Positions 1 through 64,000 of a DNA stretch of 64,000 nt are shown one piece after another; the stretch's first letter is position 1, and each line of letters opens with the position of its first letter. The translations under genes were made by a program, and so were the position numbers. Below the pieces are notes generated by a model, which saw nothing but the letters and a program-made list of their open reading frames with translations, was not told the origin of the DNA and did no database searches. The DNA is from Solidesulfovibrio magneticus RS-1 (GTDB lineage: Bacteria; Desulfobacterota; Desulfovibrionia; Desulfovibrionales; Desulfovibrionaceae): positions 3,687,501-3,751,500 of the forward strand of contig NC_012796.1 of NCBI RefSeq assembly GCF_000010665.1. Reading direction: 5' to 3'.

Positions 1-402
1 TCGCGGCGCTTCAACGAGGCGGCGGCGGCGGCCCTGGGCCATGCGGTTCCGACGCCGAGCCTGCGCCTGGACGGCGAGCTGGCCTTTGGCGAAATCAGCT
101 CCACCCTGGTGCGCGAGTTGGCCCTGCTCGAGCCCTTTGGCTGCGGCAATCCCGAGCCGGCCTTTGCCTCGCCGCCGGTGACGGTGCAAGCCCGGCGGGC
201 CTTTGGGGAAAACCATGTGGCCCTGACCCTGCGCGATCCGGCCGCCGGGGTGACGTTTAAGGGCAAGGCCTGGCGCATGGCCGCCCAAATCGGCCAGGAG
301 ACGGCCGGCCGCACAGTGCGCGTGGCCTATTCGCCCAAGATCACCTACTTTTCCGGCATCCCGGAGATCGAGCTGCGGCTGCGCGACCTGGGGCCGGCCT
401 GA
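1..402 (+). CDS. recJ: Single-stranded-DNA exonuclease RecJ, C-terminal part
   Basis: Frame 1 is open from the first base and ends at a TGA at 400-402, giving the last 133 residues of a protein that starts before the window. The motif LEPFGCGNPEPAF is the hallmark of the RecJ C-terminal region, followed by the OB-fold segment seen in the family (residues about 50-130 of this fragment). RecJ is a 5'-to-3' single-strand exonuclease acting in recombination and mismatch repair in the cytoplasm. The catalytic DHH domain lies outside the window, so activity cannot be judged here. Confidence 0.85.
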   Translation, partial: SRRFNEAAAAALGHAVPTPSLRLDGELAFGEISSTLVRELALLEPFGCGNPEPAFASPPVTVQARRAFGENHVALTLRDPAAGVTFKGKAWRMAAQIGQETAGRTVRVAYSPKITYFSGIPEIELRLRDLGPA

Positions 403-517
403 TCGGACTTGTCAGATTGCACTACTTGCCATTGAAATGCAGCGAGTTAAGCACGATCTGCCATGGCCCCTCCCCCCGCAGGCCGCGTCGGATGCCGTGG
501 TTCCTGGCGGCCACGGG

Positions 518-555
518 CTTGCGTAAAAAAATTTTGACTCGCGTAAAAAAACGCC
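518..555. repeat. A-rich repeat, copy 1 (porin upstream region)
   Basis: Two copies of GCGTAAAAAA lie 20 bp apart (521-530 and 541-550). The first 13 bases, CTTGCGTAAAAAA, recur exactly at 21090, and ACTCGCGTA recurs in the copy near 27935. Copy 1 lies just upstream of the porin promoter, so it could be a regulator site; this is inference. Confidence 0.5.
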
Positions 556-560
556 CCATT

Positions 561-589
561 TTGTCTTGCCAAGAAGTAATGGATAACAT
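561..589 (+). promoter_or_regulatory. Probable sigma-70 promoter of the porin gene
   Basis: TTGTCT (561-566) and TAACAT (584-589) are separated by 17 bp, each matching four of six consensus bases. The start of transcription would fall near 596, leaving a leader of about 80 nt before the porin ATG. An alternative TTGACT lies at 534-539 with a poorer -10. The 403-676 interval holds no gene of its own. Confidence 0.45.
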
Positions 590-676
590 TATTGCTAAAC
601 CAAGTCGGCGGGACGCCACCCGTCGACGGCGTCGGACACCGTTTAACGCCAACTGTTTATTTTCAGGAGGAAGGTT

Positions 677-2128
677 ATGAAGCGTTACACTGTTTGGGCC
701 CTGCTGGCCGCCCTCGTTCTGGGCATGGCCGGGTTCGCCCAGGCCGCCACGGAAGTGAAGATGACCGGCGATGCCCGCGTCTACGGCGTCTTCTTTGCCA
801 ATCACAACTTCACCGGCTGGAACACCGGCAGCTGGGACAACAACAGCGGCGCCTACACCGGCGCCGGCACCCAGACCGAAGACCGTTTCCAGATCTGGGA
901 ACGTTTTCGTCTGCGTTCCGACTTCGTGGCCAACGAGGCCGTGAAGTTCCGTCTGGGCATCAAGGTTGAAGACACCTGGGGCCACGGCACCCTGACCGCC
1001 GCCAACCCGCAGGTCGCCATCGCCGTCTACCAGGCTTACCTGCAGTTCAAGCTGCCGGATTGCGACATCGAAGTCACCGCTGGTCTGCAGGATCTGTCCC
1101 TGCCGGCCAACGCCTTCTTCACCGACTCCGTTGTCTTCGGCGGCGACCGCGCTGCCGCCCTGGTCGTGAACGCCCCGCTGATCAAGGACACCCTGGCCGT
1201 GTCCGCGGGCTTCTCGCGCATGATCGACACCAACCGCACCTACGACACCACCACCACCCAGGTTGCCGACGAGCTGGATATGTACTTCCTGGCTCTGCCC
1301 ATCACCCTGGACGGCTTCAAGGCCACCCCGTGGGGCGCCGTGGCTGTTGCCGGCGACAAGGCCGGCTACTTCAACGCCGGCTTCGCCGACTACCTGATGT
1401 CCGCCGGTTCGGTCCTGTACGGTTGGAAGAACGACCAGAACGCCTACTGGTGGGCTGGCTCGACCTTCGAAGTGACCGCTCTTGACCCCGTGAAGTTCTA
1501 CGCTGACGTCATCTTCGGCGCGGGCGCCATGTCCGACCGCAAGTACGCCAAGCGCCAGGGCTGGTTCATCGACTTCGGCGCCGAGTACACCGGCTGGGAT
1601 ATCCTGACCCCGCAGGTCTTCGGCTGGTGGTCCACCGGCGAAGACGGCTCCATCCGCAACGGTTCCGAGCGTCTGCCGCAGATCCTGCCCAACTGGGGCC
1701 CGGGCAACAGCTTCCTGTTCGACGATTCCCAGGAGCTGGGCAAGGAGTCCAACATGGGCGCCAACCCGGTCGGCGCCTGGGGCCTCGGCGCTTCGCTGAA
1801 CAACATCTCGTTCATCGAAAAGCTGTCCCACATCCTGACCTTCACCTACATGCGCGGCACCAACCAGCCCGGCGCCATCCGCAAGATGAACGTGCTGCTT
1901 GGTTCCAACCCGTACTACACCATGGGTCGCGACCTGACGACTGAGGAATCCCTCATGGCCGTCAACTTCGACACCAAGTACATGATCTACGAGAACCTGG
2001 CCGCCGTCATGGAGACGGGCTGGGCTCACGGCGATTTCCAGTCCAGCGTCTGGGGCCATCGCCTGGCCAGCAAGTCCCGCGAGGGCGACGCCTGGAAGGT
2101 CGCTTTCGGTCTGACTTACAAGTTCTAG
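677..2128 (+). CDS. Outer membrane homotrimeric porin
   Basis: This encodes 483 residues. The start is set by AGGAGG at about 665-670. Residues 1-23 form a clear signal peptide (MKRYTVWALLAALVLGMAGF then AQA). The mature protein is rich in alternating aromatic and polar stretches and ends in a beta-strand with terminal Phe (LTYKF), the signature recognised by the BAM complex. Length and style match the Desulfovibrio homotrimeric porin family, which allows small solutes such as lactate and sulfate to cross the outer membrane. It is monocistronic, with its own promoter and a strong terminator. Codon use is highly biased towards C-ending codons, as expected of an abundant protein. Confidence 0.85.
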   Translation: MKRYTVWALLAALVLGMAGFAQAATEVKMTGDARVYGVFFANHNFTGWNTGSWDNNSGAYTGAGTQTEDRFQIWERFRLRSDFVANEAVKFRLGIKVEDTWGHGTLTAANPQVAIAVYQAYLQFKLPDCDIEVTAGLQDLSLPANAFFTDSVVFGGDRAAALVVNAPLIKDTLAVSAGFSRMIDTNRTYDTTTTQVADELDMYFLALPITLDGFKATPWGAVAVAGDKAGYFNAGFADYLMSAGSVLYGWKNDQNAYWWAGSTFEVTALDPVKFYADVIFGAGAMSDRKYAKRQGWFIDFGAEYTGWDILTPQVFGWWSTGEDGSIRNGSERLPQILPNWGPGNSFLFDDSQELGKESNMGANPVGAWGLGASLNNISFIEKLSHILTFTYMRGTNQPGAIRKMNVLLGSNPYYTMGRDLTTEESLMAVNFDTKYMIYENLAAVMETGWAHGDFQSSVWGHRLASKSREGDAWKVAFGLTYKF

Positions 2129-2165
2129 TTCACCTGCGGCGTTATCCGACTGTCCGATGCCACGG

Positions 2166-2195
2166 CCGGGCCCCTTCGGGGGCCCGGTTTTTTTT
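2166..2195 (+). terminator. Intrinsic terminator of the porin gene
   Basis: A perfect 9-bp stem CCGGGCCCC / GGGGCCCGG with a TTCG tetraloop (2175-2178) is followed by eight T residues (2188-2195). This is a textbook rho-independent terminator 37 bp after the porin stop. Confidence 0.95.
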
Positions 2196-2699
2196 GGCGT
2201 TCTGCGCCGGCCAATGGAGGGAAAGCCCCCTGCCGCATGCCCCGGCAACGTGGAAAGCGGCGTGACAAGGCAACGGCCGTGAGACACGCCGACACTCAGC
2301 CAGTGGCGGCGCGCCTGGAAAAAGGCTGCTTCCGGCTATCCCGCTACGTATGGCATGGCGACGGGCGAGGGCCGCCAACACCGTCATCCGGCAGATGGCG
2401 ACGCACATCAGGCGCGGCTATCCTGCTTCGGGCTTTGGCTGCCAACAGGATACCGTCCATCGCCTCATGGCTTGAAGGCGGCCGAAGTGCAGACCAGACG
2501 GGACGATTGCCTGCCCGGCATCGCCTGCCGGCCAGACCGGGCAGGAACGATTCCACAGTCCGGCAACCGGGAAAAGGACTGGCAAAGCCCAAGCCCCACG
2601 CCTCTCTCCCGCGACAGCGCCGCGCATCGGCCCGGCTTCTCCGTCTATCGCATTCTCCTCCCCGGCCAAGGACCGCCCCCTATCTTGTCGCCAAAGCTC
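2196..2699. other. Intergenic gap with no supported gene
   Basis: About 500 bp lie between the porin terminator and the terminator of the opposing transport operon. Open frames exist on both strands but show no recognisable domain, no good ribosome binding site and arginine/proline-rich composition typical of shadow frames in GC-rich DNA. I see no tRNA or known RNA structure here. Confidence 0.5.
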
Positions 2700-2742
2700 A
2701 AAAAAAGCGGGGCCGGACGCGGCAATCGCGTCCGGCCCCGCT
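2700..2742 (-). terminator. Intrinsic terminator of the Mla-type operon
   Basis: Read on the minus strand, a perfect 15-bp stem (2742-2728 with 2720-2706) with a 7-nt loop is followed by a run of T (complement of A at 2701-2706). It sits 30 bp beyond the lipoprotein stop codon. Confidence 0.93.
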
Positions 2743-2771
2743 CCACTCGGGCGAAAGAGAGGTCAGCCCGG

Positions 2772-3377
2772 CTATTTGCCGGCCAAGGTGGCCGCGACTT
2801 CCTTGGCGAACTTCTCCACCAGCCGGCTCTCGGCCGCGGCCAGACTGGCATAGTCCGGCCCGGAGACCGGCTCGCGGTAGTCACCGGAACGCCACTCCAG
2901 GGTCTTGTGGTCGGCGTCCAGGACGGACCAGTTGACACGCAGCACGGCTTCCTGGCCCAGGGTTCCGTCGAGGCGAGCCACCTGGATGACCACCTGGCGC
3001 TCCAGGCGCGCCCCAACCGGCCAGGGGTAGGTGTAGATCGGCTTGACGCACACCAGCCGCGACAGGTTCTCGGTCAGCGCCCGCTGGAAGTTGTCGTGGG
3101 GGGCCTCGATCCACTGCTCGAACTCGGCCAGATGCATCTGGTTGGCCCCGGTGCGGGTGACGATCTGGGAACGGTCCAGGTAGGACGGGAAGTCCACCGG
3201 CCCGATGCCCACGGCCAGGCACGGGCCGGACGGCCCGCTGCCTTCGGCGGCCGGGGCCGCTCCGCTTAGGGAGTAGAAATGGGTGGGCGCGGATTTGCCG
3301 CAGCCGACCAGAAGCGGCAGCAGGCAGGCCGCGCCGGCGGCCAGGATCACGACGAGGCGACGGATGGCGGGGTTCAT
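2772..3377 (-). CDS. Lipoprotein component of Mla/Pqi-type lipid transporter
   Basis: This encodes 201 residues. It has a lipoprotein signal with lipobox LVGC at about residue 26, then a domain of the ABC-type transport auxiliary lipoprotein family (PqiC/YmbA-like, formerly DUF330), recognisable from FYSL near the N-terminus, the IGPVDFPSYLDRSQIVTR segment and the EFEQWIE motif. Family members sit on the inner face of the outer membrane and partner an MCE protein in lipid traffic. Its start overlaps the stop of the MCE gene by 4 bp, so translation is coupled. It is the last gene of a four-gene operon. The exact lipid and direction of transport are unknown. Confidence 0.8.
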   Translation of the reverse strand: MNPAIRRLVVILAAGAACLLPLLVGCGKSAPTHFYSLSGAAPAAEGSGPSGPCLAVGIGPVDFPSYLDRSQIVTRTGANQMHLAEFEQWIEAPHDNFQRALTENLSRLVCVKPIYTYPWPVGARLERQVVIQVARLDGTLGQEAVLRVNWSVLDADHKTLEWRSGDYREPVSGPDYASLAAAESRLVEKFAKEVAATLAGK

Positions 3378-4384
3378 TTGCGGGGTCCTCCCTTGCCCTG
3401 GATGAGCGCTTCGGGGTGGCGTTCGAGGTAGTCGGCCAGTTCCCGGATGGCCCGGGCGGCGGCGGCGATTTCCGACAGCGCCCGGTTGAGGTCAGTGACC
3501 GTGGGCGAATCGCTGTTGATGATCTTCTGGAACCGGCTAATCGCCGCCCGGCTCTCCTTCATGGTGGCGTCAAAGGAATCCATGGCCGTCTTGGCCGAGA
3601 CGCTAATGCCTTCGGTACGCTTGTCGAGATGTTTGGCCAGTTCGGTGAAGCTTTGGGCCGCGTCCTCGAAGTTCTTGGACAACGGACCGACCTGGGCGCG
3701 CAGTTCGGTGACGAGCTCGCCGCCGCTGGTCAACACGGCATCGATCTTGGCCGGCATCTTGGTCAGTTCGGGCGAATTGACGAGCTGTTCGATGCCGGTC
3801 ACTGCGCCAATCAGGCGGTTGACCAACTCTTGGAGCGGCAGTTGCTTGATGGTCTCGGTGAGCTTTTCAAAGGTCGAGGGCACGGTGGGGATTTCCGGCA
3901 ACGGCGCGCCGCCGACCAGACGCACCGGCGTGTCGGGCATGAGGTCCAGGGACACGGCCAGTTGGCCGGTGACGAAGCTTTGGGTCACAAGCTGCGCCCG
4001 CAGCCCTTTTTCGATGAGCTGGGACAGCAGATCGCCCGGGGTTTCCTTGCGGGCCTGGACCAGGGTTTCCGCGCCCTTGGTCTTTTCGTTCGGGGCCAGC
4101 TTGATCTTGTTGCCCAGAATCTCGATCACCACCGGAATGTAGAAATGCAGCCGCGAGGCGTCGGCCTCGATGCTGATCTCCTTGACCGAGCCGATGGGCA
4201 CGCCGCGAAACAGCACCGGCGCGCCGACTTCCAGACCCGAGACGGAGTTGGGAAAGTACATGATGCAGGGAAACGTCTTGGTGAAAAACACGCCCGAACC
4301 CAGGGCGACGATGGCTGCCAGGGCCAGGGTCAGCGCCCCCAGCACGAAAAGCCCGATCATGGTCTTGTTGGCCTTGCCGCTCAT
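3374..4384 (-). CDS. mlaD: MlaD-family (MCE domain) substrate-binding protein
   Basis: This encodes 336 residues. A single N-terminal membrane anchor (about residues 8-30) is followed by an MCE domain (about 38-115; FPNSVSGLEVGAPVLFRGV is typical), then a long helical region with coiled-coil character (about 160-320). MCE proteins form periplasmic hexamers that carry phospholipids between membranes. It lies 2 bp after the ATPase gene and overlaps the lipoprotein gene by 4 bp. The long C-terminal helix resembles the tunnel-forming extensions of Pqi/Yeb-type MCE proteins more than the short E. coli MlaD, so the bridge may be longer; that is inference. Confidence 0.85.
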   Translation of the reverse strand: MSGKANKTMIGLFVLGALTLALAAIVALGSGVFFTKTFPCIMYFPNSVSGLEVGAPVLFRGVPIGSVKEISIEADASRLHFYIPVVIEILGNKIKLAPNEKTKGAETLVQARKETPGDLLSQLIEKGLRAQLVTQSFVTGQLAVSLDLMPDTPVRLVGGAPLPEIPTVPSTFEKLTETIKQLPLQELVNRLIGAVTGIEQLVNSPELTKMPAKIDAVLTSGGELVTELRAQVGPLSKNFEDAAQSFTELAKHLDKRTEGISVSAKTAMDSFDATMKESRAAISRFQKIINSDSPTVTDLNRALSEIAAAARAIRELADYLERHPEALIQGKGGPRK

Positions 4385-4386
4385 GG

Positions 4387-5196
4387 TCAGTCGTCCTTTT
4401 GCTGTTCCTGGCCCCGGGTGAGGAACCGGCGGAGCTGGGGGTCTTGGCTGTGGGCCAGCAGTTCCTTGGGGTCGCCGCTGGCGGTCATGGTCCGGGTTTC
4501 CACGTCGAGATAGACGGAGTTGTTGCCGATGGCGAAAATGCTGGCCAGTTCATGGGTGACCACCACAAACGTGGCCTTGAGACTCTCGCGCAGCTCCAAG
4601 ATAAGTTCGTCCAAGAGATGGGCGCTGACCGGGTCCAGCCCGGCCGAAGGCTCGTCGAAAAACAGAATGTCCGGGTCCAGGGCCATGGCCCGGGCCAGCC
4701 CGGCCCGCTTGCACATGCCTCCGCTGATTTCCGAGGGATAGAAGTCCTCGAACCCGGCCAGACCCACCAGGGCGAGCTTGAGCGAGCAGACCTCGCGGAT
4801 CTGCTTGCGGGTAAGCGCCGTGTACTGCGAAAGCGGCAAGGCGATGTTCTCGGCCAGGGTCATGGAGCTGAAAAGCGCCCCGGACTGGTAAAGGATGCCG
4901 GTGCGCCGGGAAATGGCCGCCCGGGTGGCCGGTTCGGCGTCCCACAGGCTTCCCTCGCGGTAGTACACCTTGCCGGCGGCCGGTTCCTTAAGGCCCACCA
5001 GCACCCGCAGCAGGGTCGATTTGCCGCAGCCGCTGCCGCCCATGATGATGAAGATGTCGCCCTTTTGGACCACGAAATTCAGCTCGCGCATGATGACGAA
5101 GTCGCCGTAGGCCATGGTCAGGCCCTCGACCCGGATGGCCGGATCGTCCGTTGCGGCGGCGCTCACCTGGGCGGCGGTGTCGTAAACGGGCTTCAC
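4387..5196 (-). CDS. mlaF: ABC transporter ATP-binding protein, MlaF type
   Basis: This encodes 269 residues. It has Walker A GGSGCGKST, a signature sequence SGGM, Walker B DILFFDEPSAGLDP and a switch histidine in VVTHEL. Homology is to MlaF/Ttg2A, the ATPase driving phospholipid exchange through the MlaE permease at the inner membrane. It starts 7 bp after the permease gene and is followed after 2 bp by the MCE gene. An N-terminal extension of about 20 residues precedes the usual start of the ATPase domain. Confidence 0.9.
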   Translation of the reverse strand: MKPVYDTAAQVSAAATDDPAIRVEGLTMAYGDFVIMRELNFVVQKGDIFIIMGGSGCGKSTLLRVLVGLKEPAAGKVYYREGSLWDAEPATRAAISRRTGILYQSGALFSSMTLAENIALPLSQYTALTRKQIREVCSLKLALVGLAGFEDFYPSEISGGMCKRAGLARAMALDPDILFFDEPSAGLDPVSAHLLDELILELRESLKATFVVVTHELASIFAIGNNSVYLDVETRTMTASGDPKELLAHSQDPQLRRFLTRGQEQQKDD

Positions 5197-5203
5197 GCGG
5201 GCC

Positions 5204-6358
5204 TCACACGCCGATGATGTTGCAGCACACGGTCAGGATGGCCGTGGCGATGACGATGGCCAAAATGCTCGTGACCACGGCGGCCGTGGTGGCCTGCCCG
5301 ACGCCCAGGGCGCTGCGGCCGCAGCGCATCCCCCGGTAGCAGCCGGCCATGGCCACCAGCACCCCGAACACCGTGCTGTGGACCAGCCCAATCCAGAAGT
5401 TGGCCAGGGGCACCGACTGCCAGGTATGGGTCAGGTACTGGATGGGGTTGATCTTAAGCATGAACACGCCCACCACGAAACCGCCCATGATGCCCATGAG
5501 GTCGGCGTAGATGCACAAAAGCGGCATCATGAGGACCAGGGCGATCATACGCGGCAACACGAGAAACTGGGTCGGCGAAAAGCCGAAGGTGCGCAGGGCG
5601 TCGATTTCCTCGTTGACCTGCATGGTGCCCAGTTCGGCGGCGTAGGCCGCGCCGGTGCGGCCGGCCATGATGATGCCGGTCATGATCGCGCCCATGACCC
5701 GCACCATGGCGATGCCGACGATGGTGGAAACGTAGATCTGCGCCCCGAACTGCGACAGCTGGATAGCCCCGACAAAGGCCAGGATGAGGCCGACCAGGAA
5801 GCTTATGAGCGACACGATGCCCAGGGCGTCGATGCTGGCCTGGTAAATAAGCGTCGTCAGCTGGGAACGCTGGAACACCGCCCGTCCCGTCACCAGGGCC
5901 CAGGCGGCCAGGGTCACGTCGCCGGTGAAATCGAGCAGGTTTCGCACGCCCTGGGCCGCGCCGTAGCCCATGTCGGCCATGCGCTCCAGAAAGGGCGTGC
6001 GCTTGGCCGCGCGGGCCGCGCCCTGGCGTTCGGGCACCTTGGCGGCCAGGGCCAGCAGGCTCTCCACGCCCGGGGGCAGGGCGCCGGCGTCCACGGCCAC
6101 GCCGCGTTCCCGGGCCAGGGCGATGATGGCCCGGCACTGGGTGAGAAACAGGCTGTCCCAGCCGGTCACGCCCTCCCCGGCCAGCACGAGCTTTTGGGGC
6201 GCGGGAGAAGCGGCCAGGGCCTGACGCACCGCCTCGATGTCGGGCAGGGTCTGGTCCATGCGCCAGGAACCGGAAAAGGTCAGGGTCACGACGCCGCCGG
6301 AGGCAACGATGTCGCGGTGCGGGGCGTCAGCCCGGGGCGGAGCGGCCGGACGTGTCAT
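5204..6358 (-). CDS. mlaE: MlaE-family ABC permease with N-terminal STAS domain
   Basis: This encodes 384 residues. Residues 18-110 look like a STAS domain (the MlaB partner of E. coli fused in one chain). Residues 125-384 form the MlaE permease with about five membrane segments and the conserved stretch GAIMTGIIMAGRTGAAYAAE. It is the first gene of the operon mlaE-mlaF-mlaD-lipoprotein. No clear Shine-Dalgarno precedes the chosen ATG, so the real start could be slightly internal. Fused STAS-MlaE proteins are common outside the enterobacteria. Confidence 0.87.
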   Translation of the reverse strand: MTRPAAPPRADAPHRDIVASGGVVTLTFSGSWRMDQTLPDIEAVRQALAASPAPQKLVLAGEGVTGWDSLFLTQCRAIIALARERGVAVDAGALPPGVESLLALAAKVPERQGAARAAKRTPFLERMADMGYGAAQGVRNLLDFTGDVTLAAWALVTGRAVFQRSQLTTLIYQASIDALGIVSLISFLVGLILAFVGAIQLSQFGAQIYVSTIVGIAMVRVMGAIMTGIIMAGRTGAAYAAELGTMQVNEEIDALRTFGFSPTQFLVLPRMIALVLMMPLLCIYADLMGIMGGFVVGVFMLKINPIQYLTHTWQSVPLANFWIGLVHSTVFGVLVAMAGCYRGMRCGRSALGVGQATTAAVVTSILAIVIATAILTVCCNIIGV

Positions 6359-6464
6359 GACGGGAAAAGAGTATGGCGCATGGGCGGTCCGAAAGTGACG
6401 GGTTTATCCCGGCCATGGGCCGGACGGGGCACACCATGCCCCTGGCCGGCCCGAATGCCAAGCG

Positions 6465-6806
6465 TCATTTTTGCTTCGGGTACAACCGGTTGCACTGCTG
6501 CTCGCACAGGGAGCCGCCGTGGTCGAGCATGTAGAAGCAGTTGCGGCCCAGGTATTTGTTGTTCTGGTCGATGAAAATCTTGTTGCAGGCCGCCCGGCAG
6601 GCCTCGACGTTGGGATAGTCCGTCTTGAACACGTCCTGGAAGGTCTGGCAGATTTCCATGTCCGAATCGCAGGGGTCCGGCCCAAAGGGCATGATGCAAT
6701 TGCCGTAGAACATGGAATCGGAATAGGGTTTGACCTGCACGGGGGTACAGGCCGTCATCAGGCCCAAAACCGCAGCGGTGGCAAGGCAGGCGAAACGGCG
6801 CGTCAT
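6465..6806 (-). CDS. Cys-rich small lipoprotein of unknown function
   Basis: This encodes 113 residues. GGAGG lies 5 bp before the ATG. The N-terminus MTRRFACLATAAVLGLMTAC is a lipoprotein signal with acylated Cys at position 20. The mature part holds eight further Cys (in the segments GNCIMPFGPDPCDSD, ICQTF, CRAACNK, NCFYM and LCEQQC), suggesting a disulfide-stabilised periplasmic fold. It lies between the Mla operon and prepilin peptidase, same strand, about 107 bp from the former. I do not recognise a family; function unknown. Confidence 0.7.
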   Translation of the reverse strand: MTRRFACLATAAVLGLMTACTPVQVKPYSDSMFYGNCIMPFGPDPCDSDMEICQTFQDVFKTDYPNVEACRAACNKIFIDQNNKYLGRNCFYMLDHGGSLCEQQCNRLYPKQK

Positions 6807-6902
6807 GGCGTCCTCCGTCGGGATGGCGGTACGGCCCGTGGGCCTGTCGGTTCTCTAACACGAAGCATCGGCCCCAGGCCAGCCCAAGCCCGGGTCCGGC
6901 GG

Positions 6903-7694
6903 TCAGCGGCCGGCCAAAAGGGCGAAAATCCGCTGGCCGTAGAGCATCTGGATCATGCCGCCCAGACACAAAAACGGGCCGAAGGGAATGGGCATCTGCC
7001 GGTCCTTGCCCCGGCCCAGGACATAGTAGGGGCTGGCGACCAGGGCGGCCAGACTGCCCATGAGCACGGCATAGGGCAGCCCCAAGCCCCCTACGGCCCC
7101 ACCGATGGAGAGCATGAGCTTGACGTCGCCCCCGCCCAGCCCGTCCACGCCCTTGGCCGTGCGGTAGGCGGCGGCCAGCAGCCAAAAGACGCCAAAGCCC
7201 AGGGCCGCGCCGACGCCGGCCAGCACCGGCCCGATGGCCGGGTCCAAGGCGCCCAGGGCCAGGCCAAGCACGGCCGCCGGATAGGTGAGGTAATTGGGCA
7301 GCAGATAGACCGCGAAATCGATGCCCGAGGCGATGATGAAAAGCCCGCCCAGGGCGAGGTAGCCCAGAAAAAACCAGCTCGGCCCGAAATGCAGGGCGCA
7401 AAGCGTCGCCCAGGCCGCCGAGGCCAGTTCAATGAGCGGATACAGCGGCGAAATGGGCTTGCGGCAGGCCGCGCAGCGCCCCCGCAGCAGCAGATAGCTC
7501 ACCACCGGCACAAGCTCCCAGGGCCGCAGCCGATGCCCGCACTCCGGGCAGTGGGACGGCGGCGACACGATGGAGGTCTCGCGGATGCCCCGGGAGACGC
7601 ACACCGAATAAAAGCTCCCCAGCACCAGCCCCAAAATGGCTGCAGCAACCGGAAACGCATACGGGAAGAGGGTAATGTCGATGGCGGCGGTCAT
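6903..7694 (-). CDS. Prepilin peptidase / N-methyltransferase (PilD, GspO type)
   Basis: This encodes 263 residues from the ATG at 7694; an open frame extends 31 codons further upstream but lacks homology. The zinc-binding pair CPECG and CAAC (about residues 49-80) belongs to the methyltransferase domain, and the two catalytic aspartates lie in GIDFAVYLLP and GGGDVKLM, typical of aspartic prepilin peptidases. It has about seven membrane segments. It cleaves and methylates type IV pilins or type II pseudopilins at the inner membrane. No pilus genes are adjacent in this window, so its substrates lie elsewhere. It diverges from the CDF exporter gene, with 51 bp between the start codons. Confidence 0.88.
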   Translation of the reverse strand: MTAAIDITLFPYAFPVAAAILGLVLGSFYSVCVSRGIRETSIVSPPSHCPECGHRLRPWELVPVVSYLLLRGRCAACRKPISPLYPLIELASAAWATLCALHFGPSWFFLGYLALGGLFIIASGIDFAVYLLPNYLTYPAAVLGLALGALDPAIGPVLAGVGAALGFGVFWLLAAAYRTAKGVDGLGGGDVKLMLSIGGAVGGLGLPYAVLMGSLAALVASPYYVLGRGKDRQMPIPFGPFLCLGGMIQMLYGQRIFALLAGR

Positions 7695-7745
7695 CGGCTT
7701 CTTGTGTCCGTCCGGCCGCCCCGCGTCAAGGAAAAGCCCTCGGCC

Positions 7746-8774
7746 ATGGACAGGACGCCGCCCCCGACGTACAAAGCCGCCATGCAACTCTTCGCCAAAA
7801 CCGCCGTGCCCGAGGTGCGGGCGGCCCGGCTGTCCCTGGCCGTGGCCGTGGTCCTGCTGGCCGTCAAGATGTGGGCCTACGTGCTGACCGACTCCGCCGC
7901 CATCCTGTCCGACGCCCTGGAGTCCATCATCAACGTGGTGGCCGCCGCGTTTGCGGTCTTAAGCGTCTCCGTGGCCGCCAAGCCGGCCGACGCGCGCCAT
8001 CCCTACGGCCACGGCAACATCGAATACTACGCCGCCTGGTTCGAAGGGATGCTCATTCTCTTCGCTGCTGCGGCTATCTTTTGGGAATGTTTCGACAAGA
8101 TCGCCAATCCCCAGCCCCTGCCGCGCCTGGGCGCGGGCATCGGGCTTTTGACGGCGGCAAGCGGCGTCAACCTGTGGCTGGGGCTCAAACTCCTGCGCCA
8201 GGGCAAACGCTCGGGGTCGCTGACCCTGGAAGCCGACGGCCGCCATGTGCTCACCGACGTCTACACCTCCGTCGGCGTGCTTCTGGGCCTGGGGCTTGTC
8301 TGGGCCACCGGCTGGCTGTGGCTCGACGGGCTGGTCGCCTGCCTGGTCGGGGCCAACATCGCCTGGACCGGCATCGCGCTGGTGCGCCAGTCCGTGTCCG
8401 GCTTCATGAACGAATCCGATCCGGCCCTGCTCGCCGGCATCTGCGACCTGCTGCGGGAGCGCCGCCACCCGTCCTGGATCGACATCCACCGGCTGCGGGC
8501 CATCAAGTCCGGCCGTGCCGTCCACGTGGACCTGCACCTGATCCTGCCCCGCGACATGACCCTGGCCGAAGCCCACGAACAGGTGGACGCCATGGAAAAG
8601 CTCCTCTTGGCGCACCTCGGCCCCGACGCCGACGTCATGATCCACGCCGACCCCTGCGACCCGCCCTGCTGCCCGGTCTGCGACGCCAACCCCTGCGAAC
8701 TGCGCCAAAGCGCCTGCACCGAAACACCCCTATGGTCGCCCGACAACACCGGCGACCCCGTACGGGGGGATTAG
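7746..8774 (+). CDS. Cation diffusion facilitator (CDF) metal exporter with Cys-rich tail
   Basis: This encodes 342 residues (an ATG at 7782 is an alternative). It has six membrane segments over about residues 25-220, with the CDF metal-site patterns SDALES in TM2 and DGRHVLTDVYTS in TM5, then a cytoplasmic ferredoxin-like domain (about 225-300). Transporters of this family exchange Zn, Fe, Mn or Co ions for protons across the inner membrane. The C-terminal 45 residues are unusual: DPCDPPCCPVCDANPCELRQ and one more Cys give a dense thiol cluster that could bind metal. The metal cannot be told from sequence alone. Confidence 0.87.
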   Translation: MDRTPPPTYKAAMQLFAKTAVPEVRAARLSLAVAVVLLAVKMWAYVLTDSAAILSDALESIINVVAAAFAVLSVSVAAKPADARHPYGHGNIEYYAAWFEGMLILFAAAAIFWECFDKIANPQPLPRLGAGIGLLTAASGVNLWLGLKLLRQGKRSGSLTLEADGRHVLTDVYTSVGVLLGLGLVWATGWLWLDGLVACLVGANIAWTGIALVRQSVSGFMNESDPALLAGICDLLRERRHPSWIDIHRLRAIKSGRAVHVDLHLILPRDMTLAEAHEQVDAMEKLLLAHLGPDADVMIHADPCDPPCCPVCDANPCELRQSACTETPLWSPDNTGDPVRGD

Positions 8775-8790
8775 TTATGTGAAGAGAAAG

Positions 8791-8847
8791 AGGCCTCCGG
8801 CGGCCGGGGGCCTGAGGCCCCCGGACCCCCCAACGGGGAAAAGGGGG
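8791..8847. repeat. GC-rich palindromic (REP-like) repeat, copy 1
   Basis: GCCTCCGGCGGCCGGGGG is followed by CTGAG and CCCCCGGACCCCC and then a GGGGAAAAGGG tail, forming a stable hairpin downstream of the CDF gene. The same blocks recur at 17873, 22700, 40561 and 63791. Confidence 0.75.
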
Positions 8848-8926
8848 TTCGGCGCTGTCGGCTGGGGAGTCAGAGGCTGACGCGGCGCTGGCTGGACAGG
8901 GGATGGCGGCGGGGCTAAATACGGGC

Positions 8927-9697
8927 ATGGGCATCCGCGCGCTTATCGTTGACGATGAAAAACCGGCTCGCGACGAGCTGGCCTACCTGCTCGGCGAACA
9001 CCCCGACGTCGAGGCCAGCCAGGCCGACGGGGCCGAGGCTGCCCTGGCCGCCATGGCCGTTTCCCGCCCGGACCTCGTCTTCCTCGACATCCGCATGCCC
9101 GGCCGCGACGGCTTCGACGTCCTGGCCGAGGCCGCCAGCCTGCCCGATGTGCCGCTGTTCGTCTTTGTCACCGCCTTTGACCAGTACGCCGTGGCCGCCT
9201 TCGAGCAAAACGCCGTGGACTATCTTTTAAAGCCCGTGGCCGCCGAACGCTTGGCCGTGAGCCTCGACCGGGTGCGTCGCCGGCTGGCCCAGGGCCGGGT
9301 CGGCCTCACCGACGCCCTGGGGTCGCTGCTGGCCGGCCTGGGCCGGGCCGGCGGCGGCCTGGCCCGGGTGGCCGTGCTGCGCCACGGCCGCATTGCGCTC
9401 TTGCCCGCCGCCGAGGTGGTGCTCATCGAGGCCGACGACCGCGACGTGGGCGCGCTCACCGACCAGGGCCGCTTTCCCTGCCACGGCTTCCCCACCCTGA
9501 CCCGGGCCGAGGAACGTCTGACCGGCCAGCCCTTTTTCCGGGCCAACCGGGCCGTGCTGGTCAATCTGGAACGCATCGCCGAACTCTCGCCCTGGGTCGG
9601 CGGCAAATACCTGCTGGTCATGAACGACCCGGCCCGCACCGAAGTGACGGTCAGCCGGAACCGGGTGCGCGACTTCAAGGAACGCCTGGGACTCTGA
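8927..9697 (+). CDS. LytTR-family response regulator (BtsR/LytR type)
   Basis: This encodes 256 residues from the ATG at 8927 (MGIRALIVDDE is the typical receiver start; an ATG at 8903 adds 8 residues). The receiver domain spans 1-120 with phospho-acceptor Asp54 in LVFLDIRMPG and the Thr/Lys switch residues in FVTAF and LLKP. The LytTR DNA-binding domain covers about 150-254, with the conserved FFRANRAVLVNLERI stretch. It precedes its LytS-type kinase by 10 bp and a CstA gene, the arrangement of E. coli BtsSR controlling the BtsT pyruvate importer. Confidence 0.9.
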   Translation: MGIRALIVDDEKPARDELAYLLGEHPDVEASQADGAEAALAAMAVSRPDLVFLDIRMPGRDGFDVLAEAASLPDVPLFVFVTAFDQYAVAAFEQNAVDYLLKPVAAERLAVSLDRVRRRLAQGRVGLTDALGSLLAGLGRAGGGLARVAVLRHGRIALLPAAEVVLIEADDRDVGALTDQGRFPCHGFPTLTRAEERLTGQPFFRANRAVLVNLERIAELSPWVGGKYLLVMNDPARTEVTVSRNRVRDFKERLGL

Positions 9698-9707
9698 CGG
9701 AGGCCCC

Positions 9708-11525
9708 ATGAACCTCGACATCCTCACCCCCGAAGTCCCGGGGCTTTTTGTCCATCTCTCCCAGCGCTTCGGCCTGCTGTTGGCCGGCGGCTTCGCCATC
9801 ATGACCCTGGCCCCCTTCGAGCGCATGGGCCTGGGGCAAAAGCGCCCGGCCTGGGCCACGGCCGCCGTCACCGTGCTGTTTGGCGTTTTCGGGATACTGG
9901 GCACCTACACCGGCAACGCCGTGTTCCATTCCTACGCCAACCTGCGGGCCATGGGCGTGATTACCGCCGGGCTTTTCGGCGGCCCGGTGGTCGGCATCGG
10001 AGCCGGGCTCATCGCCGGCGGCCACCGCTATCTCATCGATGTAGGGGGATTCAGCGCCCTGCCCTGCGCCCTGGCGACATTCCTGGAGGGTGCTGCGGCC
10101 GGGCTCATCGCCCGGCGCTTTCCTGGCCAGTCCCTGGACTGGGGCTGGGCCATGGCCCTGGGGCTGGTGGGCGAGACCGTCCACATGGGGCTGGTGCTGG
10201 CCCTGTCGCGGCCCTTTGGCGAGGCCCTGGAACTGGTCAAGGTCATCGGCGCGCCCATGATCGTCATAAACGCCATGGGAGCGGCCATCTTCACGAGAGC
10301 GCTCAAGCTCCAACGCAGCCTGCGCGAACGCCAGGACTCCACCGAGGCCCGGCGCATCCTGTCCATCGCCAGCCAGACTGTGCCCCACCTGCGCGGCGGC
10401 CTGACCCCGGAATCGGCCCAGGCCACGGCCGCCATCATCCGCAAGGAAACCGGCGTGGCCGCCGTGGCCATCACCGGCGACAGCACCATCCTGGCCCATG
10501 TCGGGGCCGGCCAGGACCACCATCTGGCCGGCGAACCCTGGCGCACCCGGGCCACGCGGCTCTCCTACGAATCCGGCGCGGCCCTTTTCTTGCGCGACCA
10601 GGAAAGCATCGGCTGCGCCCTGCCCGACTGCCCCCTGCGCGAGGCCATCATCGTGCCCTTGCGCAAGGGCGCGGCCATACGCGGTTGCCTGAAAATCTAC
10701 GGCACCAAAGCGCGCCCCCTGGACCAGCCCCTGTTCGAGTTGGCCAAGGGTCTGGCCGATCTGTTTTCCACCCAGCTCGAACTGGAAGACATCGGCATCA
10801 AAAACCAGCTCCTGGCCCATGCCGAAATAAGCCGCCTCCAGGCCCAGATCAACCCGCATTTCCTGTTCAACTCCCTCAACACCATTGCCTCGTTTTGCCG
10901 AACCGCCCCGGGTCAGGCCCGGGAACTGCTGCTTGACCTCGCCCGCTACATGCGCCGCAACCTCGACAGCTCCCGGGGGCTCATCCGCCTGTCCGAGGAG
11001 ATGGAGCAGGTGCGCTCCTATCTCGCCATTGAGCAGGCCCGCTTTGGCGACCGCATTGTCTCGGAAATCGACCTCGAACCCGGTTGCGAGGATTGGCTGC
11101 TGCCGCCGCTGCTCATCCAGCCCCTGGTGGAAAACAGCGTGCGCCACGGCCTGCAAGGCCGCCCCGAAGGCGGCCGGGTGACGGTGACGGTCCGTCGCCG
11201 GGACGGCCATCTGTGGGTGGAAGTGGCCGACGAGGGCCTTGGCATGTCGCCCGAGACCCGCGCGCGCATCCTCTCGCCCGACGCCGCCGGGTCGCTCACC
11301 GAAGGCGTTGGCGCGCGCAACACCAACCAACGGCTGGTGCAGCTTTTCGGCCACGATTACGCCCTGTGCATCGAAAGCGCTCCGGGTGAGGGCGCGCGCA
11401 TCGTCTTTCGGACCCCACCGGCCGCGCCGCCCAGGCCCTCCCAGGACACCCGGGATGCCGCGGTGCCCCCCGGGCCGACCCCGCCCCGGCCCATAAACCC
11501 GGCCGACCTGTCAGCCGCCCCGTAA
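9708..11525 (+). CDS. LytS/BtsS-type sensor histidine kinase
   Basis: This encodes 605 residues, with GGAGG 5 bp ahead of the ATG. Residues about 12-200 form the 5TM-5TMR_LYT membrane module (motif NLRAMGVITAGLFGGPVVGIG). Residues 225-370 look like a GAF domain; His384 in INPHFLFNSLN is the phosphorylation site of the LytS class; the ATPase domain follows with N-box VENSVRHGL and G-box GVGARNT. The last 40 residues are proline-rich and dispensable-looking. It sits in the inner membrane and should phosphorylate the adjacent LytTR regulator. Related E. coli kinases BtsS and YpdA sense pyruvate; that ligand is an inference here, supported by the cstA neighbour. Confidence 0.9.
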   Translation: MNLDILTPEVPGLFVHLSQRFGLLLAGGFAIMTLAPFERMGLGQKRPAWATAAVTVLFGVFGILGTYTGNAVFHSYANLRAMGVITAGLFGGPVVGIGAGLIAGGHRYLIDVGGFSALPCALATFLEGAAAGLIARRFPGQSLDWGWAMALGLVGETVHMGLVLALSRPFGEALELVKVIGAPMIVINAMGAAIFTRALKLQRSLRERQDSTEARRILSIASQTVPHLRGGLTPESAQATAAIIRKETGVAAVAITGDSTILAHVGAGQDHHLAGEPWRTRATRLSYESGAALFLRDQESIGCALPDCPLREAIIVPLRKGAAIRGCLKIYGTKARPLDQPLFELAKGLADLFSTQLELEDIGIKNQLLAHAEISRLQAQINPHFLFNSLNTIASFCRTAPGQARELLLDLARYMRRNLDSSRGLIRLSEEMEQVRSYLAIEQARFGDRIVSEIDLEPGCEDWLLPPLLIQPLVENSVRHGLQGRPEGGRVTVTVRRRDGHLWVEVADEGLGMSPETRARILSPDAAGSLTEGVGARNTNQRLVQLFGHDYALCIESAPGEGARIVFRTPPAAPPRPSQDTRDAAVPPGPTPPRPINPADLSAAP

Positions 11526-11660
11526 AACCGCCCTTTCGCCCCCGACAATCGCCTTTTGGCGCGCGGCGTCTTGTTGTCGCCGACCCGGGATGTCATTTCG
11601 GGGCCGAACATCGGCAACGGCCCGCCCGATCCCCGGGAGGCCCAAACACGGGAGGCTGGC

Positions 11661-13472
11661 ATGAACGCCATGACCCTGGTCTTCGCCGCCCTGTGCGTCT
11701 TCGCCATCGGCTACCGCTTCTACGGGTTGTTTTTCACCCGCAAGGTGCTGGGAGCCAAGATCGACCGGCTCACCCCGGCGGTCAAAATGGCGGACGGACA
11801 TGACTACGTAAAGACCAACAAGTACGTCCTTTTCGGCCACCACTTCGCGGCCATCGCCGCGGCCGGCCCCCTGCTCGGGCCGGTGCTCGCGGCCCAGTTC
11901 GGCTACCTGCCGGGCGCGCTGTGGATCCTCGTCGGCTGCGTCATGGCCGGCTGCGTCCACGACACCGTGGTGCTTTTCGCCTCGGTGCGTCACAAGGGCC
12001 GGTCCCTGGCCTACATTGCCACCCAGGAAATCGGCAAGAGCACCGGCTCGGTGGCCGGCTTCGCCGTGCTGTTCATCCTCGTTTTGACCCTGGCCGGCCT
12101 GTCCATTGCCGTGGTCAACGCCATGCACGACAGCGCCTGGGGCACGTTCACCGTTTTCGCCACCATCCCCATTGCGCTTATCATGGGCGTCTATCTCCAC
12201 AAGTGGCGCGACGGCGACGTGCTTGGCGCCTCCATCATCGGCGTGGGCCTGCTCTTTGTCGCCATCCTCATCGGCCCCTACGTGGCCGCCAGCCCCACCT
12301 GGGGACCGCTGTTCAACATGCCCCGGCCGGCCATCGCGCTGACCATCCCCATTTACGGCTTCGTGGCCTCGGTGCTGCCGGTCTGGCTGCTGCTATGCCC
12401 GCGCGACTATCTTTCGACCTATTTGAAGATCGGCACCATCGCCATGCTGGCCATCGGCATCTTCTACGTCCGGCCCGACCTGCAGATGCCGGCGCTCACC
12501 AAGTTTGTCAGCGGCGGCGGCCCCATCATCCCGGGCGCGGTCTTCCCGTTCCTGTTCATCACCATCGCCTGCGGCGCGCTGTCGGGTTTCCACGCCATCA
12601 TCGGCACCGGCACCACGCCCAAGATGCTCGACAACGAAAACAACCTGCTCTTCGTCGGCTTCGGGGCCATGCTCATGGAAGGCTTCGTGGCCATCATGGC
12701 CCTTATCGCCGCCTGCGTGCTGGTGCCGGCCGACTATTTCGCGATAAACACCAAGCCCGAAGTGTTCGCCACACTGGGCATGGCCACCGTCGATCTGGCC
12801 CAACTCTCCGCCGCCGTCGGCGAGAACATCACCGGCCGCCCCGGCGGCGCGGTGTCCCTGGCCGTGGGCATGGCCCACATCTTCTCGTCGATTCCCATCA
12901 TGAACCACCTCATGGACTACTGGTACCACTTCGCCATCATGTTCGAGGCCGTGTTCATCCTCACGGCCGTGGACACGGGCACCCGGGTGGGCCGGTTCTT
13001 CCTCCAGGAAATGATCGGCCAGGTGATCCCCAAGTTTCAGGAAAAGCACTGGATGCCGGGCATCCTGTCCACCTCGGCCATCTTCACCTTCATGTGGGGC
13101 TACCTCGTCTACACCGGCGACATCTCCACCATCTGGCCGCTTTTTGGCATGTCCAACCAGCTCTTGGCCGCCGTGGGACTTTTAATCGGCACCACCATGA
13201 TCATCCGCATGGGCAAGGCGCGCTATGCCTGGATGACGGCCGTGCCGGGCCTGTCCATGGTGGTCATCACCATGTGGGCCGGCTATCTGCAGGTGTTTAA
13301 CAACTACATTCCCAAGGGCCTCTACCTGCTGGCCACCCTGGCCATCATCGTGGTCGCCCTCATGGCCGTTGTCATCGTCGGCACGGTGCGGCGCTGGATA
13401 GAACTCTTGAATATCAAGAAGACCGTGGTCGATCCCTACGGCGATCCGGTCCTCGAAGTCGTACCCGAATAA
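11661..13472 (+). CDS. cstA: CstA-family transporter (peptide/pyruvate)
   Basis: This encodes 603 residues from ATG 11661, chosen because GGAGG (11651-11655) lies 5 bp upstream. It has about 16 to 18 hydrophobic segments and the family motif GHHFAAIAAAGPLLGPVLAA, plus SGFHAIIGTGTTPKM. E. coli relatives are CstA (peptide/pyruvate) and BtsT (pyruvate/H+ symporter). It lies 135 bp after the kinase gene, so it may have its own promoter controlled by the LytTR regulator. In a sulfate reducer pyruvate is both the product of lactate oxidation and a fermentable substrate, making pyruvate uptake plausible. Confidence 0.9.
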   Translation: MNAMTLVFAALCVFAIGYRFYGLFFTRKVLGAKIDRLTPAVKMADGHDYVKTNKYVLFGHHFAAIAAAGPLLGPVLAAQFGYLPGALWILVGCVMAGCVHDTVVLFASVRHKGRSLAYIATQEIGKSTGSVAGFAVLFILVLTLAGLSIAVVNAMHDSAWGTFTVFATIPIALIMGVYLHKWRDGDVLGASIIGVGLLFVAILIGPYVAASPTWGPLFNMPRPAIALTIPIYGFVASVLPVWLLLCPRDYLSTYLKIGTIAMLAIGIFYVRPDLQMPALTKFVSGGGPIIPGAVFPFLFITIACGALSGFHAIIGTGTTPKMLDNENNLLFVGFGAMLMEGFVAIMALIAACVLVPADYFAINTKPEVFATLGMATVDLAQLSAAVGENITGRPGGAVSLAVGMAHIFSSIPIMNHLMDYWYHFAIMFEAVFILTAVDTGTRVGRFFLQEMIGQVIPKFQEKHWMPGILSTSAIFTFMWGYLVYTGDISTIWPLFGMSNQLLAAVGLLIGTTMIIRMGKARYAWMTAVPGLSMVVITMWAGYLQVFNNYIPKGLYLLATLAIIVVALMAVVIVGTVRRWIELLNIKKTVVDPYGDPVLEVVPE

Positions 13473-13493
13473 CTTCGGGACATCCGCAAACGA

Positions 13494-13527
13494 AACGGCC
13501 GGGGCATGGCAGTGCCCCGGCCGTTTT
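13494..13527 (+). terminator. Intrinsic terminator of cstA
   Basis: A perfect 13-bp stem AACGGCCGGGGCA / TGCCCCGGCCGTT (13494-13506 with 13513-13525) has a 6-nt loop and a TTTTG tail. It lies 21 bp after the cstA stop. The stem begins with AAA, so on the minus strand it could also stop transcription. Confidence 0.9.
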
Positions 13528-13649
13528 GTTTGGCCCAAAAACCTGGCTGACGTCGATTCCACTGCTCACGTGGAATCCAGGAAAAACGTCGTGCCGCGCG
13601 TTATGGACAGGCGGTCAAACAGGACAGACGCCCTACTTGCACTCAGGTC

Positions 13650-15770
<2,121 letters not shown>

Positions 15771-15941
15771 CCTCAAACAATGCAATCTCTTGCTCGGCAT
15801 CATTCCTAGCATACACCGAAAATACCGCAAGAAAAAGGCAATACCATACAAAAACAATTCCGATTACACCATTTACCAGATTCCGGCTCTCGCGAACGGG
15901 CGCTCCATGGCTGACGCCGGCCACGACCTCGCAAACAATGC

Positions 15942-16076
15942 TTGCCTCAGGCAACCACTTCAGGCATGTTCAAGGCGCTGCCGCACCGGTACCCTCTGGG
16001 TCCTGGCGCGAAGGCAACGACACCATACCGCGATCTGACGGCAAGGGGACGCCTCCCTGCGCCGAAGGGAGACGCC
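15942..16076 (+). promoter_or_regulatory. Leader region upstream of the TM1266-hydG genes
   Basis: The interval opens with the perfect inverted repeat TTGCCT-C-AGGCAA (15942-15954), a possible operator. Near its end, a hairpin CTCCCT/AGGGAG (16053-16058 with 16066-16071, loop GCGCCGA) sequesters the Shine-Dalgarno AGGGAG of a 26-codon leader ORF. ACGCC occurs three times (16049, 16072, 16096), so the terminator arm AGGCGT has alternative partners. No known riboswitch family was recognised. Confidence 0.4.
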
Positions 16077-16157
16077 ATGAACCAGCCGCTTACCGACGCC
16101 TTTGTTTTCCCATGGGAAACAAAGGCGTTTTTTATTGCCCCAAAGGAGAACCCATGA
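16077..16157 (+). CDS. Possible 26-residue leader peptide before the hydG operon
   Basis: The ORF starts at ATG 16077 with AGGGAG 5 bp upstream, and reads MNQPLTDAFVFPWETKAFFI and six more residues. Its TGA overlaps the ATG of the next gene (ATGA at 16154-16157), which implies coupled translation. An intrinsic terminator lies inside the ORF, so ribosome movement could decide whether transcription continues. The peptide contains four Phe and one Trp, although part of that is forced by the terminator sequence. Expression is unproven. Confidence 0.4.
   Translation: MNQPLTDAFVFPWETKAFFIAPKENP
16096..16136 (+). terminator. Terminator or attenuator within the hydG leader
   Basis: A perfect 12-bp stem ACGCCTTTGTTT / AAACAAAGGCGT (16096-16107 with 16117-16128) with a 9-nt loop is followed by six T and ATT. 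It ends only 20 bp before the TM1266-type gene, so it must be read through for hydG expression. That position points to attenuation. Confidence 0.8.
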
Positions 16158-16429
16158 ACAGGCGCATCGGCGTGATCGGCATCGTCATCGAGGACCCCAA
16201 ACACGTCTCGGACAAGGTCAACGCCGTCATCAGCGACCACGGCCACATCGTGCTCGGCCGCATGGGCATCCCCAAGCCGGAATATCAGGCCGGCGTGGTT
16301 TCGCTCATCATCGAAGGAACAACCGATGAGATCGGTTCGCTTACCGGCAGACTCGGGAATATTCCCGGCGTAACCGTCAAATCCGCCCTGACGAGCAAAA
16401 TGCTTGGCAAGGAGGCCCAAAATGATTGA
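16154..16429 (+). CDS. TM1266-family putative iron-only hydrogenase system regulator
   Basis: This encodes 91 residues with AAAGGAG just upstream. It has a small ACT-like alpha/beta fold pattern: MNRRIGVIGIVIEDP, then a helix, GHIVLGRMGIP, a strand SLIIEGTTDEIG and GNIPGVTVKSA. Members of this family (type protein TM1266 of Thermotoga maritima) occur beside hydE, hydF and hydG and are named as putative regulators, although direct DNA binding is not established. Its stop overlaps the hydG start by 8 bp. Confidence 0.82.
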   Translation: MNRRIGVIGIVIEDPKHVSDKVNAVISDHGHIVLGRMGIPKPEYQAGVVSLIIEGTTDEIGSLTGRLGNIPGVTVKSALTSKMLGKEAQND

Positions 16430-17858
16430 CGAATCCCAGCGTTCCTCGGACGCCTTCATCGACGACGACCGCATCCACGCAGCCCTTTCCAACGCCAAGA
16501 CCCTGGCCGCCAACCCCGACGCCGTGGCCGCCATCATCGACAAGGCCCTGGACTACAAGGGGCTTAACGCCGAGGAAGTGGCCGTGCTCCTCGAAGTCTC
16601 CGACCCGGCCCTGCTCGACCGGATGTTCCGGGCCGCCAAACAGGTCAAGGAAGCCATCTACGGCAAACGCATCGTGCTGTTTGCGCCGCTCTACATCTCC
16701 AGCCACTGCATCAACAACTGCGTCTACTGCGGCTATAAGCGCAGCAACAAAGAGCAGCTGCGCAAGCGCCTGACCATGGACGAAATCCGGCGCGAGGTGG
16801 AGATTCTCGAATCCCTTGGCCACAAACGCCTGGCCGTGGAAGCCGGCGAGGACCCGCTTCACTGTCCCATCGAGTACGTCACCGACGCGATACAAGCCAT
16901 CTACAGCATCAAGGACGGCAACGGCTCCATCCGCCGCGTCAACATCAACATCGCTGCCACCACCATCGAAGACTACAAAAAACTCAAGGACGCCGAAATC
17001 GGCACCTATATCCTCTTCCAGGAAACCTATAACCGCGAGCGCTACGCGGCCCTGCACCCCACCGGCCCCAAGCACGACTACAACTGGCACACCACGGCCA
17101 TGGACCGGGCCATGCAAGGCGGCATCGACGACGTGGGCATCGGCGTGCTCTACGGCCTCTATGACTGGAAATACGAGACCGTGGCCATGTTCCTGCACGC
17201 CGAGCATCTGGAAAAAACCTTCGGCGTCGGCCCCCATACCATCTCCGTGCCCCGGATGCGCCCGGCCGGAGCCGTCAACCTCGACACCTTCCCCTACCTC
17301 GTGCCCGACGAGGCCTTCAAAAAAATCATCGCCGTCATCCGCCTGGCCGTGCCCTACACCGGCATGATCCTGTCCACCCGCGAGGACCCGGATTTCCGCG
17401 ACGAGCTCATCAACTACGGCGTCTCCCAGATCAGCGCCGGCTCCTGCACGGGCGTTGGCGGCTACCAGAAGGTCCACGAGGACCACGAACCCACCAACAA
17501 CACCAACAACGGCCAGCAGTTCGAGCCCAGCGACCAGCGTTCGCCGGCCGAGGTCATCCGGATGCTGTGCGAGCGCGGATTTATCCCCAGCTACTGCACC
17601 GCCTGCTACCGCCAGGGCCGCACCGGCGACCGGTTCATGAGCCTGGCCAAGGACGGAACCATCCAGCACGTCTGCCTGCCCAACGCCCTGCTCACCTTCA
17701 AGGAATATCTCATCGACTACGCCGACCCCGAGACCCGGGCCATCGGCGAACAGCGCATCCAGGAAGCGCTGTCCACCATCAGCAAGGACGGCGTGCGCGA
17801 CCTGACCATCGAGCGCCTGCAGGACATCGAACACGGCAAGCGCGACATGTTTTTCTAG
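16422..17858 (+). CDS. hydG: [FeFe]-hydrogenase maturase HydG (radical SAM tyrosine lyase)
   Basis: This encodes 478 residues, with AAGGAGG 5-6 bp before ATG 16422. The radical SAM cluster ligands are Cys96, Cys100 and Cys103 in CINNCVYC. The C-terminal auxiliary cluster motif CX2CX22C is present at Cys392, Cys395 and Cys418, which separates HydG from the thiamine enzyme ThiH. HydG cleaves tyrosine to p-cresol, CO and cyanide and builds the Fe(CO)2(CN) synthon of the H-cluster in the cytoplasm. Length is standard. HydE, HydF and the hydrogenase itself are not in this window. Confidence 0.95.
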   Translation: MIDESQRSSDAFIDDDRIHAALSNAKTLAANPDAVAAIIDKALDYKGLNAEEVAVLLEVSDPALLDRMFRAAKQVKEAIYGKRIVLFAPLYISSHCINNCVYCGYKRSNKEQLRKRLTMDEIRREVEILESLGHKRLAVEAGEDPLHCPIEYVTDAIQAIYSIKDGNGSIRRVNINIAATTIEDYKKLKDAEIGTYILFQETYNRERYAALHPTGPKHDYNWHTTAMDRAMQGGIDDVGIGVLYGLYDWKYETVAMFLHAEHLEKTFGVGPHTISVPRMRPAGAVNLDTFPYLVPDEAFKKIIAVIRLAVPYTGMILSTREDPDFRDELINYGVSQISAGSCTGVGGYQKVHEDHEPTNNTNNGQQFEPSDQRSPAEVIRMLCERGFIPSYCTACYRQGRTGDRFMSLAKDGTIQHVCLPNALLTFKEYLIDYADPETRAIGEQRIQEALSTISKDGVRDLTIERLQDIEHGKRDMFF

Positions 17859-17872
17859 CACCGCCGTAGAGG

Positions 17873-17930
17873 GATGCCTCCGGCGGCCGGGGGGGATGAT
17901 CCCCCCCGGACCCCCTCGATGGGAAAAGGG
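17873..17930. repeat. GC-rich palindromic (REP-like) repeat, copy 2
   Basis: GATGCCTCCGGCGGCCGGGG leads into GGGGATGATCCCCCCCGGACC and a GATGGGAAAAGGG tail. The block order matches copy 1 at 8791. It lies directly after hydG. Confidence 0.75.
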
Positions 17931-18050
17931 ATAAAGGGTGATTCGCCTTTGACCCAAAGCACCGCTGCTCTGGTTTCCAAAGGGCTGCGCGAAAAGCGCC
18001 AACGCTGTTTCGAGGAAACGACGCCAGACCGAACCTCGCTGAAAAGCAAA

Positions 18051-18087
18051 CGCCGGCCCGGGACATGCTGTCCCGGGCCGGCGTTTT
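18051..18087. terminator. Bidirectional intrinsic terminator between hydG and phoU
   Basis: A perfect 15-bp stem CGCCGGCCCGGGACA / TGTCCCGGGCCGGCG (18051-18065 with 18069-18083) with a TGC loop is followed by TTTT on the plus strand and preceded by AAA. It separates the convergent hydG and phoU genes. Confidence 0.9.
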
Positions 18088-18114
18088 GTCATTGGCCGAG
18101 GCAAAAACGGCCGG

Positions 18115-18792
18115 CTATTTGTCGGTTCCCGGCAGGGGCGTGCACTTGTGCTTGTAGTCCACGGCCCGGCGGATGAAAATTGTCGATTCGGCGATGTTGG
18201 CGCACTGGTCGCACACGCGCTTTAAGCTGTGGGCCACGAACGCCTGCTGCACCGCCCGCTCCACCGGCCGGGATTCCTTGATCATCTCGGTGGTCACGTC
18301 GCGGAAGATGCGGACGTTGAGTTCCAGCGCCGCCGCGTTCTGTTCGATGATGCGCAGGGCGGCCGCGTCGTCAAGGTCCATGTAGCAGGCGATGGAGGCA
18401 GCCATGAGTTCCCGGGCCAGATCGGCCAGCTGTCGTAGGTTGCCATGGACGGGCAGCCGCGTTTCGCTGGTCAGCACCAGCACCCGCTCGGCGATGTTCA
18501 CGGCCTCGTCACCGAGGCGCTCAATATTGACGAGCATCCGCATGGACCCCACGATAAAACGCAGATCCTTGGCCACGGGATGGTGCAGGGCCAGAATCTT
18601 GAGGCTCTCCGAATCCACCCGGCATTCGTAGTCGTTGATCTCGCGGTCGGCGTCGATGACTTCGCGGGCCTGGGCGGCGTTGTGGTCAAGGAGGCTGGCC
18701 ACGGCTTTTTGCACGGCGTCCTGGGCCAGATGCATCATGTGCAGCACATCGACCTTGAGCTTGTGGATGGCCTGATCGAGCGGGGTTTCCAA
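18115..18792 (-). CDS. phoU: Phosphate signalling protein PhoU
   Basis: This encodes 225 residues in two copies of the PhoU three-helix repeat (about 10-110 and 115-215), each with the metal-binding pattern of the family (ERLGDEAVNIAER and KRVCDQCANIAE). PhoU links the Pst phosphate transporter to the PhoR/PhoB system and restrains phosphate uptake when phosphate is plentiful. Here it stands alone: no pst or pho genes flank it. A TTGACA lies upstream at 18920-18915 (minus strand), but no convincing -10 follows. Confidence 0.92.
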   Translation of the reverse strand: METPLDQAIHKLKVDVLHMMHLAQDAVQKAVASLLDHNAAQAREVIDADREINDYECRVDSESLKILALHHPVAKDLRFIVGSMRMLVNIERLGDEAVNIAERVLVLTSETRLPVHGNLRQLADLARELMAASIACYMDLDDAAALRIIEQNAAALELNVRIFRDVTTEMIKESRPVERAVQQAFVAHSLKRVCDQCANIAESTIFIRRAVDYKHKCTPLPGTDK

Positions 18793-18956
18793 GGGGCGGC
18801 TCCTGGTTTGGCGACGGGGCGGGTCGGCCCGGCGGCGGCGTTGGCGTTACCCTTTGTCACGAACGGTTTTCGTTTACGACGCCATGCCGGATATGTGACA
18901 ATTTGAACAAACCCTGTCAATGCGCCCTGGGCCGCCCGCCGGACGTGGCGGGCCGG

Positions 18957-20177
18957 TTACGACAGGGTGTCGCGGTCGCGCACGCCCACCAGATAGAGGA
19001 TGCTGTCCAGGCCCAGGGTGGAAATGGAATGGCCGGCCCCCTTTTTCACCACCGGCTTGGCGTGGTAGGCGATGCCAAGGCCGGCGATGCCGAGCATGGG
19101 CAGATCGTTGGCCCCGTCGCCCACGGCAATGACCTGCTCCAGGGACAACCCTTCCTTGTCGGCGATAAGGCGCAGCAGCTCGGCCTTCTTGGCCGCGTCC
19201 ACGATCTCGCCCACCACCCCGCCGGTGAGCGCGCCGTTTTCGATTTCCAGCTCGTTGGCAAAGACATAATCGATGCCAAGCCGCTCCTTGAGCCGGTTGC
19301 CGAAGTAGGTGAAGCCGCCGGAAATGATGGCGATCTTGTAGCCGAACCGCTTGAGGTTGGTGATGAGCCGCTCGGCCCCGTCGTTGAGCGGAATGCGCGC
19401 CGCCACCTCGGCCAGGGTGGCCTCGGGCAGTCCCTTGAGCTGGCGCAGCCGGCGGCGCAGGCTCTCCTGGAAATCGATCTCGCCGCGCATGGCCGATTCG
19501 GTGATGGCCGACACCTGCTCGCCCACGCCGGCTGCCTTGGCCAGTTCGTCGATGACCTCGGCGGCAATGAGCGTCGAGTCCATGTCAAAGGCCACCAGCC
19601 GCCGGTTGCGGCGAAAGGCGTTGTCCTCCTGGATGGCGATGTCCACGCCCATGTCGCCGGAGATGGCCAAAAATTCGCTTTTCATGGCCGTCAGATCGGT
19701 TGGCGTGCCGCGCACGGAAAATTCCACGCAGGCCATGCGCGGGGCGTTTTTACCGTCCAGGGACGTGCGGCCGGACAGGCGGTTGACGATGTCGATATTA
19801 AGCCCGTTTCGGGCAATAACGCCGGTGACGGCGGCGATATGCTCGGCATTGAGGCTGCGGGCCAGCAGGGTGACGATGCGCCGGGGTTTGCCCTGGGCCT
19901 CGACCCAGCTTTCGTAATGGGCCGGGTCCACGGGCGTGAAGCTGAGATTCACGCCGAGCTTGTGGGCGCAAAAGAGCAAGTCCTTCAGAAACGGCGTGGA
20001 CTCGGCCGTGGTGGGCACGCGCACCAGGATGCCGAGCGTCAGGCTGTCGTGGATGACCGACTGGCCGATGTCGAGGATGTCGGCCCCGAATTTGGCCAGT
20101 TCGGCGGTGATGGCGGCGGTGAGGCCGGGCTTGTCGTCGCCGGCCACGCGAATGAGGATGATTTCGGGCTGCTGCAT
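18957..20177 (-). CDS. serB: Phosphoserine phosphatase with N-terminal ACT domains
   Basis: This encodes 406 residues from ATG 20177 (an upstream ATG at 20231 adds 18 residues without homology). Two ACT-like domains occupy about 1-180. The HAD phosphatase domain starts at the DMDST motif with nucleophile Asp198 and general acid Asp200, continues with SGGFT, and ends with GDGANDLPML, which binds Mg. It catalyses the last step of serine synthesis in the cytoplasm. The ACT domains may give feedback by serine, as in other SerB proteins of this layout. It diverges from a small membrane protein gene, with 80 bp between starts. Confidence 0.93.
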   Translation of the reverse strand: MQQPEIILIRVAGDDKPGLTAAITAELAKFGADILDIGQSVIHDSLTLGILVRVPTTAESTPFLKDLLFCAHKLGVNLSFTPVDPAHYESWVEAQGKPRRIVTLLARSLNAEHIAAVTGVIARNGLNIDIVNRLSGRTSLDGKNAPRMACVEFSVRGTPTDLTAMKSEFLAISGDMGVDIAIQEDNAFRRNRRLVAFDMDSTLIAAEVIDELAKAAGVGEQVSAITESAMRGEIDFQESLRRRLRQLKGLPEATLAEVAARIPLNDGAERLITNLKRFGYKIAIISGGFTYFGNRLKERLGIDYVFANELEIENGALTGGVVGEIVDAAKKAELLRLIADKEGLSLEQVIAVGDGANDLPMLGIAGLGIAYHAKPVVKKGAGHSISTLGLDSILYLVGVRDRDTLS

Positions 20178-20257
20178 GGGGAAGGCTATAGCGCCGGGCG
20201 CGGCCGGGGGCAAGACGGACGCTTTTCCCAAGGCGCGATTGGCGCTACAATAGCCCC

Positions 20258-20671
20258 ATGCGACGCCGTTTCCTGTCCCTGGCCGTGGCCTGCTGGCTCC
20301 TGCAACTCGCCTGCGCCGTAACCCTCGGCGCGGGCCGCCAGTTCGTCCTGGCCCCGCTTATAGGCGACATGGCCGCCCGGGCCGTGGGGACCCTGACCCT
20401 GTGCCTGGCCATCATCCTGCTTGCCCGGCGCTTTGTCGGCCGCCACCGCCCTTCGGCCGCCGCCCGGCTGGGCGTGGGCATTCTGTGGTGCGCCCTCACC
20501 CTGGCCTTCGAATTTTTGGCCGGCCACTACCTCTTTGGCGCAGCCTGGGAAGTCCTCTGGGCCGATTGGAACATGGCCCAGGGGCATTTGTGGCCGCTGG
20601 TCCCGGCCGCAACGCTCCTGGGCCCGCTGCCTGCCCCGCCAGCGCCCCGAGCCGCCGCCGGCCGGCCCTGA
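20258..20671 (+). CDS. Small hydrophobic membrane protein of unknown function
   Basis: This encodes 137 residues. It has three clear hydrophobic segments (about 5-26, 29-56 and 71-94) and a possible fourth near 110-122, ending in a Pro/Ala-rich tail. GHYLFG in the third segment and the overall size resemble unnamed integral membrane proteins found across proteobacteria. I cannot assign a function. It diverges from serB and is followed after 140 bp by a small lysine-rich protein gene. Confidence 0.6.
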   Translation: MRRRFLSLAVACWLLQLACAVTLGAGRQFVLAPLIGDMAARAVGTLTLCLAIILLARRFVGRHRPSAAARLGVGILWCALTLAFEFLAGHYLFGAAWEVLWADWNMAQGHLWPLVPAATLLGPLPAPPAPRAAAGRP

Positions 20672-20811
20672 CCTTTCTCCTTCCCCAAGCCGCCGCTTTC
20701 GGTTATAGTCGGTGCCGAGACGCCATCGTCTCGCTTCGTCCCCGGGGCCCCGCGCCCCCTGTCGGCCGGTCCCCGGCCCCTGCCGAGAACAAACCTTCCC
20801 CAGGAGGAACA

Positions 20812-21030
20812 GTGGCCAAAAACGCCTATACCTTTGCGAAACGTTCCAAGGAATTGGCCAAGAAGAAGAAAAAAGAAGAAAAACTGCAGCGCAAAGGGGA
20901 TCGCCCCGACGTCGAGGAAGGCCCCTACTTCGACGAGGCCACCGGCGAGATCGTCTATCCCCAGGCGGCCACGGAAGACGGCGAGGCCGAAACGCCCCCC
21001 GCCGACCAGCCGGCCACCGACCATCCCTGA
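20812..21030 (+). CDS. Small lysine-rich hydrophilic protein (GTG start)
   Basis: This encodes 72 residues. The start is GTG at 20812, fixed by AGGAGG at 20802-20807 with 4-5 bp spacing. The N-terminal 35 residues are strongly basic (AKRSKELAKKKKKEEKLQRK), and the rest is acidic and proline-rich (PYFDEATGEIVYP). The layout suggests a cytosolic nucleic-acid or ribosome-associated protein, but that is a guess from charge only. TATAGT at 20704-20709 could be its -10 element. No family name can be given with confidence. Confidence 0.68.
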   Translation: MAKNAYTFAKRSKELAKKKKKEEKLQRKGDRPDVEEGPYFDEATGEIVYPQAATEDGEAETPPADQPATDHP

Positions 21031-21089
21031 TGGCGCGCCCACGCAATGCGCCTGGGGCGTCGCCCGGCCAGCCCACGAGACGCCAGGCT

Positions 21090-21130
21090 CTTGCGTAAAA
21101 AATAGTCCCGTATTTTCAAGGACGCGACAC
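21090..21130. repeat. A/T-rich repeat, copy 2
   Basis: CTTGCGTAAAAAATAG then TCCCGTATTTTCAAGGACGC forms an inverted repeat (AAAATA/TATTTT inside GCGT/ACGC). It aligns over nearly 40 bp with the copy at 27920-27958, differing at about eight positions, and shares 13 bases with the copy at 518. Confidence 0.55.
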
Positions 21131-21194
21131 GAGGCCGGCCCCGGCCAGCCCAACGCCCACCCCGGCCACGCGCCGCTTCACCACGCCCCAGGCA

Positions 21195-21225
21195 AACGCC
21201 CCCCGCGACCGACGCGGGGAGCGTT
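21195..21225 (-). terminator. Possible terminator after the 59-residue lipoprotein gene
   Basis: A 13-bp stem with one mismatch (21195-21207 with 21213-21225) and loop ACCGA lies 10 bp after the stop codon on the minus strand. The T run is only three residues, so strength is doubtful. Confidence 0.45.
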
Positions 21226-21234
21226 CCTGCCCGG

Positions 21235-21414
21235 TCACGGCAACAAGAACGACGGCGTTTTCTGCCGGAAACTGCGAAAATCCTGCCGCCCCTGCATCTG
21301 GGTCAGGCAGTCGTCGTTGTCCCGGTTATAGAGCCGGGCAAACTCCCCGTTGGCCATGGGCGCGCAGGAAGCGGCGCAAAGCGCCAGGATCACAAGCACC
21401 AAACGATAAGGCAT
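21235..21414 (-). CDS. Very small lipoprotein (59 residues)
   Basis: This short ORF starts at ATG 21414, with GGAGG about 6 bp upstream. It begins MPYRLVLVILALCAASC, a compact lipoprotein signal with acylated Cys at position 17, followed by APMANGEFARLYNRDNDDC and a short polar tail. One more Cys (position 36) is present. The arrangement of signal, acylation site and Shine-Dalgarno makes it likely to be real. It resembles the 113-residue Cys-rich lipoprotein at 6465 in general type only. Function unknown. Confidence 0.62.
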   Translation of the reverse strand: MPYRLVLVILALCAASCAPMANGEFARLYNRDNDDCLTQMQGRQDFRSFRQKTPSFLLP

Positions 21415-21539
21415 AGGCGTCCTCCCCGGCCACTTTTGCCGGCCTGCCTCTCTATTGCAGCATCCATGCCCGGCCCGCCCTTGCCCACCAGGGCCTTTTT
21501 CCGTAAATTTCGCCGCTCACCCCAACAGGGAGCACCACC

Positions 21540-22673
21540 ATGGCCCAAGCGCCGTTTCCAGAACTGACCCTTTTCATCACCGGCCCCACCTACATCCGCC
21601 CCGAAGTCCGCGAAGCCGGCTCCTGGCCCGAATACGGCCACCGCGACGCCGAAAACGCCAAACGCTTCGAGCCGATCTTCCATAACCTCGGCATTATCGC
21701 CGGACTGCCGGCCGACTACCGCACCATCCTGTTTCTCGGCTCCGGCTCCACCGCCATGGAAGCCTCCATCCGCTCGCTAGTGGCGCAGGGCGAAACCATC
21801 CTCCACGCCACCTGCGGCGCGTTCGGCGACCTGTGGCACAAAATGAGCCTGGCCAACGGCAAAAACGCCGTGCGCCTGGCCGCCGAACCCGGCCAGCCCG
21901 TCACCCCCGAAGCCCTGGACGCCGCCCTGGCCCAGCACAAACCCGCCGTGGTCGCCATCACCCACAACGAAACCTCCACCGGCGTAACCAATGACGTGCC
22001 GGCCCTATGCCGCGTCATCAAGGCCCACAACGCCCTGGCCCTGGTCGATGGCGTCAGCATCTTCGGCGGCGCGCCCTGCCCCATCGCCGCCTCGGGCTGC
22101 GATTTCTACGCCACCGCCACCCAGAAATCGCTCGGGCTCCACGCCGGCTTCGGCATCGGCTTCGTCAGCCCCGCCGCCATCGAAAAAGCCCGCCACGTCA
22201 CCGCCCGAGGCCACGCCACCGATATCTTAAGCCACCTCGGCCGGGCCGAAAAATTCCAGACCCAGTCCACCCCCAACGGGGCGCTGGGCAACCAGATGTA
22301 CCTGCAACTGCGCTACATCGTCGAAGAAGAAGGCCTCGACGCCCGCTACGCCCGCCACGCCGCCATGCGCGACACCACCATCGCCTTCGTGGACAAACTG
22401 CCCGGCTACGCCCCCTTCGCCGCCGCCGACTTCCGCTCGCCCACCGTCACCGCCGTGGCCGCCAAACCCGGCATGACCAGCGCCGACCTGCGCGCCATAA
22501 AAGAAACCCTGCGCGCCAAAGGCTACCTGTTTGATCCCGGCTACGCCAAACTCAACGAAGACCTGGAAGCCGCCGGCAAACAACCCATCTTCCGCATCGG
22601 CCACATGGGCGACATCACCCCTGCCATGCTCAAAGCGTATTTGGCGGATCTTGGTGAGGTGTTGACGCGGTAG
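21540..22673 (+). CDS. Class V aminotransferase (alanine-glyoxylate / serine-pyruvate type)
   Basis: This encodes 377 residues. It has a PLP fold type I layout: GSGSTAMEASIRSL binds the phosphate; HNETSTGV and LVDGVSIFGG (Asp contacting the PLP ring) follow; the Schiff-base lysine is in ATATQKSLGLHAGFG. Relatives include alanine-glyoxylate and serine-pyruvate aminotransferases and phosphoserine aminotransferase. In Desulfovibrio-type genomes such a protein often serves serine or alanine metabolism; the substrate here is not settled by sequence. It is a single gene closed by a palindromic terminator. Confidence 0.82.
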   Translation: MAQAPFPELTLFITGPTYIRPEVREAGSWPEYGHRDAENAKRFEPIFHNLGIIAGLPADYRTILFLGSGSTAMEASIRSLVAQGETILHATCGAFGDLWHKMSLANGKNAVRLAAEPGQPVTPEALDAALAQHKPAVVAITHNETSTGVTNDVPALCRVIKAHNALALVDGVSIFGGAPCPIAASGCDFYATATQKSLGLHAGFGIGFVSPAAIEKARHVTARGHATDILSHLGRAEKFQTQSTPNGALGNQMYLQLRYIVEEEGLDARYARHAAMRDTTIAFVDKLPGYAPFAAADFRSPTVTAVAAKPGMTSADLRAIKETLRAKGYLFDPGYAKLNEDLEAAGKQPIFRIGHMGDITPAMLKAYLADLGEVLTR

Positions 22674-22699
22674 GGTGGAGTAAAGACTAGAAAGACAGG

Positions 22700-22753
22700 A
22701 AGATGCCTCCGGCGGCCAAAGGGGCTGAGCCCCCCGGCCGCCGGAGGCATCTT
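22700..22753. terminator. REP-like palindrome acting as bidirectional terminator (copy 3)
   Basis: A perfect 18-bp stem AAGATGCCTCCGGCGGCC (22700-22717) pairs with 22736-22753, with an inner GGGGCT/GCCCC hairpin, and is followed by TT on the plus strand. It shares GATGCCTCCGGCGGCC with copies 1 and 2. It lies between convergent genes. Confidence 0.8.
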
Positions 22754-22774
22754 TTCTTTCCCTATTCCCCCACC

Positions 22775-23812
22775 CTACGGCTTAGCCTTGCCGTCGTCCT
22801 TCTTGCCTCGGCCGCGTTGGTACTTGTTCACGGCATTGATGTGTTCGTCCAACGTCTTGCTGAACTTGTGTTCGCCTTCGCCGGTGGCGACGAAGTAGTA
22901 GAATTCGTGGCTTTCGGGGTTGGCCACGGCCTGCAGGGATTTGAGGCCGGGCGAGCAGATGGGGCCGGGCGGGAGTCCGGGCTTAGTGTAGGTATTGTAG
23001 GGATTGGCGGCGTCTTCGAGGTGGGCGCGGGTGAGGTTGCCGGTAAATTTTTCGCCCAGGCCGTAGATGATGGTGGGATCGGTTTGCAGCAGCATGCCTT
23101 TGGCCAGGCGGTTGGCGAACACGCCGGCGACGCGGGTGCGTTCGGCATCGACGCCGGTTTCCTTTTCGACGATGGAGGCCATGGTGACGAAGGCCAGGAG
23201 TTTTTGGCCGGCCGGTTTTTCGCCGGGCCAGAGGGCTTCGGCCTGTTTCCAGAATTCCTTGAGCATGGCTTCGACGACGTAGGTTCCGTCGTCGCCGCGT
23301 TTGCGGGTGAAGAGGTAGGTGTTGGGGAACAGGAATCCTTCGGCGGATTCGGCCGGGATGTTGTATTTCTTGAGGATTTCGGGATCGCGGGCGGCGCGCA
23401 GGAAGGCGGCGGCCGAGCACAGGCCGGCGTCTTCGGCCAGTCTGGCGATCTGGCGCATGGTCAGGCCTTCGGGGGCGGCGAGCTTGTGTTGCACACCCTT
23501 GGCCGTGGTCAGGTAATCGAGGAGTTTTTGCGGGGTCCAGCCGGTGGAGACTTCGAATTCACCGGCTTTGACGCGCCCGCCCTTGTCCAGGAACTTGGCC
23601 AGCAGCTTGAAGCCGTCGGCGTCGCGCAGCACGCCTTCGGCCACGAGCATGTTGGCCACGGCGTCGAGGTTCTGGCCGGGCTCGATGAGCACGATTTTGT
23701 TCTGGCCGGGCGTTTGGGGCGGCACGGCCAGGAATTCGTAGGCCTTGTAGCCGATGGTTCCGCCAAGGACGACAAGGACGATCAGGAACCCAAGGAGGAT
23801 GGCTCGAAACAT
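22775..23812 (-). CDS. mltG: Endolytic murein transglycosylase MltG (YceG-like)
   Basis: This encodes 345 residues from ATG 23812 (GGAG upstream). One N-terminal membrane segment (5-22) is followed by a LysM-like subdomain (about 40-100) and the YceG catalytic region; the catalytic Glu lies in ASIVEKETG, followed by AGVFANRLAKGMLLQTDPTI. MltG cuts nascent glycan strands at the inner membrane and thereby sets their length. It overlaps the ruvX gene by 31 bp. The C-terminus is a short Lys/Gly-rich tail. Confidence 0.92.
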   Translation of the reverse strand: MFRAILLGFLIVLVVLGGTIGYKAYEFLAVPPQTPGQNKIVLIEPGQNLDAVANMLVAEGVLRDADGFKLLAKFLDKGGRVKAGEFEVSTGWTPQKLLDYLTTAKGVQHKLAAPEGLTMRQIARLAEDAGLCSAAAFLRAARDPEILKKYNIPAESAEGFLFPNTYLFTRKRGDDGTYVVEAMLKEFWKQAEALWPGEKPAGQKLLAFVTMASIVEKETGVDAERTRVAGVFANRLAKGMLLQTDPTIIYGLGEKFTGNLTRAHLEDAANPYNTYTKPGLPPGPICSPGLKSLQAVANPESHEFYYFVATGEGEHKFSKTLDEHINAVNKYQRGRGKKDDGKAKP

Positions 23813-24225
23813 AGTTCTCCGCCGCGCAGGTAGCGTTCGAGGATGACGGCCGCGGCCATGGCGTCCACCTTGGCGAGCAACTCCCGGCCGGACAGGCCGG
23901 CTTCGCGCAGGCGTTCGGCGGCTTCCTCGGTGGAGTGGGCCTCGTCGGCGTAGGCCAGGGGCACGGCGGTGCGCCGGGCCAGCCGGGCGGCGAAGTTGCG
24001 GACTTGCCGGCCGGTGAGGCCTTCGTCGCCGCCGGCCCGGGCCGGATAGCCAATGACGATGCGGCCTGGGTTTTGTTCTTCGATAACCGCAAGCAGCCTG
24101 GCAAACAAGTCGTCGCGGGTCTCCCAGGCGATGGTGGAATGGGGAAAGGCGATCTCGCTCCCTGGAGCGCAAACGGCCAGGCCCACCCGGGCCTGGCCGT
24201 AATCGATGGCGAGAATCTTCTCCAC
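23782..24225 (-). CDS. ruvX: Putative pre-16S rRNA nuclease RuvX/YqgF
   Basis: This encodes 147 residues with the RNase H-like fold of YqgF: AIDYGQARVGLAV at the N-terminus holds the first catalytic Asp, IVIGYPARAGG follows, and ADEAHSTEEA near residue 95 supplies the acidic residues of the family. It is involved in 16S rRNA 5'-end maturation in E. coli; a Holliday-junction resolvase role was also proposed. It lies 1 bp after the large FAD/Fe-S gene and overlaps mltG, so the three are probably one transcript. Confidence 0.9.
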   Translation of the reverse strand: MEKILAIDYGQARVGLAVCAPGSEIAFPHSTIAWETRDDLFARLLAVIEEQNPGRIVIGYPARAGGDEGLTGRQVRNFAARLARRTAVPLAYADEAHSTEEAAERLREAGLSGRELLAKVDAMAAAVILERYLRGGELCFEPSSLGS

Positions 24226-24226
24226 C

Positions 24227-27200
24227 CTACCCTCGCACCCGGGCCGCCTTGGCCGCCTTGGCGAGCAGCTTTTTCCATTTGGGGCCGTCCAGGGCCTCGG
24301 CCAGGTATTCCAGGGTATGCTGCACCGTATGCTTGTCGCGCATCTCGGACAGGATGCGGCTGATGCCCATCTTGCAGGAGGGGCAGCCGACCAGGATGGG
24401 CATGGATTCTTGGGCTTCGGCCAGGTTTTCGGCCAGGGTCTCGCGCTTGCGGTCGCGCAGGCGGTTGTAGATGGCCGGGGTGGTCATGGCCCCTGTGCCG
24501 GATTCGCCGCAGCAATTGGGCGACAGCGCCACGGGCCGGCCGGTGATCTTGGCCAGGGCGGTCTTGTACATGTCGGCCGCCTTGGTCTTAGGCACATCGG
24601 CCCATTCGGCGTGGCAGGCGGCGTGGTAGAGGATGGGCGAGGCGTCCTCGGCTGGCGGGAAATCCAGCCGGCCCATGAGGAACTGGGTCACGTCCATGTG
24701 CTTGAGGTTGGGGCGCAGGGTTTTGAGCTCATGCTCTTCCAGCGACTCCCGGCAGGTGCCGCAGCTGGTCAGGCAATAGGTCGGGCGAAGGCCCAGGCTT
24801 TCGGCTTCGTCCAGGAGCGCGGCCAGGGCGGCCCGGTTGCGCTCGCGGTTATTGCGGTAAGCCTCGCCCATGCCGGCGGCCAGGAGCGGATAGCCGCAGC
24901 ACAGGTGGGTGTGCGGCATGAGCACGGCCACCTCGGCGCGCAGCAGCAGATGCACCGCCGCCAGGCCGATGGCGCTGGAGAAGACCGACGCGCCGCAGCC
25001 CGGGAAATAGAGCACGGTCTCGGGCGCTTCCCGGCCTTCCTGGGGGATGAAGATGGAGCCTTTGTCCAGGTCCAGGCGCTCGGCCAGATTGCGCAGGCCA
25101 AGGGACGGATTGGGGCCGCGAAGGCCGGGGTTCTCGATGCGGTTTCGCCAGAACTTCGGCAAAAGCGGCATGAGCTTACCGTGGAACTGCTGGCCGTAGG
25201 CCATGAGCTTGGCCGCCTTGGGCACACGGCCGGCGGGGTCCTCGGCCAGATAGTTGAGGATCTTGTGCTTGATGGGATGGCCGCCGTGCCCTTGCTGGTC
25301 AAGGAAGCCGCGAAGCCCCAGGGCCACCTGGCCGGACTGGATTTTCACCGAACACACGCCCGTGCACTTGCCGCAGGCGGTGCAGTGGTCGGTAATGCCG
25401 CGAAGTCGTTCCAACAGCGCAGCGTCGGGTTCGCCGTGGGTGATCTGGGAATAGTAGATGGCCTCGATGAGCGCGCCGAAGCTGATGTTCTTGTTGCGCG
25501 GATGGTAGAGCATGCCGCGTTCCGGGGCGAACATGGGGCAGACCTGCTTGCACTTGCCGCAGCGGTTGCAGAACTGGATGCCGCTTAAGATGGAAATCAG
25601 CAGGTCCTTGTCGGGCAGCGCGGTCTTTTTGATGTCCCGGATGAGGCGGTTGAAGGAAAAGGTGTAGGGTTCCACGGCCAGCTCGCGGGTGGTGAGCTTG
25701 CCGGGGTTGATGATGTTTTTGGGGTCCACGCGCTTTTTGTAGGCGCGAAGCGCGTCGATCTTGTCCTGGGCCAGGAAGGCGATCTTGGTGATGCCGATGC
25801 CGTGTTCGCCGGAGACCGCGCCGCCGAGCTTGGTGACGGTCTCGAAAACGGCTTCGGCGGCCTCCCAGGCCTGGCGCATCATCTCGGGATCGTTGGAGTT
25901 GACCGGGATGTTGACGTGGCAGTTGCCGTCGCCGGCGTGCATGTGGCTGGCCACCTCGATGCGGGTGGCGGTCATCTCGGCGTGGATGGCGACCAGCCGG
26001 TCCTTGAGGCGCGGATAGCGCGAGGCCAGGTCGGTGAAGAAATAGTGGGTCTGGACCTCGACTTCCGAGTCGGACAGGTCGCGGGCGGAAATGCGGCCGC
26101 GCAGCACCCGGTCGCAGAATTCCAGCTCCATGGCGATGAATTCGTCGGAGGCCGGCACGCCGGGCAGCCGGCCGGCGTTTTGCAGGGCGGTGCGGTAGGC
26201 CCGGGCGATGCACTTGAGATTGAGGTCTTCCAGGAATTCGGCGAATTCCGGCACCACGGACAGGGGGATGACCACGTCCTCGTTGATCTTGAAGCCCGAG
26301 GTGCGCTTGGAGATGGCCGAGAGCTTGTGGCGGTCTTCCCAGTAGAGTTCGGCGGTCTTGGCGTCCTTGGCCTCGAACACGTCCACGTTGTCGTAGGGAT
26401 CGACGATGTCCACGATGTCGGCGGCGGCGCGCAGCAGCGCGTCCTCGTCGTCGGAATCGAGCTGCAGCAGCAGCACCGAGATGGGGTCGCCCTCGTAGAG
26501 GCCGGATTTCTTGGCGTAGCTGATGGCCCGCACGTATTTGGAGTTGAACTCCTCCAGGGCGGAAATCTTGACCGCGTCGCCTTCCTCGCGGATGCGGTTG
26601 CGCAGTCCCACCACGTCGCGGATGACGCACATGGCGTTTTTCATGGAGCGGCCGAAAAACTCCAGACACAAGGTGCGGGAATATTTCGGGATGTCGTACA
26701 GGGCGAAGCAGGCCTCGGTGATGACGCCGTCCACGCCTTCCTTCTGCACGCCGGGAAGGCCGCCCAGATACTTGTTGGAGACGTCCTTGCCGAGGTTTTT
26801 GCCGCGTATCTCGTTGCCCGGCAGCTTGACCACGTCGCGCACAATGCCGTCCTCGTCGAGGATCTCGAAGACGGCCGTCTCCTCGGGCTGGATCTTGTGG
26901 CGCGGATGGTCGACGCGGCGGATTTCGATGATCTCGCCCGTGGCTTCGACCATGCGGTAGCTGATGATGTTGTCGAGCGTGGTGCCGTATTCGAAGGCGA
27001 AGGGGCCGCCAGCGTTTTCGGCGATGTTGCCGCCCAGGGACGAAGCCGCCTTGGAGGCCGGGTCCACGGTGAAAAGCAGGCCCTTGGCCTCGGCCGCCTT
27101 GATGGCGGTGAGCGTCAGCACGCCGGTCTGGGCGCACAGCGTCTTGGCCTCAAGGTCGATGTGGAGGATCTTCTTGAATTTGGACAGGCTCAAGATCGCG

Positions 27201-27751
27201 GCCCGGCTGTGGGTCGGCACCGCGCCGCCGGTCAGGCCCGAGCCGCCGCCGCGCGGGATGATGGCGAATTCGAGTTCATTGGCCAGGCGCAGGATGTCGC
27301 GAATCTGCCCTTCGGTCTCGGGCAGGAGCATGCACAGGGGCAGCTCCATGCGCAGGTCGGTGGCGTCGGTGGAACACTCGACCAGGGAATTGGGCGCGGT
27401 GACCACGGCCTCGTCGGGCAGAAACTGGCGCAGGCGCTCGACGAGGTTGTCGCGAAAGCGGCTGTCCGCCTCATAGACGTCCCAGAAGGCCTTGTAGGCT
27501 TTCTTGATGGTGCGCGGATAATCGCCCCAGGCCTTGGGGTTGGCCTCGGCCAGGCGCTTTTCCACCGACGCCTTGACGTCGCCGGGATTGATAAACGGAT
27601 TGGAGCGCACCAAAAACAGCTCGGCGGCCACGGCCACGGCGAGGTTTTTGGCGTCCTCGGGCCAGGAATCCAGCTCATCGGCGGTGATGTCCAGGACCCG
27701 GGGCACGAGACGCTCAAGAGGCAGGGAAATATGGGGTGTTCGCTCCGACAT
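24227..27751 (-). CDS. Large FAD-binding and Fe-S oxidoreductase (GlcD/Dld-like plus GlpC-like)
   Basis: This encodes 1174 residues in one chain. Residues about 110-330 are an FAD-binding type 4 (PCMH) domain with IPRGGGSGLTGGAVP; 330-640 are the FAD-oxidase C-terminal domain with GEHGIGITK. Two [4Fe-4S] motifs follow, CNRCGKCKQVCPM and CTACGKCTGVCSV (about 725-825), then two CCG domains (HTHLCCGYPLL and LSPNCCGESG) like those of GlpC and heterodisulfide reductase. Such proteins oxidise D-2-hydroxyacids (D-lactate, glycolate, 2-hydroxyglutarate) and pass electrons to quinone or another carrier. The substrate is not settled by sequence. It is cytoplasmic with no membrane segment. First gene before ruvX and mltG. 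Confidence 0.87.
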   Translation of the reverse strand: MSERTPHISLPLERLVPRVLDITADELDSWPEDAKNLAVAVAAELFLVRSNPFINPGDVKASVEKRLAEANPKAWGDYPRTIKKAYKAFWDVYEADSRFRDNLVERLRQFLPDEAVVTAPNSLVECSTDATDLRMELPLCMLLPETEGQIRDILRLANELEFAIIPRGGGSGLTGGAVPTHSRAAILSLSKFKKILHIDLEAKTLCAQTGVLTLTAIKAAEAKGLLFTVDPASKAASSLGGNIAENAGGPFAFEYGTTLDNIISYRMVEATGEIIEIRRVDHPRHKIQPEETAVFEILDEDGIVRDVVKLPGNEIRGKNLGKDVSNKYLGGLPGVQKEGVDGVITEACFALYDIPKYSRTLCLEFFGRSMKNAMCVIRDVVGLRNRIREEGDAVKISALEEFNSKYVRAISYAKKSGLYEGDPISVLLLQLDSDDEDALLRAAADIVDIVDPYDNVDVFEAKDAKTAELYWEDRHKLSAISKRTSGFKINEDVVIPLSVVPEFAEFLEDLNLKCIARAYRTALQNAGRLPGVPASDEFIAMELEFCDRVLRGRISARDLSDSEVEVQTHYFFTDLASRYPRLKDRLVAIHAEMTATRIEVASHMHAGDGNCHVNIPVNSNDPEMMRQAWEAAEAVFETVTKLGGAVSGEHGIGITKIAFLAQDKIDALRAYKKRVDPKNIINPGKLTTRELAVEPYTFSFNRLIRDIKKTALPDKDLLISILSGIQFCNRCGKCKQVCPMFAPERGMLYHPRNKNISFGALIEAIYYSQITHGEPDAALLERLRGITDHCTACGKCTGVCSVKIQSGQVALGLRGFLDQQGHGGHPIKHKILNYLAEDPAGRVPKAAKLMAYGQQFHGKLMPLLPKFWRNRIENPGLRGPNPSLGLRNLAERLDLDKGSIFIPQEGREAPETVLYFPGCGASVFSSAIGLAAVHLLLRAEVAVLMPHTHLCCGYPLLAAGMGEAYRNNRERNRAALAALLDEAESLGLRPTYCLTSCGTCRESLEEHELKTLRPNLKHMDVTQFLMGRLDFPPAEDASPILYHAACHAEWADVPKTKAADMYKTALAKITGRPVALSPNCCGESGTGAMTTPAIYNRLRDRKRETLAENLAEAQESMPILVGCPSCKMGISRILSEMRDKHTVQHTLEYLAEALDGPKWKKLLAKAAKAARVRG

Positions 27752-27919
27752 GATAAGGCGCTTCCGGCGAGGGTTGAGGAAAGGAGGGAGTCAGATAATG
27801 CCGATGCCGGGGAAAGGCAAGGCCGGCCGCCGCGCCCGGCCCCGGCCGTAACGGGGTTCGCGTCGCTCCCACGACAAACGCCTCTGACGTTTGGCAGGCA
27901 ACAGACGAAGACCATAAAT

Positions 27920-27958
27920 CTTCCTTAACAAATACTCGCGTATTTTTAAGGGACGCGG
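27920..27958. repeat. A/T-rich repeat, copy 3
   Basis: TCTTCCTTAACAAATACTCG then CGTATTTTTAAGGGACGCG is an inverted repeat (AAATAC-TCGC-GTATTT, extended by CTTAA/TTAAG with one bulged base). It matches the copy at 21090 along its length. It lies between the mscS stop and the FAD/Fe-S gene start, in a 219-bp interval that holds no gene. Confidence 0.55.
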
Positions 27959-27970
27959 GGCCGGGCGGCC

Positions 27971-30343
27971 TCAGCCCTCCTCGTCAGCCTTTTCGACCTT
28001 GGCCGGCGGCCGTTCGGCATCCTGGCCGATGGCGGCGGCGGCAGCGGCGGCCGCGGCGGCGGCCAGGGGCGGCAGGCCGGCCGGCTGCTCGGCCGACTGT
28101 TCGCCGCCGGCCAGTCCGCGCATCTCGGGCGGGAAGTACACGGTGACATTGCGGTGGGCGAACTCGATGCCGTTTTTGCGAAACGCTTCCTGCACCCGGC
28201 GGTAAAGCTCCTTTTGCACCACGAACTGGCGGCCGGGCACGGTCTTGAACTTGATGCGCAGGATCATGGCCGAATCTTCCATCTTGCGCACGCCCATGGA
28301 CTTGATGTCGCTGAGCATGCCTTGGCTCAGTTCCTCGTCGGCCAGGAACTCCTTGTTGATGCGCTTGATGATCTTGCGGATCTTGTCGATGTCGGCGTCG
28401 TAGCGCACCCGGAAATCGAGCTTGGAAATGATGTAGTCGCGGCTGAAGTTTTGCAGGATTTTAAGCCCCCCGTAGGGGATGGTGAAGACCATGCCGCGCG
28501 GGTGGCGCAGTTTCATGGAGCGCAGGGAAATCTGCTCCACCGTGCCCTTGGCCGTGCCGGCCTCCACGTAGTCGCCCACGCGAAAGGCGTCGTCGATGAG
28601 GAAAAAGACGCCGGAGATGATGTCCTTGACCAGCGTCTGGGCGCCGAAGCCGATGGCCAAGCCGATGACGCCCGCGCCGGCGATCAGGGGCGCGATGTCC
28701 ACCCCAAGCGCCGACAGGGCGATGAGCGCCCCCATCACCACGATGACGCTTAAGATGAACTTGCGCAGCAGCATGAGCAGCGTGGCGCTGCGCGAACCGC
28801 CCGCGCCGCCGCCCTCCTCCATCTCCTCGCCCGGCAAAGAGGTTTCTTCGCTCAGCCGCCGGTCAATGCGGATGCGCACCACTTCCCAGGCGAGCAGACC
28901 GCCCACGACCACCAAAAGGACGCTCAGCACGTTGCGGGCAAACAGCCAGCCAAGGGGAATCTCCACGCCCCACATCTTGAGCATGGCAAAGGCGGCGAAG
29001 GCGGCCAGCACCAGACGCAGGGCTTTGCGGATCAGCGGAATGTAATAGCGCAGGGTGCGTTTGTCCGGCTCGGCCTTGGCCTCGGCCTGCTCGGCGGCGA
29101 CGGCGGCGGCGCTCCCCGCGTCCAGGGGAATGATCTCCCGGTCCTCCCCGGAGGCGACGAGCAACAGCTTTCGCACCCACAGGTCCACGCCGATGCAGGC
29201 CGGTATGGCGAAAAGGCCCATGACCAGATGCAGGATGGTGGCGTCGCCGACCAGGGACTGGCTGCTCCAATACAGGCCAATGGCCAGGACATAGACCATG
29301 GCCACGACATGGCCATAGCGGGCGGCAAAGGCGCGCTTCCCGGCCGGTTCGCCGTCGCCGGCAATGGCGGCGGCCACCCGCTCCCGGTTGGCGTAGAGCA
29401 TGGCCGCCAGCATGATGCCGACCAGCGGGCCGGCCTGGGCGTAGAGGATGTCGCCAAAGGCCTCGGCCTGGCCCACCTTTTCCAGGGCGATGCTGACCAC
29501 GCCCACCACCAGGCAAACCAGGGCAATGGCCACCATGCCGCGATACAGGGTGGCCGCGTCGGCGTCGGCCAGGGGAATGGGCCGGGCGGCCTCGAAATCC
29601 GGCGCGAGCAGCACCCGGGCGGCGGCCTGGATGCACAGATAATTGGTCAGGCCGACGACGCACAGCAAGCCCAGTTCGCGCAGCGCGCCCGAGGCCGGGA
29701 CCAGAACCAGGTAGAGCAGGGAAGCGACCACGAAAAAGGCCGCCACCTCCAGCAGTTGCAGCCCGAGGTTGGCCAGGATCGCCAGCCACCGGCCAGGGCG
29801 CGGCCCGGGGCCGGCCGCGTCCAGACGCCGCTTGAAGCCCTGGCGCAGCCGGCCGGTCCACAGGAAAGCCGCCACCCCCCCGGCCATGATGGCGGCCAAC
29901 ACGAGCAGATAACGCAACAAGACGGGCGCGCCGCCGCCGTCGCTCAAGTTGGCCAGAATCTTGTGCCGGCCCAACTCCTGGCCGGCTTCGTGGAAAAAGG
30001 CGGCGTTTCGGGCCTGGATGGTGCGGATGTTGGATTCCAGCCCTTCAAAAACATCCTGGATCAGGCCGCTGGACTGGCCGGAGCCTTCGCCTTCGTTGGC
30101 CTTGGCCTTGGCCGCCAGTTTTGCGTGAAGCAGTTGGCGAGCCTGGGCGTCGGTCAGGGTGGCCATGAAGGCATCGACCTGGGCCGGATCGGTGGGTTCC
30201 TGGACATTGGCGGCCGGCGGGGCCTTGGCCGCCTTGGGCATGGCCGGATTAATGCCGGCCCGGGCCGGGCCGACGCCCCAGGCCAGGGTCATGACCAGGG
30301 CCAGGGCCAAAAAGACCGCGCGTTGCCGCACTGTCGCCGTCAT
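27971..30343 (-). CDS. MscS-family mechanosensitive channel, large form
   Basis: This encodes 790 residues from ATG 30343, chosen for AAGGAGC 6 bp upstream and a signal peptide (1-29). A periplasmic helical region (30-140) precedes about 10 membrane segments. The MscS core lies at about 540-760: pore helix with VIGLAIGFGAQTLVKDIISG, beta domain RVGDYVEAGTAKGTVEQISL, and the C-terminal cage. The large size groups it with MscK/YbdG-like channels that open under hypo-osmotic stress in the inner membrane. The C-terminal tail contains eleven consecutive Ala. Monocistronic, downstream of the UspA operon terminator. Confidence 0.9.
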   Translation of the reverse strand: MTATVRQRAVFLALALVMTLAWGVGPARAGINPAMPKAAKAPPAANVQEPTDPAQVDAFMATLTDAQARQLLHAKLAAKAKANEGEGSGQSSGLIQDVFEGLESNIRTIQARNAAFFHEAGQELGRHKILANLSDGGGAPVLLRYLLVLAAIMAGGVAAFLWTGRLRQGFKRRLDAAGPGPRPGRWLAILANLGLQLLEVAAFFVVASLLYLVLVPASGALRELGLLCVVGLTNYLCIQAAARVLLAPDFEAARPIPLADADAATLYRGMVAIALVCLVVGVVSIALEKVGQAEAFGDILYAQAGPLVGIMLAAMLYANRERVAAAIAGDGEPAGKRAFAARYGHVVAMVYVLAIGLYWSSQSLVGDATILHLVMGLFAIPACIGVDLWVRKLLLVASGEDREIIPLDAGSAAAVAAEQAEAKAEPDKRTLRYYIPLIRKALRLVLAAFAAFAMLKMWGVEIPLGWLFARNVLSVLLVVVGGLLAWEVVRIRIDRRLSEETSLPGEEMEEGGGAGGSRSATLLMLLRKFILSVIVVMGALIALSALGVDIAPLIAGAGVIGLAIGFGAQTLVKDIISGVFFLIDDAFRVGDYVEAGTAKGTVEQISLRSMKLRHPRGMVFTIPYGGLKILQNFSRDYIISKLDFRVRYDADIDKIRKIIKRINKEFLADEELSQGMLSDIKSMGVRKMEDSAMILRIKFKTVPGRQFVVQKELYRRVQEAFRKNGIEFAHRNVTVYFPPEMRGLAGGEQSAEQPAGLPPLAAAAAAAAAAAIGQDAERPPAKVEKADEEG

Positions 30344-30472
30344 GCTCGCTCCTTGGGGACTGGCTGGACGCGCCCGCCGAGGCAAGGTGGCGGAAGCTTG
30401 CGCATGGTATGCCAGGCGGCGCGACAAGACAATGGCGGTTTCGGTTTGCGGCCGTTGCTGTCGCGACGAACG

Positions 30473-30504
30473 CAAAAAACGGGCGGCCCCGAAGGACCGC
30501 CCGT
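30473..30504 (-). terminator. Intrinsic terminator of the usp-yeiH operon
   Basis: On the minus strand an 11-bp stem with one mismatch (30504-30494 with 30489-30479) and loop TTCG is followed by TTTTTT. It lies 27 bp after the UspA stop codon and separates this operon from mscS. Confidence 0.93.
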
Positions 30505-30531
30505 CGATAATGAGCAGGGTTGCCGGCCGCC

Positions 30532-30996
30532 TCAGGCCGCCGCGACGGTCTGTCCAGCCAGGACCACCGGGCAGGGTGCGCCGCGAAGCAGAGCGGCCGT
30601 GCCGCCGCGACGCGGAGACAGGCCGCGCGTGAGCGGATCGGCGCACACGATATGGCCGTAACCGCCTTCCCGGGCCTCGCGGATGACCGCGTCGGTCAGA
30701 TGCTCCAGATCGTCGCAGCAAATGGCCTCGAACCGGGCGTCCACGCCGGCCGCCAGGGCCTCGGCCAGGAATCGGGCCTTGAGTTCGGCCTCGGCCGCCT
30801 TTTCGTGCTCCTCGATGTAGCCGAGGAACGTGGCCCGGGCGTTGGAGCCGAGCAGCCAGTCATGGCCGATGTAGACGTTCCAGCCGCGCTCGTAGACGAA
30901 AAGCCCCACGGCGGTCTGGCCAAGCTGCCGGGCCAGGGCCAGGCCTTGGCCGATGGCCTTGCCGGACTCGTCGAGGACGACCAGCACCCCGGTCAC
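30532..30996 (-). CDS. Universal stress protein (UspA family), diverged
   Basis: This encodes 154 residues. The N-terminal strand GVLVVLDESGKAIGQGLALARQ and the C-terminal APCPVVLAG follow the Usp fold, but the usual ATP-binding GX2GX9G(S/T) motif is not evident, so it may be a non-nucleotide-binding member. It overlaps the biotinyl-like gene by 4 bp and is the last gene of a four-gene operon that both begins and ends with a Usp gene. Confidence 0.78.
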   Translation of the reverse strand: MTGVLVVLDESGKAIGQGLALARQLGQTAVGLFVYERGWNVYIGHDWLLGSNARATFLGYIEEHEKAAEAELKARFLAEALAAGVDARFEAICCDDLEHLTDAVIREAREGGYGHIVCADPLTRGLSPRRGGTAALLRGAPCPVVLAGQTVAAA

Positions 30997-31394
30997 GGCA
31001 AGGTCCCCTTCTCATGCTCCAGGACCACGATGGGCTTGCCCTTCTTGAGTTCGTCGCCGGGTTTGGCCACGACCTTGATCACCTTGCCGCCGGCGGCGGA
31101 CTTGATCTCGCGCACCACCAGCTTTTCCTCGACCTTGCCCTGGGTCCACTTCTTTTCCTTCACTTCAAAGGAATACAGCGGCTCGCCCTTTTTCACCATG
31201 CCCGACTCGACGGCGGCAATGGCCACGATCTTGCCGTCCATGGGCGCGCCGACAGTGACCGTGGGCACGATAAAGGCCATGTAGCACAGCACGAACACCA
31301 CCAGACAGCCGACCAGCACGATGGCCGCCACATCCTCGTGGCGGTCGGACCGGAACACCGTCATCTTGCCGCTTTTTTTCACTTCTCCGGCCAT
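30993..31394 (-). CDS. Membrane-anchored biotinyl/lipoyl-domain-like protein
   Basis: This encodes 133 residues. A single membrane segment (about 22-44, AAIVLVGCLVVFVLCYMAFI) is followed by a biotinyl/lipoyl-type barrel of two half motifs: GAPMDGKIVAIAAVESGMVK and SAAGGKVIKVVAKPGDELKK. The MKM tripeptide that accepts biotin is missing; EVKEKKW stands at the turn. It may be an unmodified structural barrel, as in membrane-fusion proteins. Its position between a YeiH-like transporter and UspA suggests it is an accessory subunit of the transporter; that is inference. Confidence 0.72.
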   Translation of the reverse strand: MAGEVKKSGKMTVFRSDRHEDVAAIVLVGCLVVFVLCYMAFIVPTVTVGAPMDGKIVAIAAVESGMVKKGEPLYSFEVKEKKWTQGKVEEKLVVREIKSAAGGKVIKVVAKPGDELKKGKPIVVLEHEKGTLP

Positions 31395-31406
31395 ATCATA
31401 AACTCC

Positions 31407-32516
31407 TTAGAAGGATGATTCCTTGCTGACGAAAAACATGATGACAAGCAGGGCCACGACATACTTGAGACAGCCGGCGGCCAGACCGACCTTGAGCGGC
31501 TTGCCGCCGGCGGTCTTGATCTCGCGGATGTCGATGTAGGCGCCCTGGCCGACCAGGCCGATGCCGAAGATCCAGGACATGACGTCGCGCATCATGTGCA
31601 GGGTGTTGGAACCCTCGGCCCCAAGCGCCCCAACCGACGACAGGAAGGTCATGCCGAAAAAGCCGATGACGAAAATGGGGAACTTGTCCTTGAGGATGCC
31701 GACCAGGGACAGATGCTCGGCCTGGGCCTCGGCGCGCCAGAACCACATGGTGATGAAAAAGACCACGAACGGGATGGAGATGACGCGCACCACGTTCCAG
31801 ATCTCGCCATAAGCCACGGCCGTGCCCGGGGCGATGGTCGGGTTGAAGGCCAGGCAGGTGGCCAGCACTTGGCCGGAGTTGAGAATGCCCGTGCCGACCC
31901 AGGCCCCGAACTGGTAGTCGGACATTTGCAGCGCCTTGCCGACAAAGGGCGACACGAACATGGTCATAATGCCGAAACCAAGGATGGTGGCGATGACCAG
32001 GGCCACGTCGGACGGCTTGGCCTTGACCGCCGGCGAGGTGGCCACGGCGGCCGAAACGCCGCACACGCCGCAGGCTGCGGCCATGACGCCGATCAGCGAG
32101 CGGTCCATGCCCATGAGCCGGCCCAGGAACATCACGAAGAAGATGGTGCCGAAAACAAAGGTCATGATGAGCAGGATGGCGATGCCGCCGACCTTGGCCA
32201 GGCTCTGGATGGTGTAGAGCGAGCCCAGCATGATGACGCCGGACTTGATGAACAGGCGCGTGGTGCGAAAGCCCTCTTCAGCCCAGGCCGGAATCTTGCC
32301 GCCAAAAAGCAGGTTGCGGTAGAGCATGCCGACGATGATGGCCAAAAGGATGTAGTTGAGGCTCAGCACCTTGACCAGCCAGCCTTTCTGGCCAAACAGC
32401 ACGGTATTGGCCATCCACGGCTCGACCCAGGTGCGCAGCACCCACAGCGTGCCGACCATCAGGGCCAGGCCCGGAAGGATGGCGGCGATTTTCCCGAAAA
32501 TTCCCTTGTCTTCCAT
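31407..32516 (-). CDS. YeiH-family (putative sulfate exporter) transporter
   Basis: This encodes 369 residues with about ten hydrophobic segments. The conserved core IGVMAAACGVCGVSAAVATS and GTGILNSGQVLAT belongs to the UPF0324/YeiH family, annotated as putative sulfate exporters. In a sulfate reducer such a carrier could handle sulfate, sulfite, sulfide or related anions, but no member with this gene context is characterised to my knowledge. It is the second gene of the operon after UspA (15 bp spacing), followed after 12 bp by the biotinyl-like gene. Confidence 0.82.
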   Translation of the reverse strand: MEDKGIFGKIAAILPGLALMVGTLWVLRTWVEPWMANTVLFGQKGWLVKVLSLNYILLAIIVGMLYRNLLFGGKIPAWAEEGFRTTRLFIKSGVIMLGSLYTIQSLAKVGGIAILLIMTFVFGTIFFVMFLGRLMGMDRSLIGVMAAACGVCGVSAAVATSPAVKAKPSDVALVIATILGFGIMTMFVSPFVGKALQMSDYQFGAWVGTGILNSGQVLATCLAFNPTIAPGTAVAYGEIWNVVRVISIPFVVFFITMWFWRAEAQAEHLSLVGILKDKFPIFVIGFFGMTFLSSVGALGAEGSNTLHMMRDVMSWIFGIGLVGQGAYIDIREIKTAGGKPLKVGLAAGCLKYVVALLVIMFFVSKESSF

Positions 32517-32531
32517 GATAAACCCCTCTGC

Positions 32532-32954
32532 TTATTTCACGATGAGCACGCTGCGCGTGGAGTATTCCGCCACCCGGGACGACACGCTGCCCATAAGCAT
32601 GCGCAGCGCCCCGTGCTTGCCGGTGGAACCGACAATGATCAGATCGGCGTCAGCCTCGTCGGCCGCGTCCAGGATGCCGTCGGCCGGCCGGCCTTCCTTG
32701 ACCACGAGTTCGGCCGTGATGCCCTTTTCCGTCAGTCTGGCCTGGACCTTACGCATGGCCCCGCCGGCTTCCTCGGTAAGGGACCGGGAGACCAGTTCGC
32801 AGCCTTCCGCGCCGATCTCCTCGCTCGACAGGCACAGGTCCGGCACGACGCTGACGACAACGAGCGAGCCGCCGAACTTGCCGGCGATCTCGGCGGCCGT
32901 ATCCAGCGCCTTGTCCGCTTTGGGAGACCCGTCATGGGCTACGAGAATCTTCAT
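32532..32954 (-). CDS. Universal stress protein (UspA family)
   Basis: This encodes 140 residues from ATG 32954, set by AAAGGAGGGG a few bases upstream. N-terminal MKILVAHDGSPKADKALD and the C-terminal ATP-binding loop IIVGSTGKHGALRMLMGSVS (GX2GX9GS) are intact, so this is an ATP-binding UspA. It leads the operon UspA, YeiH-like transporter, biotinyl-like protein, UspA, about 35 bp downstream of a sigma-54 promoter. Confidence 0.9.
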   Translation of the reverse strand: MKILVAHDGSPKADKALDTAAEIAGKFGGSLVVVSVVPDLCLSSEEIGAEGCELVSRSLTEEAGGAMRKVQARLTEKGITAELVVKEGRPADGILDAADEADADLIIVGSTGKHGALRMLMGSVSSRVAEYSTRSVLIVK

Positions 32955-32988
32955 GTTTCCCCTCCTTTGTGTAGGTGCTACGGCCATT

Positions 32989-33005
32989 TGCAAAGGCGGG
33001 GCCAA
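32989..33005 (-). promoter_or_regulatory. Sigma-54 (-24/-12) promoter of the usp-yeiH operon
   Basis: On the minus strand TTGGCCCCGCCTTTGCA matches YTGGCACGRNNNTTGCW at all but two defined positions, with GG and GC exactly 10 bp apart. Transcription should begin near 32977, giving a 5' leader of about 23 nt that contains the strong Shine-Dalgarno of UspA. The divergent gene pair encodes a sensor kinase and a sigma-54 activator, the likely regulator. Confidence 0.8.
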
Positions 33006-33149
33006 AACCTTCAAAGGTGGAACCACACGGTTTTCCATGACTTTTCTGAAAGGATCGGGCAACACCGCAAACTCCAGTTAGCACCCTGACGCCGCCGGGC
33101 CGCATTGCCTTTTTCCCGAACCGGCCCCACATTCCGCCAAGGAGCGGAC

Positions 33150-35570
33150 ATGAAAAGCCTCAAGCATCGTTTCCTCGTCGGCCTGTCGGTCAGCATGGCC
33201 GCCCTGGGCATCTTTTTCGCCGTGCTTTTGTCCATGAACCTGCGCGACCAGCTCGTCAGCGACACCGAGCACAAGGCTTCCCTGGTGCTGTCCCAGGTCG
33301 AGGCCGTGCAGGCCTACGTGCGCGAAGTCTTGCGCCCCTCCATGTACGACCTGCTGCCGCCCGACGCCTTTATCCTGGAAGCCATGTCCACCTCGTTCGT
33401 CACCCGCAAGGTCATGAGCGACCACAACGCCCTGGGCGACCAGTTCCGCTACCGCCGGGTGGCCGTGGGGGCGCGCAACCCCGATTACGAGGCCGACGCC
33501 TTTGAGCGCGGCGTCATGGCCCGCTTTGCCGCCGATCCGGAAGTGACGCGCATTGAGGAAATCACCGAGCGAAACGGCGAGGAAGTGTTCGTGGCCGCCC
33601 GGCCGGTGCGCTTCGAACCGTCGTGCCTGCGCTGCCACGGCGACCCGGCCGACGCGCCCAAGGCCCTTCTTGAGCGCTACGGCGACACGCGCGGGTTCTG
33701 GCGGCACTCCGGCGAACTCTTCGGTCTGGACATGGTCACCGTGCCCGTGGCCGGGGCGCTGGGCCAGATCAAGGGCACGACCATCAGCTTCCTGTCGCTT
33801 TTCGCCCTGGGGCTGGCCGCCTTCTATCTGACGTTGCAGGTCTTTTTCGACCGGCTGGTGGTGGTCAACCTGCGCCGGGCAACGGACGTGCTGCGCCGGT
33901 ATTTTCCCAAGGAAGCCGGCGAGGCCCCCAAGGCCGCCGCCCCGGCCGCCGTGGAAGACGAGATCGAGGAAATCTACGCCGGTATCGACGCCATGGCTTC
34001 GCGCCTCAAGGAAGCCCGGGAGAACATTGAGGACCACGCCCAAAATCTTGAGCGCAAGGTGGCTGACCGCACCCTGGAGCTGGCCCGGGAAGCCGACGAG
34101 CGCCGCTCGGACGTGTCCCTGTTTGTGGAGCTTTTAAGCATCCTCAACTTCTCCCAGACCCGCTCCGAACTCTTAAGCGCCGCCCTGGCCCGGGTGGCCG
34201 GCCGGTTTGGCGCTTCCGGGGCGGCTTATGAGTGCGAATTTTCCGGCGGCGGCTCGGTCACCTGGCCCCCGGGCGCGGCCATCCCGCCGCCGCCGGCCGA
34301 CTGGCGCGCCCTGCTCGCCGTGGGAGAGCTGGTCCTGGCCGACCATACGGCCCTTATTCCCGTGCGCACCACCGACGTCAGCCGGGGCTTACTCCGCCTC
34401 TATTTCCCCGAGGACGGCCCCGGCCCCGATCCCCAGGCCGAGGACCTCTACCGGGCCATCGGCCACCAGCTCGGCATTGCGCTGGAAAACCTCGACGCCA
34501 TCAATTCGCTTTTGGCCCAAAACACCCTGCTCGCCTCCATCTTCGACGGCATCTCCGATCCGCTGGCGCTTATCGACAGCGCCTCGGGCATCATTCTGGC
34601 CAACGAACCGGCCCGGGAGCTGGCCCGGGCCCTGGAAGACCGCCCCGCCCGTCCCGGCGAAACGCCGCGCCTGCCGGCCCGGCTGGTGGGCGATCCCATA
34701 CACACCGGCGACGCCGGCCCGGACGCGCCCGTGGCCACCACCGTGGCCCTGGACGGCGGCCGGTCCTTTGCCGTGGCCCGCTATCCCCTGGCCTCGCCGT
34801 CGGGGCATTCCCGACGCTTCGTGGTCTATGCCCGGGAAAACACCGCCGAACGGCGAATGCTTGAGCAGCTGCGCCAGACCGAAAAGCTCGTGGCCGTGGG
34901 CAAACTGGCCGCCGGGCTGGCCCATGAGATCAACAATCCGCTAGGGGTCATCGCCTGCTACGCCGAACTGCTGCGCCAATCCCTGGTCGATCCCCAGGCC
35001 CTGGACGATCTGGCCGTCATCGAACGCCACGCCGTCATGGCCAAGAAGGTGCTGCGCGACCTTCTCGACTTCGCCCGGCCCAGGCCGGCCAAGCCCGGTC
35101 CCTGCGACATCAAGGCGCTGCTCTCGGGTTTGGCCCGCATCTTCGAGGTCCAGGCTCAGTCGCGTCGTTCCAGCCTGCGCCTGGACGTGCCCGAGGGCAT
35201 CCCCCTGGCCAAGGCCGACGCCGGCGCTTTGGAGCAGGTGCTCTCCAACCTGCTGCTAAACGCCCTGGACGCCGTCGAGCCGGGCCAGGGGCGCATCACC
35301 CTGGCCGCCGCCGCCTCCGAGGACGGCGGGCAAGTCAACCTCACCGTGGCCGACAACGGCCCCGGCATCCCGGCCGTTGACCTGCCCCACATCTTCGATC
35401 CGTTTTTCACCACCAAGGAAGCCGGGCGCGGCACGGGCCTGGGGCTGGCCGTGGCGTTCGGGCTCATGCGCGACATGGGCGGTACCATTGAAGCCCAAAA
35501 CGACGGCGGCGCGGTCTTCACCCTGACCCTGCCCGCCTGCCACGGCCCTTGCCAGGAGGACGCCTCGTGA
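33150..35570 (+). CDS. Sensor histidine kinase with periplasmic c-type heme domain
   Basis: This encodes 806 residues from ATG 33150 (AAGGAGC upstream). Two membrane segments (about 8-28 and 206-228) bracket a DUF3365/Tll0287-like periplasmic domain containing the heme c site Cys159-Leu-Arg-Cys162-His163. A coiled coil (about 270-320), a GAF-like part and a PAS-like part (about 450-560) follow. His592 in GLAHEINNP is the phosphorylation site, and the ATPase domain ends with GRGTGLGLAVAFGLMRDMGG. The domain suggests sensing of redox state or a gas ligand in the periplasm. Its stop overlaps the GTG of the response regulator. Confidence 0.9.
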   Translation: MKSLKHRFLVGLSVSMAALGIFFAVLLSMNLRDQLVSDTEHKASLVLSQVEAVQAYVREVLRPSMYDLLPPDAFILEAMSTSFVTRKVMSDHNALGDQFRYRRVAVGARNPDYEADAFERGVMARFAADPEVTRIEEITERNGEEVFVAARPVRFEPSCLRCHGDPADAPKALLERYGDTRGFWRHSGELFGLDMVTVPVAGALGQIKGTTISFLSLFALGLAAFYLTLQVFFDRLVVVNLRRATDVLRRYFPKEAGEAPKAAAPAAVEDEIEEIYAGIDAMASRLKEARENIEDHAQNLERKVADRTLELAREADERRSDVSLFVELLSILNFSQTRSELLSAALARVAGRFGASGAAYECEFSGGGSVTWPPGAAIPPPPADWRALLAVGELVLADHTALIPVRTTDVSRGLLRLYFPEDGPGPDPQAEDLYRAIGHQLGIALENLDAINSLLAQNTLLASIFDGISDPLALIDSASGIILANEPARELARALEDRPARPGETPRLPARLVGDPIHTGDAGPDAPVATTVALDGGRSFAVARYPLASPSGHSRRFVVYARENTAERRMLEQLRQTEKLVAVGKLAAGLAHEINNPLGVIACYAELLRQSLVDPQALDDLAVIERHAVMAKKVLRDLLDFARPRPAKPGPCDIKALLSGLARIFEVQAQSRRSSLRLDVPEGIPLAKADAGALEQVLSNLLLNALDAVEPGQGRITLAAAASEDGGQVNLTVADNGPGIPAVDLPHIFDPFFTTKEAGRGTGLGLAVAFGLMRDMGGTIEAQNDGGAVFTLTLPACHGPCQEDAS

Positions 35571-36979
35571 ACGACCGCCCCCGCGTGCTCATCGTTGATG
35601 ACCAGCCCGACTTCGCCAAGGGACTGGTGCGGCTGCTTACGCCCAAGCTCCCCAAGGCCGCCCTGTCCTGCGTACTCTCGGCCGAGGCCGCCCTGGACGA
35701 TCTGGCCGGCGCGCCCTGCGACGTCATGGTCACGGACCTGCGGATGCCCGGGCTTTCCGGCCTGGAGCTGCTGCCCCGGGCCCTGGCCCTGCAACCTTCC
35801 CTTGGCGTGGTGCTGTTGACCGCCCACGGGGACATCGATTCGGCTGTGCTGGCGCTCAAGGCCGGGGCCTACGACTTCCTCACCAAGCCGGTGGATTCCG
35901 ACCATCTGGCCCGGGTCATCGCCAAGGGGTTGGAGCGGGCGGAACTTTTGCGCGAAAACCGCCGGCTGCGGGCCGCCGTGGCCGCCTGCGGCGCGCAGGC
36001 CGGGATGCTTGGGGAATCGGCGGCCATGCGCCAGGTGAAGCAGACCATCGCGGCGGTTGCCGCCTCGGACTACACCGTGCTCATTCGGGGCGAGTCCGGC
36101 ACAGGCAAGGAACTGGCCGCCCGGGCCGTCCACGGCCTGTCGCGCCGGGCCGGCGGGGCGTTTTTGTCGGTCAACTGTCCGGCCATCCCGGACCAGATCC
36201 TGGAAAGCGAACTGTTCGGCCATGTGCGCGGGGCGTTCACCGGGGCCGAGCGCGACCGGCGCGGCCTTTTCGTGGCCGCCAGCGGCGGCGTGCTGGTGCT
36301 GGATGAAATCGGCGACATCCCCATGAGCGTGCAGACCAAGCTTTTGCGCGTGCTCCAGGAGCGCGAGGTGCGGCCTGTGGGGTCCAGCAAGTCCATCCCC
36401 GTGGACGTGCGCATCCTGGCCTCCACCAATCAGGACCTGGAAGCCAAGATCGTTGACAAGACCTTTCGCGAAGACCTGTACTACCGCTTAAACGTCCTGA
36501 CCGTGCGCCTGCCGCCCTTGCGCGAGAGGCGTGACGACATCGCCCTTCTGGCCACGGCGTTTCTGGAACGCGCCTGCCGCGAAATGGGCATCGGCGACAA
36601 GGAGTTCTCCCCCGAGGCCCTGGCCGCCCTGGCCGGGCGCGACTGGCCGGGCAACGTGCGGGAGCTGTTCAATTTCGTGCGGCGGCTGACGGTGTTCTCG
36701 CCCGGCGACGTCATCAGCGCCGGAGCCGTCACCGAGGCCGACCCGGGCATGGGCGAGCAGCCCCAGGCCGAGGGTCTCGCCGAGAGCGCCTCGGCCGGGC
36801 CTTATCTGGAAGCCAAGGCGCAAGTGGTGGACGCGTTTACGCGGCGTTACGTCGAGCGGCTGCTCAAACAGACGCGCGGCAACGTCTCGGAAGCGGCCCG
36901 GGTGTCGGGGCTGGAGCGGGTGTCGCTGCAGAAGATCCTCAAGCGCCTGGGCATTGCTGCGGACGAATTTCGATATTGA
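35567..36979 (+). CDS. Sigma-54-dependent response regulator (NtrC family)
   Basis: This encodes 470 residues. The start is GTG at 35567, overlapping the kinase TGA (GTGA), with AGGAGG 6 bp upstream. The receiver has Asp57 in VMVTDLRMPG; the AAA+ domain has Walker A GESGTGKE (175-182), the sigma-54 contact loop GAFTGA and Walker B GGVLVLDEIGD; a Fis-type helix-turn-helix closes the protein (NVSEAARVSGLERVSLQKIL). It should bind enhancer sites upstream of the divergent sigma-54 promoter at 32989-33005. A pair-specific regulator of the UspA/YeiH operon is the simplest reading. Confidence 0.93.
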   Translation: MNDRPRVLIVDDQPDFAKGLVRLLTPKLPKAALSCVLSAEAALDDLAGAPCDVMVTDLRMPGLSGLELLPRALALQPSLGVVLLTAHGDIDSAVLALKAGAYDFLTKPVDSDHLARVIAKGLERAELLRENRRLRAAVAACGAQAGMLGESAAMRQVKQTIAAVAASDYTVLIRGESGTGKELAARAVHGLSRRAGGAFLSVNCPAIPDQILESELFGHVRGAFTGAERDRRGLFVAASGGVLVLDEIGDIPMSVQTKLLRVLQEREVRPVGSSKSIPVDVRILASTNQDLEAKIVDKTFREDLYYRLNVLTVRLPPLRERRDDIALLATAFLERACREMGIGDKEFSPEALAALAGRDWPGNVRELFNFVRRLTVFSPGDVISAGAVTEADPGMGEQPQAEGLAESASAGPYLEAKAQVVDAFTRRYVERLLKQTRGNVSEAARVSGLERVSLQKILKRLGIAADEFRY

Positions 36980-37026
36980 CAAATAATTTTAAATATTTTT
37001 TTATGAAAAAAACAAAAGGATATGCG

Positions 37027-37794
37027 ATGAACCCTAATAACGACACAGATGTCCAAGAGCAAGAGAACAACGCATTACGCTCTTATTTGCAGCGTTCAGA
37101 AGTTCGTCTTTCAACTATGCACAGAATTGGAAGCTCATTTATCGGAGGAGCAGGCCTCCTCATTCTTCTCCCCGTAATAATGAAAGACTCCATGACATCT
37201 ATTTCTGCGAAAATATACTCCTTGATTATTGCAGAAAATTACGCCGCCGCTACGACGCTTGCCATTCCCTTCATTGTCATTGTATTCATTCCAATATATT
37301 CAATCATAAAAGTATTACATGACTTAACTAGATTTTATTTTAACCCAACATTACCAGACGACCCTTCAGAATCTTTCCATCCTCGTTTTTCCTTAACGGC
37401 AATCCCCTTCTCGGAAATGGTTCTCAACAACATAAAAACAGAAATAAGAAAACGCCAATTTAATGTAAAATATAAATATTTTATTTTCCCTCCTTTTGAC
37501 AAGTCGAGGCCAGCCTATGATAAAATCCTCAAAGACGAGACTCTTCGCAAAATTGCGCTAAATGACGCACAATACATCGACAAAAGCCAAGAAGAGAAAC
37601 CCAACCTTGGAAAAGAATACCATCGAATGCTATTGGCGTTTGGCCTATCCGGCGCGTACAACAGGGATTTAATAGACGAGGTAGCGCTTCAAGAGCTTTC
37701 AATTATTAGAAGCAATATAATACTAAGAAGACTACTTATGCGCTATATAAAAGCCATACTTCTTATTATTTGGACTTCTGTAATTTTTTTATAA
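37027..37794 (+). CDS. AT-rich membrane protein, N-terminal ORF (frameshifted gene)
   Basis: This encodes 255 residues from ATG 37027, with AAAGGA 6 bp upstream. Base composition and codon use are strikingly AT-rich compared with both flanks, a sign of recent transfer. Hydrophobic segments lie at about 36-53, 72-98 and 237-255. The frame ends in TTT-TTA-TAA; the heptamer T-TTT-TTA at 37785-37791 allows a -1 slip straight into the next ORF. I do not recognise a family. The ORF is not in an obvious operon with the sigma-54 regulator gene, although it lies only 47 bp behind it. Confidence 0.6.
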   Translation: MNPNNDTDVQEQENNALRSYLQRSEVRLSTMHRIGSSFIGGAGLLILLPVIMKDSMTSISAKIYSLIIAENYAAATTLAIPFIVIVFIPIYSIIKVLHDLTRFYFNPTLPDDPSESFHPRFSLTAIPFSEMVLNNIKTEIRKRQFNVKYKYFIFPPFDKSRPAYDKILKDETLRKIALNDAQYIDKSQEEKPNLGKEYHRMLLAFGLSGAYNRDLIDEVALQELSIIRSNIILRRLLMRYIKAILLIIWTSVIFL

Positions 37795-38201
37795 CACCAA
37801 GAGACTTCCCTGAGACTTCATTCTACAAGGCCTTACTAGAAAATTCAAACACAAACATCATACAAACCACTGTTATAATCTTAATAACAACCTTCAGTAT
37901 ATGGGCAGCTGGCGCAGCCTACATCGTTAGAACCCCAATTCGCTGGCTTTACAAAGAATACGACCTCAACTCACACACACCACTAACTGACCCTCATATG
38001 ATTAAATACGAAAGTATCACCTTATGGCTCTGCTTTACAACAAATTCATGGTGCTTATTTTCAAACCTTTTCTTCAAACCAGAATCCACACAAACCCTAG
38101 CATTCTATTTATACATTGGACTATTAACACTATGCCTAATGGTCAACCTAATAACACTACTCAGACACTATGATGTCCTTAAATGGAACAAGAATATTTA
38201 A
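37770..38201 (+). CDS. AT-rich membrane protein, C-terminal ORF (reached by -1 frameshift)
   Basis: This frame opens with TTG at 37770 but has no Shine-Dalgarno or ATG near its start, so it is probably the second half of the preceding gene. From the slip point at 37791 it adds about 136 residues beginning ITPRDFPETSFYKALLEN. Three more hydrophobic segments are visible (starting TTVIILITTFSIWAAGAA, ITLWLCFTTNSWCLFSNLFF and FYLYIGLLTLCLMVNLITLL). With the first ORF it would give one protein of about 391 residues with six membrane segments. It could equally be a recent inactivating deletion in the T run. Confidence 0.55.
   Translation: MDFCNFFITPRDFPETSFYKALLENSNTNIIQTTVIILITTFSIWAAGAAYIVRTPIRWLYKEYDLNSHTPLTDPHMIKYESITLWLCFTTNSWCLFSNLFFKPESTQTLAFYLYIGLLTLCLMVNLITLLRHYDVLKWNKNI
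37785..37791 (+). promoter_or_regulatory. Slippery heptamer T-TTT-TTA at the ORF junction
   Basis: In the zero frame the codons are TTT-TTA-TAA. A slip of -1 on U-UUU-UUA, the same heptamer used by HIV-1, lets the ribosome bypass the stop and enter the second ORF at ATA. Eight T instead of seven would fuse the frames outright, so transcriptional slippage would do the same. Confidence 0.5.
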
Positions 38202-38236
38202 CAACTTAAAGAAATCCGGCGTCTTCCATTCTCTCT

Positions 38237-38848
38237 CTACTGCCGCGCCGCCGCCGTCAGCAGGCCCGCGCCGACCATGACGCCGCCGCCGGTGACCTTG
38301 AGGCGACGCATGAAGCGCGGGTTCTGGATGCGACTGCCGGCCGTGCCGGCGAGGTAGCTGAAAAGGCTGACGTTTACGGCCGAGAGCAGGCAAAACGTCG
38401 CGCCCAGGAGCAGCAGTTGCGGCCCGGCCGGGGCGTCGTGGCTGATGAACTGGGGCAGAAAGGCGACGAAAAAGAGGATGGGCTTGGGATTGACCGAGGT
38501 GACGGCCAGGGCGTGGAGGAATTTCTTGCGGCTGCTCACGATGTTAAGCTTGGGCGTGGCCGTGGCCCCGGAGCGGATCAGGCCGACGCCGAGATAGATG
38601 AGATAGAGCGCGCCGCAGTATTTGAGGATGGTAAACGCTTCGGCCGAGGCGGCCAGCACTGCGCCGAGTCCGGCCACGGAGCAGGTGAGCGCCACGGCGT
38701 CGCCCAGCACCACGCCGGCGACCAGCGGCCAATTCTTGCGGCGGCCTTCGGCCAGGCCGTAGCCCACGACCATGAGCACGGTGGGGCCGGGGATGACGAG
38801 CAGCACCGAGGCGGCGGCGACGAAGGCGAGGTATAGCGGCCAGGTCAT
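38237..38848 (-). CDS. LysE/RhtB-family amino acid exporter
   Basis: This encodes 203 residues from ATG 38848 (AAAAGGAG upstream). It has six hydrophobic segments and the family patterns VIPGPTVLMVVGYGLAEGRR near the N-terminus and SVNPKPILFFVAFLPQF in the centre. Family members export amino acids such as lysine, threonine or homoserine lactones from the cytoplasm. The substrate is not predictable. It lies 23 bp after the radical SAM gene on the same strand, so the two may be co-transcribed. GC content returns to the normal high level here. Confidence 0.87.
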   Translation of the reverse strand: MTWPLYLAFVAAASVLLVIPGPTVLMVVGYGLAEGRRKNWPLVAGVVLGDAVALTCSVAGLGAVLAASAEAFTILKYCGALYLIYLGVGLIRSGATATPKLNIVSSRKKFLHALAVTSVNPKPILFFVAFLPQFISHDAPAGPQLLLLGATFCLLSAVNVSLFSYLAGTAGSRIQNPRFMRRLKVTGGGVMVGAGLLTAAARQ

Positions 38849-38871
38849 GGCGGACTCCTTTTGCCGCCTTT

Positions 38872-40533
38872 TTACGCTTCTCCCAGGGTGTCGTAAACAC
38901 CGCAACGTTTGCAGCCGCCGCATCCGGCCGGCGGACATTTGGCCGTGGGCGCGGCTTGCTGGTAGCGCTGCCATTCGCGCCAGAGGTAGTCGCGGGAGAC
39001 GCCGTTATCAATAAAATCCCAGGGAAAGACTTCGCCTTCCGGGCGCTCCCGGTCGAGAAAGACGGCCGGGTCGCCGTCCCAGCGCTTGAGCGCCCGGCGG
39101 AAGCTGCCGGCTTCGACGGCGGCGACGATGAGGGGAAAAAGCGTTTCATCGCCCCGGGCCAAAAGCCCCTGGAGCCGGGCCTGGGACGGGGTCTCGGTTT
39201 CCACCCGAAAGCCTTTGAGTCCTTTGACGGCGGCTCGCACCCGGGCATAGCCGGCCTCGATGGCCGCCTCGGAAGCCATGGGGGCCCACTGCATGGGGGT
39301 GAAGGGCTTGGGCACCAGCGGGTTCACCGACAAGGTGGCATGGGCCACGCCGCGCTTGCCGACGCCAATGGAGGCGGCGGCGGCCACTTTGTCGAGCAGC
39401 GGGCGCAGGGCGTCGTAGTCGGCCTCGGTCTCGCCGGGCCAGCCGATGATGCAATAGAATTTGAGGTGGTTGACGCCGTGCTTGCCGGCCAGGGCCACGG
39501 CATCAAGCAGCGCTTCCTCGGAGAGCTGCTTGTTGGCGGCGGCGCGAAGGCGCGGGCTTGGGGCTTCCAGGGCCAGCGTCAGGGTGCGCAGCCCGGCGGC
39601 GCGCAGGATGGTGAGCAGCTCGGGGGTCAAGCCATCGGCCCGCACCGAGGACAGGGAAAACTTCGTGCCCCGCTCCCGAAGCCAGGTCAGAAACGGGATG
39701 AGTTCGGGCCAGTCGGTGAGCGCCGTGCCGACCAGGCCGATCTTTCGCGGCGACACGGTCTCGATAAGCGACTGGAGGTCGGCCAGGCGCGACTGGCGCG
39801 GCGGACGGTAGACGTAGCCGGCGGCGCAGAAGCGGCAGCCGTAGGGACAGCCGCGATTGATCTCGACCAGGAACATATCACGGAATTCGGCATGGCCCGA
39901 CACGAAACAGGAATGGGCCGGGGCGGCAAGGAGCGTGGGCGCGTCGCCAGCCAGGGCCGTGGCCCGGGCGACGGGGCCGGCCGTGCGGCCGGGCAGGTAG
40001 ACGCCTGGGAGATGCGCCACGGCGTCGAGGCAGGCGGCCTTGTCGCCTCCGGCAAGGGCCACGCGGGCCAGGGCGGCGCAGACCTCGGCCAGCCCGGCCT
40101 CGGCCTCGCCCACAAAGAGCAGATCCAGGGCCGGCAAAAACGGCGCGGGATTGAGAAAGGCCAATGGGCCGCCGGCCATGACGATGGGGAAGTCGGGGCG
40201 CTCTTCGCGGCGCAGGGAAATTTCGGCGGCGACAAGGGCCTTGGCCGCGTCGAGGTATTCCTCTTCGTAGCACAGGGAAAAGGCGATGACCGGAAAATCG
40301 GCCAGGGCGCGGCCGGAGTCCTCGGCCTGGGGCGGGGTGGCGGCGCGGGTGAAGACGCGCTCCACGGCCAGGGCGGGATCGTCGGCCAAAAGCCGCCAGG
40401 CGGCCTGCCAGCCCAGGGCCGAAAGGGCCATGGCGGCGTCACCGGGAACAGCCAGGGCCACGGGCAGCCGTCCGCCCCATTCGGGCGCGGCAGGCCTGTC
40501 CAGGCCGAAATAGACCTTGGTGGAATCGTTCAA
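38872..40533 (-). CDS. Radical SAM protein (TIGR03960-like) of unknown function
   Basis: This encodes 553 residues. An N-terminal cobalamin-binding-like domain (about 20-175, LADFPVIAFSLCYEEEY) is followed by the radical SAM core with Cys229, Cys233 and Cys236 in CPYGCRFC and the GWPGETEADYD strand. The C-terminus carries four Cys in CPPAGCGGCKRC. The overall pattern resembles the B12-binding-like radical SAM family TIGR03960 but lacks the DUF2344 partner fused there. The reaction is unknown; the family has been linked by some annotations to tRNA or lipid modification without proof. Its position after ftsZ is not conserved division context as far as I know. Confidence 0.75.
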   Translation of the reverse strand: MNDSTKVYFGLDRPAAPEWGGRLPVALAVPGDAAMALSALGWQAAWRLLADDPALAVERVFTRAATPPQAEDSGRALADFPVIAFSLCYEEEYLDAAKALVAAEISLRREERPDFPIVMAGGPLAFLNPAPFLPALDLLFVGEAEAGLAEVCAALARVALAGGDKAACLDAVAHLPGVYLPGRTAGPVARATALAGDAPTLLAAPAHSCFVSGHAEFRDMFLVEINRGCPYGCRFCAAGYVYRPPRQSRLADLQSLIETVSPRKIGLVGTALTDWPELIPFLTWLRERGTKFSLSSVRADGLTPELLTILRAAGLRTLTLALEAPSPRLRAAANKQLSEEALLDAVALAGKHGVNHLKFYCIIGWPGETEADYDALRPLLDKVAAAASIGVGKRGVAHATLSVNPLVPKPFTPMQWAPMASEAAIEAGYARVRAAVKGLKGFRVETETPSQARLQGLLARGDETLFPLIVAAVEAGSFRRALKRWDGDPAVFLDRERPEGEVFPWDFIDNGVSRDYLWREWQRYQQAAPTAKCPPAGCGGCKRCGVYDTLGEA

Positions 40534-40560
40534 GATGTGTCCCGGCCTCCTTCAGAGGGG

Positions 40561-40588
40561 GCCGGGGGGAGCATGGACTCCCCCCGGC
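40561..40588. repeat. GC-rich palindrome after ftsZ (REP-like, copy 4)
   Basis: The 11-bp perfect arms GCCGGGGGGAG (40561-40571) and CTCCCCCCGGC (40578-40588) have a 6-nt loop. It lies 28 bp beyond the ftsZ stop and may act as a terminator or mRNA stabiliser, although no T run follows. The core is shared with the other REP-like copies. Confidence 0.65.
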
Positions 40589-40615
40589 AGGGAGATCGGG
40601 GGAGAAGCAGGGAGG

Positions 40616-41929
40616 CTAGTCCGCCTGCATCCGAATGAAGGAGGGAATTTCGAACTCCTCCTCATCGAAGATGAATTCTTCCTCGCCCACGGGCTGGGTC
40701 TTGATGGGCGGCTGGGACAGGGCCGCTTCGGGGCCGCCTTTCTTGGTGCCTTTGCGCAGGTAGGCGGGGATATTGTAGTCGTTGCCCTGGCTGTTGAGCA
40801 CCCGCATGCTGCGCGGGCTTTGCACGCCGCCGGAGGAGCCGCCGTGGTGGTGATGGGCGGCGGCCGGCGCGGCGGCCGGAGCCATGGCCTTCTGGCGGGC
40901 CAGGGAGGTGATGACCTCCATGGGCTTTTGCTCGACCACGGTCTTTTGCTGCACCGGCATGCCGCGCTGGGAGGCGGACTCAATGCCGGTGGCGATGACG
41001 GTGATGCGCATCTCGTCGGTGGCGTCGGGGTCGAAGACCGTGCCGAAGAACACCTTGGCGTCCTCGTGGACGGCCTCGGTGATGGTGGAGGCGGCTTCGT
41101 CCACTTCCTCGATGGTGAGGTCCGGGCCGCAGGTGATGTTCATGAGCACGCCCTTGGCGCCGTCGATGGTGACGTCTTCCAGAAGCGGGCTGGTGATGGC
41201 CTTGAGCGCGGCCTCACGGGCGCGGGATTCGCCGCGCGCCGTGCCAAAGCCCATCATGGCCAGTCCCATCTCGCTCATGACGGCCTTGACGTCGGCAAAG
41301 TCGAGGTTGATCAGGCCCGGCACCATGATGAGGTCGGAAATGCCTTTGACGGCATAATAGAGGACCTCGTCGGCCTTCTTGAGCATCTCGATGAAGGTGG
41401 CCTTTTTGGAGGCCAGAGACAGCAGGCGGTCGTTGGGGATGGTGATGATGGAGTCCACCACGTCCCGCAGGGCCTGCACGCCCTTCTCGGCCGAGAGCAG
41501 GCGTTTTTTGCCTTCGAAATAAAAGGGTTTGGTGACCACGGCCACGGTGAGCGCGCCGGCTTCCTTGGCCACCTGGGCGACCACGGGAGCGGCGCCGGTA
41601 CCGGTGCCGCCGCCCATGCCGGCGGTGACGAAAACCATGTCGCAGTCGCCGATGGCGGCGCGGATGGCGTCGATGCTCTCCAGGGCGGCGTCACGGCCGA
41701 CGTCGGGATTGGCCCCGGCCCCGAGGCCCTTGGTGAGCTTGTCGCCAAGCTGGATGCGGTATTCGGCCTGGGAGCGCTGCAAGGCCTGAATATCGGTGTT
41801 GGCGGTGATAAACGTCACCCCGGACATGGACGAGGTGATCATGTTTTCCACGGCGTTGCCGCCGCCGCCGCCGCATCCGACTACCTTGATGCGGGCGTTC
41901 GAGCCTTGATCGAGTTCCAAGTATTCCAT
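40616..41929 (-). CDS. ftsZ: Cell division protein FtsZ
   Basis: This encodes 437 residues. The GTPase domain (about 10-320) has GCGGGGGNAVENMI and the tubulin signature GGGTGTGAAP. A variable linker follows (about 325-420), including a HHHH run, and the C-terminal peptide EFEIPSFIRMQAD is the conserved tail that binds FtsA and ZipA-like partners. FtsZ polymerises into the division ring at midcell. Last gene of the division and cell wall cluster, 57 bp after ftsA. Confidence 0.97.
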   Translation of the reverse strand: MEYLELDQGSNARIKVVGCGGGGGNAVENMITSSMSGVTFITANTDIQALQRSQAEYRIQLGDKLTKGLGAGANPDVGRDAALESIDAIRAAIGDCDMVFVTAGMGGGTGTGAAPVVAQVAKEAGALTVAVVTKPFYFEGKKRLLSAEKGVQALRDVVDSIITIPNDRLLSLASKKATFIEMLKKADEVLYYAVKGISDLIMVPGLINLDFADVKAVMSEMGLAMMGFGTARGESRAREAALKAITSPLLEDVTIDGAKGVLMNITCGPDLTIEEVDEAASTITEAVHEDAKVFFGTVFDPDATDEMRITVIATGIESASQRGMPVQQKTVVEQKPMEVITSLARQKAMAPAAAPAAAHHHHGGSSGGVQSPRSMRVLNSQGNDYNIPAYLRKGTKKGGPEAALSQPPIKTQPVGEEEFIFDEEEFEIPSFIRMQAD

Positions 41930-41986
41930 CTGTTCCCCCTAGCGAACTCCCTGTTTTCCCCCAACAAACAACAACTTACGCGGACG

Positions 41987-43213
41987 TTATTTCACGTCCA
42001 CGAACCATTTCCGCATCCTCCCCAGAATGCGGTTGAACACGTTCTCATCCCGGATGCGGAAGCGCTGTTCCACGCCTTCTTTTTCCGCGCCGTACATGAG
42101 CAGCCCCACGGCGGTGGCGTACATGGGGCTGTTGACCACGTCCTTTAAGCCCCCGACCTTGTCGGGATAGCCGATGCGCGTGGGCAGGTTGAAAATCTGC
42201 TCGCCCAGTTCCTGGATGCCCTCGATAAGCGCGGTACCGCCGGTGAGCACCACGCCCGCTCCGATCTGGTTTTTCATGCCGGAGCGGATGAGTTCCTGAT
42301 CCACCAGGGCCAGCATTTCCTCCACACGCGGCTCGCAGATTTCGGCCAGCACCTGTCGCGACAGGCGGCGCGGCTCGCGCCCGCCCACGCTCATCACCTC
42401 GATGACTTCATCTTTCGGGACCATTTCCGCCAGGGCGCAGCCGTACTTGATCTTGATCTTTTCGGCCGAGGCCATGGGGGTGCGCAACCCGAAGGCGATG
42501 TCGTTGGTGAGGTTGGTGCCGCCAAGGGCGAGCACGGCGGTGTGCTTGATGGAGTCGTTGGCGAAGATGGCAAGGTCGGTGGTCCCTCCCCCGAGGTCCA
42601 CCAGGGCCACGCCGATTTCGCGTTCTTCCCCGGTCAGCACGGCCTTGGACGAAGCCAAGGATTCCAGAACAATGTCGGAAACGTCGAGCCCGGCCCGGTG
42701 ACAGGAGCGGATGATGTTCTGGGCGCTGGTGACGGCTCCGGTGACGATGTGCACGCGCACTTCCAGACGCACCCCGGCCATGCCGAGGGGGTCGGCGATG
42801 CCGCGCTGGTCATCGACGATAAATTCCTGGGGCAGGATGTGGATGACCTCCCGGTCCAGCGGAATGGCCACGGCTTTGGCCGCGTCAATGACCCGCTCGA
42901 TGTCCCGGGGGCCGACCTCGCCGCCCTTGACGGCGATGACCCCGTGGCTGTTGAAGCCCTTGATGTGGCTGCCGGCAATGCCGGCATAGACCGAGCGGAT
43001 TTCGCACCCGGCCATGAGTTCGGCTTCTTCCAGCGCTTTTTTGATCGATTGCACGGTCTGTTCGATATTGACGACCACGCCCTTGCGCAGGCCCGTGGAT
43101 GGGCTGGTGCCAATGCCCACCACGTCCACGCCCTCGGGCGAAAGTTCGCCGACGACCACGCAAATCTTGGTGGTGCCGATATCGAGACCGACGATAAGTT
43201 CCGACCTGGCCAT
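41987..43213 (-). CDS. ftsA: Cell division protein FtsA
   Basis: This encodes 408 residues of the actin/Hsp70 superfamily: GLDIGTTKICVVVGE is the phosphate-1 loop, LVDLGGGTTDLAIF the phosphate-2 loop, and GVVLTGGTALIEGI the adenosine motif. The C-terminal residues ILGRMRKWFVD form the amphipathic membrane-targeting helix. FtsA tethers FtsZ to the inner membrane. It starts 229 bp after ftsQ, the longest gap in the cluster, which may hold a promoter for ftsAZ. Confidence 0.96.
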   Translation of the reverse strand: MARSELIVGLDIGTTKICVVVGELSPEGVDVVGIGTSPSTGLRKGVVVNIEQTVQSIKKALEEAELMAGCEIRSVYAGIAGSHIKGFNSHGVIAVKGGEVGPRDIERVIDAAKAVAIPLDREVIHILPQEFIVDDQRGIADPLGMAGVRLEVRVHIVTGAVTSAQNIIRSCHRAGLDVSDIVLESLASSKAVLTGEEREIGVALVDLGGGTTDLAIFANDSIKHTAVLALGGTNLTNDIAFGLRTPMASAEKIKIKYGCALAEMVPKDEVIEVMSVGGREPRRLSRQVLAEICEPRVEEMLALVDQELIRSGMKNQIGAGVVLTGGTALIEGIQELGEQIFNLPTRIGYPDKVGGLKDVVNSPMYATAVGLLMYGAEKEGVEQRFRIRDENVFNRILGRMRKWFVDVK

Positions 43214-43442
43214 ACGAATCCGCTCCCTGAACGTTTCGGCGTCGTGGGGTTGGCCGCGCCCACAGGCGGGTTGTACGTCAAACCCGCGCGAATTTCATTG
43301 GTAAAATGGCGCGTCCCGGGTTTTTTGTCACGCCTCCCACAGGCGCTTCGCCAACCCCGGAAGCACGCGGCGCGGCCCGGCGCTTCCCATTTTCCTGCAA
43401 AAGGGTATTAACCCCTTTGATTCCTTGTTAAATACAACCTAT
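43214..43442 (-). promoter_or_regulatory. Interval between ftsQ and ftsA, possible ftsAZ promoter
   Basis: The gap holds no gene. Its ftsQ-proximal part is AT-rich. On the minus strand TTAACA (five of six -35 bases) lies 15 bp from TAATAC, and an imperfect palindrome AAAAGGGTATTAACCCCTTT (43399-43418) overlaps it. The spacing is short, so the promoter call is weak. Confidence 0.3.
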
Positions 43443-44384
43443 CTATGAGCTTTGCGGCGCGTCCCCCGCGCCCCGCTTCTCGACCCAAACCTTGTCGCCC
43501 TCGGCGGTGATGAGCCCCACTTTGTCAAGCTCGCCGCGCCGGCGCAAGTCCATCCAGACCATGTTCATCCGCGACAGGTTGCGCCGCCAGTTCTGGGACC
43601 CCAGGCACAAGACGATTCCCGGTTCCATGAGCCGGATTTCCAGCCCACGGCCCCAGCTTAAGCGCAACCAGGCGATCTGTCCGAAATCGAAGGGAACCTG
43701 ATGTTCGGCCACGGCCCGGCGCAGATCGGCCAGAATGGGCAGATGCTTTTCCATCCCGGCCTCGACCTCGATCTGGGGCAGGGACACGAACTGCCCGGGC
43801 TCGACCTTGTCGATGATGCGCCCGACCTCGTCGGCGTAATAGAGGGTTCCCTGATACTGCACAAGATAGGAAGGGGCTTTTTCCCGCACTTCGATCTGAA
43901 TTGTCCCGGGCAGCACCCGCTTGACCGTCACCGAATCGACCCACGGCTCCCGGGAAAGCTCTGCCCGCATCCGGTCCATGGACAGCGAAAGCACGTTGAC
44001 CCCGGGGGTCAGCCCGGCCACCTGGCGGATATGCTCCTCGGACAACCGGGAACAGCCCGCGATGTCGGCCTGCTGCAGGGCAAAGTAGTTGACCGTGGTC
44101 AGCCAGCGGTAGCCGGCCAAAAGCGCCACGCTCACGGCCAGCACGATGGCACCCATGAAGGCCATGGACACGGCCCGGGTGAACACCTTGCCCAGGCCGC
44201 CAAAGCTCACCGACGGTAGTTTGACGCCGCCTGCGCCGCCACCGGAGCGGGCATTGCGGTTCTTGTTGCCCCGCGACGAAACGGTGCGGCTTTTGACCGT
44301 GATGCGCGGTCCGCTGTACCCGTTGCGTTTTTTTTTGGCCGAGATTCCCCCGAATCCCGACAATGTTCCCGCCCTGACGTTCAT
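43443..44384 (-). CDS. ftsQ: Cell division protein FtsQ
   Basis: This encodes 313 residues. A long basic N-terminal cytoplasmic part (1-75, many Lys, Arg and Gly) is followed by one membrane segment (about 75-98), a POTRA domain (NYFALQQADIAGCSRLSEEH) and the FtsQ domain with EPWVDSVTVKRVLPGTIQIE. It belongs to the FtsQBL complex that activates septal synthesis in the periplasm. The basic N-terminus is longer than the short E. coli tail. Its start overlaps the murB stop by 4 bp. Confidence 0.93.
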   Translation of the reverse strand: MNVRAGTLSGFGGISAKKKRNGYSGPRITVKSRTVSSRGNKNRNARSGGGAGGVKLPSVSFGGLGKVFTRAVSMAFMGAIVLAVSVALLAGYRWLTTVNYFALQQADIAGCSRLSEEHIRQVAGLTPGVNVLSLSMDRMRAELSREPWVDSVTVKRVLPGTIQIEVREKAPSYLVQYQGTLYYADEVGRIIDKVEPGQFVSLPQIEVEAGMEKHLPILADLRRAVAEHQVPFDFGQIAWLRLSWGRGLEIRLMEPGIVLCLGSQNWRRNLSRMNMVWMDLRRRGELDKVGLITAEGDKVWVEKRGAGDAPQSS

Positions 44385-45268
44385 GGAACCACCCTCACTT
44401 CCAGTTCGAGTTGGCGACCGAATCGCTCCCGCACCGCCTCCCGCGCCAAAGCCAGAAGCTTAAGCGCCTCCCCGCTCGTCCCGCCGCCCAGGTTGACCAG
44501 AAAATTGGCGTGCAACGAAGAAAACGCCATTTTTCCAACCGCCCTTCCGGCGAATCCCGATTCCGCCAGCAGCCGCCAGGCCGCTTCCCCGGGCGGATTT
44601 TTAAACACGCAGCCGGCCGTAGCCGCCGTGATCGGCTGGCTGGCCCGCTTTTTCTTGAGGTTGGCGATCATCTCCTGGCGAATCTCGATGGGTTCGCGCA
44701 CCTCGCAGTCGAATTCCGCTTCCAGGACCAGAAAAAACCCGGCCAGCCCCGGCACGACAAAACGGCGGTAACCGATGTCGAGTTCCTCCCGACCAGCCCA
44801 AAAAAGTCCCCGCTCGGGCGTCCACAGCCGGACCCGGGCCAGAATCGCGCCCACCTCGTCGCCATAGGAGCCGGCATTGCCGGCCACGGCCCCGCCCACG
44901 CTGCCAGGCACGCCAATGAGGCCCCCAAGCCCGGACAAGCCCTGGGTGGCCAGCCAGGCCACCAACCGCTGGAGCTTGACCCCGGCCCCGCAGCGCACCC
45001 GGACCCTGCCCTGGGGCCGATCCGGCAACACGCGCGGCTCGTCGCGCAGTATGGGCCGTACCAGCACCAACGGCAGCTCGCCGTCCCGGGCCAGGAGATT
45101 GCTCCCGCCGCCCAGAGCGAGAGGCGTTCCGCCAAGCCGCTTGAGCGTTTCGCCGAGGCCGTGAGCATCCTCGGCCTGATCAAAGACCACCTCGGCCAGG
45201 GCGCGCCCGCCGAGCTGCAGCGTGGTGCGGGCCGACAACAGCGGCCCCGGTTCGACCCTAAGCGCCAC
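44381..45268 (-). CDS. murB: UDP-N-acetylenolpyruvoylglucosamine reductase MurB
   Basis: This encodes 295 residues. The start is taken as GTG 45268, inside the murC end, with GGAG just upstream; an ATG at 45319 would add 17 residues without homology. FAD-binding pattern [14 protein letters not shown] and [21 protein letters not shown], then SYGDEV, and the type II-like C-terminus with the catalytic Ser/Glu region ([11 protein letters not shown]). It reduces the enolpyruvyl group to lactyl in UDP-MurNAc synthesis in the cytoplasm. It overlaps murC by 11 bp and ftsQ by 4 bp. Confidence 0.92.
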
Positions 45269-46667
45269 GCTCCGACTCCAGATAATGCGCGCCCACCTGC
45301 CAGATGCTGCCGGCCCCAAGGGTCACGAACAGGTCGCCCGGCCGCAGGATGCCCGGCAGGGCCGCCTCCATGGCGGCGAAATCCGGGTAGTAGGCGACTT
45401 TGGTCTTGGTCACCTGGCGGATGCCTTGCCCCAGGCTTTCGCCGCTGACCCCGGGAATGGGCGCTTCCGAGGCCGGATAGATTTCGGTCAGCAGCAGCTC
45501 GTCGGCAGCCTCGAAACAGGTGCAGAAATCGCCGAAAAGGGCCTTGGTGCGGGAAAACCGGTGGGGCTGGAAAGCCACCACCAGCCGGCGTTCAGGATAC
45601 ACGGCCCGGGCCGTGGCCAGGGTGGCCTTGATCTCGGCCGGATGGTGGCCGTAGTCGTCGACGACGACCACGCCGTCCTTCTCGCCCTTGCGCTCGAAGC
45701 GCCGGCCCACGCCCGCGAACTTGGCCAGAGCCTCGGCAATGGTCCCCAAGGGAATGCCGACCTCCAGGGAAACGCCAATGGCCCCCAGGGCGTTTAAGAC
45801 ATTGTGGCGGCCAGGGTGATTGAGGCGCATCTCGCCCAGGCGCTTGCCGTCGAGGGAGACCTCGAAGCAGCTCATGGCCCCGGAGTCGATGATGCGGCCG
45901 CGAAGACGGGCCTTGTCGGAAAAGCCGTAGGTCAGGATCGGTCGGTTGACGCGCGGCAGGATGCGGGCCACGCCGGGATCGTCCAAACAGACCACGTTGA
46001 CCCCGTAAAAGGGGATGTTGTTCAAGAAATCCACGAAGGCGTCGTCGATGGCTTCGATGCCGTCGTAGTGGTCGAGGTGGTCGGCGTCCACGTTGGTGAC
46101 CACCGAGGCGATGGGCGACAGGCACAGAAACGAGCCGTCGGATTCGTCGGCCTCGGCGATCAAGTATTCGCCCTGTCCCAGGCGCGCCCCGGCCCCGTAA
46201 GCATTCAAGCGGCCGCCGATGATGACGGTGGGGTCATAGCCGGCCTCGGTGAAAATGGTGGCCAGAAGCGAGGTGGTGGTGGTTTTGCCGTGGGTGCCGG
46301 CCACGGCGATGCCGGTGCGCAGGCGCATGAGTTCGGCCAGCATCTCGGCCCGGGGGATGACCGGGATGCCGCGCTCGCGAGCCACCACCACTTCCGGGTT
46401 GTCGCTGGTCACGGCCGTGGATTTGACCACCACGTCGGCGTCGCCCAGGTTTTCCCGGCCATGGCCGATGGCAATGGACGCGCCAAGGCTCCCCAGGCGG
46501 CGCACGGTCTGGCTCATGGACAGGTCCGAACCGGACACCTCGTAGCCCAGGTTCAGCAGCACCTCGGCGATGCCGCTCATGCCCGAGCCGCCAATGCCGA
46601 TCATGTGAATCTTGCGGACCTTGTTGCGCATCCCCGAGGGCGCGCCGTGATTTTTCTGAGCCGTCAT
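45258..46667 (-). CDS. murC: UDP-N-acetylmuramate-L-alanine ligase MurC
   Basis: This encodes 469 residues. N-terminal Rossmann motif [21 protein letters not shown] loop GTHGKTTTT, and the central-domain [11 protein letters not shown] segment typical of MurC. It adds L-alanine to UDP-MurNAc in the cytoplasm. Its ATG follows the murG stop codon with no gap, and its end overlaps murB by 11 bp, so the chain murG-murC-murB is translationally linked. Confidence 0.96.
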
Positions 46668-47774
46668 CTAGCGTTCTCCCTTGTGCGCGGCCATGGCGAG
46701 CAGGGCCCGGGCAATGTCGTCGGCGGCGTGGGGCAGGGCCTGGCCCAGGGCGGCCTGGCCCATGGCCTCAAGGCGTGCCGGATCGCCCAGAAGCCCGATG
46801 ACGGTCCCGGCCAGGTCAAGGCCGGGCAGATGGTTTTGCGCCACGCTTTGCGCCGCGCCGGCCCGAGCCAGAAAAGCGGCGTTGACGGTCTGGTGGTCGT
46901 GGGTGGCGAACGGAAACGGAATGAGCAGCGACGGTTTGCCGGCGGCCGTGACCTCGGCCAGGGTGGTGGCTCCGGCCCGGGCCAGGACCAGATCGGCCCA
47001 GGCATAGGCCGCGGCCATGTCGTCGATGAAATTCTCGATGACCACCTCAGGCTCGTCGCCTTTGGCCTCGCGGCCGGCCAGCACGGCATGGGCCTGGGTG
47101 GTGACGCGCTCGAAATCGGCCCGGCCGGCTTGCAGACGCACCTTGACCCCGGCGTCGAGCAAGGTCGGCAGGATGGCCATGACCGCGTCATTGATGGCCT
47201 TGGCCCCCTGGCTGCCGCCAAGGACGAGAAGCCGCTTGGTTCCGGGATGGGGCGCGGCCGAGGCCGCGCGTGCGATGTCGGCCCGGATGGGGTTGCCCAG
47301 GCGCTTTGTCCGCGTAGCCGGGAAGACGCCGCCCTCGTCGGGATAGGTCGTAAAGACGCGGTCCACGAACCGCCCAAGCACCTTGTTGGTGACGCCGGGG
47401 ACGCTGTTTTGCTCGTGGATGGCCGTTGGCACGCCCATGAGCCGGGCGGCGGCCACGGGAATGAACCCGGCGTAGCCGCCAAAGCCGCAGACCACGTCCG
47501 GGGAGAATTCGCGGATGCGCGCCCCGGCCAGGCCAAAGGCCCGCAGCATCCAAAACGGCGCGGCCAGGGCTTTTATGCCCCGTCCGAAAACGCCCTTGGC
47601 CGGCAGGGCCACAAAGGGCAGCCCGGCCTTGGCCGCCAGCTCCCCTTCGGGGCCGGCGCCGCCGATGAAAAGGACGTCCAGACCGGGTGAAAGGCGCATG
47701 GCCGCTTCGGCCACGGCCAGGGCCGGGAAGATGTGGCCTCCCGTGCCGCCGGTGGTGACGATGAGCCGGGTCAT
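46668..47774 (-). CDS. murG: Lipid II synthase MurG (GlcNAc transferase)
   Basis: This encodes 368 residues from ATG 47774, which overlaps the ftsW stop (ATGA). The N-terminal loop GGTGGHIFPALAVAEA, the second glycine loop FGGYAGFIPVAAA and the UDP-GlcNAc site LARAGATTLAEVTAAGKPSL are intact. MurG transfers GlcNAc to lipid I on the inner face of the membrane. Confidence 0.95.
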   Translation of the reverse strand: MTRLIVTTGGTGGHIFPALAVAEAAMRLSPGLDVLFIGGAGPEGELAAKAGLPFVALPAKGVFGRGIKALAAPFWMLRAFGLAGARIREFSPDVVCGFGGYAGFIPVAAARLMGVPTAIHEQNSVPGVTNKVLGRFVDRVFTTYPDEGGVFPATRTKRLGNPIRADIARAASAAPHPGTKRLLVLGGSQGAKAINDAVMAILPTLLDAGVKVRLQAGRADFERVTTQAHAVLAGREAKGDEPEVVIENFIDDMAAAYAWADLVLARAGATTLAEVTAAGKPSLLIPFPFATHDHQTVNAAFLARAGAAQSVAQNHLPGLDLAGTVIGLLGDPARLEAMGQAALGQALPHAADDIARALLAMAAHKGER

Positions 47775-48898
47775 GTCCTGGCGCTCCGGGAAAGATTGAG
47801 CAGGATACCGACGCACAGGAAACAGGCCAGCAGGTTGGAGCCGCCGTAACTCAGAAACGGCATGGCCACGCCCTTGGGCGGCACGCAGCCAAGGACCACG
47901 GCCAGGTTAAGCAGAAACCCCAGACCCAGCACAAGCCCCATGCCGTAGGCCGTGAAGCGGTCACGCAGATCGTCCTGGGCCAATGCGACCTTGAAAGCGC
48001 GGTAAAGCAGAATGCCGATGCACAAAAAGACGATGGACACGCCGATAAAGCCCAGCTCTTCGCCGATGACGGCCATGATAAAGTCATTGTGGGCTTCGGG
48101 CAGGTAGAAGAGCTTTTGTTTGCCCGCGCCGAACCCGGCCCCGGCCACGCCGCCGGACCCGAAAGCGTAAAAGGACTGCACAAGCTGGTAACCGACGTTT
48201 TGCGGATCCTTGAAGGGATCGAGAAAGGCGAACCAGCGTTTGAAGCGGTAGGGCGAAGAGGCGATTAAAAGGCCCATGGCCCCGATGCCGAAGAACATGG
48301 ACACGCCAAGGTAGGTCAGCCGGGTGCCGCCGACCAGACTCATAAGGAAAAAGAGCATCCCCAGAAACACCGCGCCGCCGAAGTCGGGCTGGAGCAGCAA
48401 GATAAGCCCCAAAAAACCGGTGACCACAACCGGCGGGATAAAGCCCACCGAAAAGGAGCGCACGAGTTGCTGCTTCTGGCTGAAGAAATAGGCCAGGTAC
48501 ATGACGAGCACCACCTTGGCCAGCTCCATGGGCTGCAAGGACATAAAGCCCAGGCGCATCCAGCGCCGGGCCCCGCCGGCCTTGACGGAAAACGGCGGCA
48601 CAAGGGTCAGCACCAATAGGCCAATGATAAGAAACAGCCACAGATAGACCGGACCGTGCAGGATTTTTCGCGGCATCCAGGCGCAGATGATCATGAGCGT
48701 GAGGCTGATCATGGCGAAAAGCCCCTGGCGCTGGATGAAGAAATAGCGGTTGCCGTTGACCCGCTCGGCCATGACGCCGCTGGAGGAAAAGACCATGACC
48801 AAGCCCAGGCCGGCTAGCACCAGGGCCGCACCCAGCAGCCAATAGTCGATGGAGCCGTTGGCCTTGGTCTCGCCCGACTGCACGGTGATCCTGCTCAT
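47771..48898 (-). CDS. ftsW: Septal peptidoglycan polymerase FtsW (SEDS family)
   Basis: This encodes 375 residues with about ten membrane segments. The SEDS motifs KAGGARRWMRLGFMSLQPME, LLLQPDFGGAVFLG and AHNDFIMAVIGEELGFIGV are present; the last carries the region near the catalytic Asp of the family. FtsW polymerises glycan strands at the septum together with FtsI. Its start overlaps the murD stop by 4 bp. Confidence 0.94.
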   Translation of the reverse strand: MSRITVQSGETKANGSIDYWLLGAALVLAGLGLVMVFSSSGVMAERVNGNRYFFIQRQGLFAMISLTLMIICAWMPRKILHGPVYLWLFLIIGLLVLTLVPPFSVKAGGARRWMRLGFMSLQPMELAKVVLVMYLAYFFSQKQQLVRSFSVGFIPPVVVTGFLGLILLLQPDFGGAVFLGMLFFLMSLVGGTRLTYLGVSMFFGIGAMGLLIASSPYRFKRWFAFLDPFKDPQNVGYQLVQSFYAFGSGGVAGAGFGAGKQKLFYLPEAHNDFIMAVIGEELGFIGVSIVFLCIGILLYRAFKVALAQDDLRDRFTAYGMGLVLGLGFLLNLAVVLGCVPPKGVAMPFLSYGGSNLLACFLCVGILLNLSRSART

Positions 48899-50223
48899 GC
48901 GCCCTGCCCTGCCCCGCCGGCCGGTGTGGCCGGCAACGCCGCGAACGCCTGCTGAAAATCGCGTCCCCGGGCCTTGTAGTTGGGATACTGGTCAAAGCTC
49001 GACGTGCCGGGGGAAAGCAGCACCGCGTCGCCCGGCGCGGCGTCGGCGTAGATACGGGCCACGGCCTCGGCCAGAGTCGGGGCGTAGCGGACCGGAACCA
49101 CCCCGGCAAAGGCCGTCTCGAAGACCTCCCGGCTGCCGCCGAAAAGCCCCACGGCCACGACTTTCTCCTTGACCAGCGGCAGCATGGCTTCCAGGTCGCC
49201 GCCCTTCCAGACGCCGCCGCACAGAAGCCTCACCGGCCGGTCAAAGCTGCGGATGGCCGCTTCCATGGCCGTCACGGTGGTGGCCTTGGAGTCATCGACA
49301 AACAGCACCCCGCCCTTCTCGCCGATGATCTGGATGCGATGGGGCGCGGGCACGAAATCGGCAAAGACCTGCCGGGCCAGCTTGATGTCCACGCCAAAGG
49401 CGCGGCAGGCCAGGTAAGCGGCTTCCATGTTGGCCTGGTTGTGGACCCCGGCCAGTCGCGGGCACAAAAAGCCCGAGGCGGCGGCGTACCAGGTGACCCC
49501 GGCCCGGGTGAAGGGGCGACCGCTTAAAAGATCGCGCAATTCCTCGGACACAATGGCCGTGTCATCCGGGCGCTGGGTCGCGAAAATCCTGAGCTTGGCG
49601 TCGAGGTATTCGTCGAGGTCGGCGTGCCAGTCCAGGTGGTTGGCGGCGAAATTTAAAAGCACCGCCACCTTGGGCCGAAACGTCTTGGTCAGCTGGAGCT
49701 GGAAGCTCGACACTTCGAGCACCACCACGTCGGCCGGCTCCTCGGACAGCACATGGTCGGACAGGGGCGTGCCGATGTTGCCGCCGGTGAACACCCGGCG
49801 GCCGGCGGCTTCGAGGAGCGCGCTTATGAGCATGACCGTGGTGGTCTTGCCGTTGGAGCCGGTGACGGCCACGATGGGTTCGGGGGTGAACCAGCTGGCC
49901 AGTTCCAGTTCGGAGACGACCTGGGCCCCCGGGCAGGCGGCCAGGGCCGGGGCCAGGTTGGCGGCCCGGATGCCGGGCGAGAGCACGACCAGATCGGCCC
50001 CGGCGAAATCGGCCGGTCCGTGCTCGCCGGTGCGCAGGTCATAGCCCAGCGAAACGGCCTCGGCCCGGAATTCATCGGAAACGGCGGCCGGATTTTTCTC
50101 CAGAAAACGCACGGCAGCGCCCAGGCGCGACAGCAGTTTCGCCGCCGACCGGCCCGACGCCCCGGCTCCGGCCACAACGGCCTGATGGCCGCGCAGTTGA
50201 TCGGTATGGAGCATTTCGCGCAT
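48895..50223 (-). CDS. murD: UDP-MurNAc-L-alanine:D-glutamate ligase MurD
   Basis: This encodes 442 residues from ATG 50223 (ATG 50214 is an alternative). N-terminal nucleotide-binding VAGAGASGRSAAKLL, the ATP loop GSNGKTTT and the Mg/ligand region NHLDWHADLDEYLDAK are typical. It adds D-Glu to UDP-MurNAc-L-Ala in the cytoplasm. It starts 7 bp after mraY ends and overlaps ftsW. Confidence 0.95.
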   Translation of the reverse strand: MREMLHTDQLRGHQAVVAGAGASGRSAAKLLSRLGAAVRFLEKNPAAVSDEFRAEAVSLGYDLRTGEHGPADFAGADLVVLSPGIRAANLAPALAACPGAQVVSELELASWFTPEPIVAVTGSNGKTTTVMLISALLEAAGRRVFTGGNIGTPLSDHVLSEEPADVVVLEVSSFQLQLTKTFRPKVAVLLNFAANHLDWHADLDEYLDAKLRIFATQRPDDTAIVSEELRDLLSGRPFTRAGVTWYAAASGFLCPRLAGVHNQANMEAAYLACRAFGVDIKLARQVFADFVPAPHRIQIIGEKGGVLFVDDSKATTVTAMEAAIRSFDRPVRLLCGGVWKGGDLEAMLPLVKEKVVAVGLFGGSREVFETAFAGVVPVRYAPTLAEAVARIYADAAPGDAVLLSPGTSSFDQYPNYKARGRDFQQAFAALPATPAGGAGQGA

Positions 50224-50230
50224 GGCCGGC

Positions 50231-51307
50231 CTACCGCAGTTTGAGGGTGGACAGTCCCACCAGGGCAAGAAGAATCGAGAGAATCCAGAACCGGATGATG
50301 ATCTTGGATTCCGGCACGCCCATGAGCTCGAAATGGTGGTGCAGCGGGGCCATGCGGAAGATCCGTTTGCCGCCGGTCATCTTGAAGTAGCCGACCTGGA
50401 GGATGACCGAGACGGTCTCGGCCACGTAGAGGCCGCCGACCACGATGAGCAGCAACTCCTGCTTGCACAGCACGGCCAGGAAGCCCAAGGCTCCGCCCAG
50501 GGACAGCGACCCCACGTCGCCCATGAAAATCTGGGCCGGATAGGCGTTGAACCACAAAAAGCCCAGGCCCGCGCCCACCAACGCGCCGCAGAACACCGTC
50601 ACCTCGCCCACACCGGAAACCGGCATGACCTGGAGGTACCGGGCCATCTGGGCATGGCCGGCCACGTAGATAAAAAGCCCGAACATGGCGGCGTTGACGA
50701 TCATGGGGCCGATGGCCAGGCCGTCCAGGCCGTCGGTGAGGTTGACGGCGTTGGACGCGCCGATCATGACCAGCATGGCAAAGGGCAGGTACCACAGGCC
50801 GAGATCGGGCGTTAAGTGCTTGAAAAACGGCACGGCCAGACGTGTCGAATACTCGGGGTCCAGGACCAGCAGCGCCGCGGCCACGCCCGAGACGACGATC
50901 TGGCCCAGGAGCTTTTGCTTGGGCGTCAGGCCTTTATTTTGCTTGCGCACCACCTTGGCGTGGTCGTCCACATAGCCCAGCGCCCCGAACCCCAGGAAGA
51001 CGAACAGGGTCATCCAGACGTATTCGTTGGCCAGATCGCCCCAGAGCAGCACGCTGACCACGATGCAAAAGGCGATGAGCAGGCCGCCCATGGTAGGAGT
51101 GCCGGCCTTTTGCTTGTGGGCGGCCACGTCCTCGTGGATGTACTGGCCAAACTTCAGCCGGCGCAGCCAATCGATGAACTTGGGGCCAAAGACAATGGAC
51201 AACACAAGCGCCGTCAGCAGTGCCGCGATCGACCGGAAGGTGATATAGCGGAAGACGTTTAAGGCGCTAAAATGCGCCACAAGCGGCACCAGCAAATAAT
51301 AGATCAT
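50231..51307 (-). CDS. mraY: Phospho-N-acetylmuramoyl-pentapeptide transferase MraY
   Basis: This encodes 358 residues with ten hydrophobic segments. The Asp-rich motif GYVDDHAK, the [15 protein letters not shown] loop and MAPLHHHFE near the C-terminus are the catalytic signatures. MraY makes lipid I from UDP-MurNAc-pentapeptide and undecaprenyl phosphate at the inner membrane. Its start overlaps the murF stop by 4 bp. Confidence 0.97.
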
Positions 51308-52704
51308 GCCGTGGCGTCCTTTTGGATGCTGTGGGTCAAGGCCGCCAGATACTCTTCCATACGCATGGAGCGGGAGCCTTTAAAGAGGTAGACGCCGCCT
51401 CTCAGTCCAGCCGAGGCGACGGTTTGGGTGAACATTTCCGGGGTATCGACCACGGCGAACAGGCCGGCGTAGCCTTTGCGGGCCAGTCCCTCGCCCACGG
51501 CCTGGGCATGGCCGCCATGATAAAACACAGCCTTGGCTCCGCTGGCGGCGGCTTCTTCGCCAAGCTTATGATGTTCGTCCTCGGCCTGGGCGCCCATCTC
51601 GCGCATTTCACCCAGCACCAGCACAAGGGGCTTGCCCTGGGCGGCCTCGGCGGCGGTGGCGATGGCCCGGCGCATGGACAGCGGATTGGCGTTGTAGGTG
51701 TCGTCGATGAGCGTGTAGCAGCCGTGGCGGCGGCAAAAAAAGCGCTGCTCGGGCATGACGGCCGACTCCAGACCCGTGGCGATCTGCTCTTCGGTGGCTC
51801 CGAGCAGACGGGCCGAGGCGGCGGCGGCCAGGATGTTCTCGGCGAAGTGCCCGCCGGTCAGCGGGGTCACGACTTCGAGTTCCAGGCCGTCCAGGCGCAG
51901 GAAAAACCGGCCCCGGCCCTCGGACAGCGCGCCCAGGTACTTGGCCCGGTACGGGGCCGATCCGCCCTTGACCGACATGCCGCGCACGTCGGGCCGCACG
52001 GCCTTGGCCGCCGCCCACAGCTCGGGATAGTCCATGGAGGCCAGGGCCACGCCGCCGGGGCGCAGGGCGGCGAAAAGCCGGGACTTCTCGGCGGCTACGC
52101 CGGCCACGTCGATAAGCGCTTCCAGATGAGCCGGGCCGACGTTGTGGATCACGGCCACGTCGGGTTCGGCGATGGCGGCCAGGGGGGCCATTTCACCCGG
52201 AGCCGAGATGCCAAGCTCCATGACCCACAACCGGTCGGTTTCGCCGGCTTCCAGCATGGACAGGGGCAGGCCGATCTTATTGTTGAAATTCTTGAAGTTT
52301 TTCGCCGTCGGCCCAACCTTGGCCAGGATGGCGGCGGTCAGTTCCTTGACCGTGGTCTTGCCGGCCGAGCCGGACACGGCCACGAGCCTGGCCTGGGCGC
52401 GCTCGCGCCAGGCCTTGGCCAGCTTGCCCAGGGCGGCCACGGTGTCGCGCACGAGCAGCACCGGCGTGCCTTCGGGCAGCCCGGCCAGGGGCCGGTCGGC
52501 CAGCACGGCGGCCGCGCCCTTGGACACGGCCTCGACAGCGAAATTGTGGCCGTCCAGGCGCTCGCCCGGGATGCACACGAAAAGGCTCCCCGGGGAAACG
52601 GCCCGGCTGTCGATGCGTACGGCCTCGATGTCGGGGTTACCCCGCTCGCCCACGTCGCCCACGGCCCCGGTGGCGGCCAGGATTTCGGAGAGGGTCAGGC
52701 GCAT
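51304..52704 (-). CDS. murF: UDP-MurNAc-tripeptide:D-Ala-D-Ala ligase MurF
   Basis: This encodes 466 residues. The ATP loop is [10 protein letters not shown], followed by [13 protein letters not shown] and the central-domain [12 protein letters not shown]-type region; [15 protein letters not shown] is also typical. It completes the pentapeptide by adding D-Ala-D-Ala. The D-Ala-D-Ala ligase gene (ddl) is not in this cluster. Its start overlaps the murE stop by 10 bp. Confidence 0.94.
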
Positions 52705-54161
52705 CCGGTCAGCTCCCTCACGACGACGGCATCGGAAAACGGATATTTAACGTCGCCAATCTGCTGATAGGTTTCGTGTCCCTTGCCGGCGATGACCAGC
52801 ACGTCCTCGGGCCGCATTTCCGAAAGGGCCAGCTCGATAGCCCGGCGACGGTCGGGTTCGAGGATGGCCCGGCGAGCTTTTTTAAGGCCCGGCTTGACGT
52901 CCTCGATGATGGCCAGGGGATCTTCGTGGCGCGGATTGTCGGAGGTGAGCACGGCCACGTCGGCCAGCCGGGCCACGGCCGCGCCCATGAGCGGACGCTT
53001 GGCCCGGTCGCGGTTGCCGCCGCAGCCAAAGACCACGAACAGCCGGCCGGCGGTGAACTCCCGGGCGGCGGACAGCACGTTTTCCAGGGCGTCGGGGGTG
53101 TGGGCGTAGTCCACGAAAACCGCGCGGCCGGAAGGATTGGGGATGCGCTCCAGCCGTCCCGGCGCGCCATGGCAGTCGGCCAGGGCGGCGAAGGTCTCGG
53201 CCGGCCAGCCCAGAGCCAGGGCCACGCCGCAGGCGGCCAGGACGTTTTGGGCGTTGTGGCGGCCGGGCAAGGGCGTGGCCACGGCGTAGCTGTCGTCGCC
53301 GTAGGCGGCCAGGATGTCCTGGCCCTCGCGGCCATGGTGCTGGACATGGCCGGACAGCAGCCGGCCAAAGCCCGTGGGCGGCACGGTGAGGCCGTAGCCG
53401 ATGGCCTGGGGGAACTCATGCAGGAGTTTCAGGCCCCAGGCGTCGTCGAAATTGAATACCGCCGTCTCGGCTCGGGCCAGATAGCGCCTGAAGAGCTTGG
53501 CCTTGGCCTCGAAATAAACGGCCATGTCCTTGTGGTAGTCCAGGTGGTCCTGGGTGAGATTGGTGAAGGCGGCAGCGGCAAAGGACAGGCCGGCCAGCCG
53601 GTCCTGATCCAGAGCGTGGGAAGAAGCCTCCATGACGGCCAGGGTGCAGCCGGAGCGGGCCATGGCGGCGAGATTTTCGTGGATGGCCAGGCAGTCCGGG
53701 GTGGTGAGCGTGGCGTCGTGGACCACGCCGGGCCAGCGGTAGGCCACGGTGCCAAGGACCCCGACCGTATGCCCGGCGGCCTGGGCCAGACGTTCGATCA
53801 AATAGCTCACCGTGGTCTTGCCGTTGGTGCCGGTGACGGCGACCACAGGCATGGCCATGGTTTCCGTGCCGAAGCGAGCGGCGGCCAACGCGCCCAGGGC
53901 GGCCTGGGGATCGTCCACGGCCACGAGCCGGGCCGTGGTCCCGGCCGGCAGGTCATGGCCCGGTGCGGCCACGACGAAGGCGACGCCTTTTTCCAGTGCA
54001 TCGGCCACGTAGCGCGCGCCGTCGTCCCGGGACCCGGCCATGGCCACGAAGACTCCGCCAGAGGTCGCCCTGCGGGAGTCGGCGGCAACGTCGACGCCTC
54101 CCTGGCGCACGGCGTCAAGGAGGCCCTGGAATGCAGCGTTGTCGTGCAGCGTCATCTTCAT
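52695..54161 (-). CDS. murE: UDP-MurNAc-L-Ala-D-Glu:meso-DAP ligase MurE
   Basis: This encodes 488 residues from ATG 54161 (GGGGAA upstream; ATG 54155 also possible). The ATP loop is GTNGKTTVSYL, and the DNPR motif in TSDNPRHEDP marks the meso-diaminopimelate-adding type, consistent with Gram-negative peptidoglycan. The gene sits 10 bp after ftsI and overlaps murF. The N-terminal residue count is slightly short compared with E. coli but the substrate-binding Ser/Thr segment VDVAADSRRATSGGVFVA is present. Confidence 0.95.
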   Translation of the reverse strand: MKMTLHDNAAFQGLLDAVRQGGVDVAADSRRATSGGVFVAMAGSRDDGARYVADALEKGVAFVVAAPGHDLPAGTTARLVAVDDPQAALGALAAARFGTETMAMPVVAVTGTNGKTTVSYLIERLAQAAGHTVGVLGTVAYRWPGVVHDATLTTPDCLAIHENLAAMARSGCTLAVMEASSHALDQDRLAGLSFAAAAFTNLTQDHLDYHKDMAVYFEAKAKLFRRYLARAETAVFNFDDAWGLKLLHEFPQAIGYGLTVPPTGFGRLLSGHVQHHGREGQDILAAYGDDSYAVATPLPGRHNAQNVLAACGVALALGWPAETFAALADCHGAPGRLERIPNPSGRAVFVDYAHTPDALENVLSAAREFTAGRLFVVFGCGGNRDRAKRPLMGAAVARLADVAVLTSDNPRHEDPLAIIEDVKPGLKKARRAILEPDRRRAIELALSEMRPEDVLVIAGKGHETYQQIGDVKYPFSDAVVVRELTGCA

Positions 54162-54171
54162 ATATTCCCCG

Positions 54172-56208
54172 TCACGACGGCCTGGACAGCCAGAGCACGA
54201 ATTCCGACGGTTTATCCCCGGGCCAAGGCGCGCCCGGAGCCGGACTTTGCTTGTTGACCACCAGTCCCTGGCCTTCGAGCTTGGGCACGATGCCCTTCTG
54301 GGCCAAAATTTCCACGGCCCGCCGCAGCGGCATCCCCGAGAAGTCCGGCACGGCATGGACTTCCACGGCTTTGGCCGTAGCCGGCTTGGACTGGGCGATA
54401 GCCAGAATCTCCTGGTCCGCCCTGGACGGCCCGCCCGACGCAGCCGCTGCGGCCGGCGCGGCCGGCGTCTCGGCGGAAGCGGCGGCCGGCGCCTTGGCCA
54501 GTTGCACCGTCTCGGGCATCCGGCCGAGGTAGGACAACATGCGCAGGGTCACGTCCTTGACGGCAGGCGCGGCGACCACGCCGCCGTAGTGGCTTGGCTC
54601 GGGTTCGTCAACCAGCACCATGACGATATATTCAGGACCAACAGCCGGAACAAAGGAAACAAACGAGCCCAGATACTTGTTGCCGTAGCCGCCGTGGGCG
54701 GCGGCTTTCTGGGCGGTGCCGGTCTTGCCGCCGATCTCCAGGCCCGGGATAAGCGCGTTGCGGCCGGTGCCGTGTTCCTCGTGGACGACCTCGCGCATCA
54801 TCCGCTGCACCGTGCGGGCCACATCGGCGTCGAAAACGCGATAAGGCTGGCGTTGGGGATTGGCCTCGTCAGGATCGGCCACCAGACGCAGGGGTTTGTA
54901 CACGCCGTCGTTGGCCAGGATCAGGAAGGCCTGGGCCATCTGCACCGGAGTGACGGCCACGCCCTGGCCGAAAGAGCAGGTGGCCAGATCAAGAACCGAC
55001 CAGTTCTTGAGCGGCCGCAAAAGCCCCTTGCCCTCGCCGGAAATGGGCAAGCCTGTGGGCCGGCCGAAGCCGAGCTTCTCGAAATAGGCGTGGAGCCGAG
55101 GGGATCCCAGCTGCAAGCCGATCTTGGCCGCGCCGATGTTGCTCGACACCCGCAGGATCATGTTGACGGGCAACACGCCGTAGGAGTGGGTGTCCTTGAT
55201 GACCTTGCCGGCCAGGCCGAACTTGCCGTTTTCGCAGTTAAACGTTGAGGTCGGCTTGACCGTGCGTTCCTGCAGGGCGGCGGCCACCAGCAAGGGCTTC
55301 ATGGTGGAGCCGGGCTCCCAGACGTCCAGGGCGGCGTGGTTGCGGGCCACCCGGGGACTTATGCCGCGCCCGACGTTGGGATTGAAAAACGGATAGTTGG
55401 CCATGGCCAGGATGTCGCCTGTCGGTACATGGACCACAAGGCAGGTGCCGGACTTGGCGTTGTTGTTGACCACGGCTTTTTCCAGCTCTTCCTCGGCGAA
55501 GAACTGGATCTGGGAATCAATGGTGAGCCGCACGTCATGGCCGTTGATGTCGGCCAACTCCCGGCCCTGGGAGTCGAAGAAAAAGCGCCGGCCCGAGGCG
55601 TCGCGCTGGACCACGTACTTGGCCTGGCGGCCGGTCAGGCGGGTGTCGAAGGATTTCTCCATGCCTTCCAGGCCCACGTCGCCCACGCCCACAAATCCCA
55701 TGACCTGGCTGGCGAGATGGCCGTTGGGATAAAACCGGCCGAACTCCTTGGTGAAATACACGCCGGGCAGGGCCGCTTCGCGGATCTTGGCGGCGGTGCG
55801 GTCGCCCACGCGCCAGGACAAATAGGCCATGCTGGACGGGCTTTGGAGCTTTTTCTTGACCCGCTGCTCCTTCATGTGGAGCACCTTGGCCAGGAAGGCC
55901 GCTGTCTTGTCGATGTCGACGATCTCCTTGGGACGCACGAAAAGCGCCTCGATCTCCACGCTCTTGGCCAAAAGCCGGCCGGTACGGTCATAAATTTCGC
56001 CGCGCGCGCCCTTGTCCACTTCCGAGGCGACATGCTGGCGCACGGCCTGCTGGGCCAGTTCCGGCCCGGCAACGATCTGCAGATAGCCGGCCCGGCTCCA
56101 CAGAGCCAGCCAGGCCAACGCGAAAAAGACGCCCACGCAGGTGAGCTTGACCCGGCTCCAGTCGCGCACGGTGGCGTGCTGGCGTTGATCCTTGGGAGTC
56201 CTGCGCAT
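54172..56208 (-). CDS. ftsI: Septal transpeptidase FtsI (PBP3) with C-terminal PASTA domain
   Basis: This encodes 678 residues. One N-terminal membrane segment (about 25-45) is followed by the dimerisation domain and the transpeptidase domain: nucleophile Ser in EPGSTMKPLL (SXXK), SSN in RVSSNIGAA and KTG in GGKTGTAQKA. Residues about 610-675 form one PASTA domain (FSGMPLRRAVEILAQKGIVP), absent from E. coli FtsI and more typical of Gram-positive PBPs and some deltaproteobacterial ones. It crosslinks septal peptidoglycan in the periplasm with FtsW. It lies 38 bp after ftsL. Confidence 0.94.
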   Translation of the reverse strand: MRRTPKDQRQHATVRDWSRVKLTCVGVFFALAWLALWSRAGYLQIVAGPELAQQAVRQHVASEVDKGARGEIYDRTGRLLAKSVEIEALFVRPKEIVDIDKTAAFLAKVLHMKEQRVKKKLQSPSSMAYLSWRVGDRTAAKIREAALPGVYFTKEFGRFYPNGHLASQVMGFVGVGDVGLEGMEKSFDTRLTGRQAKYVVQRDASGRRFFFDSQGRELADINGHDVRLTIDSQIQFFAEEELEKAVVNNNAKSGTCLVVHVPTGDILAMANYPFFNPNVGRGISPRVARNHAALDVWEPGSTMKPLLVAAALQERTVKPTSTFNCENGKFGLAGKVIKDTHSYGVLPVNMILRVSSNIGAAKIGLQLGSPRLHAYFEKLGFGRPTGLPISGEGKGLLRPLKNWSVLDLATCSFGQGVAVTPVQMAQAFLILANDGVYKPLRLVADPDEANPQRQPYRVFDADVARTVQRMMREVVHEEHGTGRNALIPGLEIGGKTGTAQKAAAHGGYGNKYLGSFVSFVPAVGPEYIVMVLVDEPEPSHYGGVVAAPAVKDVTLRMLSYLGRMPETVQLAKAPAAASAETPAAPAAAAASGGPSRADQEILAIAQSKPATAKAVEVHAVPDFSGMPLRRAVEILAQKGIVPKLEGQGLVVNKQSPAPGAPWPGDKPSEFVLWLSRPS

Positions 56209-56246
56209 GACGCGGCCCTGCCCTTCCGCAGCCCGGCCCGGGCCGG

Positions 56247-56744
56247 CTACTGTTCTCCCGCCGGAGCGGGTTTGAAGGGTTTGGGCTTGGACGCGGCGCT
56301 TACGGCCTCGGCGGCAACGGGTTTGGGCGACGCCTTGGCGGCGTCAACAGCGGCGGTTTTGGCGGCCTTGGCGGCGTCCACGGCAACAGGCTTGGCCTGG
56401 GTCTTGGCCGAGGCCTTGGCCGGCTCCACGGCCGTGGCGACCAGGGGCGAGGCTTCGATTTCGCCGTTTGCGGCCACGCGGCGGATCTGGCCGGGACGAG
56501 CCGGCCCGAGGCCATGCTCCTTGGCCAGTTCCCGCAGCCGGGCCGGAGTGACCAGGGTGTTGCGCTCCACTTCGAGCTTGGCCGAGAGGGTTTCCATCTC
56601 GTCGATCTGGCGCTGGATCTTGTTGAGCTCGTAGGCCAGGTCCACGCGCTCAATATTGACCCACACCAGCCCCAGGCCAAAGGCCAGCAGCAAGGCGAGG
56701 CTGAAGGCCATGGAAATGGCCCATTCCTTGGAAAGCGTACCCAT
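56247..56744 (-). CDS. ftsL: FtsL-like cell division protein with Lys/Ala/Pro-rich tail
   Basis: This encodes 165 residues from ATG 56744 (GGAGAGGGG upstream). A short cytoplasmic N-terminus, one membrane segment (about 11-29) and a leucine-zipper-like coiled coil (ERVDLAYELNKIQRQIDEME, 32-70) then RLRELAKEHGLGPA match FtsL in its usual place between rsmH and ftsI. The last 65 residues, predicted periplasmic, are a low-complexity tail with VDAAKA twice and many Lys/Pro. E. coli FtsL has no such tail. Identity rests on context and topology, since FtsL sequences diverge strongly. Confidence 0.82.
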   Translation of the reverse strand: MGTLSKEWAISMAFSLALLLAFGLGLVWVNIERVDLAYELNKIQRQIDEMETLSAKLEVERNTLVTPARLRELAKEHGLGPARPGQIRRVAANGEIEASPLVATAVEPAKASAKTQAKPVAVDAAKAAKTAAVDAAKASPKPVAAEAVSAASKPKPFKPAPAGEQ

Positions 56745-56760
56745 GAAAGCCCCCTCTCCT

Positions 56761-57735
56761 TTACCCGGCGACGTCCGCTCCTGCATCCGGCAGCCGCTCG
56801 GCAACCCGCAGTTTGGCGCTGCGCGCCCTGGAGTTGTCCCGCACTTCCTCTTCCCCGGCCATGACGGGCTTTTTGGTCAGGATGCGCAACCTGGCCCGGT
56901 GCCCGCACACGCACACCACCTGCTCCCTGGGACAGATGCAATCCGTGGCCTCGGCGCGAAAGGCGCGCTTGACCAGCCGGTCCTCCAGGGAATGGAATGA
57001 AATGACGGCCACCCGGCCCCCAGGGGCCAAGTGGTCCGGAATGGCTTTGAGAAAAGCCTCCAGTTCCGCCAATTCCTCGTTGACGGCCATGCGCAGGGCC
57101 TGAAAGGTCCGCGTGGCCGGGTGCTGGCGGGCCGTGGCCCGCCACTTGGCCGGATAGGCCTGCCAGACCACCTCGGCCAGACGGGCCGTGGTGGTGATGG
57201 CTTCCTTTTCCCGGACGCTGACGATGGCTCGGGCTATACGCCCGGCCTGCGGATCCTCGCCGTATTCGCGGATGATCTCGCAAAGCCGGGCGTACGAGGC
57301 CAGATTGACCAGCCCTTCGGCGGTCTCGCCGCCGTCCTCGGCCCCCATGCGCATGTCCAGGGGGCCGTCGTGCAAAAACCCGAAGCCGCGCTCCGGGTCG
57401 TCGAGCTGCAAGGAGGACATCCCCGCGTCCAACAGCGCAGCGTCGACCTTCTCCCACCCCGCCTCGGCCAGGACGGCCGGGAACCGGCTGGACCGGGTGC
57501 GCACAAGGCGCACCCGGTCGCCGTAGGGGGCAAGCCATCGCCCGGCTTCCGACAGGGCCTCCCTGTCCCTGTCGAGGCCAAGCACCTGCCCCTCTCCCCC
57601 GGCGGCTTCGAGCATCCCCCTAGAATGCCCACCAAGCCCGACCGTGGCGTCCAGAATTTTCATCCCCGGCCGAATGCCGAGGAGTTCGATGACTTCCCGC
57701 AAAAGGACCGGTTTGTGGATCGGCTGTCCTTCCAT
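56761..57735 (-). CDS. rsmH: 16S rRNA (cytosine1402-N4)-methyltransferase RsmH
   Basis: This encodes 324 residues. HKPVLLREVIELLGIRPGMK and the SAM loop DATVGLGGHSRGML start the domain; SSLQLDDPERGFGFLHDGPL and the catalytic-region motif VISFHSLEDRLVKRAFR follow; C-terminal KPVMAGEEEVRDNSRARSAK is the classical RsmH (MraW) ending. It methylates C1402 in the ribosomal decoding centre. It lies 9 bp after mraZ. Confidence 0.96.
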   Translation of the reverse strand: MEGQPIHKPVLLREVIELLGIRPGMKILDATVGLGGHSRGMLEAAGGEGQVLGLDRDREALSEAGRWLAPYGDRVRLVRTRSSRFPAVLAEAGWEKVDAALLDAGMSSLQLDDPERGFGFLHDGPLDMRMGAEDGGETAEGLVNLASYARLCEIIREYGEDPQAGRIARAIVSVREKEAITTTARLAEVVWQAYPAKWRATARQHPATRTFQALRMAVNEELAELEAFLKAIPDHLAPGGRVAVISFHSLEDRLVKRAFRAEATDCICPREQVVCVCGHRARLRILTKKPVMAGEEEVRDNSRARSAKLRVAERLPDAGADVAG

Positions 57736-57744
57736 TGCCGCCTC

Positions 57745-58203
57745 CTAGAACCGCAACGAAACGCCGGAAGCGGCCATGGCTTCCATATGCGCGTTGAAGT
57801 TGGCGGCGGTCTGGCGCAGGCGCTCCTCGAAGCGGCCCTGGTCCCAGATTTCGAACTTCGTCCCCACCCCGGCCAGCACCATTTCCTTGTCCAGCCCCGC
57901 GTAGGTCCGCAGATAGGGCGGAATGAGGATGCGCCCCTGCTTGTCCACGGTCACTTCCGTGGCCCCGGCGATGAAAAACCGTTCAATGTCCCGAAAGCCG
58001 GGCATCAGCGTGTTGCCGGCCCGAAAGCTTGCTTCCACGGCCTCCCACTCGGGCATGGGGTAGCCGGAGATGGCCCCGTCGAAGTTGTTGGTGAGCATCA
58101 CGCGGCCGTCGGGGACAAGACGAAAAATCTCCTCCCGAAATTCGGGCGGGAGCATCAGGCGACCCTTCGGGTCGAGGCTGCGATTGGAATGTCCCCGGAA
58201 CAC
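57745..58203 (-). CDS. mraZ: Transcriptional regulator MraZ
   Basis: This encodes 152 residues with two AbrB-like MraZ domains: FRGHSNRSLDPKGRLMLPPE in the first and VDKQGRILIPPYLRTYAGL in the second, each with the DXXGR signature. MraZ is the first gene of the division cluster and represses its own promoter in E. coli; in mycoplasmas it can activate. Four GTGG boxes spaced 10-11 bp lie directly upstream, just where the protein should bind. Confidence 0.96.
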   Translation of the reverse strand: MFRGHSNRSLDPKGRLMLPPEFREEIFRLVPDGRVMLTNNFDGAISGYPMPEWEAVEASFRAGNTLMPGFRDIERFFIAGATEVTVDKQGRILIPPYLRTYAGLDKEMVLAGVGTKFEIWDQGRFEERLRQTAANFNAHMEAMAASGVSLRF

Positions 58204-58225
58204 GGCCCCTCACTGGGGTGGCTCA

Positions 58226-58260
58226 CCACTTCTTACCACCATTTCCCACATTCCATCCAC
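58226..58260 (-). promoter_or_regulatory. MraZ-box array (four GTGG direct repeats)
   Basis: On the minus strand GTGG occurs at 58260, 58249, 58239 and 58229 (first bases), that is every 10-11 bp on the same helical face. The array overlaps the -10 and start region and ends 23 bp before the mraZ ATG. Known MraZ sites are phased direct repeats of TGGG or GTGG, so autoregulation of the whole cluster is expected. Confidence 0.72.
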
Positions 58261-58280
58261 CAATCACCCCCCTGTGTCAA
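58250..58280 (-). promoter_or_regulatory. Sigma-70 promoter of the division cluster
   Basis: A perfect TTGACA (58280-58275, minus strand) is separated by 19 bp from TGGAAT (58255-58250), which matches four of six -10 bases. The spacing is slightly long. The promoter is overlapped by the MraZ boxes. The remainder of 58281-58573 holds no gene, but two more GTGGGA motifs occur on the plus strand at 58339 and 58381. Confidence 0.6.
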
Positions 58281-58573
58281 GGACAAACCACCCTTTGACC
58301 GACACAAGCCCGGACGCCAGGCCATTTTTCGGCCTTTGGTGGGAAATGTTTTGTGATATCGGCCGGATTGCGAAAACAATGTGGGATATATGGTTTTTTC
58401 GGCAAAAGCCGATCCAGGGGCAGGGGACGGGGCGACACGACGTCACGCGCTTTCGCGAAGCAAGCCTTGCCAGAATGCGCCGGAACCCGTTAAGGGTCGC
58501 AAGTCACGGCATATTCTTCCCCCTTGCCGCATCGGGGGCACCAGCGACGTTTTTTGACCCATGGAAGGGCATC

Positions 58574-59587
58574 ATGCGCGACAGGGCGACCTTGGAAATT
58601 CCGGCGGGGCTTGAGGAAGAGTATTATCAAATCAATCCCGACATCCTGCAGAGCTTCAACAAGCTGCGGCCGCCGCTGAACATTTACCGTTTCCTGGAAA
58701 ACGTGTCCCGCATCACGCCCTATTACAAGGTCGGGGACCGTCTTTCCAAGGAACAGGCCCAGGAGTTGGCCGATCTGGTGGCCGAGGGCGTCATCTTCGT
58801 GTCCCGGGCCGACCACGCGGTTTACGTCAAGCACATCAGCTACCAGCTTGATCTGGTGCTGCTGGACAAGCATCTCACCGAATCGGAGATCGCCGACATC
58901 TTCCAGATCGCCCTGACCCGGCGCATGGAAGCCTTTTTTGACCAGCCGGTGCGGCTGGTCTACGACAAGGTCCGCGAGGACGTGCTGGTGCTCACCGAGT
59001 ACGTCTGGGAGGACTTCCACCGCACCCGCGCCCTGGCCAAGCGGCTGCACACGACCCACTCCCTGGCCAACCACGCCGTCAACTGCGGGCTGCTGGGCCT
59101 GCATCTCTTCCTGGCCGGCCAGTCGGACGGCTTTCGGGACCAGAAAAACGCCCGTCACATCCTCGACCGCTCCCTGCTCGGCATCTTTCTCCACGACCTG
59201 GGCATGACTCGGGTGCCGGCCATGATCCGCGACAAGACCAAGCCGCTTTTGCCCGACGAAATGCAAAAAATTAAAGGCCACACCATGGCCGGCTACGAGA
59301 TGCTCACCCGCATCGACATCAAGTTTTCGGAAATGGAGCGGTGCGTGTCAGAACACCACGAGCGGCTGGACTGCTCGGGCTATCCGCAAAAGATCGGGGT
59401 GGGAACGATTTCGGAACTGGGACTTTTGACCGGAGTGGTGGACTCGTTTTGCGCCATGATCACCAAGCGGCCCTACGCCCCAGCCATGGAGCAGCTGGCC
59501 GCCGCCAAAAAGCTCTACGAAGACGCCAAGCGCTACCCGGCCGACGTGGTCAAACGGCTCATCGCCCTCCTGGCCAGCGGCAAATAG
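58574..59587 (+). CDS. HD-GYP-like domain protein (c-di-GMP phosphodiesterase-related)
   Basis: This encodes 337 residues from ATG 58574 (AAGGG upstream; the frame stays open far upstream without homology). Residues 1-140 form an N-terminal domain of the DUF3391-like kind. The HD-GYP domain covers about 150-335: THSLANHAVN, FLHDLGMTRVP (HD pair, but Met where HDXGK normally has Lys), GHTMAGYEML, EHHERLDCSGYP and VVDSFCAMITKRPY. Such proteins hydrolyse cyclic di-GMP; the altered HDXGK motif makes activity uncertain. Single gene, divergent from mraZ. Confidence 0.82.
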   Translation: MRDRATLEIPAGLEEEYYQINPDILQSFNKLRPPLNIYRFLENVSRITPYYKVGDRLSKEQAQELADLVAEGVIFVSRADHAVYVKHISYQLDLVLLDKHLTESEIADIFQIALTRRMEAFFDQPVRLVYDKVREDVLVLTEYVWEDFHRTRALAKRLHTTHSLANHAVNCGLLGLHLFLAGQSDGFRDQKNARHILDRSLLGIFLHDLGMTRVPAMIRDKTKPLLPDEMQKIKGHTMAGYEMLTRIDIKFSEMERCVSEHHERLDCSGYPQKIGVGTISELGLLTGVVDSFCAMITKRPYAPAMEQLAAAKKLYEDAKRYPADVVKRLIALLASGK

Positions 59588-59617
59588 GGACGATTTCCCA
59601 CCGGGAGCGCGCTGGTC

Positions 59618-59681
59618 GCCGGTCCCAAAAGTTCAGGCCCCTCTCCCTGCCGGGAGAGGGGCCTGAACTTTTGGGACCGGC
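59618..59681. terminator. 30-bp perfect inverted repeat between convergent genes
   Basis: Arms 59618-59647 and 59652-59681 are perfectly complementary over 30 bp with a TGCC loop and can extend three more pairs past one bulged base. It lies between the stops of the HD-GYP gene and the PhoU-phosphotransferase gene, so it probably terminates both. It is much longer than a normal terminator and lacks a distal T run. Confidence 0.7.
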
Positions 59682-59685
59682 CGAC

Positions 59686-61320
59686 TCAGTAGGCCAGCAC
59701 CGCGTCCGGGAAGGCAAGCGCCTCCCAGGGACGGCCGGCATGGCCGGCCGCGCGCTCCAGGAGATAGACGCCGCGCTGGAACAGTTCCCGGGCAAAGGAG
59801 GCCTTCATCTCGAACCGGGCCGAGGTGGCCAGGGCTCGGGCCACGGCAAAGGTCAGGCGGGCCTCGAAGGTCCCGTCCCCCTGCTCGGCGGCAAATCCAC
59901 GGGCGAATTCCAGGAAACGCCGCATGGCCAGCTCCAACTGGCCGCGTGATTTGCGGTCGAAAAAGGGCAGCCGGAAATTGGAGGCCAGAAACACCGCCGT
60001 GTCCTGGGCGTAGTCGCCCTCACGGGAGCGGTGCAGATCAATATAGTGGATGCGCTGGGCGGTGTGGTCGTAGACGATGTTGTTGAGGTTGAAATCGCCG
60101 TGGAGCAGCACGGCGAACGGCGCGGCCAGGGTCTTCTCGGCCGTCTCGGCCGCCCCGAGCAGGGCGTCCAGGCCGGCGACAGTCTGGCCGCCGATGTCCA
60201 TGGGGCCAAAGGCCAGGTGGGGATGCAGCCCGAACACGTCGTCCAGGCGGGCGCGCAGTTGGGCCATGGCGTCGGCCGCAACCGCCCGGCGGACAAGGGT
60301 TTGCTCCCACAGCCCCCCCACCGTCTGGGTGATCAGAAAGCAGGCGTTTTCCACGATCTCCCGGTCGGCCGTCAGCACCACTTCCTGGACATTGCAGCCG
60401 CCCAGGTACTCCAGGAGCATGGAGGCCGACTCGCCGTCGGTCTGAAAGGCCTGGATGCTCGGGGCAAGGCCAGGCGACAGGCGTTGCCAACGCTCGATGT
60501 TCTCTTTTTCCTTGGCCAGCTTGTCGGCATTGCCTTCCTTGAAAAGCACGCCCTTGGAGCGCGCCCCGTGGCCCTCCTGGACCCGGCCGATGCGGCAGCC
60601 CGACCGTGTGCCCCAGATGGAATGGAAGTCCCCGGGGGTGATGGGCGTTTCCTCGCCCAGCTCCAGGGTGTCCTGCAAGGCCTGGTACTGGTGGATCTTG
60701 AGCTTCTCGCCCAAGGCCGCGAAAATGACGGCCTCGCCAATGTTGAGCAGGGCGTCGCCCATGCGTTCGAGATAGCGGAAAATATTGAAGCAGGAGATGG
60801 CGTTTTCCGGCGACTCGCCCTGGCGCAGATCTCCTAAAATGGCGTCGAAGGCTTTCTTGAAATGGTCGTCCAGGGCGAACTCGGCCCGGCAGATGCGCAG
60901 CGCCAGCTTCACGTCCTGGCGGGTGAGCGCCTGAAAGACCAGCCCCAGGGCCTTGTCCACGTCCACGAAGGGGGCGCGGTAGTCGTAGCGTTTGATAAAG
61001 GCCGGCTCGGTCAAGTATTGCATCTGCGAGACGATGTTGACGGCATAGTCCGCGATGCGCTCCAGATTGATATTGATGATGTTGGCGGCGCGAACGAGAT
61101 CGAGCGTGCGCTTGTTGCGGTCGGTGGAACCGTGGATGCGACCCCAGCAGGCGTTTTCGATGACGCTCTTGAGATTGTCGATATAGTCGTCACGACTTTC
61201 GATACGCTTGATGCACTCCTGGTCCGGCCGTTCCACCACGTTCAGCGTGCTGGCCACCTGCTTGGAGACCTCCAGGACCATGAAGCGGAAATTCTCTTCA
61301 ATGCCTTCCAAAATGCGCAT
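59686..61320 (-). CDS. PhoU-like domain fused to an aminoglycoside-phosphotransferase-like kinase
   Basis: This encodes 544 residues. Residues 1-215 are helical and PhoU-like: INLERIADYAVNIVSQM and YLERMGDALLNIGEAV are the two metal-binding repeats. Residues about 240-540 are a phosphotransferase (APH/choline kinase) domain with the catalytic loop His407-Gly-Asp409 in LLHGDFNLNNIVYD and the metal site IDLHRSREGDYAQD. The key residues are intact, so it should phosphorylate some small molecule or protein. Both parts are in one frame without interruption. It is the last of four minus-strand genes with amphi-Trp, PHP-like and XXXCH-type proteins. Function unknown. Confidence 0.78.
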   Translation of the reverse strand: MRILEGIEENFRFMVLEVSKQVASTLNVVERPDQECIKRIESRDDYIDNLKSVIENACWGRIHGSTDRNKRTLDLVRAANIININLERIADYAVNIVSQMQYLTEPAFIKRYDYRAPFVDVDKALGLVFQALTRQDVKLALRICRAEFALDDHFKKAFDAILGDLRQGESPENAISCFNIFRYLERMGDALLNIGEAVIFAALGEKLKIHQYQALQDTLELGEETPITPGDFHSIWGTRSGCRIGRVQEGHGARSKGVLFKEGNADKLAKEKENIERWQRLSPGLAPSIQAFQTDGESASMLLEYLGGCNVQEVVLTADREIVENACFLITQTVGGLWEQTLVRRAVAADAMAQLRARLDDVFGLHPHLAFGPMDIGGQTVAGLDALLGAAETAEKTLAAPFAVLLHGDFNLNNIVYDHTAQRIHYIDLHRSREGDYAQDTAVFLASNFRLPFFDRKSRGQLELAMRRFLEFARGFAAEQGDGTFEARLTFAVARALATSARFEMKASFARELFQRGVYLLERAAGHAGRPWEALAFPDAVLAY

Positions 61321-61438
61321 GACCGCTCCCAGGGGATTGTTCCAAGGCCCGCGTCCCGAGTCTTCGCGAAACCGGCCCGAAACAGAGCATACGGATAAAG
61401 CTCTCCATGACGCCTGACGCTACGCAGTCAACGCCGCG

Positions 61439-61720
61439 TCAGGACTGGCCGCCCGGGGCAATGGTCAGGGCGTCGTCCTCGGCGTCCTCGGCCGAGGTTT
61501 CGCGCCAGGAGAACTTGAGGTGCAGCTTCATGCGTCCGCCCGTGGACTTGGCCTCGACCAGAAAGCCGAGCATGCCCGAGGGATGCAGCACCACCTCGCC
61601 TTCGCGACTGCCCAGGCGCAATTCGCCGGCGGCGAATCCGGCGGTGATGGCTTCGAGATAGCGCCGCAGGGTGTCGGCGTCCTGGGTGGATTCGTATTTG
61701 AAATGCGTTTCCTTATCCAC
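61439..61720 (-). CDS. amphi-Trp domain protein
   Basis: This encodes 93 residues: FKYESTQDADTLRRYLEAIT, GFAAGELRLGSREGEVVLHP and a closing beta segment KLHLKFSWRET with the characteristic Trp. This agrees with the amphi-Trp family (TIGR04354), small proteins recurring in the GAK gene neighbourhood of Desulfovibrio-type bacteria. Function is not known. It lies 118 bp before the PhoU-phosphotransferase gene and 134 bp after the PHP-like gene, same strand. Confidence 0.75.
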   Translation of the reverse strand: MDKETHFKYESTQDADTLRRYLEAITAGFAAGELRLGSREGEVVLHPSGMLGFLVEAKSTGGRMKLHLKFSWRETSAEDAEDDALTIAPGGQS

Positions 61721-61854
61721 GTCGTGATCCTTTGGCGCGGCGCGCCGGCCGGGACCGCATCCGGAACAAGCCGGCAGGCGGTCTGGCGCGCCTACTGGCC
61801 GTCAGCGTTTATGGCTTTTTCCATCAAAAGAAAGGGCATCGCGGCTGCGCCGGG

Positions 61855-63021
61855 CTAGCCGGAGAGCCGGTCACGGTATTCGGCGATGACCTTGCGCCGG
61901 CTCATGCCATTGATGATGAGGCTCTTGCGGATGCTGAAGTCGTGCCAGGCCGGCTGGAGGCCGATTTCCCGGGCGGCTTTTTCCGGGTCTTGCTCGGCCA
62001 GGGGCCGGGTCTTTTCGCTCATGTGGCAGTCGTCGCCCATGAACACGAGAATGGGGCGCTTGCCGTGCCAGCCCATGTTGTTGCGGCGATTGACCACATT
62101 TATCAGAAACTCGGTGTACTGCTGGGACTGGGGGTTCCAGACCTCGATGCCGTCCACGTCGTAGTCGGCCAGGAGAATGGGCCAGAACTGCTCGGGGTGG
62201 GGGATGACGATGCCGGCCCCGAGCGAGCGCGCCTCTTCGATGACCTCGGTTGCGCGGTAGAAATAGGACAGGGAGAATTCTTCCTTGACCAGATCCTTGA
62301 CCGCCTTGGCGTAGACCTGGGCGCGGTTTATCAGCCGGTCGCCGTAGCGGGCGCGCTTGGCGTCGAGGAAGTTGCGCACGAGCTTGTTCTTGTAGACGTC
62401 GTCGGGCAGCTCGGCCTCGTGGGCCAGGATCAGGCTTTTGATCTTGGCGGCCTGGACGCGCACGAAGGCGACGAGTTCCTCTTCGGCGTTGGTGCGGCCG
62501 GCGGCGCGCTGGCGGCGATCCTCGAAGGCCGGTTCGACCAGGGCGTCGAGGTATTCGAAGAGCTGGGAGGCCCGGTAGCGGTGGGTGTGGCGCAGCATGG
62601 ACTTGAGCACGTCGGCCCGCTCCATGTCGAGGCCGCGAAAATGCAGCAACAGCTGGACCTTGCGATTAAATCCGCTGGAATAGCAGTCCACCTCCACGCC
62701 CTGGAAGCCGTCGTAGTCCATGAGCACGTTGTGCTGGGTGGGCACGATGAGTTCGTCCACGCGGTTGGGATAGAGCGTGTCGATACGTTTTTTGAGCAGT
62801 TCCATGGGCACGTGTTCGGGGTGCCAGTGGACGGCCAGGACGTATTCCTGGCGAGGATAGGCGCGGACCGGCGAGACGATGCGCTCGATCTGCTCGGGGG
62901 TGAGGCTCACGTCGTTTATGCGCAGGAAATCGTTTTCGTCCTCCTCGCCCACGGCAGGGTCCAGGGCGGCGGGGTCGATCTCCAGGCAGCGGGCTTCGGG
63001 CTGGATCGGGGAATCAGGCAT
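61855..63021 (-). CDS. PHP-like metal-dependent hydrolase candidate
   Basis: This encodes 388 residues with no signal or membrane segment. Motifs resemble a PHP-type phosphoesterase: HWHPEH (His65, His67, His70) near the N-terminus, IVIPHPEQFWPI and GIEVWNPQSQQY in the middle, and VFMGDDCHMSEKTRP near the C-terminus. A helical insertion lies about 140-260. I do not know a named family. Its start overlaps the stop of the XXXCH-type gene by 8 bp, so the two are coupled. A nucleotide or phosphate ester as substrate would be a guess. Confidence 0.6.
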   Translation of the reverse strand: MPDSPIQPEARCLEIDPAALDPAVGEEDENDFLRINDVSLTPEQIERIVSPVRAYPRQEYVLAVHWHPEHVPMELLKKRIDTLYPNRVDELIVPTQHNVLMDYDGFQGVEVDCYSSGFNRKVQLLLHFRGLDMERADVLKSMLRHTHRYRASQLFEYLDALVEPAFEDRRQRAAGRTNAEEELVAFVRVQAAKIKSLILAHEAELPDDVYKNKLVRNFLDAKRARYGDRLINRAQVYAKAVKDLVKEEFSLSYFYRATEVIEEARSLGAGIVIPHPEQFWPILLADYDVDGIEVWNPQSQQYTEFLINVVNRRNNMGWHGKRPILVFMGDDCHMSEKTRPLAEQDPEKAAREIGLQPAWHDFSIRKSLIINGMSRRKVIAEYRDRLSG

Positions 63022-63577
63022 GGCGGCTGTGACACTCCTTTTTCAGGCGATCAAGGGCGGCGGCCGAGGCGGTCAGGGCGGCGACGTCGCCGGCGGCCAG
63101 GGCCTGCTCGAAGCGGTCCACCTCGGCGTCGTAGATGGCATAGTAGGCATCGCCCTTGCCGGGGTAGCGGGTCATGAGGCGCGAGTCGGCGACAAAGGAC
63201 GCGGCCACGCCCGCGTCCGGGGCCGCGCCGGCCAGCAAGGCGTCGCGGATGGCCCGGAAGGTGGATTTCATGCGTTTCTTGAGGCCCTTGTAGCGTGGCA
63301 GGCCGCCTGAGGCGGCTTCTTCCGGACTATCTTTGACGGGCGAGTCGCCGCCCAGGACGCCCGGAGCCTCGGGATAGCGCAGGGTCACCTTGAGTTGGGA
63401 ACTCGCCCCGCTGTGGCGGATGGAAATCTTGAAACTGGCGCAGTCGGCCAGTTCGACGGCTTCCCCGTCGATGACGAGCAAGCCTTCGCCGGCCCGGGCC
63501 ACGACTTCGGCCAGGGCGCGCGGGACGTCGTCCCGAGGTAGGGTCTTTTCGATTCGGCGTTTGCGCGATCCGTGCAT
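63014..63577 (-). CDS. XXXCH-domain protein (GAK-type)
   Basis: This encodes 187 residues from ATG 63577, fixed by CGGAGGAC upstream (an ATG at 63643 would add 22 residues). The N-terminus is basic (HGSRKRRIEKTLPRDD); a beta-rich part with FKISIRHSGASSQLKVTLRY follows; then a helical part (YKGLKKRMKSTFRAIRDALL). It ends KKECHSRHA, with Cys182-His183 near the C-terminus, the feature that named the XXXCH domain (TIGR04358). This family is part of the uncharacterised GAK neighbourhood. Identification is from memory of the family pattern. Confidence 0.62.
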   Translation of the reverse strand: MHGSRKRRIEKTLPRDDVPRALAEVVARAGEGLLVIDGEAVELADCASFKISIRHSGASSQLKVTLRYPEAPGVLGGDSPVKDSPEEAASGGLPRYKGLKKRMKSTFRAIRDALLAGAAPDAGVAASFVADSRLMTRYPGKGDAYYAIYDAEVDRFEQALAAGDVAALTASAAALDRLKKECHSRHA

Positions 63578-63790
63578 CGTGTCCTCCGAGCGGCCGACGT
63601 TTTGCGGCAACTCTACGATAGGACGATGACGGTTTGATGGCAAGGTGGGTCGGGACTTTCCTGGTTCGTCCTTACTCTCCAGCCTCCCCGCACCCCGCTA
63701 CCGCCTGAAAGGCCGGCGGCATACCCCCGTTCCCTCGCAATGCCCCCGCACCTGTCCCACCCGCTTGTGGCTCCCCCGCCCGCCACAGAC

Positions 63791-63845
63791 GGCCAGGGGG
63801 TCCGGGGGGATTTTCCCCCCGGCGGGTGCAGGGCAGCGCCCTGCC
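63791..63845. repeat. GC-rich palindromic (REP-like) repeat, copy 5
   Basis: CCGGGGGGA-TTT-TCCCCCCGG (63802-63822) and GCAGGGC-AGC-GCCCTGC (63828-63844) are two adjacent hairpins. The first is the inverse of the copies at 8791 and 17873. It lies immediately after the cheA stop on the minus strand. The interval 63578-63790 holds no gene. Confidence 0.7.
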
Positions 63846-63848
63846 GGG

Positions 63849-64000
63849 CTAGCCTTTGGAGCGGCTGCCGGGGGTGGACATCATATAGATCTCGTGGGGA
63901 TCGAGGATGAGCACCACCGAGCCGTCGCCCATGATGGTGGCTCCGGAGATGCCGCGCATGTCGAACTCCGAGAGATACGTGCCAAGGGGCTTGATGACGA
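63849..64000 (-). CDS. cheA: Chemotaxis histidine kinase CheA, C-terminal end
   Basis: The frame is open to the window edge and ends with TAG at 63849-63851, giving the last 49 complete codons. IKPLGTYLSEFDMRGISGAT and MGDGSVVLILDPHEI are the conserved end of the CheW-like regulatory domain of CheA, which couples the kinase to chemoreceptors and CheW. The catalytic parts lie outside the window. It is upstream of, and on the same strand as, the XXXCH-type gene, but a repeat and about 270 bp separate them. Confidence 0.8.
   Translation of the reverse strand, partial: VIKPLGTYLSEFDMRGISGATIMGDGSVVLILDPHEIYMMSTPGSRSKG

Follow-up and report, generated by a model that had tools for sequence, protein, structure and literature searches.

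The locus under study lies in a window of 64,000 nucleotides of the Solidesulfovibrio magneticus RS-1 genome (contig NC_012796.1, positions 3,687,501 to 3,751,500), the whole stretch of DNA that was analysed, and consists of two divergent gene groups (Table 1). A sensor histidine kinase and an NtrC-type response regulator are encoded on the plus strand, whereas the minus strand carries genes for a UspA-type protein, a transporter of family PF03601, a 133-aa protein and a second Usp-like protein. All six genes of the original prediction are present, in the order and on the strands that it had claimed.

Table 1. Features of the kinase-regulator and usp-transporter locus (positions in the window).
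Feature	Position	Strand	Basis
Second Usp-like protein, 154 aa, counterpart of DVU0545	30532..30996	-	ORF
133-aa protein, counterpart of DVU0544	30993..31394	-	One TM helix and putative barrel-sandwich (biotinyl/lipoyl-fold) domain
PF03601 transporter (putative sulfate exporter family), counterpart of DVU0543	31407..32516	-	Pfam, 172.4 bits
UspA-type protein, counterpart of DVU0542	32532..32954	-	ATG at 32954; Pfam Usp, 109.8 bits
Predicted ribosome-binding site AGGAGGGG	32959..32966	-	Sequence
Predicted sigma-54 -24/-12 element TTGGCCCCGCCTTTGCA	32989..33005	-	Sequence and conservation
Probable activator site TGCTAACTGGAGTTTGCG	33066..33083	-	Palindrome TGCTAAC-N4-GTTAGCA, matched at 12 of 14 positions
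Sensor histidine kinase, counterpart of DVU0540	33150..35570	+	Pfam PF11845, HisKA, HATPase
NtrC-type response regulator, counterpart of DVU0539	35549..36979	+	REC, AAA+, GAFTGA, Fis-type HTH (HTH_8)

The first protein of the minus-strand operon is a clear Usp, with a G-2X-G-9X-G(S/T) motif at residue 109 that we take to be ATP-binding. In contrast, the second, which had also been labelled UspA, matched no Pfam (PF00582 included) or NCBIfam family, and is assigned by homology between loci only, homologues being found downstream of the transporter in many of them. The transporter (369 aa, nine hydrophobic segments by hydropathy count) lies far above the Pfam cut-off of 24.5 bits, and its closest relatives among named records are from Solidesulfovibrio (92-98% identical); a sequence search of the PDB retrieved no relative at E values up to 1. 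Membership of PF03601 makes the anion exporter of the original prediction a reasonable proposal, but the label 'YeiH-like' has to be loosened, as the protein reaches 99.6 bits against the YeiH model TIGR00698, whose curated cut-off is 232.6 bits, and identity with YeiH proper is excluded. The 133-aa protein has a hydrophobic segment at residues 25-43 and scores 28.2 bits against Pfam Biotin_lipoyl, above the cut-off of 22.1, which no single stretch of it passes alone. Its structure model is of low confidence (pLDDT 63) and has biotin carrier proteins as top PDB matches, and the usual biotin motif was not seen in the sequence. The earlier name 'biotinyl-like' refers to the putative barrel-sandwich domain, and 'membrane-anchored barrel-sandwich protein' describes the product better.

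Directly downstream of the operon and on the same strand lies a gene for an MscS-type mechanosensitive channel (27971-30346), which occurs likewise in the loci L041-L043, L157 and L176. A 1174-aa FAD/Fe-S oxidoreductase (GlcD/GlpC-like, 24227-27751), presumably similar to D. vulgaris DVU0253, is also encoded near the operon, and near the corresponding locus of several other Solidesulfovibrio.

In the kinase, hydrophobic segments at residues 9-27 and 214-232 enclose a CLRCH motif (residues 159-163), an arrangement that predicts a periplasmic heme-c site and bears out the periplasmic CXXCH sensor of the original prediction. The sensor matches the Tll0287-like domain (sCache_heme, PF11845) with 124.8 bits against a cut-off of 24.1, and the domain is present in all 28 kinases scanned for it. 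An AlphaFold model of the sensor domain (pLDDT 84.6) retrieved Tll0287 as top match (5b82, E = 7.5e-10) and GSU0935 weakly (3b42, E = 0.03). A Cache-type fold with CXXCH is shared with these two proteins, with GSU0582 and with a P. azotoformans protein. Met79 is invariant in 71 sensors (non-redundant at 90% and picked for containing CXXCH) and is separated from His163 by 84 residues, exactly the spacing of Met60 and His144 in GSU0935. Met60 of GSU0935 is described as leaving the heme on oxidation and as giving way to NO and CO when the heme is reduced (PMC8396549), and we infer by analogy that Met79 would be an axial heme ligand of the same kind; in Tll0287, unlike here, the axial ligand is a Cys. 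One signalling-type Tll0287-like protein is reported to bind NO tightly and to form no stable oxygen complex (PMC12889525, a 2026 preprint). The redox- or gas-sensing role originally suggested fits the Tll0287-like domain, since both redox ligand switching and NO binding have been published for its relatives. In contrast to GSU0935 and GSU0582, which are chemotaxis receptors, the sensor forms one protein here with a histidine kinase whose partner is a sigma-54 regulator, and this regulator has the intact GAFTGA motif that had been claimed for it, together with the REC, AAA+ and Fis-type HTH domains.

The arrangement in the window is that of DVU0539:DVU0545 of D. vulgaris, so the statement of the original prediction that no system of this composition had been described is wrong: DVU0539:DVU0545 is treated by Rajeev (2011), by Kazakov (2015) and by a fitness study of 2023 (PMC10102598), the published sources on it being PMC3333781, PMC4641369 and PMC10102598. 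According to the fitness study, DVU0540:DVU0539 is divergent from DVU0542:DVU0545, which encodes two Usps, a transporter of the putative sulfate exporter family and a 133-aa protein with a TM helix. Order and orientation are the same here, with a kinase-regulator pair divergent from usp, PF03601, 133-aa TM protein and usp genes, and the locus is the Solidesulfovibrio counterpart of DVU0539:DVU0545 by published gene content rather than by alignment. Loci of the Nitratidesulfovibrio type (L055, L056, L058) have no first usp at this place. In Kazakov (2015), two regulators are given for DVU0542-0545, namely DVU0539 and DVU0946. Rajeev (2011) describes DNA binding and a common motif, observed that each of the two regulators activates the DVU0542 promoter in E. 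coli, and reports that orthologues and motifs are kept in all environmental Desulfovibrio, D. magneticus being among the genomes compared; by the same account, DVU0539-0545 had no measured expression in regular growth. The activating conditions of DVU0539 are given as not known in the 2019 LurR paper. DVU0540 is not called a heme sensor in the main texts, where the word 'heme' occurs once in PMC3333781, in a reference, and not at all in PMC4641369 and PMC10102598. The present analysis contributes three things beyond this work: it assigns the sensor to the heme-Cache domains, spells out the enhancer motif, and links such kinases to a transporter family whose members vary between close relatives under the same control.

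Upstream of the first usp gene, the -24/-12 element (read from 33005 to 32989) has the GG-N10-GC spacing, and is followed at sensible distance by the putative ribosome-binding site and an ATG, the latter about 24 bases past the predicted transcription start (~32978). The exact pattern TTGGCN7TTGCA occurs only once in the window. With at most one mismatch, eight matches were counted against 5.5 expected, a number equalled or exceeded by 17 of 100 shuffles. As such matches are near chance in the window, we compared the upstream regions of related transporters, using 52 loci from one scan of named genome contigs for such transporters. Thirty-three upstream regions besides that of the window, some of them near-copies (L045/L047, L063/L064), were scored with a -24/-12 scheme of our own and a threshold of 18, which 30 of them reached, all but L046, L062 and L065. 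In contrast, only 9.5% of random stretches drawn at the same length from the same loci reached it, so that 3.4 of the 33 would be expected to do so. Across 14 genomes of the genus, the TGG and TTGC of the element are invariant. The near-consensus element of the original prediction is indeed at its place, and its bases, whose lack of conservation had been named as grounds for giving the prediction up, are conserved at both scales. Weak as it is on sequence alone, the element becomes a convincing predicted promoter through this conservation.

A second conserved element accompanies it. Many related upstream regions contain, some 80 bases ahead of the -24 position, the palindrome TGCTAAC-N4-GTTAGCA. 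When the upstream regions of the 14 genomes of the genus were aligned, 17 of the 23 invariant columns fell inside the -24/-12 element and the palindrome, in the two blocks GC...C....GTT.GC and TGG.C.C....TTGC. The figure is 19 of 25 for the 13 rows other than L161; this row matches the palindrome less well (at 10 of 14 positions), and with it two more palindrome bases are no longer invariant. Palindrome and -24/-12 element are paired at 77-85 bases in 38 of 113 loci, and in 35 of the 52 loci where a PF03601 gene lies within 4 kb of the heme kinase but on the opposite strand; the other 17 have no fixed motif pair at the thresholds used. In control searches at 78-84 bases, the number of pairs was 0, 0, 0 and 1 for the reversed motif and three scrambled ones. 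The spacing count is partly circular because the motif was derived from some of these loci; in loci fetched after its definition, the pair is present in 18 of 28 opposite-strand cases by our own count from the lists. This footprint provides strong evidence for a sigma-54 promoter that would be driven by the neighbouring regulator, as in DVU0539:DVU0545, for which sigma-54-dependent activation of the usp promoter is published. The wiring originally predicted, from heme-c kinase through sigma-54 activator to the usp-transporter promoter, is strongly supported by it.

The footprint also bears on whether the -24/-12 match arose by chance, an ordinary promoter driving the operon. The sequence by itself is insufficient to exclude this, as one-mismatch versions are hardly above chance frequency in the window. 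Nevertheless, conservation speaks strongly against it: the invariance within the genus, the fixed spacing to the palindrome at many loci, and the reporter in which the D. vulgaris promoter is switched on by its own sigma-54 regulator make a chance match highly improbable.

Where the kinase is more distant, at 34-36% identity (L045, L047, L059, L063, L064), the motif pair is absent. Upstream of the first usp of L045, L059, L063 and L054 there is a different common block, TGTCAACT...G(G/A)ATACC, as if the regulator site had changed with the regulator; the kinase there is only about 34-36% identical (in L054, no kinase was matched). Yet another common palindrome, GGCAACACTGTTGCC, is found upstream of the transporter in L048 and L061, with variants in L049 and L060; all four have their heme kinase gene on the strand of the operon and downstream of it.

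In the genome of the window the palindrome is not enriched, with 41 sites at up to three mismatches against 101 for the reversed control. Fifteen of the 41 sites were read, and a strong -24/-12 element at 79 bases was seen only for that of the window; one other site, L156, has an element scoring 18.0, but 105 bases away. The lack of enrichment and the single strong site among those read suggest that the regulator may serve mainly this operon, and a large regulon in this genome is supported neither by the palindrome count nor by the 15 sites read. DVU0539 differs in that it also binds lactate genes, and Rajeev (2011), who found it at the lactate operon and at a lactate permease gene, proposed a corresponding role. 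The circuit would then belong to lactate/pyruvate metabolism, with a regulator coordinating lactate genes and a transporter whose cargo is an organic anion, not a sulfur oxyanion. The FAD/Fe-S oxidoreductase, found near the locus here and in five of the nine other Solidesulfovibrio loci L157-L165, would agree with this view. However, outside the genus no match covering 40% of the oxidoreductase was found beside the system in the loci compared, DVU0539 lowered the background of the lactate promoter in E. coli (Rajeev, 2011), and the motif leads here to one target among the sites read. Given these observations and the palindrome counts, we regard a lactate circuit as unlikely.

The association of kinase and transporter was examined in 60 stretches around kinases with related sensors, the best-ranked of a longer list, in which PF03601-type genes were called by our own profile of the transporter family. 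A regulator adjoins the kinase in 56 of the 60, and an exact GAFTGA is present in 47. Within 4 kb of the kinase there is a PF03601 gene in 50 loci (on the opposite strand in 28, on the same strand in 22) and none in the remaining 10. As the genomes mostly have one to four PF03601 genes in a few million bases, we estimate that chance linkage would be around 1% or less. All seven distant transporters checked are PF03601 members. In eight of the 10 loci without a PF03601 gene, 10 neighbouring ORFs were scanned, which gave sodium symporters (two loci), an aldehyde ferredoxin oxidoreductase and other families, and no family for four of the 10. L171 and L173, two of the loci in which PF03601 is missing at this distance, have a gene of the sodium:neurotransmitter symporter family nearby.

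Within the genus, the transporter type of the window occupies this place in five of 14 genomes. The other nine (L157-L165) have beside the same kinase and regulator a different transporter, 26-28% identical, with Pfam membership checked for L158 and L165 only; in these stretches of about 13 kb or less, the flanking genes include, besides the oxidoreductase in five, an RhtB-like gene in five and an MscS gene in one. A kinase tree of 24 rows, in which two long branches were flagged, implies at least four changes of transporter type on well-supported branches. The kinases of L166-L168, from another family, fall among those of Solidesulfovibrio, so in some cases it may be the kinase that was transferred and not the transporter that was exchanged. 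The occurrence of different transporters of one family under one promoter suggests that the transporter class, and not the stress proteins, is the core output of the circuit.

The reading that we prefer for the counterpart of DVU0539:DVU0545 in the window is as follows. The membrane kinase with its periplasmic heme-c Cache domain would adjust the phosphorylation of its NtrC-type partner; the regulator would bind TGCTAAC-N4-GTTAGCA, the centre of which lies some 97 bases upstream of the predicted transcription start, and would drive the sigma-54 promoter of the operon for the first Usp, the PF03601 transporter, the membrane-anchored barrel-sandwich protein and the second Usp. The signal may be oxidation of the heme, or binding of NO, displacing the axial Met79, and the transporter may export a sulfur oxyanion such as sulfite. 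We assign to this reading as a whole a probability of roughly 0.6.

The sulfur part of the proposal draws on Salmonella YeiH, which we take to belong to PF03601, and on the fact that sulfite is an intermediate of sulfate reduction. YeiH is described as contributing most to sulfite resistance, under the control of YeiE (PMC12880088), and it is from this, together with the place of sulfite in sulfate reduction, that sulfur-oxyanion export under redox or NO control is proposed. In both systems a dedicated regulator stands beside a transporter of a wide family. In contrast to the regulator of the window, YeiE is of the LysR type and itself binds sulfite, and the transporter of the window is outside the YeiH curated cut-off; the gap bridged by the analogy is wide, YeiH being only a remote relative. 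No conserved sulfur genes were found beside the transporter in 15 other transporter loci, mostly of beta- and gammaproteobacteria, where the elements recurring in at least three loci were the transporter, a Usp-like protein, apparent antisense shadows and one unnamed cluster (three of the 15).

Mutant data of D. vulgaris bear on the cargo. In the fitness study, the kinase and the first usp are important with molybdate, whereas disruption of the transporter, the 133-aa protein or the second usp is beneficial, and the role of the operon is left open by that study (PMC10102598). The gain of fitness of the transporter mutants speaks against the export reading in that it is not simply predicted for an exporter; it could fit an exporter that lowers internal sulfate, and equally another substrate. 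The phenotypes would also suit a circuit that handles molybdate or a similar oxyanion, with molybdate or sulfate as the cargo of the transporter and a heme sensor that signals the redox state brought about by such stress. Yet they oppose a simple role in molybdate export, the regulator is reported to have no phenotype in lactate-sulfate medium with molybdate (PMC10102598), and a heme sensor would have no evident way to bind molybdate, which together make a molybdate circuit quite improbable.

Returning to sulfur-oxyanion export under redox or NO control, the linkage data allow a wider proposal, which we put forward tentatively and at somewhat less than even odds: throughout Desulfovibrionales, heme-c Cache kinases may constitute a control module devoted to PF03601 transporters, in which a periplasmic redox/NO switch at Met79 would command the export of reactive sulfur oxyanions, and in which sensor, enhancer and promoter have stayed fixed while the transporter was repeatedly exchanged. 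Our search of one open-access library retrieved no paper joining heme kinases to the PF03601 family, and the terms YeiH, universal stress and histidine kinase are absent from the main text of a review on the sulfate transporters of sulfate reducers (2018). The heme-c Cache sensor, a concrete enhancer motif and the PF03601 linkage make a redox/NO signal and a sulfur-oxyanion cargo a testable proposal. DNA-binding, reporter and mutant data already exist for the D. vulgaris counterpart.

Just past the regulator gene there is a patch of low G+C (37000-38201), with 37-40% over 37000-37999 against 66-72% around it, which contains the ORFs 36976-37794 and 37770-38201. The former has no match in Pfam or in 10 related loci, and this, together with the low G+C, suggests a recent insertion.
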